The notes under the pieces are model-generated. The model saw only the letters and a program-made list of their open reading frames with translations, was not told where the DNA came from and searched no databases. From Phorcus lineatus (taxonomy: Eukaryota; Mollusca; Gastropoda; Trochida; Trochidae), in contig OV121082.1 of assembly GCA_921293015.1 (NCBI GenBank), positions 46,210,971 through 46,274,970 on the forward strand: a stretch of DNA of 64,000 nucleotides. The letters run 5' to 3'. Position 1 is the stretch's first letter. Every line of letters begins with the position of its first letter. The position numbers and the translations under genes are program-made. This document shows positions 1 to 64,000 of this stretch, piece by piece.

Positions 1-830
1 GTATTGTTATTTTGCAATTATTTGTTATATCTACAAATGTAGCAAAGTTAAGCAAGAAAACCATGGTACATCCCAACAAGTTGGAGTGCTGCATAGTTAA
101 TGCCTTGTGTTCAAAGAATTATATGCTTAATTTTTTTAAATTATTTTAAGTAAGAAAATGTTTAACTCCCTCTATGGTATCCAAATCCATTGAAATTAGT
201 TATTTACTAAAATAAGTTGAGGAAGATAGATTTCAACACGGCTTGAATGTTGAATTGATAACTATCCCACCCAAACAAATTATTTTTTTTTTGTTTACAA
301 AAAAAATGTTATATGATATTTGTAATCGTTTTTTTTAAAGATCTTTTGCAGTTTCATTTGATTGAAATTTTGTTAGACATATTTGAAGTAAAAGTTCTTG
401 ATGTTGAATTTATAGGAAATGGCATGTTGAGCATTGGAGAATGGTCAGATAGTATTTGAATGCAGAGATGGGCTCTCATTGTGTGTAAATATTAACTATT
501 ACCAATATGGTTGGTATGATTTGCAGTTTCGGATTTAGATTTATATTTTTGGTAACACATGTACATTTGTTAATACATCTCATAGTCTTTGATTTAGTTT
601 AAAGTCTTCACGAGAGTCTTAGTAATGCAAATGGGAACAGTAAATAGGGGACAGCCAGTTAGGATTGTGGCTTGCTTTGTCAATTGGATGTTTTGAAGGA
701 TGTAGCACAAAGCCAACTAAAGATCTTTAGAGAAATCCTTTTTTATTTGTAAGAAACAAAGTGAAAAAGGCTCACATTTTTATCAGCCACATTATCTACA
801 TTTATTAAGTGACAATCTGTTTAGATAATA

Positions 831-950
831 TACTCAATAACAAAAGTTAAGGACCAACCCAGTATTCAATATGTATGGATCATTATATAAACTTTAAATT
901 GATTTCAATGTTGAAAATTAGTGTGGTCCTTAATTCGTTTGTTGAGTAAA
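831..950. mobile_element. Short foldback element (MITE-like)
   Basis: The left end TACTCAATAACAAAAGTTAA then GGACCA is the inverse of the right end TGGTCCTTAATTCGTTTG then TTGAGTA. About 120 bp with ~27-bp imperfect inverted ends and no coding capacity. A sequence near 50760-50788 shares the right end (GTGGTCCTTAACTTTTTGTG), so this is likely a dispersed family. Confidence 0.5.
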
Positions 951-3900
951 GTTTTTCTGTATTCCATGTCCACTCTGTATTGTTGTGTATATATATCATT
1001 CAAACTGTATATGACCCGCACACATCAAGTAGAACTCTTGTGGAGTGTTCAGTTTGCACATTCATCCAAGCATATATTCAGTTTCCTTTGTAGCAGACAC
1101 ATGTACAATACTGTATTAATTCCAGAGGCATTTTGTTGCATGTATCTAAGTTATAAAGCACTGTAAGATAATGTGTTTGTATATTTACTGTACAGACTGG
1201 TTTAAAATAAAACCTTAAAACATATTTTTGATTTGAGTTATTCAAAACTGTCACATTGATAGGTCGAGTATTTCATAAGATTGCATTAAAAGGTCAGTCC
1301 TATCAGGATTATTTTATGATTATTTTCTTATTGGGGAACAAAATTCTAGGAAACTTTCCAGTTTATACAAGTATGTTATTGGAACATGATTGTAACAAAA
1401 CCCAGTTGAAACATGGTACTGAGGATAACATTTGGATTGATATTTAATAACTAGATAAATGAGAGTGCATACTCGATAAAATTTGGTACAAATGTGTATT
1501 GATGGATTCCCTTTATGTATAAAGTAACATTTTGTAACACCCAGAAAGGATAACAGTTTACTGCATGGATATTTAGTATTTCTCAGGAACCATTGGATTG
1601 AATTTTTTTCATTGTGGCATAAATTCATGTTGGTGGCATGCCTTGATACTAACTTGATGACTTGATACTGACTTGTTGAAGGCATTTTCCCATCTTAGGA
1701 AAAGGATAATATTCTTTGAGAGGGATTTTTCAGCTTAGGTATTGAAATGTGTGAGTCACATTTAACAGTCTATCTTTTCTGAACGTAAATTAGCAATGCT
1801 ATATGAAATGTTCATGTGTCCAAGTTTGAAGATAGGAGACAAAAAGCATACAAAAGTTTGAAAATTTATTCAGTGTAAATTGAATTAGAGCTTGGCTATT
1901 GTTACAGTTACACATTGAGCAAAGTGTTTTCTCTTGAAACATGTAATTTTGACTTAATGGACAGAGCTAAGGACTGAATGGACAAAACTCGGGGAAGGTT
2001 AATAAAAAAAATAGCTCTTGATGTTTCCATGAAATATCCTACACATCAGTTTTACAGCTTATAAAATATGGCTTGTCAAACAGACAGTACAAAACCTTTT
2101 TTTTGGAGATATTGAAGAATTGATTATAAATGGACAAAAAACATTTTCAGAATTATTTCAAGTACAGGAATATCATTTAATTTTCAAAAATGTTCAAACA
2201 CTTATCTAGCATGTTAACTTGGGACATAATTTCAATTTTATATTGATTCTAAGGAATTTAATAGATTAAAAAAATTACTTTACTGAATCTTTCTGGTTGC
2301 CTTTATGTTCTCTCAAATATGTAAACAATTGTTATTATAATTACCAAGCTCAATTACATGCGAAGTATTCCTTCAAGTATTAAACCCAAAAGAAATTCTG
2401 CAATGGATAAAATTAATTTTTTCAAAGACTACATATCAATGAAAGAAAACCAATAGTTGTTTAATCAACACTTCTGTGAGAGATGACCGCACAAAGGAGT
2501 ATGTTAGTTCAATACAGCTGCAGTTTCAAAACTTGCATTTGACAGGCAGCCTGTACTATTGAAAATTTAAAAACCTTGAGTTCAAATCTCACGGTAAGAT
2601 ATACTTCAAAATCAGGCTGAAGAGTTTCAAAGCTCTCTCAAGTTCTATATATCACTTGTCCACAATAATCTTTGTACTAAGAAAGCTTTGAAGATTGAAG
2701 CAGATTTTTGGGTATTTTGCATATATACAGAGGTTAAGAATGAAACTCCTTGAAGCCTTATGGTGAGAATTTTTTCTATATAGATTTATAAATATTTTTG
2801 GATAATAACAGAATTTGTTCAACAATATCACAATAAGCAGCTGCTTCTCTCGATATTTACCTGGACATAAGGTGGAAGCAAATACCAGATATTAAAAGAA
2901 CTGCCACTATATTTAACATTCAACATTTTTCAAATAAAACAAAGCACGGGATACAGATATTAGAAAATTTGCCCCTCTTTTAAATTTTCATAATACATTG
3001 TTAACATTGCTTATTATTATTTACTAATTTAAATTAGAATTACACTGATTCATTAATTCCAAGTTATGCTGATTTATATTTTCAAAGGTGAAATCACAAT
3101 GTATCCCATCAGCTTGTTCTTACTGTAAGGAAGGATTATTTTTATACCAAAACTCTGTATTCATAGCAACAATATTGAGAATCAATATTTTGACTCAAAA
3201 CAAGAACTTTAAAATGCAAGTTTGTACACAAACAGATATATATATATAATATAAGTAGATAAATATCACCAGGCTTTTGGACGGTTTAAGCTCATGCAAT
3301 ACAATCTATAAAGAATTATACTTAAACATGACAAATCAGAAGAAATACAATTTATAATACAATGGTTAAACACATTGATGAAAAATTCCCAAGACAATGT
3401 TTTGTCATGAAGAGACAATATGTTAAACACTGGTTTTAGTTGCTCTATATGCGATAGCAACATAAGCATGTTGAAAACTTGTAAAACATGAACATTATTG
3501 ACAATCGCTTTACAATTTTCTGTAAAAAACAACTCTTAAAGCATGCATAAAACAATTGATTAAGAGGTCTCTTTTCATTGGCTGCTTCAGGCTCTCTGTT
3601 TATTGGTCCATTGAAATAAAGGTTGGGTGGTGTATAAACAAGCATGTGTGTATGAAATTATTGTAGAGAAATTGATTTGCTCAAATGCAAGTCTTAATTT
3701 GCCTTGAATGGGACAGATGAGATCAGTGAAGTGTCTACATTGTGTTTCTTAAGATATAACCAGAATCTGTATAAGCCTTGTACTCTTAGTTATCAACATT
3801 TTCAAGATGACAGACCAGGCCCTAATTTCACAAAGTGCTAAGGGCACCCTTAGCCTATAGTTATAACATCGAGTTATGATCACCATCAGGGAGCCCAGGG

Positions 3901-4691
3901 GCATTTTTTAGACTAAGGAAATACCAACTCTGTTGATTTATTGTAACTTTTTAATGCTAACATGCTTGTTGCATCTCTGTGATTAAAAAAATAAATCTAT
4001 AGAAATTGAATTTATATTTCATCATCATACCAAGTCTTAAATGATACTCAAAAGAAATACTCAGCTATTCTAAGTTTGGAGTGACCAATAAGCAGAGAGC
4101 CCACCCCTACACAGCCTGTGTAAGTGGGTAGAGTATATCACATAGCCAATCTGTTAGTTTGACCGATGTCCAGCAGGGTTTACATAGCAGGTGACCTTGT
4201 AGTGGTCAGTAGGAAAGCATAGACATAGACAATGTCCTTATTCTTCTCAACTTGTAAAATTCAATTCTAAGATTTGTAACATTATGATTCACTGATCATC
4301 ATGTGTTTACAAGGAGTTTCATATAGCCTTTATCATTAGTAAAAGAAAGATTTATGCATTTCAACATTTACGGGCATTTAAAGATTCCAGATCCTAAACA
4401 ACAAATGAAAGCGCATCCTAGATTGGCAATTTTGAAAGTGTTGGCAGTCTATGACCTTTGAAAGGAGAGATATATAAGGGTTAAATTTCAAAATGTCTTA
4501 TTCCCATAATGATAGTTAAAGTTATGGGCTTGAAAAGAACAATGAATTGATGCATAATCGATTGTGCTGAAGAAAATGGCTTGAGAGTGATCTCCCTTGG
4601 ATGCTGTTCCCCTGACCACTAGCTAAAGTCAGGTGGTTAATATCCCTGCGGACATGTCATGGACACCACATACATGAGGACCTTAACATGA

Positions 4692-4787
4692 TAGATATCA
4701 TTCTGCATAGTCAAATTATCTCCCTTTAATACCCCTGCCTTTAATATAAGATATACTGCATAGACAAATTATCTCCCTTTAATACCT
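4692..4787. repeat. Two-copy ~56-bp tandem repeat
   Basis: CTGCATAGTCAAATTATCTC at about 4703 and CTGCATAGACAAATTATCTC at about 4756, each followed by CCTTTAATACC. Local duplication; no further function visible. Confidence 0.6.
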
Positions 4788-4914
4788 TCTTTAAAATGAA
4801 ACCTACTATTGTACAGGTAGTACTCAATTCTTTGGAAAATATTTTCTACCTTTTATTTTAGTCAATAGAATAAACATGTCTGTAACATATAAATAATTTT
4901 AATATGATAATTAA

Positions 4915-6820
4915 TTTATTCATTTTCAACGCTCATTTGTTTGAGTTTAATTAGATCCTGGAAAGTAAAATGTTTTCATCAATTTAAGTACTCCACCTGT
5001 ACATTCCGCTAACTCAGAGGTATCTCACTGTAATATTCCAGCTACTTAAAACTATTTTGTTTACATGCATTCCCTCCTCACTCTTCAAACACACTAAAGA
5101 TGAACACATTGCATAGTTGCATAAGCAGCTATTATGCAAAAGATTGAAATAAAAAAATGATTTAAATCTACCCTTTACCTACAAATAATCTGAATGGTTG
5201 ATTGAATAAAATAGTGACAACAAAATATTGAAATACTGATAAGCACAAACAAAATAATGAAAAATAAAAGTATTTGTAAAGAAGAAAATCTATAAACAAA
5301 ATATTTATGGAGCTGCATGTTCAAAAATGTTCTCTCTTAAGCAAAATGATATATATATTTATGTTAATTAGGATCAAATTATCAAACAATGCCTATATCA
5401 ATCAGAATTATTTGTACAGGAATTTATGATTTAAACAATCACAAACAAATCCATGAATGAGTTATTTGTAAATTATAAAAAGTGGTTGGTAAACACCATT
5501 ATGAAAATTTGTCATGTAGAATTATGTCATGAATTTCTGTAAACAATTTGTAAAGGAATTCATCCAAACTACTAATCAGCTATGTACAAAATACTGTTCA
5601 TTAAAACAACCATCTGGATTTCAAACTGTAGAATTATGTTAGGGTTTATGGACAGAGACATGTATCACATTCAATTGTTAATATGGACGGAATTGTCAAT
5701 CACTTTATCAATATAAGGCCTTTAAATTTGATAACTCGTTGATAACCCTTAGCCTCAATAAAAAAGAGGTTTTAATTCGTAAATGCACATGTCACACATC
5801 ACATACATTTCAATACAATAGTTACAACTCAGATTTCTTGGTTCACTGATTTTCATATTTTTAAATAAAAGCAGGATCATCCATACTTCAAAACAAAATT
5901 TGCTTTAAAACATATCCAAAAGTTATTTCATAATTTATATTTTTAATAAAACATATACTGAAAACCTAAATATAAAATGTCTCCTTCCACTATTAAAGTC
6001 AGGTGAATCTATGAACTAAGAATCAAAGTTGTTACCTCTAGAGAAACTTAACAAATATATTTTAACTAAACTGATAACTTTTTTAGACATATTGCAAAAA
6101 ACAAACACACCAACAATCATCGAACAATGGTTAAAATTCAAAATTTGCACCAGCTTATTTATAACAGTTCCATATAAAATCTTAATCCCCTTTTTTCCAA
6201 CAAATACTCAATATAAACATGCGTCATGATTCAGGTACTGCATTACAGTAACCCCTTTATATCACCGAAGTTACCATGGAAACCTATAGTCGCCATGGCA
6301 ACTGAGAGACTAGATGCTTCACGTAAGGTCCATTCAAGTGTAGCTCCAAGATTTTTGTCGAAAGTCGACCAAATTCACCACAATATATCTTTGTGAAAGT
6401 CAGTCAATTATCAGCAGTTAAGTATGCAAACAACAAAAACTCATTAAAAACACTTCAAATACTCATATTTGTTATCATTCAGGGGGCAAAATCAGAAAAA
6501 CATTACAAAATTTTCCAGAATGTGGAACCCTAAATTACATACACAATATGTTCTTTATAACTTTTCATTCCTCTAAAAAAAATCTTTTGCTTCAAATTAA
6601 TATCTGAATACACAATTTTCTTATGTTTATATAATTTTTTCAAAAGCACTTCATAAAAATCCTTTGTTTGTACGATATCGAAAAGGTTATTTAAGCTATT
6701 TATGTTCAAATTACAAGCATACTAAAAATACTTTGTAATCATGACATCTTCTAAGAATAATTCCTTAATCTGCTACTGCCCTCTGAATAACACCCCAGGT
6801 ATTTGAAATCTTTCTCTGAG
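4915..6820 (-). other. Probable BICC1 3' UTR
   Basis: AT-rich sequence downstream of the stop. Read on the minus strand, the first canonical AATAAA is at 4915-4920; an ATTAAA variant lies at 5772-5777. A 3' UTR of about 1.1-1.9 kb is therefore plausible but unproven. Two X-box-like palindromes lie inside it at 6270-6302. No other gene is visible. Confidence 0.4.
6270..6302. promoter_or_regulatory. Pair of RFX X-box-like motifs
   Basis: GTTACCATGGAAAC (6270-6283) and GTCGCCATGGCAAC (6289-6302). Both fit the RFX X-box layout, two GTYRCC-type half-sites as an inverted repeat with a 2-bp AT spacer; the second is nearly the ideal palindrome. Centres are 19 bp apart. RFX factors drive cilium genes. 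Function here is unproven because the pair lies just 3' of the BICC1 stop, not at a recognised promoter. Confidence 0.45.
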
Positions 6821-6984
6821 CTACCAGCGCCCGCTGAGACTCGCTATGTCAGGCCGGCGAGGACCCATCAAAGATGCTCCGTTTTCCTGAAACGGGTTGT
6901 TGCCAGGGGTTACGGACGAAGAACTGGTGGGAGGTGGAGGCCCACTCTGGTTTGCAAGCTGCAGTGTTCGTCGTTTTGTCAGGT
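6821..6984 (-). CDS. BICC1: BICC1 exon 18: C-terminal tail and stop codon
   Basis: 164 coding nt: the split Asp, then LTKRRTLQLANQSGPPPPTS, ending GPRRPDIASLSGRW and TAG (6821-6823). The DIAS(L/V)SGRW end is shared with vertebrate BICC1 (recalled), which fixes the stop. Acceptor caacag. The 3' UTR follows at lower coordinates. Confidence 0.96.
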
Positions 6985-9900
6985 CTGTTGAACAGAGACA
7001 TTGTCATTGTTATGATTAATGGCGGAATGGCAGGTATGTCAGGTTGCAATGAAAAGACAACTACTAAAGAACACCATAAAATATTACAAATATTCTGGTG
7101 TAAGAATCTAAAAGGGATGACTAAAGGTTGATTACAAAGAGGTAGTTCCAAGTGGGGTAAGGCGCATTCAGGGGGTTTGAATCACCCGCTTTTGATAAGT
7201 TTCATACTTAAATTGAATTGAAGTTGATCTGCTACTGGTACAAATGCTGGTGATTGACAGCTCTTTGTATATTTTTATAGTAATACACAAAAAGACGTAA
7301 GACAATGAATAAACCTTTTTTCATTTAACATGTTAGATGCCTCAACTACTTTAACATAAATTTCTAATATTATCAATGATGTAGTACTGATGACAAGTCA
7401 TGAGAAGCTAAACAGATAAAGGAAATCTGTAATAATCTACCAGCTATAGCAATCAGCATCTTCCGTCTAGCTCCGAATGTGGAGATTCCCAGCTCACGAA
7501 GGTCACGATCGGTCAGAGTCAGGAACGTTGAAAGGTCAATCTGCAAAATTATCGACTTACAAATAAAACTTGGTTTTGGTTTCTTTGTTTTAGGTCATGA
7601 AGAAGGACAGAATGAAAAAATTCTGCATATAAATTGGTTTAGAAATCAACACACTTAGATGATTCTCTGTAACAAGGTTTAACTATCTGGGCCTTGATTT
7701 TCGAAGCTTTCTTAGTGCTAAGATAGTCATAGGCCAATGCTAATTGATGGTACTAACGACTATCTTAGCGCTAAGAGAGCTTTGAAAATCTAGGCCCTGG
7801 TGTCTGTGTATTCATTATCGTAGGTTGTGACCAAGTTTGATGACTAAGACTGAAACAGGTCATGCAATATCGTGATAACAAAGAGTTTGAAAAGCAGTCA
7901 AAGTGCCATGTTGACCTTGAAAATATAGTCAAGGTCACCAAAATCCAATGAAGTCTGCAGATTCACCTAAGGTACACTGTGACCAATTTTGATGACTCTG
8001 CCTACAACAGGTCATGCGACAATGCCTACAACAGGTCATGCAACAATGCATAAAAATAATCCGAAAGTATGTAAGTACAGATGCTGGTGAATACAATGTC
8101 CCCCGTTCTGCATTGAGGTGGGGTACAAAAATAACACCCAATTATGATCATCGTTTAAACCAACAATACATTCACACATCAAAGACCAAAGACCAAATCA
8201 ATTTTCCCTTTTGAAAACCCATTTAGTGACCCTGTCAACACTCAGGGCGAAACCGCATTAGTGGTGGTTGGCCCTTTTGCAAGGGAAATAACTCGTGCGG
8301 TTCATCTAGAAGCTAACCAATTTGGTTTCGAATCCCTGCTATAAAGTCCGATATCTATGATTCTAATTTGCCGATCTTTTCATAAAATATTACTTATTAT
8401 TATTTCCCATCAAGATAAGATTGTCTCAAATGTGGTCCCCCTTCTTTCGCTCCTTATAGAGGCCGTAACGATGGGGACCACATTTCTTACGAGACAGTTT
8501 TTGAAGCTTAATAACTTTAAACGTATTATGTAATGCCCCCACATTGTATTTGAGGATCAAGTACGACATTATTTAAATAAATAAGTACACTATGGGAACT
8601 ATTCTACGAAGTAATGTGGATCCAAGTTATTTTTGGCCGACTGAGAGAAGGACGATCGTGTACACAGCCATAGCAACGAGCAGGGCTTTCTCATTGGTCA
8701 AAAGAAGGTCAGGTCAGGGATCATGGATCATCCGTGTACGTTCATTGGTTGATGCATTTGATACAAGGTCAGGACAAAGTTGCGATGGAGCGTGGTTTCC
8801 ATCTACGATTGAGACTAGACAAAAGTTCGCCCACATTTCAAATATGAAACAAAAACCATCAGAATCTGTTTCTACCAGTGTAAAAGAAAATGCAGTTCAG
8901 GACTTTTTAAAGTGTTGATGGAAACATCTCAATAAAATCCAAAACCATGCTATCATGTTTTCTTAAAATTCAATTGATTTAATTGTTTTGTTCCCCTCAA
9001 TATGAAATTTTTTTTTTTTTTATCTTAACATGTTAGAATCCACATTTTCTGTATCAAAATCATGATTTTATAGTTTTTAAAAATGTGGGCCCCCTAATTT
9101 TGTGGCATGTAGGTGACTGATAAAAGAGGGCCCACATTTAAGATATTAAACAAAACGCACTAGCTGTTTATAAATACCAGTGTTCCCCATTATATAAGAA
9201 AATGCAGTGAAGGATTTTTTAATTGTTGATGGAAATATCTCAATAAAATCAAGCAGGTAAGATTTCATCGAACTAATCATTTAATATAAGTTCTCAAATA
9301 CCTTTCTTGTTTTCTTAAATTCAATTAATTTAACAGTTTTGTTCCCCTCAAAATCAAAAATAATAATTTAAAATTCTTAACATTTTAGAATTCATATTTT
9401 CTCTATTGGCATCATGATTTGATGCTTTTTTTAAATGTGGTCCCCCTATTTTTTTTCTTTATAGTAGAATGACAAGAGGGACCACATTTGAAATATTACA
9501 CAAAAACATCAAGATTACAGTGTTCCCCATTATATAAGAAAATGCAGTTAAGGATTTTTTAATTGTTGATGGAAATATCTCAATAAAATCAAGCAGGTAA
9601 GATTTCATCAAACTAATCATTTAATATAAGTTCTCAAATACCTTTCTTGTTTTCTTAAATTCGATTAATTTAACAGTTTTGTTCCCCTCAAAATCAAAAA
9701 TAAAAATTTAAAATTCTCAACATTTTAGAATTCATATTTTCTCTATTTACATCATGATTTGATGCTTTTTTTAAATGTGGTCCCCCTATTTTTTTTCTTT
9801 ATAGTAGAGTGACAAGAGGGACCACATTTGAAATATTACACAAAAACATCAAGATTAAAATCTGTTAATTAATATCAGTACATGATTTCATGGGTTTTTA

Positions 9901-12900
9901 AAATGTGGGCCCTCTTAGTTTGTCGCTTATAGGAGATTGACAACAGAGGGCCCACATTTGAAATATTACACTAACATAAATATTAGAATCTAATTCATAC
10001 AAGCCTAGTCCAAAAGATGCAGATCTTCCTTCTTAAATGTTGATGGGAAAATATTTATAACGACAGGAAGAAAATGTTTAAATTAATTTAAAAAAATAAA
10101 ACTTAAGGGCACCTGTTCATTAGTATTTTTCTTATACTAGTGTTGACCACTTTTTGACTTCCAGTTTAATATTAAAATTACATTTGTTTGATTTCTTGAA
10201 ATGAGGCCCCCGGGGCTTGTCATCATTATAGTACAATGATATGCATATGAAGTCAGTGGGTCCACGTACACTACAGTCTTTTAATATGAAGCCGATATTC
10301 TTTGACAAACTAACAATTATCGGAACGTACCTGTTTATTTATTGATTTTCAACAACAAAAATGCGTCAAAGCTTTGAGACAACATACCTCCCGACCACGC
10401 GAGCGCGAATACGTAAACAAACCGATAGCTCTGCATACTGGATTCGACTTTGGAGTTACTTCCCTTGAAAAACGGCAAACCACCACTAATGCGGTTTCGC
10501 CACACTCAGCATCAATGGTTTTATAAAATAGAACAAAGAACGCACCTCTTGTTGCTGGAAGAGATCGGTGTACTTGCCCAGCCCCATCTTGCTGAAGAGT
10601 TCCGCCAGGTCTGTCTTCGGGGACCAGAGATTCTTGGGTGGGAGTGCAGACGCACTGTCTACATGGTTGCTGCTGCTCAGACCAAACTCATCTGTGTAAA
10701 TTCAAGTATGGTTTAATTCAGAAAATGAACCAGAGGAGGAATTACACGGCATTATACAAAGGCCATATTATTGTTTGGATCATATCCTCTTCCACTACGA
10801 TTCATAAAACTTTCAAGAAGGCCTAAGTCCCTTACCACAAAACACTTATAATTGGTTGAGAGGCTACAATCGATTATAACCAATGACAAAAACATTGCCT
10901 ACAATTGATCGTAACTCTACAACTACTTTGTGGAACTGGGCCATGGTGAAGGGGATAAGGTGGTGGTAGAGTCAGTGCTGGTGACTGTTGCATAACTTTG
11001 AGGGTGTGGATTTAATTTTGCTTTATCCGTAAAAGTGCGTAAAAAATGTTCACTGACAGATAATGTGAACCAAAATATAACAATATAACTTTTTATAGTC
11101 ATAATTCTCTGATAACCAGACCCTAACATAAATGAACTCCTTCCAGTAACATCAAACAATTGAAAGGAAACACAGTGCCTTTGAATAGCGTAACTAAATA
11201 TTGGCTCTATACAATAGTTTCCAATGAATCAATGAATGTACAAACAAATGAATATTCTGACAAGTCTCAGCAGTGATAACACAATAGCACCTACATTTCT
11301 TGCGAGGACTTGGGTATTCTCCAGGAGCCTTGTTGATGGGTGCATTAGCACTGCATGGGTTCTTCCATGGGTCGTGGTCAATGTCCTGGGAGAAGTCTGC
11401 TTGCTGCTCTGGGGTCTGTTCATTGGTGAATTACACAACTTGATTAAATCACAAATCCTACACTAATGAACATTCATAGTTTGAATAGGCAGATAAATAA
11501 GATACTTGATATACAAGAGTCTATCAATACATTCTGTTGTAAGAATTGTTAACTTGTAAGAAACATATCATTCATTTTGACTTGTTGAATTGCAGTTCAT
11601 TTGCTGAGGAATAGAGGGATGCATGGGTACCATTTTAATTTTTGAGGGTGGTTCACATGATATCCTTCTTAAATGAGGTATGACTATATTGGATTTTCAC
11701 CTCTAAGAAGCTAGTAAAAAAATACATCTACAGGCCGTTTATAGGCCTGTAGGGGTGAAAGGGTTACAGAATGGACCCACCTCAAAGGTTGTGGACATTG
11801 CGGGCCCCATGTACCGACTGCCTGCTCCTAGCTGGCTCATGCGTTCCTTGATAGCAGACTCTGGCATGGATTTCGAAAAACCCATGCCAGCCCAAATGTC
11901 TGTCGGTATTCGAGATTCGCCCTCTGGCTTCTTTTGCATAGCTGTGGATGGAAATTACAAGGATATAGCAGATTTTTCATTTGATTCCCTCCTAACAGAC
12001 CTATTTCTGGATTTCAAAAAACCCATGCCAGCACAAATGTCTGTCGGTATTCGAGATTCGCCCTCTGGCTTCTTTTGCATAGCTGTGGATGGAAATTACA
12101 AGGATACAGCAGATTTTGAATTTGATTCCCTCCAAACAGACCTCTTTCTAGATGATTTCAGATAGGAAAAGTTGCAAAAGTAATCAGAAATTATTATTAT
12201 TATGGCTTCTGGGATTTTGAACAAACTTAATGTCTATACATTGCAAGACTTGTGACAGTTAGAGAAGAGATGGTAAGTTTTTCTTTCTTCCAAAAGGGTT
12301 CTGTAGATTGATTTCACCTTCAATTGGCAATAAAACATTGATATATGTCAAACAGTTGTTGGATCCCCAAAACATAGGAAAGAAAAACAGTTTGATATGG
12401 TTTATGAATTACACATGGAATTATTTTATCAGTAAGTGTGTCACATTATTTAGTATAAAATCAAGCTCAGGTAAAACATAATCTTCCATAAAAGAAACTT
12501 TGAATTTCTTTTCATCTGTCATTTATCATGTCCTTTATCTACCGAAGCACTCAACATTATAAGTTATTTTTCAAGAAATACCAAGTATTACCTTTCATGG
12601 CCAGGAGTTTCCGCTGCTCATAGTCAAAGCCATACTGTACTTGTGCATTAAAGAGTAATGTTGCAGAGTTCTTGCGTTCAATGCCAGGAGCTCGTTTGTC
12701 TGAACTGTCGGACTCCGCCCCTGAAGAGTCTGATGTCTGAGTCTCAACATGGCCATTTCTACAGAGAGAAAGAATAATTTCTTAAACTTCACAGGAATGA
12801 TTTCAATGTACTCAGTTCGTCATTATTGAGATTGCTTTCTTGAAATAAATCACATTTAGAAATTTAACCTTTGCCTTAGTGTATATTGTCTCCACATATT

Positions 12901-15900
12901 TTTGTTTATGTCATATTGACTGAAATAATCTTAACATTAATGAGGAAACTTCTTCAGAAACAGGGATTCTTTAAATCCCCAGTATCTCTCTGTTATTAGA
13001 TTAGACAACTAAATTCACAAACACATACTGCATTTGAGATTAGGTTCAATGTACAACAAAGCTTGAAAGACACTTACATTTGAAAACAAAACATGCAAAT
13101 TCGTAGCGCTTGTTAAACATTATTCTTGGTTATATCCCCTTATCTGACCCAATTACAATCTCCACTGTTATGGTGGACAGCAGTTATCTGTCTTCTCAAT
13201 CAAAACAAGATGCATATTTAAGTAAAAAACACAGCATGGAGCAGTCGAGCTATGACTTACTGCAGATGCCTGGTACTGTCCATATAGAGAGCCTGATGGT
13301 TAGGGGGTAGGGGAGGTCCACCTAGGGGGGTGGTTTTGCTGAGCCCCAGGAGGTCAAGGGTGTGTCCACTACTCGATAGGGGGTGGGGGTCGCGACTCAT
13401 CAGGTCACCTATAGCACCTGCTGCTGACTGAAGTCGTGTGAAGTCAACTGAAATATATGATGTTAAATCAGAGTTAACAAATTTAAAAGGCTATTTCTGC
13501 AAATATTATAGAGTTTGAGAGATATTCATGGGTGATAAATTAAACCTTTATCATCATCACAAGCAAATTCTATACAGGAATGAAGGAAATATCTTTGGGT
13601 AAGTACAAATACATATCGCCACAATGTACACAGAGCCCTGCGCAATGATAACCAATCAATAGAACATTTATCGAGAATATACGATAAAACCTCTGAAAAG
13701 TTAATTTTTAAAAAAATTATAGAACCCTCTTCCTGCTGATTACACATGTTCAACATAGAAACCTGACATGCTCGAGGATTTATATATCCATCTCTAGGTT
13801 TGTTAAAAGGGGAGAATACTCCAGCAGCAAACCTCAGTGACGCATGCAGTATGATTGTTTTTATCAAAGAAATGCTACTAACAAAACTGAAATGTTAGAT
13901 TATCAACTTAGTTATTTTGACAAAGTAAATATCCTTATTGTTGTTTTCAAACACTTTTAGGAACTAAAAATAAAGAGGTCAATTCTCATTTTCCTTGAAA
14001 TGTTATAAGTTGACACTTAAGCTTATTAAACTTTTTGATGATACAATACCATGACTATTTTATTCTTGAACTCGATCTTTAAACAACTAAATAACATGAA
14101 CTCTATGCCACTTAAGATGATCTTAAAAGTGATAGAGACTGACCGGTGGTTTGTGAGGGGTGACCATGAAGGGACACAGTGACCGGACTGTTGGGGGGAC
14201 TGTGAGGCGGACTGTTGTTCTCGCTGTTTGTTCCTCCCGTACCTGCCAAATTTAGTTTGAAGAAAGTGAATAACACTTCCATTGATGAAAATTATCTTGC
14301 ATCTACCCATTACCAGCTAATATAGTAATGTGCAAAATATTCTAAATGCTTGCCCCTGGCCAATCAGTGGGTAAAGAATGAAAGATGTTAACTTTCATTC
14401 CATGATGTAATGGAATTGGCACCCTGATGGTAATACAGAAAAGACATTGAATGAAAATCAGAGAACAAAATTCAGATAACTAAAGGATTTCCAACCTCGG
14501 TCAAGAGGCAAAGGCGCCAAGGTAACGAGTAAATACAGGACAGTCATTCAAAATAAGTGGAAATGACAGCTCTCCTACCTTGGTCAAGAGGCTTGGGCAC
14601 CTTGAAAACGGCTAAATATAAACTGTCACAATGTAAATAATATTCAACCAAAGCCTCTCCTACCTTGGTCCAGATGGACGGGCACCCTGGTAACAGCTTT
14701 ACACAGAACTGTCATTAAATGAAAAAAAAAGTCAACTAAAGCCTCTCCTACCTTGGTCGAGAGGGGTTGGCACCCTGATGAAGGCACTGGGGTGGGAGAA
14801 GTCCTTCTGGAAGCCGTTACACTGTGACAGCAACTCCAGCTGACTCTGAACAGACGTGGATGTTGATGTGGACGGCCCCGCCGCTACCGGCATCAGCAGC
14901 GGGTTATACATACCTGAGTGCACAGATATAAGATTTAACAGCAGATAAAGACTGAGATATATACAGTACCTGGATAAAAATGAGTCATCACTTGTGAAAT
15001 TCCCATTGAATTACATGTTAATGAACTGTTGCAACAATAATTTTCAATGTCTGGTTTTGGGCCAATATGCTGTTAGATTAGATTAGAAATCATCCCCAGT
15101 GTTTCCGTTGTCCGGTAAATACCGGTCATAGTCCGGTAAAATATATGATTGTCCGGTATTTTAAAAACCTGTCGGACATGATGTCCGATTAAATAACAAG
15201 CTGTCAAACTCATTTCATAAACCTTTATTTGAAAAAAACACTCGTAACATCTAGTGATGCGATAGCCCGATCATATTTTTCTGGAAATCCCACTGGCTTC
15301 TGTAGCTTGAAATAGAACGCAACGAAGTGCGTATGACATAATCATTCGAATAAATGCAGCTGAATTTATTGACCTCAGTTTCACTGTATGCGTGAAATGT
15401 ATACGGAAATTATCGACTTATTCCGATCATTTACGAATGTAAACACGTTTTTTCGACAATGAAAAAGCAGACGATACTTTCATCCTACTTTGGTGGTAAA
15501 AACAGTCAATTAAACGAACGAAAGAGAATATCAGAAGATGACGCAGGTAATATTATTACTAGCAAAAAATCAGCAAATGAAACATTTATTAACTACATTT
15601 ATCTGACCGGTAAAAAATGTAAATGTCCGGTATTTTTCAAGGCCGTCGGACATGATGACCGGCTGTCAAAAATGCCAGCGGAAACACTGCATCCCCACTC
15701 ATCAAATCAGATGATCATAAAGAAAACTACAGATATTTATATGTTGCATATACAGCAAGAAATGGAAAAGTTGTTTGATACAATATGGCAGTCTATATGG
15801 GACAGAAGGGAAAGGGAAAATTTTTGTACATGTATCGCATAAACAGCTGTCCAAAACAAATCAACAGAAAAATTAAAGGTAATTATGTACTCGTAGCTGA

Positions 15901-18900
15901 GATAATTTCATAACTGTGTTTGAAAAGTGAAAATAGATGATTTCATCTCAATAATTATTCATTATGTTTTTAACACCTCCCTTCCCCTCCCACATCTCTC
16001 TTCTATCACCAGACCTGATCCCCGGAGTAAACCCCAGCTTGTCTAGATCAAATATGCAGGTCACCAATCAAACAGAGATCTACAAGCTCTTCTCTTTCCT
16101 GCCATATGATACCTCACCCAGTAACCCCTTGTCTTATCTTACATTGTTCTCTCAGCTCTCTTCTATTATTTCAAAGACATTGGTGCCACTTGGGACAACA
16201 TTTCCGTCAGCAGTAATGCTGACATTTCAAGAGATATGCTACATAAATAACACCATATTTTTTATCATTGGGCAAAGAACAACTTTTGGATATCTGACCA
16301 TGTCATGTTTGATCCTGAGCTAACAAAACATTTGAGATATAAAAAAACAAAAACATTTACGCAATGGTTCTCCCAGTCTTGAAAGGAAAATGAATGGAGA
16401 AGATATATCTAAAGATATCTTTTATGTGACTTTTAGTAACATTAACATAGAATTTTATCAAACAAATCTTCAACATACTGTACATGCAGAGATTACAACG
16501 GCTGAAAAAAGGGCATACGCCTCTGAGGTAACATCCTAAAGACATATCTAAATATTTCTAGATATTCAATGAAAAATCCTTTGGTTCTGAAGCTCATTAG
16601 GTACTGCTTTAATCAAGATTGAAGTCGTAAATATCAAGTATCAAGACATGTTTATGTGGTTTTCAATAGAGTTCAGACAGTCATCAAATTTTATAGACAA
16701 TAGAAACTGCTGGCTCCAAATTCAATAGGGTGTTCATGATCAAGGGAGACAACTCTACCTGGAGGAGGGGAGACCCAATGGCTGGGGCTGGACGGAGAGT
16801 GGCAGGTGACCGGACTGCCGAGGGACGGACTACAGTGGCCATTCAGCAGTAGAAGGGAATTGGCTGTGTTGGTGGTATTCACATTCAGCATGTTATGGCC
16901 TAGGAAACCTGCAATTTGAACATTGCCATGTAGTAAACGAGAGAGGTAATTTAAAACTATAGAATTAAAATTACTTAGTGGATAATACTTGACTTGAGTT
17001 GATTTTGTTCATATGAGAAATAAGATGCGTGCTTGGCATACACTGCAAACAAAATGGCTATCAAAGAGATTGCTTCCTTTTAAACATACAAAACAACGTG
17101 GAATTGTTTTAAAGACATAATCATCCAGCAAGAGCAGTATGACAATCCCAAATAAGTTTTAAGGAAACGTTAATTCACTTTGGTTAAATAAGAGTAAGAT
17201 AGTATCTTCATTCAGCCTAAATTAATTGAGACATATTTTGTGATGTCACAATCATACAAACATACCATAAACACTGTCTCACACTGGCTTTTAATCTAAG
17301 AACAGGGGTAACAAATTAAACACTACATTTGTTTTTTAAAAGTTAACAATTTAAATTCTACCTTTTATAGCAAATCAACTAACAAGATGTCAAAATAATT
17401 GAATGAAATAGAGCCATTGGCTCCGTAGCTCATCAGGCTATCTTTGATTTACTTTTTCAAATGGTCACCATATGGTTACAGAATCACATAATCCATTTAT
17501 AAAAATCCTAATGAGCTTAGGGGTCTGTACACAAGATATAATTTTTTATGCAAAAGAGACAAAAGAGTTTTTATGGTGTGGCCCCTGTGGCCCTTATAAG
17601 GGGTCACAGTGTCACCTTATCTATATATTAGAATACTCATCAGCTAAGGAGTCTGTTTCCAAAGCTTCAGCTTTCTTGGCCTTTTGCTTTTGGAGAAGAA
17701 TATGAAAATGGGTTTGAAGGATATGGTCTTTGCAGCACTCTTTAAGGGTCATAGTGTCATAAAATCTATAAATCAGAATGCCCATCAGCTATGGAGTATG
17801 TTTACAAGGTTTCTTTTGTTTCCCGAGTAGAAGATGAAAATAGGTTTTAAGGGCGTAATTATAAAGGCAACAGCGTCACCAAATCTATAACTTAGAACTC
17901 CCATTACCTAAGGAGTCTGTACACAAAGTTTCCACTTTCTAGACTTTTATCCAGGAGAAGATGAAATAAGGTTTTTAGAGTGTGGTTCTTGTGGTCCTTA
18001 ATTATCAGGGGTCACAGGGTTTACCAAATCTATAAATAAAAACCTCAATAGTCAAGAAATCTGTACGCAAGATTGAAGATTTCCTAAGTCAAAGGTTCTG
18101 GGGAGAAAGATCAAATAGTTAAAAGGTTTGGATAGACGGATGGACACTGGACGTCATGCCAAGCCATAAGCCCATCAGGCCTTTCAGACCAGATGAGTTA
18201 AAATTACACCCCTTGGGAAGTTATTTCCTTTGTTTTATCTGAAGGTTATATGCCATAACCACCATGTGTGCAGGTTGGTTATCTCATAACTACCATGGTC
18301 GGTTATGAGTACATGAGTTGAGGTTGTCGTGTTTTTCTAACATTTCAGATATTAAACACCTGTCGGTTATGAGATGTTCAACGTGTACAAACAAATTGAC
18401 TTGTAAAATTTTGAAATTTCAACAAGCTAGAAATTTAAGATTCATTAAGGGCGGAAGTGGGATTCGAACCCGGGACCTCTCTATTGTCAAGCAACACCTC
18501 TACCACTTGAGCTAACGAGGATCCATGTCAGCCGTGGTACTTTTTGGTGTGTCATGTCTACACTGATTTCCCCCTGTATTAACCCTTAAGATGCGGGTCC
18601 CGGAATATTCCAGGATGAAATTAGCTTTGCCCGCAAGTCCCCTTAGCGGGATGCGAGTAGCACACTCTATTTTTCTCACGCTAACTAATTATGACCGCGG
18701 GTCTCGGTAGCGGGGCCCGGAAATTTATTGCCTAGCAGTAGTCTCAGTTCAACGCTTGTATTTTCGTTCCGGCTGTCGCTAAGCAACCGTGTTTTGTTTC
18801 GTTGGTGTTCTAAATAATGCGCGAACATGCTCCGAAAGTTATGAGAGTATTGATAATGTTTATCGTACCGAAAATAAACGTTAAAATCACTCAATTTTTC

Positions 18901-21900
18901 CCCACTCCCCGCCGCACATGCTAATAGCCTGTGGGCACTTTCTACCCTCTCGCACGAGCTTACCGACCCGCGCATGCTATCGTTTACTGAGACGCGTGCA
19001 TTTTGACCCTATGCACGCCTTCCTATCGCACGCCCTATGCTCTGAACCCTTGGGCGTATTACAATACCCGTTGGATCTTTTGAAAGAGCAGAAAATTGTC
19101 TTCAATTCAATATAAAATACATAACTAGGCCACCTGAAATGAAGATACAGCATGTGCCGCAAAAAAGGTGATTTTTACATATTTTTAGTTTTACACCATT
19201 TTGTCACACCAATCTTCACATGATGTGGTCAACTTATTTTGACAATTTTTATATTATAAGATAGAAAGAAAGATTGTCTTTCATTCCATGTAAAATTTGT
19301 ACATGCGCAAAAATAAATAAAGACACAGCAAGCGCCGCACAAAAAGCTAATTTCTCTATTCAAATCATGTAAACTGAACGGCGATTTTGACATGTGCCTT
19401 TATTTCGTTTATATCTTCTCAACAGCTAGGCGTATTTTGAAATTGATTACCTCGTGATAAAGAGGAAATAATTGTCTTCGATTTGATGTAAAAAAGTTAT
19501 ATGCAGTATATAAAATAAAGATACAGCAAGTGCCGCAAAATTGCGACTTTTCTTTATTCTTTGTGTTTTTACCATTTTCTCGCACTTTATATCACATAAA
19601 GTTCTCGGGACATTTTGAAATTTCATATATCAAAATATAGAGAAAAGGATGATCTTTACTTCCATATAAAATTTGTATGTAAACGAAAATCAGTAAAGAC
19701 CCGACGAGCATTGCGCAAACAGGCAATTTCTCTATTCATATCTTGTTAACCGAGAAGCGATTTTTTCAACTGCTTTTTACACTTCCTATCCATTTAACGG
19801 CAGAGCGCATTATCAACATTTTTATATCACAATAAAGAGAAAAGGATCGTCTTCAATTCTATGTAAAATTTGCAAATTACAATGAAACAATAAAGGAGCG
19901 GTAAGTGATGTCGCAATTATCAAAATCTGTTTTCAAATACCTGAGGGTACAATCTTTGCAAACTATATATATTCCAAACCAAGCGGTACATATTTATCAT
20001 TTTCATATCAACGTAAAGAGGAAATAAATACCTTCATTTTCATGTGTAATTTGCCCATATTTGCATCAAAATAAAACGTGTGGAAATTATGCGACAAATG
20101 TCGCGGTAAGGCGATTATCAAAGATTTTATTCACTAGCTATACCCACGTTACGTTGGTAATAACTTCTAATTACAGTGCAAAAGATTGTTATGATTTATT
20201 TTTTGTAAAGAAGAATAAATTGCCTTCAATTCCATATATAATTTGCATGTATACAAAGCGAATAACTTGAATTATAAAATTGGAAATAAAGACAATTTCT
20301 GTTAAGTGTGAGTGTCTTTTTCAGCGGGGATACCCCGCCTGCACGCGCTGAGCGCGTGCGTTTGCCCGGGGCTACTAGCTTAGTAATATTACTGTGGGGG
20401 TCAGAACGTTATCGGGATTTATAACTACCCTGCTTTCGTTATTTATATCTTTCGTTTAGGATGGCGTATCGTAATAAAATTTATCGTGAAATATAGAGCA
20501 AGAAATTAGCTTCAATTCCGTATATAATTTGCATGTGTGCACTCAGTGATTAAATGATTTTATAATGTTTGAAATGAAGACAATTTTTAAAATTTAGTAA
20601 AATTCGTTCCAGACATATTATAAAAATAATTTTTATATCGATGTGAAAAGGAACAATTCATCTTTGGTTTCGTTTTGATTTCGCGCATGCGCTCTTGGAA
20701 TTTATTGAGTTATGGCGCCCGAATTGAAAACAAGTTTACTTCAGTTGTAGAAACCGTTCCAGGGGTGATAGAAATTTCATTCGAAGTGTCAAGTAAGTAT
20801 CATCCATTTATAACACGGGATTTGCCGACTAGCTTTGTATAAAACGACGATAACGTCCGTATTCCGCCATGTAAACACGCCATATGTTGTTAAAACGGTC
20901 GCATCTGGCGGCGCTGGAAAATTCGGCCACAGGGGCTAATTGCGTTATTACCGTAGCGAGGCGAGTGCTGGAAAATTCAGCCACGGGGGCAAAACTGGTC
21001 AAAATAATATTCAGCAACGGAAGGGTTAATATATATATAGGTAATAGGTTTTGTATATTTTTAATGTAAAGGGTCTACTTTTTAGCTTTAAAATCTAAAG
21101 CAGGCGGGTATTGTAAATATTCTATGTGACTCGTTCGGTCAGAAAACATAAAATCGCAAAGTGTTAAAATATAACGTTAATAAATGCAATATATATGAAT
21201 AATTAAGTTTAAAATTATTTTGTAAACGAATGTTCCGCGGGAGTGTAAGCCAAATAATGACCTGATTGCCTCGCGTTATGGCAAAAAACTCGGCTCGGCC
21301 TACGCCCTCGCGAGTTTATTTGCCATAACCGCTCGGCACCAGGTCATTATTTACTACGTATACTTGATAAAATTTCCATGAAGAATTAACAAAAGTTTGC
21401 CATGACTTATAGCTGGTTTAATCGGTTTGATTTACCTATGTTTAGCTACAGCTAGGATATCTCACAAAAATATCTTTACTGAAGAAAAAGCCCCTTGCAC
21501 AGTTGCAGTAAAATGATTATGTTTAAGAAACCTTACAATTGCATATACAATCTGTAAACCATAGCCAGATCATTGCTGGTAGAGTTCTGAACACTCACAC
21601 GAGAACTAAAATGTGTGCAGATATTTGACCGCAGAGGTTTCCCCGACATTGTGGGCAGGACATGAATGCGTGAATGTCGCTGGTGTGCATGTCAGTCATC
21701 TAAAGCATGTGCACCGTGTACATGTGTTAACTGTTCAGACACAAGGAATAGGTGTATGCACTGCGCTAGACTTGCTACTGTCCTCAGTGATATTTCTTTC
21801 CTCAATTCATTATGAAAAGTTATATCAAAAAGATGGAGAAAATATTGCAAAGATCCCTTGTGAAAATTCAGACCACATGATCCAGAGCATGGTACTGTTC

Positions 21901-24900
21901 ACTTGTGATTTACTACTAACAGCCTACAGGATTTATCAAGATAAGATATTATTTTTAATTCTATAATACTGAATATAAAGGATAACTTTTAGAAGCAAAC
22001 TGAAGTACCCTATAAGATAGTTTATCCTCATCCCCTTTTAACCCTCCTTCTGCTTGTTATTTTCAAACATTGACATTATGATATGTTTTTTATCAAAATT
22101 TAAATATAGTTTTAAATAAGGAGAAACAAAATTAACAAATAATAATATGTATAATAATTATGTCAACCAATGAATGGAAGAAAGAAAGGTACAAAGAAAT
22201 AAAGAAAAAACTGATACATGAATAAAATGAGTGACAGCTGTATCCCTGGTCTAGATGCTGACAAACATGAACAGTCTGCGGTTCCAGTGTTGCATAAAAC
22301 AGTAACACAAAATATCCACCCTTCATGTGTTAAATACAGTCCTCAAAACATTTAGCACACTTTGTACTGTTGGTGAAAAGTTCCATGTCTCACATTGAAA
22401 TATTTTACTTCTGATTTTTTCCTTTTTTGCAAACAAATCTGAAAGTTTTGAATCTCCATACTTTCTGAAATAAAAAGATGATTGAAAAAAAGAAAGAAAT
22501 ATTTTACTTCATTCTTCCAGAGGCGATAGATACAGAGCATGTGTTTACAATTGTAATAATCTTTTAATTAGAAAACCTTTGACCTTCTGTCAACAACACA
22601 TGTCAGGACATTTATCAATCAACTTTTTTGGTTGAACTTTTAACAGTTAGACATATACATATTAGCAGTTAAGAAAAAAACCGTATTAATTTGATTGATA
22701 TTTCATATTGAATTATCTTAAAATTAACTTAAGAACACACTTTGCCTTCTCATTACACAAATTCATTCTATATTAATATCAAATTTAAAACAGAAATCAG
22801 AAAAAACACTTAGAAAGACATGTTTCAAATTTCAAAATAACTTTGGACTTTAAAATGGTAAAGCAATTAGTTACAGCCTTATCTTATATACTTAATTCCA
22901 AGATTTTATCTCTCATATCAAACACACACTTAAATTTGTGAGACAGCTGAACTGAAGCCAAATGGACTGCACATCTGTAAAGAGAATCTGTTGTACATTA
23001 TCCTCTTCATAACACTCTCACACATTACACAATTAATCTCAACCAAAGTTTCTCCCAATAATTTACAAGCATCTGGAAAGACTGTTACTTTTCCTCACAG
23101 AAAAAAACCCATAAAAATAACAGCTCATAAAGTTTGCATTCAAACGAAAACTGGTCACGCTGGTTTCCCCAAGATTTCCAGATAATCCTTTTTATTGCAT
23201 AATCATCGAGTGATTTTGATATACGCAATTTCCCTTGAAAACAAATTTAACCTTTTTCTTCATTTTATTGTCCCGTTTAGTAAACACTCTCACAATTTTA
23301 ATTTAGAAATTTTTTCTAGTCAAGATGTTTTGCAAGGAACAAATCAACTTAAAACCATTCCTTCATGATATTTTCAGATTTTATCTGATTAATTATGTTC
23401 AGTTCTGACAAAAAAAGAATTTCAAACATTTAAGACTGTTTTACAATTTTAAGTATAACAAATCTTTGCCACTCACATGGTAATGTTTCCCAACACTAAT
23501 AATTTACTAATAAACATTTAATGCTTTTTATAACTTGGCGGGAAGCTTGCATTGATGAAAACAAGAGTCATCAGGCGATGACATATTCCAACGCTCCTCC
23601 ATAATTTGTAACATCTTAGTCATAAAGGGAAAACATATTAAACCCATTGAGTACAGTTCCAGAATAATATGATGAGCATTTGGACAGACATATCTGAAAA
23701 CATAGTCCCTCATTTAGCAGTAGTTGAAGTGGGGAACAATGATAATTATAAGTAATACACAATAATAAACAAGTACCCGGTAAATACATTATAGTTAGGG
23801 AAAAAGGTTTACAAATTAACTGGGGTTTTTCAAATTTAGGGTGATGGCACAATCTTTGAATGTAAATTTCTAAAAGAGATGATTATTAAACAGTGGATGC
23901 AATATATTGACTACCAAAACCCTTTAAGGATGTTAAGGGCACTAAAATCTTTGGCAATTCAAATGGGAGTTCTTGGGGATGACACTATCTACCCCAAAGT
24001 GAAGAGGTATAAACCATTCCTAGCCAACACGCCCTACCCTCTCCTTTTGATAGGGAAATATCCCCAATTGCAACATTCATTAATCTGCCAATGGTATTAA
24101 GTGAATTGAAACCATATCCTGTCTGTGGATGACGTAAAAAAACACCGGTCAACTCACCGAGAGCGGTGAGTCCGAGGCCTGCGTGTGGGAGGGAGGAGAG
24201 GTCTCCATTGGTGGTGGAGTTGAAGTTGGACGTGAGGTTCTTCTCTGTGTCCTTCTCGATACCGAGGAGGAGTTGTCGTGCATGGTACATGTTGGCAGCA
24301 TTCCGCTCTATACTCTTCACAATCACAGACTGCAACACACAAACATACATGTAGATTACTGTATTCATGATGGATGTCATCTAAGTTGGTTTACCAGGCG
24401 TAATACATTGCTTGAACACAGTGGATACTGAGAGGAAAAGTGGTGTCAAAAACAACAAATATGTCTAATTAACTAACTAATTAACCTATTCAGGCAGTCA
24501 CTGTTTGTTGAATTAAATCAAACCTGAGGAAAGTAAGTAAGTTTGCTGTAAAAAAAATACGACAAAAGTGTTTGAAGCATTCTTAAAATATCATATAGAA
24601 AGAAAATATTTGAATGTGAATTTCTTCTAAAATACAAATCCACTGAATTGTAAACTGATGTATTTCTTAATACATATCGAGAATCTTGCTTCAATATCAG
24701 TAAAATATCTTAATTTACAGTGCTTTTTCTTTGACTCTAGAACTTAAAGTTACGAGTTTGTAACATAGGCATCTGTTAATTAGCCACCTCACATATGTCA
24801 CATAGTGGCTAAGGGTTACTTGAAAAGGCAATCTAGTTAAATCTAGCTGTAAAGATCTGTCATTGCCTGAAGAGATTTACTGATTGAGGTCATGTTCAGC

Positions 24901-27900
24901 TCACCTTTGACAAATTTTGAACTGACCAATAAAATGAGTGTAGGATTTCAGCTTTCAGCCAACCAAAGGTGAGATTCTTTAGCATTTTTGTTACATTTGT
25001 CAATATTTATCCTTAAAGGTAGTTTACAACAACTAGATTGTTGAAAAGGAAGGGGTTGGTGATTAGGGCTTAAACTAATCAATGGGGGCATGAGAAGCTT
25101 TTGTCCTACGCTCCAATATCCAGCGTAATTCGGCTGATCTTAAATTTAAATTTGTATCTTGGTAAACAAACAGTAATATTTATCTTATGTCATAAACATA
25201 GTATCTGATATCCCGTACATACTAAATGTATTTACAGCAATGTATTTCTATAAAACGAAGCCTTTGTTCAATTTCTAAACAATACAATTCAAAACATAAA
25301 GACTGAAACACAAGCAGCCCTAAAATTTCATGCTGTTCATTTCAATCCAAATGCTGAAAATTAACCATCTGTGTTATGATGCACCGCTCAGATATGGCTG
25401 ATGCAATTGGAATATTTGCACAAGGGATATCAAACCCTTTTTGTGGTTGACGTCATCTACTTGTCAGATTTAACAAATGATTTCACAGTAAATGAGGAAT
25501 GAACCTTCGTATCCTAACTTTATTAATTTAAAAAAAAACCACAGATACTTATTGAAACAGATATCAAATTCATGAAATATTGTTTCATTAAATACATTCA
25601 TGTCTAATTGGTTTGTCATTTTCAAGCACCTGCAAGAATGAGTGGAGGAATGCTGTAAGATGAAATAACAAGATGCATGCTGGTAAAAGTGACCCACATC
25701 AAACTACACCTATTTGTCTAGACTAAAATTTAGTCTATGAAAAATATTGATAATTTACTGTTCCTTCATCCAAAATATTTTTTTCTTTGGGCTCCTAATT
25801 TCATGAATCTAGACTTGCTGAATGTGGACCTAGACTGTATAAAAGGCTCCTTTATATACACAGTCATGAAGCAGGACTACTATTTGTCCTCTACTGACAG
25901 ATTCTGTTTCTAAAATGCGAGTGATTAATTAGGTGCAGGTGCAAAACTTGAAATCAAACTCCTGGGAATAAAACCTCATCATTTGTGTTTAGAATACCTT
26001 CCCATAGAAAAACAGAAGTAAAGTTCAACTCCTAATGCAGGAACTGTGGATGGCTGCAGAAAGGGTATCAGTTCTCATGCTCTGTGATGAAGGGTAAATG
26101 TGTACATGTCAGTCATACTAGAAGTGTACACTTTACTTGTAAATTTTGTGAAGTAACTCTGACAATCGTGTCAGTTTCCTGACAAAACCTGCAGACATGC
26201 TTCTCAACTGAGACGATGGCTATCTCTAGAACTAGTACCTCTTCTTTATATAACATTGAGAACTAAGGAATTACCGGGCAATTATCTCAACATGTTGGTG
26301 ATAGATAGCATGTTTGTCTACATAAAGAACAGAACATTTCTATATCTTTCACCTTAAGGTTACATCTATCAACGCATTTATGTATTATCTAGAAGTACCT
26401 TTGCCAAGAAATCTACAAACGGAAATGATTAGGAGGTTTTCTTGAAACACTCAACCCCCTTGGGAGCATACAACCTGTTAAAAGCAATTCAAGATGTTCA
26501 TTTGACTAGGAGAGATAAGGCAAACAACCTCACAAAATCTCTAGAAAAAAACCAGTTCTGATTAAACCATAGGAAAACAATTCCAAGCTTCAATAGACTG
26601 GCCAATAAAATCGCAGATATTTGACATTTTCTAAATTACCCTCGCATTTATCACTAAGGAAAGCAGATATCCCTGACGAAAGAAGATCTTCACTTCAATC
26701 AATTGTAGTAGCCTGAGAGTTTTTCAACCCTAAACAAACACTGACAGGCAATCTGAATTTCAGCGAGGAGCACACCATTCTTTGAAGATGGAGGAGGCAG
26801 ATTTGTGCCTCCATTACTTCACCTTCTGATAATATCTTCCATTACAATTTCTTGCCTAAAATAACCTGGTTATCTCCCCTTTCCATGTGTAATTATCCCA
26901 GCCTTCAGGACATTCCTGTCTTGGTGCGCTTGTACAAGAATTTGTTACAATTCTTGGAATACTTCTTCACAGATGCTGTATTGTAACATCTAGTTCTTCA
27001 AATGAAGAGATCTTTTGTGATTGGACCATTGGTACAGAGTTATTTTTATAATTATAAGTTTCCCTAACTATAACACTTGAATACCCTCAAACTTCTTTCG
27101 ATCTCTGTTCTTACACAAGAAGACGATGGCGAGTTGTTTCAGTGTTAAAAAAATATTTCATTTTCATCGACGCGGCCTGCGTTAATGCTTGCTGATATCC
27201 TGTAAGGCCAGTATGATTTTATCTTGCATTAACACAAGCCACTGACTGGAACCAGTGGTGGTATTGCAGGGAATAATAGTGTACTGTGCTTAACCCTCAG
27301 GAGCATGAGTAAACATTGTTTCAAGAGGAGTCAGTTGTAACAGTAATGCATGACAAGTTGAATCATTCTACATACCTTGCTTGGCTGTTTAGGTTTAGGT
27401 TTCACACTGATAAACACGTCCAGCTGTTCGGTCAGTTGTTGGACGCGGCCTGAAACATAGATGCAGTCTATGAAAGTAACACAAACATATACATGTCTAT
27501 CATTCATGTAATTCAGAACAGAAACATCTCAAACGACGATCTTAACAAATTACTGAAGTCTATTCATCAATTTATCATAAAATCTGACCAATTTGACTCC
27601 TTTTAAGCACTTGAATATGTAATGACTGCCATGCAAGCAACATGATATTCATGTAAAACCACTATCTTTGAAGCTAAGTTGTGAATCGGACATGAGTTTG
27701 TATTTATCTATATATGTAACTGTATCGAAGCGGCCTTGATATAAGTTCTTTGGAGCTTGTTGGCCAATCCAATCATGTATATATATATCATGAATAAATA
27801 TGTTTAAATCAGAATAGAAACCTTTCTGCATGTAGAACAGTGCTCTCCTACAGACAAAATTGCACAGCCCCTGGCAGGATTCGAACCCAGTGCCACATGA

Positions 27901-30900
27901 TCCAAAGCCAAACATGCTAACCACTGTGCTATCAAAGCCCCTGTTCTTGTTAGAACATGTGCTCTTGTATGTATTGTGAGGATTGTGAGGAACTATGGCT
28001 AAGACACTTCAAGGGATGGAAGTTGTTTTGTTTCTGATTGGCACTGGGCACAATGTAGGTAGTACAACTTATGTGTAACAGTGTCTGGCACTATGAAACA
28101 GTTTCAAAAGGATGAATGTCACAAACATTTATAAGCCTACAGCAACAGTTCTAAAATTTAATGCGTTAATAAAAAGTCATGATGGTCTAGTGAAATAAAT
28201 ATCTCTTAAAAAATGCCATTAATTAAAATTGCAAAATATACATTCGTTTTTAAAGTTATTACTCAATCATATGAATTTTTTGCATGGAAGTTACATCATT
28301 GTGATGAAATTAACATGCATCTTAGAAACCAATACAGGATTTTATTTGATTATTTTGTAAACATACAGTTGTTATCAAAAAATTAAAAAACATTTTTTAT
28401 TACAACATAAGTAATTACCAAAAAGGTGAAAAATAATTTGATACATTTTCATCAAGAATTATGTCACAACATGAACCCTCAACATTTTTTCATCAGCTGT
28501 TTTTATTTATTCCAGGGTGTGTAAAAAATGATTTAGTAAAACAGCCCTGACACAACAATTACCATACGCTACATCAACAATCCTAAAAGCTCTGTTCTCA
28601 AGAGCTCAACTGATAAAGCTCTAATTACCCATTGAAACAGCAAGTGGCATACATTTTTTTTCAACGTGGCAAAAACACCAACAATTAATTCTTTGTACTA
28701 CACAGGCAATATCTCAACTCATAAAACTTTATGCTCCAACCTAAGCCCTCTGCCATTGTTTTTAGACTGCTGGTGGCAAGGTGCCCACTTAGCTCTCAGA
28801 GGTAGTTTTTCAGAGCTGAGAGATAAGCATACACGGTGTCTACTGTTTAATTGCAACAGCCTCTGCATCAATCTCAATTAAATTCAGGGTTTTTGTATCG
28901 CGATGTAGATGATTCCATACTCTCCCATAGTCTTTTTCTGGGTTTGGGTGATCATCTCTCGTAGATTAGATAGGGAGTCTATTGTCAACTTGGAGATCAA
29001 CACAAATTCTATTTATTCAACTAATGAGGGAACTAGAATTTGAGAAATTCCTAGTGTGCTTTATTTGTAGTCAGACGAAATGTAAGTGTTCATGTTCGAA
29101 ATGCAATAGTTTATTATTTCATATTATTCAGTAAACTCTATCAAAGCATCAATTTTCCACTTAGTCTGGGTTTGAGTGATCAGCTTTCATAATTATTAGA
29201 TAGTGAAGTCAATCATCAACCGGGAGATCAACTAATATTTAACTAATGAGGGAAACTAGATCTTTCAGAAATTTCTAATGTGCTTTCTTTGTAGTCTGAG
29301 AAAGTGCAAGTCTTCATGTTGGAGATGTTTTTTACTTTATTTTTATCACATTCTAAACTCTATCAAAGCATTTCAAGGATTAGTTTTGTTAGGGCGATCA
29401 GCTCTTGTAGATTAGATAGAGAAGCCTATTGTCATACAGGAAATACATGTATTCTAAAAAAATATACATGTGCTTTCTTTATTTTTTTGGGAGAAAATGT
29501 TGGTTTAAAGCAGCATCTACCCAGACTAATCATTGAAAGTCAATGATATCTAAAAGCATGTTTGAAAAAGCATAATCGTTTATGTTCCAGACACTTTTAA
29601 TGTTTTCGTTTATCACGTGCTTCAGTTAACCCAATCAATATTTCATCTCTGCTCTTTGTCATGTGATCATGATTTTATGTGGATGATGATTAGTTACTTG
29701 TACAATGGTTACATGGAATAGATGAGATGTAAACACATTGTCAACACATTGGGAAATAAAAAAGAAACATAGAAATATTTTATCTCTTTGTAAGAAAACA
29801 GATAACATTTAAGAATCATCAAGTATGGTTATATATATCAGATTCTCTTTGAAAGTTCTCTATACATGTATATATTACCTACCTTGGTCTAAATCAATGT
29901 CTTCTTTCACATCAAACATTAGAACCAAGGGCAGACAACCCTGCAAGTAGAGAACAATTTGATGAAATGCAGGACAGTGGAATGACTCAACATGAAATGG
30001 CTCAGGATCTATAGTAGAAAAACTAACATGGTACATATGTATCTTGACACAACATATAATTACTAGATGTCCATAAATGTCAAAAACAGGGCACCATGTG
30101 GATAAACATCCCAGCAGGCAATCTGACGTTCTATCAACGTTGAAACGACGTCGTTTAGCAACGTTGAAATAACGTTGAAATTTGATTGGATTTGAAATTT
30201 GCGGCGACGTCGAAAACCGACGTGATTTCAACGTCGGTTCAACGTTGAAGCCAAGACGTTGTATTGACGTTGAAAAAACGTCATTTCGACGTCAAGTCTT
30301 GTTGATTAATCAGGTTGTGTTGTTTAGTTTTGTTAATTTACTTGAAGCAATGCATTAATTATCTGTGAGGCTACGCTTTCAAATTCAGCTCTTTTATAGG
30401 CCTTGGTGCAAGACTTTGATGGCTGCTCGTGAGGAGTTATCCATTTAATGGAAATTACATAAGTTGTGAGGGTATTACTGTTTATATGACACTGCAACGA
30501 TTTAGACCAAAGTGTCACGAAAAAAATGTTTTTTAAAAATGCGTAAATGCCGTTTTGTAAGAACTACTAACTTTATTCAAATGGAAAATTTATGTTGTCA
30601 GTTGTGAACATAACTGAAAAAATCAAAACTGTTGAAAAATACCATATACCTTGTTTATTCTAATGAGACATAGGGCAGAGTTACTTCCCTTTGTTGTGAA
30701 ATTGAAAGAAATTAACTTTTATTTATCTAATTCCAATATCAATAACACTTTTAAATGTCAATGATAGCTGTTTGTTTTTGCATTTTTTATTTCATTCTTT
30801 AAAACAATCCGTAACGTATTTGATGTTATTAATAATAATGAAATTTTATAAAAGTAATCACTTTTCAGTTTAAAGTTGTTCTGATGACGTTGAAACAACG

Positions 30901-33900
30901 TCAAAACACCAACCGAATTTCAACGTCAGGGAACTAACGTTGTTCCGACGTCGAAAATTGGTTGATCGACGTCCTGACCTTAATTCAACCAAATTTTGAC
31001 GTCAAAATGACGTCAGATGCCTGCTGGGATAGCATAGGGTGATGCAGATGTGGTCAGCCTTGGGTTCAAAGACTATTTACTGAAGCTAGAAGACAATTTT
31101 ATCATTCAAATCAATAGCAAACTGATCCAGAACAAAAACTCCTCTTTCATGTGGAGATTTATGAGTCTGTGAGGCAGAGGAAGTTCTTCTGACAGACCAC
31201 TTTAATCCTTCAATTAATCTTACCAACTGAAGTTGACCATAGAATGTGCCCGATGGCATTTTACCATTAGGTGTCACTGGGTGAAAAACATATAAGAATA
31301 TGATTTTTAGATAAGAAGAGGGGGAACAATCAACAATGAAAGCCAAAGAATGTTTTAATGTCCATCAAAGGTTTCATTTTGGGTGCCTGTCCCCAACTTT
31401 CATCATACTTCATTTGTTTTTACATATTTTATCAAAAAAAGAGAATTGAACTGGCAAAACTTTCTATGTGGCTTTCAGGAGAAATGAATCCAAAACCTTT
31501 GTATCAAAGTTTTGGTCATGGGATTTTGGGGTCATGGGGTCATATCAATCCTTGAGATCCGACAAGGATGACACTTGACCACGTTTACCAAAACAGGCTC
31601 ATTATAATATGACAGTCACATGACTGCAATGACTACACAAGGTTTTGATGCTGAAGCTGGGATATCCTGTGACTAACACATGACAATATTTCTGGACTCA
31701 CAATGAGTTGTTGGCGTGCGAGGTACACACTCTCGATGCTGCCTGTGATGTAAACGGTGCCTTTGCGTTGCGGTGTGGCGGTGTTAGGGTCGGGGAAGTG
31801 GATGTTAGCGCCAGTGCGTTGCATGATCTGTTTGATGTTGATGCCACCCCGGCCAATGATGAACAAGTGGTGCTGAGGGGCGATCTCCAACTGCATGCTC
31901 ACCGCCAATGTGTTCTGTACGCAAAGGAATTAAATATAGGCAATGAAAACATTAAATTCATTCTGTATTAGTAAGAGTAAAATATATAGTAAATCTGTAT
32001 AGCTCTTAATTCATACTTATAGGATGATCGAAGCCCTCAACATAGACCAAAAAATCAACTTAGATATTTCATAGAAATGCTATTGTGTTTTGTAAGCAAA
32101 GAATATATTTCAATTTGGCATGAAAATGTTACTTTCATATCCCAAAGTGAAATTTGTCAAGGTATTCTTAAGGGGACTAAAAGATTGAACTCTGTGATCA
32201 AATTGAACTCTGTGATCACATTGATCTCTGTGAGCACATTAAATGAGTTTCCTCAGAATGTGATATGCAAGAAAAGTACTCCATCCATAAAACAAATCAA
32301 CATGTCAACTAACTGACCACATCAATCCACTGATGTAGAAGCTATTGTTACCATAAATAACTAAGCATAAATCACATATGACAAAAAAAATTCTCATTCT
32401 TACCTTAAATATTAGAACTGTAAACAAGGGAAATAAGATTCTTCTTGTGTTGCTTTCATGCTGTTTTGAATAAACTATTGGCCAAGATACCTTAAATTAA
32501 CACTATTGATAAAAGGACCACCAAAATTCACCCACAAGATTGTAAATCATACGAATCTCCCATAAATCACTGAAACACTTAACGCAAAGAGATACAACAT
32601 GCAAAAATAATTGTTATTTACATAACTAGGAAAACATGTTTTCCTTAATGCCTTCAAAACACTGTAAGAAGTAAATCTTCATCAATATCTATATGATAAA
32701 GCACATATGCACATCACAGACCACCAACAAACAAATATACACTGGCCCAAGCTTCTGCTCAATCGGAATCATGGTTTTAACCAACAATTTGGTTCTTTAC
32801 ATTAATTTGTGTTTCAACCAGTGCTAAGTCCCCATTTTTTGTAAAAATATTTTATAGTCTTGACTGACAGGGACTTGAGGTGCTTAAAAGGGCAGTACCA
32901 TGTTTTTTGATTTATTTCTTCAAATTTTCCCAATTTAAAACAATCTTATATATCATTCTTTAAATTAAAATGAATGTTTATGCCACATGTATTATCTTCA
33001 TATCAAAATATCTAAATCCTCAACCTGATCATAATTGTCTTTGAGGAGATAATCAAATATCAAGCAAAAATCACTGGCGGCCATGTTTTTGTTAACACCT
33101 TTTAATCATTTGAGGTAGGGAAAGATTCACACAGCTTAGCCAATTATGGTATGTTTCTATAGAAATTGCTTCTTTAGATTAAAAAACTTTGTCTTTCAAA
33201 TGGAATCTTTTATTTTATTTTGTTAGATCACTTTATTTATCAAAAATAACATGCTACTGTCGCTTTAAATGAGCAAGCTCTTTTCATATTCCACAGACCT
33301 TTAAGACCTGTTACATTTAGTTTATACAAATCTTACCAGTCGCTATGCTTGCTCCCTACTATTACAACTGGCCCCATCTGAATGTAAACTGCAGTGGCTA
33401 ACAGAACAGCTGTTATTTCAAACACTGCACATTATGTAATGCACAAAATGTAAAAAAATGCTTGGAAATGGTGTCATTTTGTTTAATTTTGGAAGAGTGC
33501 ACATTTCAAACATATACAATAAAACCATACCAGATTCCCATTCAAAAACTCTGTTGAAAAGTTTTTATAAATCAATATGTTTGTAGATAATACTTGATCA
33601 TGATTAAATGAAATTAAGATGAAAAAGTGTTGATTTAACCATGCTTATTCATTTTGTTTATGATTCAAACTTATGTAATTGTTCATGAAAAATAAAGTTG
33701 CAAAGTTATTCATATTGGGAAAGACTTTGTTGAAAATCATTTATGCAATTCCTAATGTGATAACCAACTAAAATTTTATTAGCCATTTAAAAACAGATTC
33801 GATCAGGAATGTATTATTCTTTTTCTGAACAACTTTTTCCATTGCACACCATGTTGATATATACCATTGAAATAACAAGACTAAGCTTTAGATTTACCAA

Positions 33901-36900
33901 GATCCCTGAGCCTTAAGTCAGGGGCAAGACAAAACAAGTATTTACACCTTTGAAACATGTTATTCAGTCTTATATGTTACAACGGGCCTGACTGATACAT
34001 TTTCTCATACTTTAGTTCTATCTGTGACCTTTATATATCTAACCAAATTACAGTGTTCACAAGAAGATCCTACACAATATCCATCGTGTTAAGAGGGCAT
34101 CATTCAATTGAAACTGAAAATATAGTTCTATAGGCCTACTGCCAATCCCCCACCCCTCAACACACACACACAAACCCCAGCTTACACCTAAACCAAGTCT
34201 CTGATATTGACACTCATTCTGTTCATATGGGTAATACACTGACGACTTGGCTGTGAGCGAAGCAATAAGAGGTAGAACAAACCTGTGACGAATATCTCAT
34301 ATAACTATATTCTACACATTTTCTGTGTTACATATAGACTGGGTTTGTTTAAAGAATACTTACCAGATCAGTATAATAATATCAACCCTTTTCACCAAAG
34401 CTTTTAAAGAGCCACTCCGTGAGTTGTCAGAGTCATATATGCCAAACTTAATCAGTGGTGTCATTTGATCGCGGAGTATCGACTGTTACCAAAAAGACAC
34501 ATTTCAAAGCTTATTGTTTTTTTATAGTGACAATATGAAGGTATAATGTCGCAATTATGATCGAAAACTAGACAGTGGCAGGCGTCAAATAGTCAGTATT
34601 TGTCATATATAGGTCTTTTGGACATGAAAAGTTAAGATGTTTTTATTTTATATCACCGTATATGAGATTTAGGTTCGTATCAATTGTAAATAGTATGTTA
34701 TAAAAGTAACTGAGTGGCTCTTTAAAGCCATAGCTGTTCCTTTTGGACACAAATAGAAGAGCACTTACACAAGCTGTGAGCTGTTCCATGAGAGATGCAG
34801 TTGCCTCCTTGACGGCCTTGGCGTTGTTGACAGAGCCGCGGACGATGACGGTGGTGACGTACATGCGAGGACGCTGCTTGAGGCTAACCTGTACGTTGTA
34901 CGTCTGCTGAAGGGACTGGATTGCTGGGGACGACGGGTCAGGGAGCGGATGTAACATCCCTGTCACCGGCAGTTCGAACATGAACACCAACGGCAACAAC
35001 TCCTATAGATAGAGGAAGTCATATAACTATTACTGTTGGATTCACAAAACATATTAATGAGCATGATATGTGTATTTGTCAGAATGAAAAAGGGGATGTC
35101 ACATTGGCCTGATCAGATTATTACAAGCAGGTTTGACTTGTCAATACAAGCAGAAAGACAACTTAAGATACCAAGTAAAAATAATGCAAGAACTAGAAGT
35201 TCAGTCAGAGTGTTTGTAAACTTTCTGAAGCATTTGGCTCCAAATGATGGGCTTCCTTCACAGAGGTTAACACGACCTTGATGTAAAGAAATTAAGTAAA
35301 GGTTTTTGAAAGAATTTGAATGGGGTACAAACATAATCTGAGATAAGTTAAGACATAGGGTCAATAGGTGAGTGTGGTTTGGATGTTGATTAAACCTCAG
35401 ACCATGAGCTCTTGGATTGAATTCTTTAAACGGCAGCTCGGATGAACACATTATTGAACAGTCAAAACATATAAAATAACAAACATAGAACAAAAGGCTC
35501 TGCAGCTCAACATCTACTGCATTAGTATTGCAATATTTAGAACCCTGCCATGCCCATTTTGTTGAAAGTGTGACAATGAAATATACAAATCATAACCTCC
35601 ATCCTACAAAGATGATGTTCTCAAAATTTTAGCTTTCTAGCATTTTGGTTCCTGTCCAGGAGTCATCAGATGGTTTGAGAAATGAAGTTTTCTAAATCTT
35701 ATGTTTGCTTCTCCAATCGGTTTCAAAGAAGAGGTCATCTGAAGGTTTTAGAAATAAATGTCTGTGATGCTAATATTTGATTTGGGTGAGGGGTACGAGA
35801 GTGTTTGGTACCTACCTATAAATTACAGGTTTCAATGTACACTAGTTTTTAGGTGAAGTCAAAGTAGAGGCCAGATGCAACATTATGCTAAAGTATTTCT
35901 CAAACTGCTCTTTATGTACTAGATTTTTTACAAATAAAACTAGATCATGATTACATTATTAACTAATTCAAAATCAAGACGATAAATTAGGTATTAATTA
36001 AAACATGCTTATTTAAGACCCAAAACAACTTCAAATCAAATTCTATTGCTTCTTATCTATCATTATACATATAGTGAAGTATTCAAAGATACGCCAAGCA
36101 GTGCACACAGTTAGATTTTTCCAATTCAGTACCATCTATGAGGCTAAACCTCACTTTACTTTTACTAACTTAGTCAAAGAACTAAATCTATAGACATTGA
36201 GACATATGTTGGACTTATCTGAAAACAAATACCTAAATTCTCCTAGCTTTTGATGGAAATCAAATCAAGAGATTGTGATGATAACCTTATTCATTGCACT
36301 TGCATTTTCCTTATCCCAATTTTCCAGTGCAAGATCTAAGATATTTAAAATTTTTTCAACAACCTGAAGTTGGGCGACGTCCCAAGTAAACACATTAATT
36401 TTCATTGTGCTGAGAAAAAGAAAAAGAGAGTTATAAAGAAATTAATACCCACCCATTAATCTAATTCTCAATATTCCACTTTCAAGCTGCTTATTTATTG
36501 CATGTTTTTTGGTGAAGGATCAATTTGTGAAGCCAATCCCAACTAAGGGGAAATCCCGGTGTTTCCTGACTGTGAGGCTCTAGATGGATGGGCCTCTATG
36601 GCAGGATTAAAATTTCATACAAGTGTTGAGGAGGAATCACTCAATTTATGTAATCTGTTGGAAAACTATGTTTGCTAAATTGATTTAAACATACTTTTTC
36701 CCATTAAATATCACATAGATATGATTTGGCACCAAATAAATCAATCAATCAATCAATATCACTTCTTGTTGATGAAATAACACCAAATGAAGGAAGTTTG
36801 ACATGTCCATCTCCAACAAAATACATGGTATGTTTGTTTATGAGCTGCTTCTCTAGATTAAAAACATTGTCTTGTAATTGGTGACATTTATTTCTGTTAG

Positions 36901-39900
36901 TTATCTAAAGAAGGAGATAACAAGATCGTTTAGGCTACATGAATCCATTTTCCTAGATTAAATGACTAAAAGTGGTCACGTTGTAATGGCCACCATTAGT
37001 TTCCTGCTTAATCCATGACATTTTCTTTTACAACCACGGATAATCGGGTTAAATATTGAGTTGTTAGACCCTCTGAAGAAAAACCAATTAGCATAAACAA
37101 ATATTTATTGTGGGAAATCTGAAGAAATAAAAAAATTTAATGCCCCTATAAAAACTTTGTAACGTATGGGAAGTTAATACTGATGGTAACATAATCTCTT
37201 TCCTGATGTATGCAAAAGAAAAGTAAAAACAGTTCATGTTTTAAGGTATATTTGAACATTCAACAATCTAGGAACATTTTGGAGAGTGTTTACCTGTACC
37301 AAATGAACTTATAAATGGTTAACCATCAGCAGTTTACCAACATTAGTCACAAAACATTGCTTTTCTTCAAACAAGATATGTCATCGTGACTGAGAGGATG
37401 GAAGATGTTGTTATATCTACAAATAGTTGAGTGTAGTCTCGTTAGTTAATTGCAGTAACGAGCTCATGTCAGAATCAGTGGGTAATGCACCATGGGAGCT
37501 CAACACCTCACCTGTCGAAGTCAATGGTCTTCACACATCACATGCTATTTCTAGGTATTCTACCTCAAACTAGACTTTCTTTAGGGCACATATGCAGCTG
37601 AATTGATTAGTCAAATATTATTCTGAGTGGTCGATTTCTAGGAACAGTGGGTTCAATGATAGTGTGGCCACTTTAAAGGATTCATAAATTGTAACAATTA
37701 GCCTTTATCTGCAACTTGCCCCTAGCTATTGATACCGAATGCTTTTGCCGCACGCATTGTGATTGGTTAGCTGAGTTTACGTAAGAACGTGCGCTACAGT
37801 AGCCTGCGGTCTGACCATTTTGGATAACGATAGCGGCGATAAAGGTTAACGAATGGTAAACAGAAGTTACTTGCCCCAGAAACTGATATCGAAAGCTTTT
37901 GCTGGTGTCATTGTGATTGGCTAGTTGAGATTCATCAGAACATGCGAGCAAGGAGGGTGCTTTCAGACCATTGTGGAGAGGACAGTACCTGATAGAGTAT
38001 GTTCAAATCCCACTAGAGTTAATATTTAAAAACTTTTATTCCTCGGAACACGGTCGATTTTAATCAGACTGGATTACTATCAAGCATTTTTATGCATTGC
38101 TTAGGTTTGTGAGAAGACACTGCATGGTTTTCATTAAATCTTTACCGTTGTAACAATGTAATGAGAAGTACTCATTTCACACTATGCTAGTGCTCGATTC
38201 ATGCCCTGCTCATCGTATTTCATTTTTTTAAAGATTCTGTGGAGGCAATTCTTTTTCACTGCAGAGCTACCAAATCTACAATTTATTATTCCCTTTTGCC
38301 AAGGTAACTGCACATAAAATTTCAAATCTCTGGAGTCAGTAATTCATGATAATATTTTGGGACAAGTGAAACGTTTCAAGGTGGATGGACAGATGGATGC
38401 CAGGAACCACGCAAGGACCTGACGAACTTATTGGACATATTCTAACACATTTTTTAATTTTTTGCTGGAAGGTAAAATGTAAGTGATATGAGAAAATGGA
38501 ACACCCACATTTGACATGCTCCTCCATAATTTGCTGCTAAAGCTTCAATGCAGTAATTATCAATTATAAATTATTTTCTGTTATCTCTTAAAGAATATGG
38601 GATCACATCCAAAACATATCAATGTCTTCCTGTATTATAAAACTCGCATACACTTTGGAATCAAGGTCATTGGAAATGTATTTTGTCCCCCCCCCCCCAA
38701 AAAAACATGGGTTTTTAAGTCTGAAAAACATCCCATAGTAATATGCCAATTCTATATCATATCTTGAAAATTTTATTCAATAATTTAAAATCATTGTTAT
38801 CTCTGATTTTTCATTTATCTTTAATTCTGTGATATATGCATACATCAATATCTCACTAATGTTTGTCAAGATGGAGTCAAACGTGTACAAGATTCAGGAG
38901 AAAATATTTTTAAAAGAAACAAAAACATACATAATTGAAAGTATTTGGCATTTGTAGGCTAAGTTTCATTGCGGAATTGAATTTCTCCGAAACTTCACTT
39001 TTACAAATCAAATGTTGCCTCTACAATTCCAAATTCTGCTTCAAGGTTGTTGTGATTGACTCACCGGAACACCGCGGTTTGACAAGTTACTCATTTAGAT
39101 TACAGACCTCACACTTTACTCATTACTAACTCTATTATCTCTGATGGTAGCTTGGATCTCGTCCAGAAGAGCTTCACAGGAAGAAGACGAGTAAACCCTT
39201 TTCTCTGACATGATGAAGTCAGATGCACGTCAAGGACTCCATGTTGTACAAATTACACAGCATCTCTTGTGGAGACCTCACTTGGTCTCAGTGTCTTCCT
39301 CATAAATAAGTGGTTTCAAGCTTATTGTTCCAACATTTACTGCTTCTCTCAATCTACTTTCTCTATTTAAATGATAACAAGCTATGATGGTTAGTGGCAA
39401 TTATTGTTATATGACATCAACAGTCCAAGAGACCAATCTAAGCCTAATGCATCAAATGAATTTTGTAATTGGTATGTTCTTTATCCTTTCATACAAGAAG
39501 GCAGCTCCATTCATTAAATGTTCATCTTAGAAAAACACTTCTATATTCTGTTAAAATAACTATCTTTGTATAATTGGCTGAATTAATATATATCTATATC
39601 TATATGTTTCTCAATGCTGTAGTTTCCAATTTTGCTATTAAGGACAGATTTAATATCTACCTGCATCTCAGTTTATCAACTGAGAAAGCCAACCATTTAA
39701 ATAAATGTTTTAACAAGAGCTCAAGAGCCACAAATAAACCTTGATAACCATCACAGATTTCTCTCAAAACATGTTTGATGCAGTTCATTAGTTAATTGCA
39801 CCAGGCACAATACGACCATGTTTTTTCTTGCAGGAATTCCCACCTGCAGCTTTTGCAAGTTTATTTACATAAAGAGATAAAATGGCCATCAGCGCTTTGA

Positions 39901-42900
39901 TTGGCGACTAACCAAGCCATGTACACATTATATAGAACCACTTGAAGCCAGGAAATACTTCACTGCAGATAAGGCGACATTTATTTTCAAATCCACTTTA
40001 GCAATGTGATGTACTGCTTTCATACAATTTTATATACTCCATAAATCAGTTTAAGTAACACGGATGCACTTTGGAGCATGTTAATAATATGCTTTAGAGT
40101 ATGGCAACACCTATCTTTGAGATATGTTTGTATTGTATAAAAGATACTTACATACATTTATGAGGATAAATTTCATAATTTTTAGCAGGATAATGGAAAA
40201 TGTCTGTCACAAATTTGACTCTGCTTAAAGGTCACATGGTGTTATCAAAATTGCAATGCACTGGAAACATTTCACATGAAAAAATTCACTCTTAATATCA
40301 ATCAACATTTCTTCCTCCATGGATCTAAGCTAAAGAGATAATACCTTTCAAGATTGACTTTCATCTACAGATAATTCTAAAGTACACATATATAAATCTA
40401 TCACTGAAAGTCAGATCTGAAAGGCAAGTGTTTACCTATTATTTTTTAGTTTACTTATGTTTCAAGTATCGCTAGTCAAACTGCTTCCAAGTACCTCCCA
40501 TTAACTCTGTACAAGCTGCAAGATAAGTCACAAACAAACTGTAGGAAACCCACAGGTAGCTGCTTAAGCATATGCGTCTAACAAACAAACAGTCCCCATT
40601 TTTTGTCCCATTTATTCTTAATGCCAATAAATTTCCATGTAATTGAGGGTAGTCCATTACTTATTCTAACCACATCAATAAGGAGCCAACTTGATTTGAT
40701 ATCAGATACGTTGTTTTGTCTTGACAAGATCCAGCACTCACATTTTTTAAAAACCAAGTATTTGGTGAGCTTGAGGTCAAAACAAGCCCATGCAGTAATT
40801 GTTACAGCTCACAGTGTAGTACAATATCAATTTATCACACCGGCCCTTATTACCACTCCCTGGCCTAAATCTCAGTATATCACCCAGCTGGTATAGAATA
40901 AAATGCTCTACTCACCCTTATCTGTGCCCTGGCTGACTCCACTCCCACCGGCTGCCCTGCTATAGAAACCTGCAATCATAAAACAATTCTGTATCAACTG
41001 TGAAATAAAACCACATTAAGTTTTTCAAATTCACTTCATTTAGCACCATGACTGTTCTAAAGCAACCAAAAGCAGTAATGAGGATTGACCATGATATTTG
41101 TTCTAAACAAGCTATATATGCATACGTAAAGTTTAAGGCATACTGTTTAAAATTGGTTCTCTAATATCATAGCTGTAAGACAGGTAATTACACTACTCTC
41201 AAATCTTAAATACTTTGCCACCAAGCCATAGCATAAATTTTTTTTTTTTAATTCCTGACTGTAAAATTATAAAAGGATAAAAAATTTATTCAACTTAAGA
41301 TGTTTCTTAAGTTAATGCTTATTCATGCTGAATGGTCAATCAGCAAAAAAACAGGTTGTAAACTAAGGGTTTATATAACCATAGAATGACAACACTGATT
41401 TTCTTGGACATTTATGTGAAGGGTTCATTTCAGATGGTGCAAGTTACTATTAGGTATGTTCATGTCCATATGCATCAAAAACTGCAGCAATAAAGAAGAT
41501 AGATAACTGTCTTCATTTATGGTGCAGTTTTCTTGGAGCTCCTTGGGCAACTGATGAGACTGCCTCTTCAGCATTTTTACAGCACGCAAAGAATAAAGAA
41601 CGATCGAGGAATCATTTTGATCAAATTTGTCATTATTATCGTTGGTTATTTGAATATCTGACAGCCAATTTTTACAATTGTTGTTAATTCATTTATTGCA
41701 ATAGATTCGGGCCGTGACTTTAGATTCTAAAAATAATCCTCATTTCAGCGATTTCACATACTTTAGAACAAAATCCTCCATTGTGAAAATGATACCAATT
41801 TAATGTGTTGAAATATACCTGAGCTTTTCAAAGTGGCATTCATGGGTATACAATGGAGCACTCTCAAAGTGTAAACAGCCATGAAACTGAATCTAGAAAC
41901 AGCTCGGTTTACTGTTAGCACGGGTCACCATGTCACACACTGCAAATATTGGTTCACTGCTCTCTGTTATCGGAGGGGCAGAGAACTTCAACATTATATT
42001 TAAGTCGATTAAACTGTCAACCAACAGTCACTTATATTTTAGTGTCCTTAGTGTTTTATGTCTTAGCAGGGTATAACTATTGAATGAGATCTAAATAAAT
42101 GTTCAAACAAGTAAACACGCTATTCTATAGGTATGAATCTTTTTGTATTGCATACTGAAGAAACTACCCCCAAGAAAAAGAATATTCTATAGAAAAATCA
42201 CAGGAACCAAAGTTTTACTTTTGGGATGGTACATCTGTGTAAGTTTCATCAACGTCCTGTTAGCAGATCCTTGCACATGGAAGTCCAAAACAATGATTAT
42301 CAACGGAAAGCACTGATTGAAGTTGACATGCCATGTATTAAATATTTGATCTATCTTTCTTAATGAAATCTTAAAACATGTGGAAACAATAAATCTTACT
42401 GCCTACTTAGAAATATGAATCCTTATTGTATTACATCCCCAAAAAACCATTGAATGCAATTTAATCATAAACCTATTCTATAAATATGAATCCTTTGTAT
42501 TATACCCTGAAGATCTTTTTTTGAAGACAAAAATAAATCTCACATAAGTTAAGAAATAAACCCTTCTCAAGAGACTAAACCTTCTCCAGTAACACCTACA
42601 GAAGCTGGTAAACAACCATTTATCTTATCACAGTTCTGTCATCATCGCAAACTGCACCACCCAGTCAAAGTGATGACATCAGCCATTGTTTAGGACTTCC
42701 ATGTGCATGGATCTGCCAACAGGATCTTGATGATCTTGCACAGACCCACCCAGAGAATAAGATCCAAATAAAACTTGGGGCCTTGTCTATCTGAGATAAA
42801 CACCCTGCGATTCATTTCCCAAACAACTTTACCTCCCAAAGGTAATGACAGCTACTTTCAACACAGTCAAGGTAATGAGCAAGATAAGGTACTTAATACA

Positions 42901-45900
42901 TAGTTTTGATCTTGGCATCATCTTAATAGAGGTTTTCTAGATGTGGAACAGTGTCCTGTCACTTGACTAGAAACTAGGTCACGATATGCTTTTCTATTTA
43001 GTTTTAAATCTTGACATATTCAGAATAGAGGTCTGAAAGATCTGGAATAGTGTCATGTCTTCATAATAGAAAATAGGTAATGATATGCTTTTTGATCGAG
43101 TTTTCAATCTTGACATATTCTGAATAGAGCTGAGAGAGTTCTGGAATAGTGTCATGTCTCAAGACTAGAAAATAGGTAATGATATGCTTATCTATCTAAT
43201 TTCAATCTTGACATATTCTGAATATAGAGGTCAGAGAGATCTGGAATAGTGTCATGTCTTATCGATTGAAATTTTTGGTAAAATTTTGCCAAAATTTGCA
43301 GCAGTGTCCTATTATTATTATAGATCTTTTGTCAAACCAGATTGTATCAGATTGACTGGAAGTGATTTAGAGATTTGTGATGAATAGAGATTTTTGAGTA
43401 ATTGAAGGTGTTAATAAATCTAAGAAAAGACTTGGGGTCACTACTAGTCAATCTGATACATTATAGGGAATAGTATGATTATCAATTAGGATTTAATTTT
43501 GGCATTATCTTCATAGATGGTTCCAAGAATAGGCACAGCATAGTGTCATTTGACTAGAAATTAGGGCTTTAAATATCTAAGATAGGTAGTGATTATGCTT
43601 ATCAATTTGATTTCTAATTGTGGCATCTTCCCATCAGGTGAGAGATTGAATGTGTTAATAAATTTCGGAAAACACTTTTGGTCATTACTAGTCAATCAGA
43701 TACAATCTTGATTGACAAACTCAGACATAAATGTATGTGAATACTTCACAGACGTTGACTAATTAGTGCTAGTTTAACAGAGATAGAACCCAAAGGAACC
43801 ACATAATTTAATGAAGAAAGGGAATACATGACATAAGTTATACAAATGACCTTTTTTATTTTTCATACCGATCTATCACATGAACACGGTTGCCACATAA
43901 AGGAAGAAAATAATCTGATTATTTCAAATTTGTTTTTTAAAACATGGACAAATTGCCCTCTTTGTGTGACTCTGTAACAACTCTTGAAAATTTGGAACAT
44001 CCATGACACATTTCTATTATTGCTACCTTTTTTCAAAGAACCATGGACCAAACAGAGCCTCTCATCCCTCCTCCCATGTCTCAGGCCTTAATGACTAAAT
44101 GGCAGCCTAAGGGTTAACAATATTGCTCATGCACATACCTGGTTACTCTTCTCGTAGACGCTGCTGCCCCTGTTGGAGTCGGGGAAGTGGATGTGACAGC
44201 CGGTGTCCTGCATCACACGCTTGATGTTGTTGCCTCCCTTGCCAATCACGTGGGAGTGGTCTGTATGTGACACGTCCATTTTCAGTGTCACACGGTTGCT
44301 CTGCAATTATAGTGATCATAATTTTTACCCTTCATGTTTCAAAAACATTTTATATCTAGTTTTTATCTTGGTATTCTAAGACGTTTTAGAGTAAGTATTT
44401 CGGAAATGGCCCTGTTAAAGGTCTTGCGTTGTATACCATAAGACAAAGTCTCAAGTCTAACCACAGACCTGCTACTCAGCCAAACCCAAATACCTAATTA
44501 ATAACAATTTTTTAATGAAAATCTTGACATGCATGCTTGACTTGCATGAAAGTAGAGAGTTGATTTTCAGAGTTCCAAGGATAGCATGATTTTAAAGGTG
44601 CCAGAATGATTTTGATAACCCTAGACAGGAACAAAAACTTGTCTTCACTTAGGCATATATTGGTAACAAATAAAGTGTGTATTGTCAGTCTGATTAAAAT
44701 CGACCCTGTTCCGAGGAATAAAAGTTTCAAAATATTGGCTATACCAAGATTCGAACTCTATCTGTCAAGGGTATCCTCTCCACAACGGTCTGATCGCAGC
44801 CTCACTGCTCGCACGTGCTGACACCAGTTTAGCGCAGACGAAACCTAGTTATTAGCAAACCAATAACATCATCGCGTTTAAAATAAGAAGAGCGGCGATC
44901 AAGGTTAACAAATGGTAAATGGGAGTTATTTGCCCCTAGCTACTGATACTGAATGCTTTTGCCGCACGCATTGTGATTGGTAAGCTGAGTTTACATAAGA
45001 ATGTGTGCTACTGTAGGCTGCGGTCAGACCGCTGTGGAGAGGATAGCCTAGACAGATAGAGTTCGAATCTCGGTATAGTCAATATTTTGAAACTTTTATT
45101 CCTCGGAACACGGTCGATTTTAATCAGACTGGTGTATTGTTTTCCTAATTTTAGGAAGAATTCATCATGAGAAGCAGTGATGTGTTGAGATAAGGTGAGT
45201 TTTGAGTTGTTGTGGTGCTGTGTAATGTGGCGAGGAATTGTGAGATATTGGGAGGTTTTGTGAGGTCAGGTACGGAAGTCGTGATTTTGTGATTTGTGAT
45301 GAGACGTAACTTGGTGTGGTGCAGAATGGGTTGACGTGATGTCATGTAGTATGGCATGGTGTATGTTGTGGTATGGCGAAATGAAGCGTGGTGTGATGTG
45401 GCATGATGAGGTGAGATTGTGGTGTGGTGTGGTGAGGGAAAGGGTGATAAAGCTAGATGCTGTGAGGTAAGACAAGGTATGTAGTGTGGTTTGGTCCATC
45501 GTGGTGGTGAGTGAGGTGAGGTGTTATGTTGTGTTGTTTAGTATGGTGTGGTTTGATGTTGTTACTAATGGCTATGTGTGGTATGGTGTGGTATTGTGTG
45601 GCATTGTGTGTTGAGGTTTGTCATGATGAGGCCAGGTGTCTCAAGGTATTGTGAGGTTTGTCATGATGAGGCCAGGCGTCTCCAGGTTAGTGAGGTTTAT
45701 CATGATGAGGCCAGGTGTCTCCAGGTATAGTGAGGTTTGTCATGTTGAGGCCAGGTGTCTCCAGGTATTGTGAGGTTTGTCATGATGAGGCCAGGTGTCT
45801 CCAGGTATAGTGAGGTTTGTCATGGTGAGGCCAGGTGTCTCCAGGTATAGTGAGGTTTGTCATGGTGAGGTCAGGTGTCTCCAGGTATTGTGAGGTTTGT

Positions 45901-48900
45901 CATGGTGAGGCCAGGTGTCTCCAGGTATAGTGAGGTTTGTCATGGTGAGGCCAAGTGTCTCCAGGTTAGTGAGGTTTGTCATGGTGAGGCCAGGTGTCTC
46001 CAGGTATAGTGAGGTTTGTCATGGTGAGGCCAGGTGTCTCCAGGTTAGTGAGGTTTGTCATGGTGAGGCCAGGTGTCTCCAGGTATAGTGAGGTTTGTCA
46101 TGGTGAGGCCAGGTGTCTCCAGGTATAGTGAGGTTTGATGAGATGACATGTTATGATGCAGAGGAAAACAATGCTATGTCATAGAAATTTCAAAGCAGAG
46201 CTGAAGCTTATTTTGAAATCAATTTTCAAAAGATTACCAACAGGGTCAAATGTCAAAATGACACAACCTAAAAGCATGTTTAATAGATGACTATGTCTTA
46301 TCGTGTTTGAACACTGATATTCTTGATAGATAGCATGGTGATATATATCTATTGAATCTAGATTACTCAAGTTATTTAGATGGGGACATAAAAAGCAACT
46401 TGAATGACAGTCAGAGTGCTCATTAAGTTCATAAATACCATTACATAAATATTCTCTATTACAAAATCGTTGATTTTTATTAAAACACCTGGTAGGTGAT
46501 CTTCTGAATATGTTGTATTGAAATTAACATGATTATATACTGATCATAAATTGGTGAGCCTAACTTTGTGTATCCTTATACAAATCTATTTTGAGATAAA
46601 CAATATTTGTAAAACTGTGAAAAGAAAAAACAATATTATTCGACAAATAAAGATGCCTCAACATTTTTACTGAAACTATTATAGGCAAAAACAAATAACT
46701 ATTTGCTTTGTGCTTGAAATGGAAAAAACTGTTCTTTGATGCAAAACACATGAAGGTCGACGCTACTCTCCTTTTCTTTACAGTATATCATTTTAAATTT
46801 GTTTTAGTTTCAATGCCACTTCAAAATATATAAATGTCATGAATGAAATTCTGACGTGAATTGAAAACCCTTGAAAATTAAGGGCTGCTGCTAGTGAATT
46901 CATTACAATATTGTCTTCTTTATCATTTAGCCTTGTTTCATTATACAGTAGTTACTCAATTGTGGAATAAAGGGTGAGTGGTACCTTAGATCTTGGTACA
47001 TACAATGCTGGAGCTTATAGCATTTAATACCAAAACACAAAATAAGAATTTATCAAACTTGATTCTTGTTATAATATTATCATAAGATAATCTTAAAGTA
47101 TATATATTTTATTGATAACCAAAATTATTTCAATTCAATCAAGTATTTTATTTGATTGGATACTTCAAGATGGTTCATAAATTAAAAAAGGAGGCATTTT
47201 TTTCTAAGAAGAAGCTGATATGAAAAATGTTTTAGACTTAGTGTGTGATTAACTTCCTTTTTAGCCCTTGTACTTTCAGGGTTGACGAGATAAAACCACA
47301 ATGTTTATATTTTAATAGTTATATAGATATTCAGTATTTTAAAAATTATTTCCAACTTAGCCCAACAGCTCTAATTAATCACTTAATTAATACTTGCCTT
47401 GATCATCCATGTTTTCATGATCAATCAGTATCCAATTCACAGTCACTCAAAATTCAATATAATGTTCTCACAAATTGTTCAATCTACTTCCAAAGAATAT
47501 TCACACACTTTCAACATTTTGATTGGCCTTTGAAATAATCACCCATGAGGAAATACGTAAAACTGTTTCCAAGAATGAAATTCCTCAAAGGATCTGTTAT
47601 GTGTAGAAACTGTAAGTATCCCTTGCTTAGGTCACTCCAAGTAGAATCACCATAAGCCAGATGGGTGTATACTGAACTCCTCTACAGAGATCAAAATGCT
47701 AGGATTCAATACTACATGTGATACTAACACTAAACCTGTTATGCTGTAAATGTTTGTCGACGTATCCTGTTGGAAAGAGAGCTGATTGTCTCCCAGAAAA
47801 ACAACACAGACAAAATCTCTATAAAATATTTCTATAGGCATAAATAAAAAGCCTTTCAAATCTTAAACTAATAAGTTTACTCCACGTATATAATTGCTGA
47901 ACATTTAACAAACACGGCAGATATTCTCTACAGGTAAATACAGGTAATCCAAATTATCAAGTAAAGGTATCACAGATGAATAATTGTCTTCGAAGAAGAA
48001 TCACTATGTATAAGTATCCAATAGAATTACACGTAAAAAAACTGTTGCAAGAAAACTATAGCCAAATTTCACAGGTGAAACAAGACTTGACTCCAAGAAT
48101 ATAAGAACAGCTTCACTGGTAAACTTTTAGTAAACTTATTATTTGACTCCAGGTCTAAGAATATCAAGAATCTCCTTGCATGTAAGTAATCAGGTAAAAG
48201 TAAACTAATGAACTGTTCTCAGGTCCAAGTGTATCCAAAAGGTAAATGAGAATCAGGATATAAGTGAAATACTACAGACATATCATATGTTAACTGATGA
48301 ATTAGTTCAAGGTCCAGGTGTATCAAAAAGTACCAGTAATTTGAACTCGGATGTCAGTGAACTCTGATGAACAAATCATATAAAACTGAAGTATTGAGTC
48401 AAGATCCAAGTGTATCCAGCAACAGTCTTTGTATATAAGTAAGACATATATCACAACACTATTACAGGTATCTGTAGGTAAGCTACACAGGTGGACCCAT
48501 CCAGGTGTATGTTCCAGGTGGCTTGAATACCTGCACACTTGGTCTGTCCATATCACATCAATCTCTTTGTCCACGCAGTTACATTATCTCAATAATCCAT
48601 GTGTTATTCTTCAAGACAATCACTCTACCCCTCACGGAACATCAAAATTAGGGTCTGCAATCAGAAGATCGCGACTCAGCTCCTTGAATAAACTCTCCTC
48701 CACACAATATCCAGCTTTACTCAATCTCCGTCATCCAACGCTGACTTATCCAACCAGGAATGCTTTTCAGAGTCGACAAAATATATTCCATCAATCACTC
48801 ATTTAGTTTGATTTGCTCATAGAAAAGTCATGCTTGCTTGTGTGGTTAGAACTGCACGGCACAATGTGCTTATTCTTATCAGTGATTTCGTCTACTTCAA

Positions 48901-51900
48901 TACTTGAGCTCGGCCACAAGCAGTATATTGTTGATTGCAACCGGAAAGTGGTACAAGTGATCACACGAGGGCCAGCGTAACAGTGAAGTGATTTGAGTGT
49001 GACATGCGTCACTAGATCCACACCAAACAAATCACACCTTGCCTGTTGGTGACAAGATCACAGTTACAAAATTCTCCATTGGACCCATTCATGTCACTCT
49101 CCATTGACTGTGTAAATTGTGTGTTACATTTGCACTGGTATATCAATATAGACCAGGATCTAGAGTTCAAGTTCAGATATAAAAGATAAATAATGTCATA
49201 AGAAATACATGATTACACTTAATATACAGGAAATAAATTCACAAATAAGTTGAAGAAACCAAATATTGTAATAAAACCTGATACGTGTTAACTTACAGAC
49301 AGTGAATAGCTCTTGTTCATTCATAAATGAATGCATAGTTTTATTACTTTTTGCTTAAAAACATTATATTTGAAAAACCAATTTCCTGAAATATTTATAT
49401 TCGTACGATATAAATTTTCTCTTTTCCTTGATTTACAGGCTAAAAGGAATACAAGTAAGTGATAATTAAATGATTTCTTTATATAATAAATATAATAAAC
49501 ATCAATGTTCGTTGTAAATTTAGTAATGAACTACAAGAAATAAATAAGACTCTTCCAAAATGATTACTGGTAAATATCATAATGGCTCTAGTTATTGCAC
49601 CTGTATACTAGATTAATTCATGAAAAGAACAAAGTATCTGATATATCCTGTAGATTATTTTGTTAACTGGTATCTCAATCTGATAATCAATGTGTATCAT
49701 GCAAACCAAACATCAGTACATCGATGTTAAAAAAATACACATTCATCTTGAGTTCAAAGTTAACAAGAATAAGAATATTCACGCTTAACCATCAAATCTC
49801 AATATAATAGTAAGCTAATATAAAAGAGTCTGTAACTTGCTATAAAAAAAGACCATTTTGCCTTCATGTGTCCATAAATGCTAAATCACACCCTATCTGA
49901 TCAGTTAAGGTAAGTTATTTGTTCTTTAGGACAAGGGGGAGAGATTTGGTTGCGATATTTGCCCCGAGATCATCAGGCCAGATTATCACATCCACGAGGA
50001 CAACACAATAGTCGAACCATAGACAAACCCTTGCTCGACTTTGTGACAGACTCTCTAGGTGACGGAGAGACAAAACACCATTGAGCTCAACACAATGCCC
50101 TATTTGACAGTTAGTAGTTTTTCTAATCCCCGGAGTGAAGGAAAAACATAACTTCTACTCTACTCTTCTGATCCAGTGTTTTAGGGTTTGAAATAGAATA
50201 CTCCAAAGGTTCACTGAATATACTCAGTGTAATAGGCTTTACTTCTATACAAGAATATAGATTTCAAACATAGGAAACGCATTAGGCAATATGCATAATT
50301 CACCTTATGTAAATATTGATTAAATCTTCCATCAACAAATGGACAGATCTAATTTCCTTCCAAGATTTAGTTAATTTTTTCATTTGAGAATTTGATTAAC
50401 ATGTTGTAGCATGTATGCTTGTTATTTCAACTAATTTACTTATCAAAATTTACTGTATATTTCATGTCTTTCAGGAAATGTAATAATGTTTTTAAAAAAT
50501 ACATTATTGTCCTGTGTAAAGTCAATTGAATTATTTACCCGACTTAAAATTTCCTAAGTTTAATTTACTATGAAAACATAATTTATCACAATGATCTCTT
50601 TGTTCATTAATAAATATTTTCCTGTATTTACCTATAAGGTGTTTATGCTATTTCAATGGATGTGTGTAAGACAAGGTCCTTAGTAGAGCAATGTAACACC
50701 CAATTTTCATTTTTGATAGTTAATAATGATCCATTTGATGCCTGAATATTGAATGTCAGGGTGGTCCTTAACTTTTTGTGTTGGGTATATTTTTTTAATG
50801 AAACATGTTTGATAAAACAATTCTATTAACAAACTTGTACATCTGTGAAATAATTTTTTTATTTCCTATCAAATATGAAATTTAAAACTTAAACATACGA
50901 AAATATGACAAGTCATTATTGATATACATCTTATTTATCAGACATAAGCAACATTTCAGAATCGATCGTTCATCCATTATCAAGCTCATGCTCATATCCA
51001 TATCATAATTGTACTACCAACTTCTACATAGACTCTCAATCAATTTGAATTACAGCACCGTATTAAAGATTTTCCAGTAAGTATCTGAGTTTGTGTTATT
51101 TCAGCCAATGAGGTCGGCAACAAACACTGACAAGACACAAGCACTAACATTACCCATCAGCACGACCACCGGTGAAGTAACCCCAGGGGGAAGTGCTGCA
51201 ATTAGACCTAGGTGAAGAATACCAGGCAAAGTGTTTAACTCAATATCAAACAGTGCATTCAGGATGGAGTTAGGTTATTACTCTGAGGATGATTGCATAA
51301 GACATTAAACAGTGCATTCAGGATGGAGTTAGGTTATTATCTGAGGATGATTGCATATGACATTAAACAGTGCATTCAGGATGGAGTTAGGTTATTACTC
51401 TGAGGATGATTGCATATGACATTAAACAGTGCATTCAGGATGGAGTTAGGTTATTACTCTGAGGATGATTGCATATGACTTTAAACAGTGCATTCAGGAT
51501 GGAGTTAGGTTATAACTTTGAGGATGATTGCATATGACATTAAACAGTGCATTCAGGATGGAGTTACCGTAGGTTATTACTCTGAGGATGATTGCATATG
51601 ACATTAAACAGTGCATTCAGGATGGAGTTAGGTTATTACTCTGAGGATGATTGCATATGACATTAAACAGTGCATTCAGGATGGAGTTAGGTTATTACTA
51701 TGAGGATGATTGCATATGACATTAAACAGTGCATTCAGGATGGAGTTAGGTTATTACTCTGAGGATGATTGCATATGGAGAGACTTTTGGAAAAGTTCAA
51801 TTTTGTATCTTGAATTTAAGTTTCTAGTCTAACATCCAGGGTATTCTGAGACTTGAATCACAATTCAAGTGATTAACTTTCATCTCATCATTTAATTCTG

Positions 51901-53388
51901 TGTGCTTGTGTTTTTCTCAAAATATATTCAAAACATTCATTTTCAATCTTATCATTTGTTGAAATTTGAACGCAATTTTTTTTTTTATCAACACATGAGA
52001 CCTAAATCATTAAAAGACCACAATGTATCAAGAGATATTTTCTCAATTAAATCAATATACAAAAGGTAATAATTCAAAGATTTTGAAAATAGAAATTTAG
52101 GGTAAATATAGAATGCAAAGCACATCTGGTTAATTAACAACAGATCACAAATAACCTAAACTATTTAAGTAAATCCTTATCATAAAAACACATTCAAGAT
52201 GTTTTAACTATTGAAATAAATTGTTATCATAAAAACACATTCAAGATGTATTATACTTTTGAAACAACCATACAAATGCTGCACTGTACTTATACTACGT
52301 CTATAAAATCAACATGGATATCTATAGATCATAAATAACTTGACTGCAGAGTTATGCCTCTTAAAAAATCTATCTGCGTCTAACATGGCACATAAAATCC
52401 TCACAAAGCCTTCAAATCAATTATCCAGACACAGTCCTGTCAACTTTTTCATAACAATCTTGAAGAGTTGAAATGACCTTTTAAGATGTTTCTTAAATCA
52501 GCCATATTGATTTTCTTTCAAAATTCTTTTTACAAAATCTATACAGTAAAACTTGCTAGCGCAAGTCTGGACCACTTGAAAAGAAACTATTGAGCAATTA
52601 CGGTCACTAATGTGTCTTCTCTGGTGAGGGATATTTAAATAAAGAACTATAGCTACCTGTTTCTGAAATAAGATTCAGTGTTAAAGCTTACTTTAAAATC
52701 CCTGTCGTAGTGATTTTATTACATTTATATACAATTTCATCCACAATGAACATGATTAATATGGAGAAAAGTGTTTTATTATGTCTTATTATCATTTCAA
52801 GATCAAAGACCATTAGAAATATATGGATAACAACTTCTTTATACATGATATTGAGATGCAATGTTTTGACACAGAATGCTTCGTTGTTAGCAAAAGATGC
52901 GTCTGTTTTATCACATCAGACCCAAAAACCATATTTTGTTGATGGGACTTCTCAACTGCTGGTAAATAGAAGGATATTCTGGTTGAACTTGCTACACCAT
53001 ATCTTTATCATAGAGGGTTAAACATCCATTTTACACTCCCCGATTGTCTGTTAATGTAGATAATGGTATCACCTATAAAAAGAAAACTGCTGGCTGTCAT
53101 TGTGTGAACATCTTTTACTACTTTGAGGTAAGGAAATGGATTTGCATTGTGTAATGAAACCAACTTTATTTGTTTCATAACTTTATTTAATGACTGACAA
53201 TTTTGTATTTGGTAACACTTCTATTTATTTTAGTGAATCCTCTTTATTTCCGTAAAACAACATGCTACTGCCCCTTTAAAAAATCAAGGAATATCAGAGA
53301 TCACTTACTTTTGTATCGAGGACAGCCATGATTTTATCCTTTGCGTTTGTGACATCTTCTAGATATCCCACCACCTTAATGTGGGGAT
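6821..53388 (-). CDS. BICC1: Bicaudal-C homologue (BICC1), 18 coding exons, 5' part outside the window
   Basis: RNA-binding post-transcriptional regulator of the Bicaudal-C family. Family members bind target mRNAs through KH domains and form cytoplasmic polymers through a C-terminal SAM domain; in animals they act in egg and embryo patterning and in ciliated/renal epithelium. Eighteen exons join in frame on the minus strand (2495 coding nt, 830 complete residues plus a shared first codon). In order: end of the first KH (residues 1-26), second KH with GKGG loop (46-49), KH-like domain (about 99-176), third KH with GRGG loop (197-200), second KH-like domain (about 248-315), Ser/Pro/Thr/Asn-rich linker (about 325-720), SAM (about 720-783), and a C-terminal tail ending DIASLSGRW, nearly the vertebrate ending as I remember it. 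Vertebrate BICC1 is about 970 residues, so roughly 140 N-terminal residues are missing; their exons should lie past 64000. All splice sites are GT/AG and phases agree throughout, so the gene looks intact. Confidence 0.97.
7441..7540 (-). CDS. BICC1: BICC1 exon 17: second half of SAM domain
   Basis: 100 nt: IDLSTFLTLTDRDLRELGIS then TFGARRKMLIAIA. The DRDLRELGISTFGARRKML stretch holds the polymerising end-helix region conserved in BICC1 SAM domains. Acceptor tgcag, donor gtagat. Ends one base into Asp. Confidence 0.97.
7689..7798. mobile_element. 110-bp foldback MITE
   Basis: The left arm GGGCCTTGATTTTCGAAGCT..CTAAGATAGTC (7689-7728) is repeated inverted as GACTATCTTAGCGCTAAGAG..TAGGCCC (7758-7798), with a ~30-bp loop. 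Arms are ~40 bp and about 85-90% identical. Non-coding, so it would be mobilised in trans. The element type is not assigned. Confidence 0.7.
8421..9959. repeat. Series of five matching hairpins (AAATGTGGNCCCC stems)
   Basis: Hairpins at 8421-8497, 9081-9139, 9433-9489, 9773-9829 and 9901-9959. Each has a 5' arm AAATGTGG(T/G)(C)CCCC, a loop of ~30 bases and the inverse arm GGG(A/C)CCACATTT. Most loops share a TATAG/TGTAG(N)AG.nTGAC element. A weaker sixth lies near 10199-10262. Stem changes are compensatory (GGTCCC pairs with GGGACC; GGGCCC pairs with GGGCCC), which indicates the fold, not just the sequence, is maintained or copied. Confidence 0.8.
8875..9869. repeat. Tandem ~350-bp units inside the TIR element
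   Basis: Two near-identical units start with CAGTGTTCCCCATTATATAA at 9178 and 9528 (period 350), differing at only a handful of positions. A clearly diverged unit precedes them from about 8875 (AAAATGCAGTTCAGGACTTT). Each unit carries one AAATGTGG(T/G)(C)CCC hairpin. The near-identity points to a recent duplication or gene conversion. Confidence 0.85.
10546..10691 (-). CDS. BICC1: BICC1 exon 16: first half of SAM domain
   Basis: 146 nt. After a Ser-rich lead it encodes DLAELFSKMGLGKYTDLFQQ then QE, helices 1-2 of the SAM domain. Acceptor cacag, donor gtgcgt. Phase 0 at its end, continuing with IDLSTFLTL. A transposon-like element ends 44 bp beyond its 3' end (36 bp to the target duplication) in the downstream intron. 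Confidence 0.97.
10800..10941. repeat. Imperfect foldback sequence in the intron between exons 15 and 16
   Basis: TTCATAAAACTTTC near 10801 and the inverse-like GTAACTCTACAACTACTTTG near 10911, ending GGAACTGGGCC, resemble degraded mollusc foldback repeats of the GGGCC(C)..TTCACAAA type. Weak similarity; no target duplication found. Confidence 0.3.
11295..11406 (-). CDS. BICC1: BICC1 exon 15: linker before SAM
   Basis: 112 nt: QQADFSQDIDHDPWKNPCSA then NAPINKAPGEYPSPRKK, ending one base into a Tyr codon. The acceptor is taken at agag|CAG and the donor at AAAT|gtaggt because only this pair keeps both neighbours in frame; the alternative donor four bases later would create a stop. No domain recognised. 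Confidence 0.82.
11781..11941 (-). CDS. BICC1: BICC1 exon 14: WAGMGFSKSMP block
   Basis: 161 nt; two bases complete Ala, then MQKKPEGESRIPTDIWAGMG and FSKSMPESAIKERM, ending AMSTTFE in phase 0. The W(S/A)G(L/M)GFSKSMP motif and the TTT(Y/F)E ending are family signatures. Acceptor cacag, donor gtgggt. A 141-bp duplication copies its acceptor and first 70 bases just upstream (12012-12151). Confidence 0.95.
12012..12151 (-). repeat. Partial tandem copy of BICC1 exon 14 with its splice acceptor
   Basis: Bases 11871-12011 are repeated at 12012-12151 with a 141-bp offset and few differences. The copy includes the intron end, the acceptor (exon would start at 12082) and the first 70 exon bases (AMQKKPEGESRIPTDI), but Trp is replaced by Cys (TGG to TGT). 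Homology ends before the exon's donor. A possible cryptic donor (AATAG|gtctgt) follows. As read, this is a pseudo-exon or a competing acceptor, not a full alternative exon. Confidence 0.85.
12592..12758 (-). CDS. BICC1: BICC1 exon 13: acidic linker and FDYEQRKLLAMK motif
   Basis: 167 nt. Begins NGHVETQTSDSSGAESDSSD, then KRAPGIERKNSA, and ends GFDYEQRKLLAMK. The KxAPGxER and FDYEQxKLLAxKAM elements are conserved in vertebrate BICC1, which anchors this part of the linker. Acceptor tgtag, donor gtaata. It ends one base into Ala, completed by the next exon. Confidence 0.93.
13261..13447 (-). CDS. BICC1: BICC1 exon 12: linker
   Basis: 187 nt, split codons at both ends (Val, Gln). Encodes DFTRLQSAAGAIGDLMSRDP, then a Leu/Pro/Gly-rich segment ending MDSTRHL. 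Acceptor tttcag, donor gtaagt. No domain recognised; supported by phase agreement with exons 11 and 13. Confidence 0.85.
14144..14242 (-). CDS. BICC1: BICC1 exon 11: linker with SPP repeats
   Basis: 99 nt, split codons at both ends. Encodes TGGTNSENNSPPHSPPNSPV then TVSLHGHPSQTT. The SPPHSPPNSP spacing gives candidate proline-directed phosphorylation or SH3/WW-type sites (inference). Acceptor ggcag, donor gtcagt (a weaker donor than its neighbours). Confidence 0.82.
14486..14790 (-). repeat. ~85-bp tandem repeat duplicating the exon 10 splice donor
   Basis: The exon 10 end with its donor (on + CTACCTTGGTC) recurs at about 14494 (degraded, CAACCTCGGTC), 14578, 14663 and 14751 (the real site): four units, spacing 84-88 bp. 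Copies keep the coding-like GGGTGCC..GACCAAG and, in two cases, an intact gtagga donor. Reading on from the real donor meets a TGA within ~27 bases, so use of the distal donors would truncate the protein. Confidence 0.8.
14752..14913 (-). CDS. BICC1: BICC1 exon 10: linker
   Basis: 162 nt with split Gly codons at both ends; encodes MYNPLLMPVAAGPSTSTSTS and ends IRVPTPLDQ. Acceptor ctcag, donor gtagga. Low-complexity linker, so exon status rests on an open frame, splice sites and phase agreement with both neighbours. The last ~35 bases plus the donor are repeated three more times in the downstream intron (about 14486-14700). Confidence 0.85.
15099..15689. mobile_element. hAT-type remnant with 8-bp target duplication
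   Basis: The ends GTGTTTCCG (left) and CGGAAACACTG (right) are inverted, of the CAGTGTTTCC type common in hAT transposons. CATCCCCA flanks both sides (15091-15098, 15690-15697), implying a 2-bp loss at the left tip. Inside each end is a ~60-bp block in direct, not inverted, orientation (GTCCGGTATTTT..GTCGGACATGATG..CCG). An open frame from 15459 starts MKKQTILSSYFGGKNSQLNE, reminiscent of N-termini of BED/hAT-derived proteins, but reads out through the right end; no catalytic domain. Deleted, non-autonomous copy. Confidence 0.65.
16759..16908 (-). CDS. BICC1: BICC1 exon 9: Ser/Pro/Asn-rich linker
   Basis: 150 nt with split Gly codons at both ends. Encodes FLGHNMLNVNTTNTANSLLL then a Ser/Pro-rich run (GHCSPSLGSPVTCHSPSSPS). 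The LG..xLNxNTTxTxNSLL pattern resembles the vertebrate linker after the KH array. Acceptor ttgcag, donor gtagag. Inferred disordered. Confidence 0.9.
17411..18204. repeat. Dispersed mollusc-type repeat with ~130-bp degenerate units
   Basis: Degenerate units carry GTCACAGTGTCACC..TCTATA..CATCAGCTAAGGAGTCTGT (anchors near 17483, 17604, 17748, 17866, 18012). The right end reads GGATAGACGGATGGACACTG..CATCAGGCCTTTCAGACCAG ATGAG; a related GGATGGACAGATGGATGCCA occurs near 38382 and a similar AGCTTTCTAGCATTTTGGTT near 35630. I recall such sequences as abundant in mollusc genomes. Non-coding. Confidence 0.55.
18450..18520 (-). repeat. tRNA-derived SINE-like sequence
   Basis: On the minus strand the A-box region GTTAGCTCAAGTGGTAGAGG and the B-box GGTTCGAATCCC are both present at tRNA spacing. 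The acceptor and anticodon stems do not pair, so this is not a working tRNA gene; a tRNA-derived SINE head or tRNA pseudogene is more likely. Confidence 0.55.
19090..20680. repeat. Degenerate ~190-bp periodic array
   Basis: A block of the form ATTGTCTTCAATTCCATGTA then AAATTTGCATGT recurs at about 19095, 19273, 19471, 19651, 19846, 20028, 20219 and 20506, with a weak last copy near 20656. Spacing alternates about 178-182 and 192-198, suggesting a ~376-bp dimer. Neighbouring segments (AAAGACACAGCAAGCGCCGC; TTTCTCTATTCATATCTTGTTAAC) recur in the same order. The 287-bp step at 20219-20506 contains the GC-rich double hairpin. Confidence 0.75.
20324..20359. repeat. Two adjacent perfect GC-rich hairpins
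   Basis: GCGGGG-ATA-CCCCGC (20324-20338) and GCACGCGC-TGA-GCGCGTGC (20341-20359): perfect 6-bp and 8-bp stems with 3-base loops, two bases apart, in AT-rich surroundings. Looks like an insertion into one unit of the ~190-bp array. Confidence 0.8.
21252..21353. mobile_element. Foldback element with ~40-bp arms
   Basis: Left arm AATAATGACCTGATTGCCTC..GTTATGGCAAAAAACTCG (21253-21292) is the inverse of CGAGTTTATTTGCCATAACC..CAGGTCATTATT (21311-21352). Very short loop (GCTCGGCCTACGCCCTCG). Non-coding MITE-like palindrome. Confidence 0.75.
24158..24329 (-). CDS. BICC1: BICC1 exon 8: end of second KH-like domain and start of linker
   Basis: 172 nt; phase 0 start, ends one base into a Gly codon. 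SVIVKSIERNAANMYHARQL followed by LLGIE closes the conserved KH array. The rest (TSNFNSTTNGDLSSLPHAGL, GLTAL) is low-complexity linker, with a GLGLT motif also present in vertebrate BICC1. Acceptor ttgcag, donor gtgagt. Confidence 0.95.
27376..27449 (-). CDS. BICC1: BICC1 exon 7 (74 nt): second KH-like domain, Lys/Pro stretch
   Basis: 74 nt; two bases complete the split Gly codon, then RVQQLTEQLDVFISVKPKPK and QPSK. Acceptor tttcag, donor gtatgt. The DVFISVKPKPKQPSK block is a family signature. Phase 0 at its end, joining SVIVKSIERN. Confidence 0.95.
27865..27943 (-). repeat. tRNA-derived SINE-like sequence
   Basis: On the minus strand GGGGCTTTGATAGCACAGTG, GTTAGC (A box) and GGGTTCGAATCCTGCC (B box) have tRNA spacing, ending CAGGGGC which partly pairs with the 5' end. 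The anticodon arm is poor, so a tRNA-derived SINE head is favoured over a functional tRNA. Confidence 0.6.
28935..29460. repeat. Degenerate ~222-bp tandem repeat, about 2.4 units
   Basis: TGATCATCTCTCGTAGATTA (about 28950), TGATCAGCTTTCATAATTAT (about 29175) and CGATCAGCTCTTGTAGATTA (about 29395) start the units; AACTAATGAGGGAACTAGA and TCTATCAAAGCAT recur in register. No coding potential. Confidence 0.65.
29883..29940 (-). CDS. BICC1: BICC1 exon 6 (58 nt): start of second KH-like domain
   Basis: 58 nt; begins in phase 0 and ends one base into a Gly codon. Encodes GCLPLVLMFDVKEDIDLDQ. Acceptor ttgcag, donor gtaggt. Position, phase and sequence match the vertebrate block GCLPLVLMFDMKEE (recalled). 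Confidence 0.95.
30110..31028. mobile_element. 919-bp TIR element with ACGT-rich foldback arms
   Basis: Terminal inverted repeats CCCAGCAGGCAATCTGACGT at 30110 and ..ACGTCAGATGCCTGCTGGG ending at 31028, with AT outside each end (30108-30109, 31029-31030), a possible 2-bp target duplication. Both arms are packed with AACGTTGAAA and GACGTC words (left about 30125-30298, right about 30885-31014), giving a CpG-rich foldback, while the ~580-bp middle is AT-rich and non-coding. Similar CCAGCAGGCA/ACGT-rich elements occur in many animals as I recall; the 2-bp AT target is reminiscent of ISL2EU-type transposons, not verified. Confidence 0.75.
31702..31914 (-). CDS. BICC1: BICC1 exon 5: third KH domain
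   Basis: 213 nt, 71 codons, phase 0. Acceptor gtacag, donor gtgagt. Contains IAPQHHLFIIGRGGINIKQI and GANIHFPDPN, the third KH domain with a GRGG loop (vertebrate copies have GRNG as I recall). The exon ends in ARQQLI and joins GCLPLVLMFD of the next exon exactly as in the family. Confidence 0.97.
32184..32237. repeat. 18-bp x 3 tandem repeat
   Basis: ATTGAACTCTGTGATCAA, ATTGAACTCTGTGATCAC and ATTGATCTCTGTGAGCAC follow one another exactly. Short array with no other visible role. Confidence 0.85.
32884..33269. mobile_element. MITE with TTTAAAGGGGCAGTAGCATG-type ends
   Basis: Left end TTAAAAGGGCAGTACCATGT; right end ACATGCTACTGTCGCTTTAA, its inverse with few mismatches. 386 bp, non-coding. 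Related copies or fragments at 36820-36910, 53098-53280 and 63341-63700 share both ends and the internal TTTGAGGTAGGGAAAG.. and GCTTCTTTAGATTAAAAA.. blocks. Confidence 0.65.
34769..35002 (-). CDS. BICC1: BICC1 exon 4: first KH-like domain
   Basis: 234 nt, 78 codons, phase 0. Acceptor tctatag, donor gtaagt. Begins ELLPLVFMFELPVTG and ends AVKEATASLMEQLTAC. This is the KH-like module between the second and third KH domains, which lacks a GXXG loop in the family; none is visible here. The MYVTTVIVRGSVNNAKAV segment is strongly conserved. Confidence 0.96.
36820..36910. mobile_element. Fragment of the 32884 MITE family
   Basis: ATGGTATGTTTGTTTATGAG..GCTTCTCTAGATTAAAAACA..TTGTCTTGTAATTGG parallels ATGGTATGTTTCTATAGAAA..TTGCTTCTTTAGATTAAAAA in the 32884 copy. 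Both ends missing. Confidence 0.4.
37690..38071. mobile_element. Partial copy of the 44686 foldback family
   Basis: The right end ATTCCTCGGAACACGGTCGA then TTTTAATCAGACTG is identical to that of the 44686-45131 element, and the interior shares TGCCCCTAGCTA..GAATGCTTTTGCCGCACGCATTGTGATTGG. The left arm is absent. The interior segment is present twice, ~150 bp apart (GCCCCTAGCTATTGATACCG and GCCCCAGAAACTGATATCGA). Confidence 0.65.
40916..40969 (-). CDS. BICC1: BICC1 exon 3: end of second KH domain (54-nt exon)
   Basis: A 54-nt, 18-codon exon in phase 0, encoding VSIAGQPVGVESARAQIR. Acceptor gcag, donor gtgagt. It supplies the last strand and helix of the second KH domain and runs straight into ELLPLV of the next exon, as in vertebrate BICC1. 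Too short to be seen as an isolated reading frame; identified from homology and from flanking phase. Confidence 0.95.
42206..42779. mobile_element. Inverted-repeat element, ~574 bp
   Basis: CATCAACGTCCTGTTAGCAG then ATCCTTGCACATGGAAGTCC (42248-42287) recurs inverted as GGACTTCCATGTGCATGGAT then CTGCCAACAGGATCTTGATG (42690-42730). Similarity extends outward to CCAAAGTTTTACTTTTGGGA and inverse of AATAAAACTTGGGG, giving ~90-bp arms. No target duplication identified; no coding capacity. Confidence 0.55.
42890..43640. repeat. ~100-bp degenerate tandem repeat
   Basis: GTGTC(C/A)TGTC starts units at 42951, 43050, 43149 and 43249 (period 99-100), each followed by AGAAAATAGGTAATGATATG and CAATCTTGACATATTCTGAA. 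More diverged units continue to about 43640 (GTGTCATTTGACTAGAAATT near 43543). Confidence 0.75.
44139..44300 (-). CDS. BICC1: BICC1 exon 2: second KH domain
   Basis: 162 nt, 54 codons, phase 0 at both ends; acceptor ttgcag, donor gtatgt. Encodes SNRVTLKMDVSHTDHSHVIG then KGGNNIKRVMQDTGCHIHFP. The GKGG tetrapeptide is the RNA-backbone-contacting GXXG loop. This is among the most conserved parts of the family, and its intact loop argues for functional RNA binding. Confidence 0.97.
44686..45131. mobile_element. 446-bp long-arm foldback element with 9-bp target duplication (MULE-like MITE)
   Basis: Inverted arms of ~130 bp start CAGTCTGATTAAAATCGACC and run through TTCCGAGGAATAAAAGTTTC.. GATTCGAACTCTATCTGTC to CGGTCTGA(T/C)CGCAGCC. 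GTGTATTGT flanks both ends (44677-44685, 45132-45140): a perfect 9-bp target duplication, with long inverted ends as in Mutator-like elements. Arms are about 90% identical. No coding capacity. The arms carry a GATTCGAACTC B-box-like word, so they may derive partly from tRNA-like sequence. Confidence 0.8.
45181..45610. repeat. G/T-rich degenerate GTGTGGTATG tract
   Basis: About 430 bp made almost wholly of words such as GTGTGGTATGGTGTGGT, GTGATGTGG and GTGAGGTGAG; C is very rare on the + strand. The strong strand asymmetry leads directly into the 40-bp minisatellite. Confidence 0.75.
45611..46135. repeat. 40-bp minisatellite, 13 copies
   Basis: Unit GTGAGGTTTGTCATGGTGAG then GCCAGGTGTCTCCAGGTATA, starting about every 40 bp from 45611 (some units 38 bp, ending GGTTA). 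Thirteen full copies and a partial one; variant positions (CATGATGAGG early, CATGGTGAGG later) mark local homogenisation. Confidence 0.95.
51248..51777. repeat. 59-bp minisatellite, 9 copies
   Basis: Unit AAACAGTGCATTCAGGATGG, AGTTAGGTTATTACTCTGAG, GATGATTGCATATGACATT. Copies start at 51248, 51307, 51365, 51424, 51483, 51542, 51606, 51665 and 51724; one has a 5-bp ACCGT-type insert (near 51567). Copies are nearly identical, so the array is likely length-variable between individuals. Confidence 0.95.
52170..52260. repeat. Two-copy tandem repeat
   Basis: TTATCATAAAAACACATTCA then AGATGT occurs near 52176 and again near 52223, separated by AT-rich sequence. Minor local duplication. Confidence 0.6.
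53098..53280. mobile_element. Truncated copy of the 32884 MITE family
   Basis: The right end AACATGCTACTGCCCCTTTA (ending 53280) matches the inverted end of the 32884 copy, and TTTGAGGTAAGGAAATGGAT matches its interior. The left half is missing. It ends only 28 bp from the splice donor of the upstream BICC1 exon (53309). Confidence 0.55.
53309..53388 (-). CDS. BICC1: BICC1 exon 1 of window: end of first KH domain
   Basis: 80 nt. Acceptor tttcag, donor gtaagt. It starts with two bases of a split codon (likely D) and encodes PHIKVVGYLEDVTNAKDKIM followed by AVLDTK, the last strand and helix of the first KH domain in BICC1 proteins. It ends in phase 0 and joins the SNRVTLKMDV exon. A MITE fragment ends 28 bp inside the downstream intron. 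The exon before it, encoding the rest of this KH domain, was not found up to 64000. Confidence 0.95.
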
Positions 53389-55192
53389 CTGAAAACAGAA
53401 TAATTACAGTTACAATCTGCCGCCATAAATATATATGAAACATTGCAGCATTACATAAATTCTTAGAATTCTTTATTTTAATACAACAAATCTTAACAAT
53501 ATATTCAGAAATAAATGCTCATGTACATTGTTTCATGCATAGTACATTTACTTTGGCCTGGAAAATAGATGATCTACTTATGACCAATTCATATTGGAGA
53601 AGAAAGTAAACTATAATATATATGAAAACTTCATGGCATAAATCAATATTCTGTATAAATTTTATAGCTTTAATCAATAAAATTTCATAAACTCAATATT
53701 TGGCTGGTTATCCATTTATACTTGATAAATCAATCACACTATTGTGTAGTTTACTAGCATTAATTATGATTTATTAAAAATTATTTGACATTTGGAATTG
53801 GAACATGATTTGGAATTGGAATCTTTAGGCATTTGCATAATATTGACACAGAAAATAACAACAGGTTCCCCTTTTTTACGTTTGAGAAAATAATAAAGCA
53901 AACGATTTGTGTTTGTAATTTATTAAGTTCCATTTAGTGGGTGACAAGGTAAATCTGTACAAGACACACCTCCCTTCTAAACGTTTGTTTAGTAGAGACT
54001 GAACTGATATGGGCAACACTTATCTGATAAAACCCTCCCCATTATCCAACATTTCACAAACAGATAAACTAACCACTGCATTCCAAAATAAATAGTTTCA
54101 TGTCAACAAGATTACCTGTGTGAAAAAACAGTGTTACCAATAATTGAGAGGGATATAAAGATGAGAATGTAATAAAACTCCTTATCTCATGTCATTATAT
54201 TAGCGATAACATCTATCTATAGAGAGGAGACATATATCACATAATTTATAGGACAGTGGCAAGATATTTTGATTGGTTCACAGATATCACATGACATATA
54301 TGAGTGGAATAGATACAAGTACATCTCCTTAAGCCTCCTGTTTAAAATTCTGTTACCGACTAGAAACCTTATCTCTAAGTTATCACACAAGAACACACCA
54401 AATCACTCCATTATCCGGATAAACTTGCCAACGTCAGTCGGACACTCAAGGTTATGCCATTCTTATCATGTTCTACATTGTACTCACTGAAACCTGTTCA
54501 GTTATCACTTGGTTTACTTGATTAAATACAATACTTCCAAGACATTTCTCATTCTAGGATAACATGCATACACTGAATGTGTTACTGTTACTGGAAATGT
54601 ATATTTTTTTAAATCTGCCCTATGAAAATTTCCAAAATATGTTATAATGTAACTTTTAGTGTAAAAGGAAAAAAAAGAAATTTAAAACAAAATTGTAGCA
54701 CTGATTCCAAGCAAACAATATGTGTTGATTTAGTTACTGAAAATACTTTTAAATTGAAACAGTTTCCTCTAAATAACTTCTTTCAGTGTAAACCTATAAA
54801 AAAAAAAATTCAACAAAACATCTTTTTAATGATAAAATGCAAACAATATTTCTGTTCATTTAGTTACTGCAAATATTATTCTATTGAAATTAAACATAAA
54901 ACAATATTCAGATTCTGTGTAGCATTGTGCCTCGCCATAACGGTCTTTGAAATAAAATGTTTTTAGTAATGAATCAAGATTTCCCCTAAAGTTTCCCCTA
55001 AACTGATAAATTGCATTAGTGTTTCATAAGTGTTTTTGCTTTTGTTGTTGGAAATATAATTCTAATAAAATCGTCCGAGTAAAACAACCATCGAACTAAA
55101 AGTACCTTCTTGAATGTGAATTTATGTCTTCACTTGTAACTTCATTTTTTCCAATTTGCTAAAACACCTTTTGTGACATATCATAAATAGAG

Positions 55193-55332
55193 ATTATTAC
55201 CCGAGGAAGTGTGTCATATGACTTTTACGAAATGAGTGTGAATTTTTGTATTACCCGAGCGAGAGCGAGGGTTATACACAAGTTCGCACGAGTTTCGTAA
55301 AAGTCATATGACACATTTCCGAGGGTTATAAT
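55193..55332. mobile_element. Foldback element, ~140 bp, with CRE-like pair beside it
   Basis: ATTATTACCCGAGGAAGTGT then GTCATATGACTTTTACGAAA folds onto GTTTCGTAAAAGTCATATGA then CACATTTCCGAGGGTTATAAT. The stem continues inward (GAGTGTGAATTTTTGTAT.. with ..ATACACAAGTTCGCAC). It may be the left end of a longer element, since GGGTAATAAT recurs at about 55547-55556. Two TGACGTCA sites (55407-55414, 55430-55437) follow. Confidence 0.7.
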
Positions 55333-58309
55333 TTCTTTATTACCGATTCTATTTCATTTAAAACACACAGAAAGCGGCCTGCTTTCTTTGCGGCGGCCTG
55401 CTTAAGTGACGTCACGAACAATGGTTTGATGACGTCACAGACGACATCATACGGTAACTAGCGTTGAAACAATCGTTGCTAGGCAAAAGTGATATGTGCA
55501 CAAGTGCTCATATTGAAAATATGTCATCACTTATGATTAACCGTATGGGTAATAATTGTTTTTATGAAAGTATTCTAATTTTTAAAAAATGTGTCCTCAT
55601 TGCAAAAAAAGTGATTCATTAAACTAATCACAAAAAACTCCCAATGAAGATATTCCAGCTTTAAAAAGTCATTATCAAGTTAATTATCTCCCAACTTTTA
55701 TAAGAAATCTCTCAAAATTGCCTTCAATATTCAGGACAATATCTTAATCAGTCATTGACAAACTATTTGTGCAATTCAACAGGGGAACCCATATATCAAC
55801 ATTTCAAAGACAACAAGCAGATAGAATATATATACACCATATAAACTTAAGTCATTGCCCCTTTGGCACCCGCCTAGAAGCCAATGCATAACCCCACTCA
55901 TAACCTCTTGATAGAAAGGGACGATAATTACATCCATATGGAGTCTATTTACAGTGCTGACGTCATGTCTTTAAATTGAAAAAGGTGTCATGTAGATCTT
56001 GCAATAAAATGTATAGCATTTCTGTGTGAACAAGATAGAATATCCTATAGTCAAAAAGATTGATTTGGAAAGCTGAAATGGGTTTGACATACACATGAGT
56101 GTCCTTTAATGAACGTAAGAATTAGGGTGACGTTACTTTGAAATGGTTCCATAAACAATTATGTAGATCTACAGTTCTTCTGATTACATTCTGACAATAT
56201 CTATTTTGAAACGATAAAGATAGAGGTCCTCTTAACAAAATTCAAACAAGTGTTAAATTGTGATGAGCAGAGATTACTTTGGAAAAGATAACTCCATAGT
56301 TTGTGATTAGACTTTTTTTTACCAACAAATCAAGCCAGTGTAAAATGAAAGCAACGTACAATAACTCATTTGGATATGGAGGCAGCTCAACATTCAGAAA
56401 ACAGCCCGATTTTTCATATTTTCCAAGTGCTAAAGAATACTGATGCTAGACAAAGTAATGGTCCCCTGCAACACTAGCATACAAGACAAACTCGCTGATT
56501 GGCTGATTTGAATCATGTCACAGGTGGACCCGAGGGGTCGATATATGGGGCCTGGTTAAATCTATGCGCATAAGGTAGTGAAGCATTTTAGACTTTATTT
56601 TAATAAGATTGGAATAAAAGTGAGATTTTATCTACAGAATAATGAATAAGATAACTATTTGTTTAGTAATGAATATAAACTATTTGCTAAAAACACTTCT
56701 CACACATTTGAAAAAAATATTTGAAAGAACTTAAAGCTTTGATTCAAATTATAAATTTCAAACCCCAAACTTCTGACACTGATTATGTTTACATTTGGTA
56801 CAAAGTCAACTTGTTCCTCAGAATATCGTATCTGTATACAGCTCTGTAAGCATATTCATAAACTTTTAATCTTCATACAACAGTTAAAAGAAGTTCTCAG
56901 TTCGGGAGACAATGACTGAGTATTTGATTATACTTATGTATAAAAAATTTTCTTAGCTCCTTTTAAAAAAATATCAGCTTTGGTTTAAGAACTAAGAAAT
57001 AAGCAAGAAACGAAACATTTCTTCTGTGAGTATTGAAGTTTGTTATAATACACCAGCCAGCATATTATCAAGTTTGTCATCAAGTCATGATGTTATTATC
57101 CTGTATATACCTGTTTGTCTATTGAACATTACACATCCCTTAAAACTAATTTTTTTAAAAAATGTTATCTGATATTCTCTGATAGAAATGATTAAATTTT
57201 ATAAAGAAAATTTTAAAATAAATGTTGGTTAAATTCATAAGAAATTTTATACAATTCTAAACCAATATTCATAATTTCTAGCCCATGATACAACCACCTC
57301 AGCAAGACAGGCTGGTTTGTATAGAAGAAAGGCCAATGACTGATGAATGGGATAGTGCAAAAGGATGTTTGATCTGGTGACCCCGAGATACCACCCCAGT
57401 ACTTTTGGTTTTATCTATCTAATGGTCCCCCTTCCTTCCTGACTGCTCACCAATAACAACACAATAAAGCCTAACATACATACACACTTACACACAAACA
57501 CACAAAACGTTTACACAGGAAACTGGAGCAGGAGTAAGAATGCTTCTGTTTCTACCTCTGTGTGTGGTTCAGAGTTGAGCTTTCACCTCATGCGCTGTTT
57601 GTAGGCCTCTTAGTTCAAAGCATTTTTGAAATTGCTACCAGTTTTTTTGTTCATTTAACTGTTTTACGATTTGGGTATTTTTTGGCTTGAAAAACACTCT
57701 GATATGTGAACGCATGTGCACGATTCTTGGGATTCTTTCATCTGGTCCTTGGGCAATCTCATAGTATTGATAAGAGCAACATAATAGGCTTGTGTTTGAT
57801 ATCCACACTGTTTTACAAACCATTTAGGATTTTTTAGCCTAATCTCTAAGTGATGTAGTTGTCATGAAATAACTCAACCAGGGTAGACATGTGTCACTCT
57901 ATTTTCAAATATCACAGCAATCAATCAGTTTACTTTTGATAAGGAAACAGGTTTTGATAATTCTTCTTATGTAAATCTTGAGATTAGCAAAAACTTCTGT
58001 TAAAGTTAGTGTAAGATTGAAAGAAAATTATTCACTTTACGACTGAGAGTGAAAACTTAAACTGCCGGATTGATTAATATGATACACTCCTGTTTTTTCA
58101 AACAAACAGGAATGAAAACTCGTTAACCATGTGAATATTCAAGGATCGGCAACTGACTGAGTTGACCTCCATCCATACCATGTGAAATGGTAAATAATGA
58201 TGTATAATCATCATATAGTTTCAAATATTGTAGTACAATGTTTTGATTTGCAACAACAATAAATTAATTTTGATGAAATCAATTGCACATGAAGTTTGCT
58301 TTTTGTCGA

Positions 58310-58369
58310 GTGAGTGAGTGAGTTATTGTTTAACGCCGCTTGGGCAATATTTCAGCCATTAGCGGTGTG
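58310..58369. mobile_element. 60-bp insert with perfect 13-bp target duplication
   Basis: The insert GTGAGTGAGTGAGTTATTGT, TTAACGCCGCTTGGGCAATA, TTTCAGCCATTAGCGGTGTG is flanked on both sides by TGCTTTTTGTCGA (58297-58309, 58370-58382). The motif resembles a very short repeat abundant in mollusc transcripts as I recall. A diverged, interrupted copy lies near 60755-60850 (GTTATTGTTTGTTCAGCGCA .. TTTCAGCCATTAGCGG). Target duplication length suggests retroposition, but the unit is far shorter than a normal SINE. Confidence 0.75.
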
Positions 58370-58828
58370 TGCTTTTTGTCGAAAATATTTAAAGCTTAAC
58401 AAAAAACAGTATGACTGAATAAATGCCAACGTTTGGCTACAATCAGGTGATGCTGATCAAGTTTTATTTCAAAACATGGTGAATAAATATAGATTAAAAC
58501 TTTTTTCTGTTAAGGATATATCTGTTCATTCTACTATTTTTGTTTTAGCTTTTTCACGTAAAAATGACACAAATATGTATTGCATGGTAGTCTTTCCCTT
58601 AAGTCATTTCCTCCCTGCTATTTTGACCCTTGGATCAATACAGCTGGATCTAAGTAGATGTTGTTCCATTGCATGGTAAAAGCCTAGAAGACATTGTGGT
58701 AAGAACATATTGCAGTAAACTCTCTAATCATTTCAGCTGAAGTTGGTCAATCAGGGGTGGTAAGGTTTCACAAAACATAGTACATAGAGAAATAAAGACA
58801 AAAGGTTGAAAAGCTCCTGTTAGGATTC

Positions 58829-59180
58829 AAACTCGGACCTTAAGAATAAAAGCTTAACATCCCAACCACTATCCTAGCCTAAAAACAAGGTCTTCAGAGA
58901 AGAGAATTTATGATAGACCAATGAGTCAAAATGACGAATCCTATTTGCATCTATTAAGCCACACTAACCACTGTTCTATTCCAACAACTTAAATGCTAGG
59001 TCTTTGGAGTTGAAGAGAATTTATGATAGATGTGAGTCTCAAAATTAAAAGTCCTTTCTGTATCAAGCCATACTTACAACTATCATATTCCATGAACTTA
59101 AAAGCTAGATCTGTGGAGTACAAGAGAATTTATGATAGACATGAGTGTCAAAATTACATATCCCATCTAAATCTATAAGC
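58829..59180. repeat. tRNA-like head plus ~112-bp tandem units
   Basis: On the minus strand GGCTAGGATAGTGGTTGGGA and GAGTTTGAATCCTAACAGG (58829-58880) resemble A- and B-box regions of a degraded tRNA-derived repeat. Adjacent sequence repeats with GAGAATTTATGATAGA at 58902, 59015 and 59124 (periods 113 and 109), each followed by GTC/TCAAAATNA and preceded by AAG/GCTAG(G/A)TCT. Non-coding. Confidence 0.55.
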
Positions 59181-59396
59181 CAGGACAAACACTCATTGTC
59201 CAGGGAGACTGATTGATAACCAGTGGTAAGGACAGCAGTCTACAGCCCATTCTAATATTTACAACCATGTCTTAGTTATGAGTGAGTGTTTACAATACAC
59301 ATGTCTGTACACATGTCAGTATGCTATACAATGGTAGCAGGGCAGTGGAACAAGATAGGGCACGCTGGTCCGGTCACGCTGACAACTTGTGGTCGC

Positions 59397-59573
59397 GACT
59401 AAACTTTCTTTCTCCCCACATGGGCATTCTAGAAGTTGGGTTAATGAAGAAGGAAGACTAAACTTTCTTTCTCCCCACATGGGCATTCTAGAAGCTGGGT
59501 TAATGAAGAAGGAAGACTAAACTTTCTTTCTCCCCACATGGGCATTCTAGAAGCTGGGTTAATGAAGAACGAA
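59397..59573. repeat. 59-bp x 3 tandem repeat
   Basis: Three nearly identical units GACTAAACTTTCTTTCTCCC, CACATGGGCATTCTAGAAGT, TGGGTTAATGAAGAAGGAA, starting at 59397, 59456 and 59515. The third unit has an AACGAA end. Recent duplication. Confidence 0.95.
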
Positions 59574-59602
59574 GACTATAAAGAAGTTACGAGAAAAAGT
59601 TA

Positions 59603-59700
59603 TGGATGACAACTTCTTTATTTATTTCACACAACATTTCTGGGCTTCTTTTTGCCCCTTCATCAGGTGGATGATAAATAAATAAAAAAGTTGTTCCATG
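59603..59700. repeat. Hairpin-forming sequence
   Basis: ACAACTTCTTTATTTATTT (59609-59627) is the inverse of AAATAAATAAAAAAGTTGT (59676-59694) with one mismatch and a ~48-base loop containing TTTTTGCCCCTTCATCAGGT. The loop reads like the end of a known class of dispersed element (CCTGATGAAGGGGCAAAAAG inverted), not assigned. Confidence 0.55.
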
Positions 59701-61076
59701 ACAATGTTGGTATCACTACACCAACTTATAATTGCCTTTGAAGAATCTTATAAAGAAGTTGTATATCCATTAAAAATAGATTTCATTCTTCAACTCAATC
59801 CTTGCAAGGTTTCATCATTAGTTTATTTTATACTCATAAACAATATATAAATATTTTATTCTTTTACTTTTTTTTAGTTCATATAAATACAACAAATAAA
59901 AGAAAATTTCTGTAAGTAATCCAACTGTTCCCACTGTTCAGGCATGTTACATTTGATACAAGTTTGGATACAATACGCCTTTAGTCCCATTGGATCAGAA
60001 CAATTATACAAATCTTGCAGCTTTGAATCTTTTGTTTTCAAAAGTCTGCGGTGATAACTTGGAATCAACCTAATAAGACAAAACCTATAAGTTCTAAGGG
60101 TCAGACTTAATTATGTGTTGAATGTTTTAACTATTGAAGTAGAATTACACTCAAATCAAGCATGATTTAACAAATAAGATGTGTGCATATCTGGGTTAAT
60201 ATGATGAAACAAATCAAAATAATTATTTTCTCAAAAACAATAGGCATTGCATATCTAATGCAATGAGGAAATAAAGTTGTATCACTTAGATAAAATAGTT
60301 TTATGCTAATACTAAATTTATTTACAAGCAAATCAATAAAAAAAATACCAACACTTCCGCTTGTAAGGACAGATAAAAGATTTTATGTCTCATAGATGAC
60401 TAATGAATTAGGTCAATTTTGAATTGAACTAATAGCTGAGCTTTCACATATCCATGAGGTTTATATCAGATATATAAAATAAACTTGGTTCCACTGAATT
60501 TTGGAAGGAATTTTTTTTCTTACTTTTTGGGGTTGGGGAGGTTTGCTGCACAAGATGGTAAATAAATAAATTCTAAGACGGCATGAGGACATTAAGAAGA
60601 GTCAAACATAAGTACTGCAGTATTTCCAGGCCAAAATCTCCTTTACTATATAAAATCAATTGTGATTTTTTTATAACATAGAACTTCTTATCCGAAAAAT
60701 ATTGCTGTTCCTTTGTAAGTTTCTAAAGAAAGACTTAAAATGAAGTTTAGTGTTAGTTATTGTTTGTTCAGCGCAACTTGGACTTAGCTATAACACAAAA
60801 TATGGAAAACAAGTTTTTTTTAAAGTAAAAAATTTCAGCCATTAGCGGATATTGAATTCTAGAAAGGCTGAAAAGCACGACAAAATAACTCTAAAGTTTT
60901 AACATCAAACACAGTTTGTTATAGGAAGAACCAATAAGCTTGTGTGACACCTGTTGAAGGGACATAAAATCTCCAGGTGACAGTCGTTACCCAACCTGTG
61001 ACACACACCTGTGCAGGGGTCAACACTCCTTAGGATGTCACCCCTTTAGGAAAGACACATTTTTAACTGATGCAGA

Positions 61077-61077
<1 letters not shown>

Positions 61078-61117
<40 letters not shown>
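61078..61117. repeat. (AT)n microsatellite, ~20 units
   Basis: Uninterrupted TA dinucleotide run of about 40 bp. Confidence 0.97.
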
Positions 61118-61118
<1 letters not shown>

Positions 61119-62995
61119 CGTGACATTCCTTTGTCTAAAAATATTTCATATTGAATTTGAATATTTAACTATTTTACTAGTAGAACAACTGATTTTGAAT
61201 TAAAACATACCAGTGTAGAAGTTCAGCAATGAAAAAAGGTTATATTGTTTGTGTTACCACAAGTCCAATAGCATTTTCTAAAACTAACCTTCCTAGAAAG
61301 CTTTTATTAACATGCATTGAGTTCTTTTCATTCTTTTAACTTGACATAACACTGTGGTTTCTTGCAATAGATACCTATTGAGTGAAATAAACATTGGGGT
61401 TGGCATGACAATTAATATCTTTTGAGAATATTTTGACATCAGCAAAGTAAATAATAGATTAATTCAGAACTATGTAAGGAAACATAATGCCTTGGATTTG
61501 ATACGTTTGCAAAATGTTAATTTCTTCCAGAAAAAATAGAATGACACTTATGGCAATCAGTGAAAATCCTTTTCGTATCAACAGATTTATATGAGATGAG
61601 ACTTTTGGTGTGAAAATAGTGAAATAAAGATCTTCATTAATTATCCACAAAATCTTTTTCTTTTTAAGTAACTAGTATGTCTTGGAATATGATGAGCATT
61701 TCACTCGATTTAGTGAACTACTTGGTGCGAAGTGCAAAATACAAATTATTAGGTTTTCATTTCATAAAATAGACTTGATTATTGTGTACAGCTGTCAAGT
61801 TTAAGTTGGTTGTAATGAAATTTCATAAAGTGTGAAATTTAAAAAATACTTAAAACTCTCTGAGGACAAAACACCCTTGATTATCAGAGTGGGTATTCAA
61901 AAAAGTTTCTATTTTTGTAAAATCCTTTTTCCAATATTTTAGCTCTTGCTCCATTGATTTAAGGAAACCCTTTAAAATTTGGTCAAGCAATCTTACTATA
62001 AAGATTTTCTTCATAGCTAAATACTGAAAAATGGGACTGCAAACTTAACATCATGGCAAAGGACTTATAACATTTCCTAAAGTCCATGAGCTTAGATAAG
62101 TTATAATCTTTACAGCATGAATAGTGAAAACATTTGTCTAGGAAAGCAAGCCTCTATACACTCTACTGACACAACTGGAATTTATATATTAGAAACAATG
62201 CAGTTGAATGATACTGTCATAATTCAATAACTGTCATTTTTATACTCTTTGAAATCTGAAGTTTCAGACGGACTCAAACATCCTTTCTACAAAACCTGCA
62301 CTCAACAATATCTACATATCTTACACTATGTAAAAAAGCAATCCTCCTAAATAGTTCAAGACAAAAAATTCATCAAATACAAGTTTCAATTAAATGCAGG
62401 TTGTAGATATACAGATTAAACAACAGTCTAGTCGTCAGGCTGTAAGTGTACTAATTGACACTGACTGTCTGCAGAGCAGTGCTCTCCCCAATACAAGCGG
62501 GCATTTTACATGTGCTATGTACCCCAAATTCCATCCTCTGCACATGAAGGTGACAAATTGGCCCATGTTATGATCGCATTAGTCACCGACCTGCTTATCT
62601 CTCCATCAGCCCTTGAATGAAAAGCCCTGAGAAAATAAACACAAGCTGGCGGGTATGAAGTGAAATATTCCAAGTTATCCCATGCTGTGCACATTATCAG
62701 CATCTCCGACAGAGACTGGGTTCACACACACCACAGTTTACTTTGTGTAGTGTTATTCATAAATATTTAAATTTGTTTATCAAAACAGTTCTGATAAAAT
62801 AAGACAATCAAGAACAATGCCAGCAAAGACTGTTAAAGATTTAAGATATATATTATGTAATGATAATTTTGTAATACTGACCTAGTTTTGTTCAAACTTA
62901 AATACTGCATTCATACTCCTAATAAGTCTCTTGAAAAAATTATTTCTATGCTGTCAAGTACATAGGGCTTCATCACTGCTTTATCACTGCTTCAT

Positions 62996-63035
62996 CACGA
63001 CAAGTCCGCTGCAGAGTTCAAATCCGCACCATATG
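62996..63035 (-). repeat. B-box-like fragment of a tRNA-derived repeat
   Basis: On the minus strand GGTGCGGATTTGAACTCTGC contains a B-box-like GATTTGAACTC core. No A box is visible at tRNA spacing, so this is at most a remnant. Confidence 0.25.
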
Positions 63036-63340
63036 AGAATCAACGACCTATTGCCACAAATCATTACATGTTCACATCGAAACTTTAACTAATGTTACAC
63101 CAGAGATAAATTCAGAAAAGACAAAGACTCTGTAAATCTTTTTCATATTCCCATTGAAGTGTAGAGTATAGAATTCTGATATCCTCTGACAGACAGGTTT
63201 GATGAAATATACAAGCTAGAGTCATGTACAAGCATGAACATCTGCCATCATTTACAATGAGTCAGTTATAGAGATGATTCACACGGATATTTAAAGAAGT
63301 CAATCTGAAAGGTCTTTTGGATATCGTAAAAGACTATCTA

Positions 63341-63700
63341 AAGGCACTATGGCACATTTTTTAAAGTTTTATTTATTTATAAAAAATTTCCCAATCGTAT
63401 AACAGTTTATGAAAATATAGTTTTTTCAGAGGGTAAAAGATCTATTTCCTCAATTAAATCATCCAAAGCTGCACAATAAGGTGTCACGTATGAAGTTAGA
63501 ACTGCATGTGACCATTTTAGTGTGAAACATTTTAAATCATCTGAGTTAGGGAAATGGATTCACGCCACTTGACCGAACTTGGTAACTTCATTTAAGAAAT
63601 CCTTGCATTGTTTAAAAAATATTGTCTTGCAAATGGAAACATTCGATTTCTTTCCCATTTTCCTAAAGAAATGTTATAAATTGTTTTTAAAATGACCTCT
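63341..63700. mobile_element. Diverged copy of the 32884 MITE family
   Basis: AAGGCACTATGGCACATTTT..TTATTTATAAAAAATTTCCCAA parallels the left end of the 32884 copy, and TCATCTGAGTTAGGGAAATG then GATTCA and AATATTGTCTTGCAAATGGA match its interior. The right end has decayed. Confidence 0.45.
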
Positions 63701-64000
63701 TTACCAATTCAAATAATGGACAATTAAGACATCGGAGATCAAACACAAGATTGGTTGCATGTGCAATGTTTATAGAACTCCTTGTTTCACTCTCAGTCTC
63801 AATCTGTATGTAGATACGGTTAAAGACCCTTAAATATCAGAGTCTAGGGGTGAAAGTGCATTGATCGTCATCATCATAACGTCACCCATCATCCCTTGGT
63901 CCAGTAGAGACAGAGGATGCATTGCTTCCTTCAATCATCACATCAATAAAAGATAACAACATCAAGATAGAGTTTGCTCTAGAAGCACAGAATTGTATAG

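Follow-up and report, generated by a model that had tools for sequence, protein, structure and literature searches.

A hairpin array within a putative Merlin-type transposon in a BICC1 intron of Phorcus lineatus

Introduction

Merlin transposons are recognized by target-site duplications of 8 or 9 bp and by inverted ends, 24 to 462 bp long, with a conserved terminal GG (PMC8101967). The available text of the same report describes several Merlin families with internal tandem repeats, and in one family, Sy.m_F1, the repeat region is duplicated in opposite orientation (PMC8101967). A comparable layout occurs in Tetris of Drosophila virilis, which, in the portion of the report available, makes 8–10-bp duplications, carries ~220-bp internal tandem repeats, and has no conserved ORF; its authors suggest a Mutator affiliation (PMC4079207). 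Satellite-like arrays are also described on non-autonomous mobile elements of Crassostrea gigas, the Helentrons (PMC7492417). Non-coding transposons with satellite-like cores are already known, and the hairpin array described here, with arms better kept than their loops, adds slightly to them.

The array lies within a 2256-bp element found in a 64,000-nucleotide stretch of Phorcus lineatus DNA, referred to below as the window; all positions are counted from its first letter.

Results

The element occupies positions 8246–10501 of the window and is bounded by two identical copies (8/8) of the 8-bp sequence ACACTCAG, at 8238–8245 and 10502–10509, in agreement with the perfect duplication proposed in the original prediction. 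The left terminal inverted repeat (8246–8294, plus strand) begins GGCGAAACC, ends in AAGGGAAATAACTC, and pairs with the right one (10453–10501, minus strand). The inverted ends that had been predicted are thus present, but not at their proposed length of ~55 bp: each measures 49 nt, with 92% complementarity overall and perfect complementarity over the outer 24 nt. Both tips read GGCGAAACC, so that the element terminates in 5’-GG. A scan of the window for inverted ends that are perfect over 12 bp or more, lie 60–10,000 bp apart, and are flanked by direct repeats of 5–11 bp yielded three candidates, at 8246–10501, 44686–45131, and 55221–55304. The element described here has the longest perfect run at its ends (24, vs 20 and 12), and duplications of at least 8 bp accompany two of the three candidates but appear in none of 20 dinucleotide-preserving shuffles. 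No second copy was detected in the 64-kb window: the outermost 19 bases of the end have no other site within 3 mismatches, and when the window was searched with the element by blastn, matches outside it were 27 bp or less.

The candidate at 44686–45131 is a second, shorter element with terminal inverted repeats; it spans 446 bp, its 117-nt ends start CAGTCTGATT and are 94% complementary, and a perfect 9-bp duplication, GTGTATTGT, lies on either side. By eye, its arms carry TTCGAA-type stretches resembling a tRNA B box. A similar likeness is seen by eye just inside the left end of the main element, where GGTTTCGAATCC at 8323–8335 resembles, with one extra base, the tRNA B box consensus; ARAGORN reports no tRNA at this position. 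It does report a tRNA-Gln (ttg) at 27865–27940 on the minus strand, which is perhaps a tRNA-derived repeat, but none of the Rfam families attains its gathering score anywhere in the window. The motif AAGGGARRTAACTC, with which each end closes on its inner side, has eight matches in the window at up to 2 mismatches, two of which are the ends that supplied the pattern. The other six lie at 4585, 4713, 4766, 16742, 18218, and 30678 (exact at 30678 only), compared with 1.46 expected and a maximum of 5 in 100 shuffles. The stretch 30880–31020 is, by eye, rich in repeated ACGTC/GACGT words.

The host intron, 3005 bp long, splits the SAM domain of a minus-strand BICC1 gene. The first SAM half is encoded by an exon that ends at 10546 (10546–10620, minus strand; donor GT at 10545–10544) and continues upstream, 10620 being only the limit of the printed stretch. 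The exon encoding the second half starts at 7540 (7442–7540, minus strand; acceptor AG at 7541–7542), and 7442 marks where the 33 residues used stop rather than a mapped splice site. When joined, the two halves match the BICC1 SAM domain best (4rqm, E 2.9e-26), followed by ANKS3 (5.2e-14), and they match Pfam SAM_1 with an E value of 1.9e-14; the first half alone scores 16.8 bits, under the curated cut-off of 20.5. The splice sites and the match of the joined halves bear out the predicted location in the SAM-splitting intron. Base counts likewise agree with the predicted spacing, since 44 bases (10502–10545) separate the edge of the element from the exon for the first SAM half, 36 of them beyond the target duplication. 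By coordinate arithmetic, removal of the element and one duplication (2264 bp) leaves 741 of the 3005 bp. Beside the element, 7999–8049 contains a short tandem repeat of 2.1 copies of 24 bp.

Units of 128–340 bp make up the interior, in an array that has partly decayed; of seven alignable hairpin positions, five are intact and two decayed. At its center are two 340-bp units in tandem on the plus strand (9178–9517 and 9518–9857; Tandem Repeats Finder period 340, 97% matches) that contain hairpins H4 (9433–9489, fold z -4.7) and H5 (9773–9829, z -5.0). They are followed by a shortened plus-strand unit of ~128 bp (9858–9985) with hairpin H6 (9901–9959, z -7.2), detected at a period of 128 with 1.9 copies and 79% matches over 9753–9991, and by a degenerate plus-strand unit (10029–10290; family D6, 67% to its reference) in which alignment places the decayed hairpin H7 (10190–10290, z +0.3). 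To the left lie H1 (8428–8485; z -6.8 for 8415–8500, 0 of 200 shuffles as good), the decayed H2 (8790–8865), whose right arm is kept and left arm degenerate in the alignment, and H3 (9081–9139, z -3.7), an aligned G-C variant. Related, more diverged partial units flank the central 340-bp pair on both sides, and the tandem units with matching hairpins named in the original prediction are recovered here as two 340-bp units 97% alike and five intact hairpins.

With DNA parameters, the stretches containing H1, H3, H4, H5, and H6 each fold better than all 200 of their own shuffles (z -3.7 to -7.2). Folding at H2 is at chance level, with 21 of 200 shuffles as good for 8800–8860 and 28 of 200 for 8785–8860, as it is at H7 (111 of 200) and in two control stretches between hairpins (196 and 153 of 200). 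The hairpin arms are 15–22 nt long and separated by 14–29 nt. The idea that the ends gave rise to internal transposase-binding repeats finds no support: the ends match the interior no better than shuffled ends do, with 93 and 182 of 200 shuffles scoring at least as high.

The arms are better preserved between units than the sequence around them. The main comparison used H1, H3, H4, and H6, without H5, a near-copy of H4, and without the decayed H2 and H7, and gap columns were dropped. Pairwise identity is 91% in arms (163/180), 57% in loops (91/159), and 52% in flanks (327/624), values to be read with the bias toward arms that restriction to intact hairpins brings and with arm-anchored alignments that may depress flank identity. 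Columns identical in all four hairpins number 25 of 30 in arms, 8 of 26 in loops, and 25 of 100 in flanks (Fisher p of 1.0e-4 for arms vs loops and 1.2e-8 for arms vs flanks); among H3, H4, and H6 only, the counts are 27/30, 13/27, and 51/102. With H2 and H7 added and H5 alone left out, identity is 78% in arms (320/410), 52% in loops (202/390), and 51% in flanks (179/349). Two comparisons with H4 speak against preferential arm conservation: H7 shows no arm excess over the loop (21/30 vs 19/27), and the short flanks of H2 (13/16 and 16/22) are kept as well as its arms or better.

Covariation in the arms is weak. Two of the 15 pairs have changed on both sides, 12 are invariant, and one departs only by an unpaired cell; this pair number is reached in 268 of 500 shuffles and the covariation score in 39 of 500. 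Sliding the partner lowers the paired cells from 94.7% to 30–57%, a contrast measured on a structure derived from the same sequences. As proof of a structure, covariation is weak here; five hairpins, one of them a near-duplicate, are too few.

Coding content was assessed by a Pfam scan, at curated cut-offs, of 16 of the 41 listed stop-to-stop ORFs in the element and its borders. No transposase or transposase remnant was found among these 16 ORFs, as the original prediction had it, and none has a Pfam match at the curated cut-off. Besides SAM, the weak matches are to DUF5994, ODP, and DUF5932, which are unrelated families and include no transposase. The whole element has no blastn match in phages or plasmids at E 1e-5. 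Exact pieces of the ends have none in viral contigs (20-mer and 18-mer) or in genome contigs (20-mer and 19-mer). A pattern for the hairpin arms, which finds H4, H5, and H6 in the window, has no match in viral contigs. These misses say little because the collections are prokaryotic, viral, or plasmid rather than animal genomes. In the literature, searches with variants of the end motif returned, by title, nothing on mollusc repeats, and those combining the tip GGCGAAACC with transposition terms returned, by title, nothing on such an element; for internal hairpins in elements of this sort, one review was listed.

Discussion

The affiliation of the element can be approached through its ends. At this single insertion, the structural features of Merlin are all found, namely GG tips, 49-bp ends (92% complementary) that fall within the published 24–462 bp, and an 8-bp duplication, and the interior tandem repeats also have counterparts in several Merlin families (PMC8101967). 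We consider the chances about even that the element belongs among the non-autonomous DNA transposons that move by cut-and-paste, is of the Merlin (IS1016-like) type, and has an interior grown by tandem duplication. We write Merlin-type in preference to Merlin because the defining DDE_Tnp_IS1595 transposase, which an autonomous partner with the same ends might also supply, was not found in the 16 ORFs scanned. The element also differs from the described families in having a hairpin in each unit; the word ‘hairpin’ occurs 0 times in the full text of PMC8101967. On their own, tips of two letters and a duplication of 8 bp carry little weight. Weighing against Merlin are the absence of a transposase or remnant from the 16 ORFs scanned, the single copy within the 64-kb window and the composition of mollusc and bivalve libraries, which makes Merlin a rare choice for a mollusc host: in the available part of that survey, the curated library holds 3 Merlin elements vs 133 hAT, 39 Mutator-like, and 332 TcMar, Merlin accounts for 63 of 14,275 ORF-based elements, and it is almost restricted to cephalopods in automatic libraries (PMC10294476).

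A rather unlikely alternative is an origin among Mutator-like (MULE) or foldback-type elements, again non-autonomous and with tandem repeats inside, an affiliation also proposed for Tetris. Mutator-like duplications are 8–11 bp, most often 9, and the 8-bp duplication here lies inside this range without being typical of it. In favor of this reading, the second element in the window, with its 9-bp duplication and 117-nt ends, may represent another such system; against it, no Mutator protein remnant was found in the 16 ORFs scanned. In the account of Tetris available, its layout is related to the present one, so a Mutator assignment is possible: both appear non-autonomous, with duplications in the 8–10-bp range and tandemly repeated interior units a few hundred bases long, which in Tetris are able to seed satellites (PMC4079207). 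The Tetris repeats, however, sit within its inverted repeats (PMC4079207), whereas the units here lie between short 49-bp ends that resemble the interior no more than shuffled ends do. Abundance points toward Mutator, given the 39 to 3 ratio in the curated library (PMC10294476), and the same library places hAT second only to TcMar. The presence of ACACTCAG on both sides would also suit a hAT, P, Novosib, or Zisupton-type element of atypical form and with unusual tips, or a superfamily that is truly undescribed, although we regard this group of readings as improbable. Elements of hAT, P, Novosib, and Zisupton all make 8-bp duplications, but hAT tips are of the CA/TA type. The GG tips here are of another kind, as the original prediction had recognized, and the CAG that precedes the left tip is part of the duplication rather than of the ends, with no matching CTG at the right end. 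The proposal of an undescribed family that came with that prediction is weakened, as GG tips with an 8-bp duplication are a published Merlin signature in the available text of PMC8101967.

The Helentrons offer a further comparison. They are rolling-circle elements not known to have such inverted ends or an 8-bp duplication, both of which the present element has. The likeness lies in the satellite-like arrays on non-autonomous mobile elements (PMC7492417).

On the Merlin-type reading, the element would depend on a transposase produced at another genomic site; this enzyme would recognize the 49-bp ends, cut the element out, and reinsert it through an 8-bp staggered cut. A unit of at most 340 bp with one palindrome would have been copied in tandem to yield the interior, the tandem structure itself being observed, and the 97% likeness of the central pair together with the greater divergence of the outer units suggests stepwise duplication with a recent last step. 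Within BICC1, the element is most likely a passenger that has lengthened the intron from ~741 bp (by arithmetic) to 3005 bp, and its location there is incidental.

The conserved arms are the unexplained part of the element. Their likeness between units may stem from use by the element, as a binding site or as a structure, or from palindromes converting each other. A bolder version, to which we give little credence, is that the array is functional in the element: the palindrome would be an internal recognition or folding site, selected and tandemly multiplied, and the transposon lineage would evolve its own hairpin satellite, raising mobility or making hairpin RNA. It is very improbable that the hairpins are instead a host-relevant RNA feature outside the transposon mechanism, for example precursors of small RNAs that the BICC1 intron would express. 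Arm and spacer lengths would suit such precursors, as would arms better kept than loops, and of 14 weak matches to Rfam within the element, 13 are to microRNA models. All of these fall under their gathering scores, as does every Rfam match in the 64-kb window, and they are spread over many unrelated microRNA families on both strands, as would be expected of general hairpins.

If the element is of Merlin type, it would add to that group a non-autonomous form built around a satellite-like core, and would represent a stage on the path from transposon to satellite DNA proposed in the available texts of PMC8101967 and PMC4079207. The arms, kept beside faster-changing loops, provide a concrete candidate site for binding by a transposase or a host factor.
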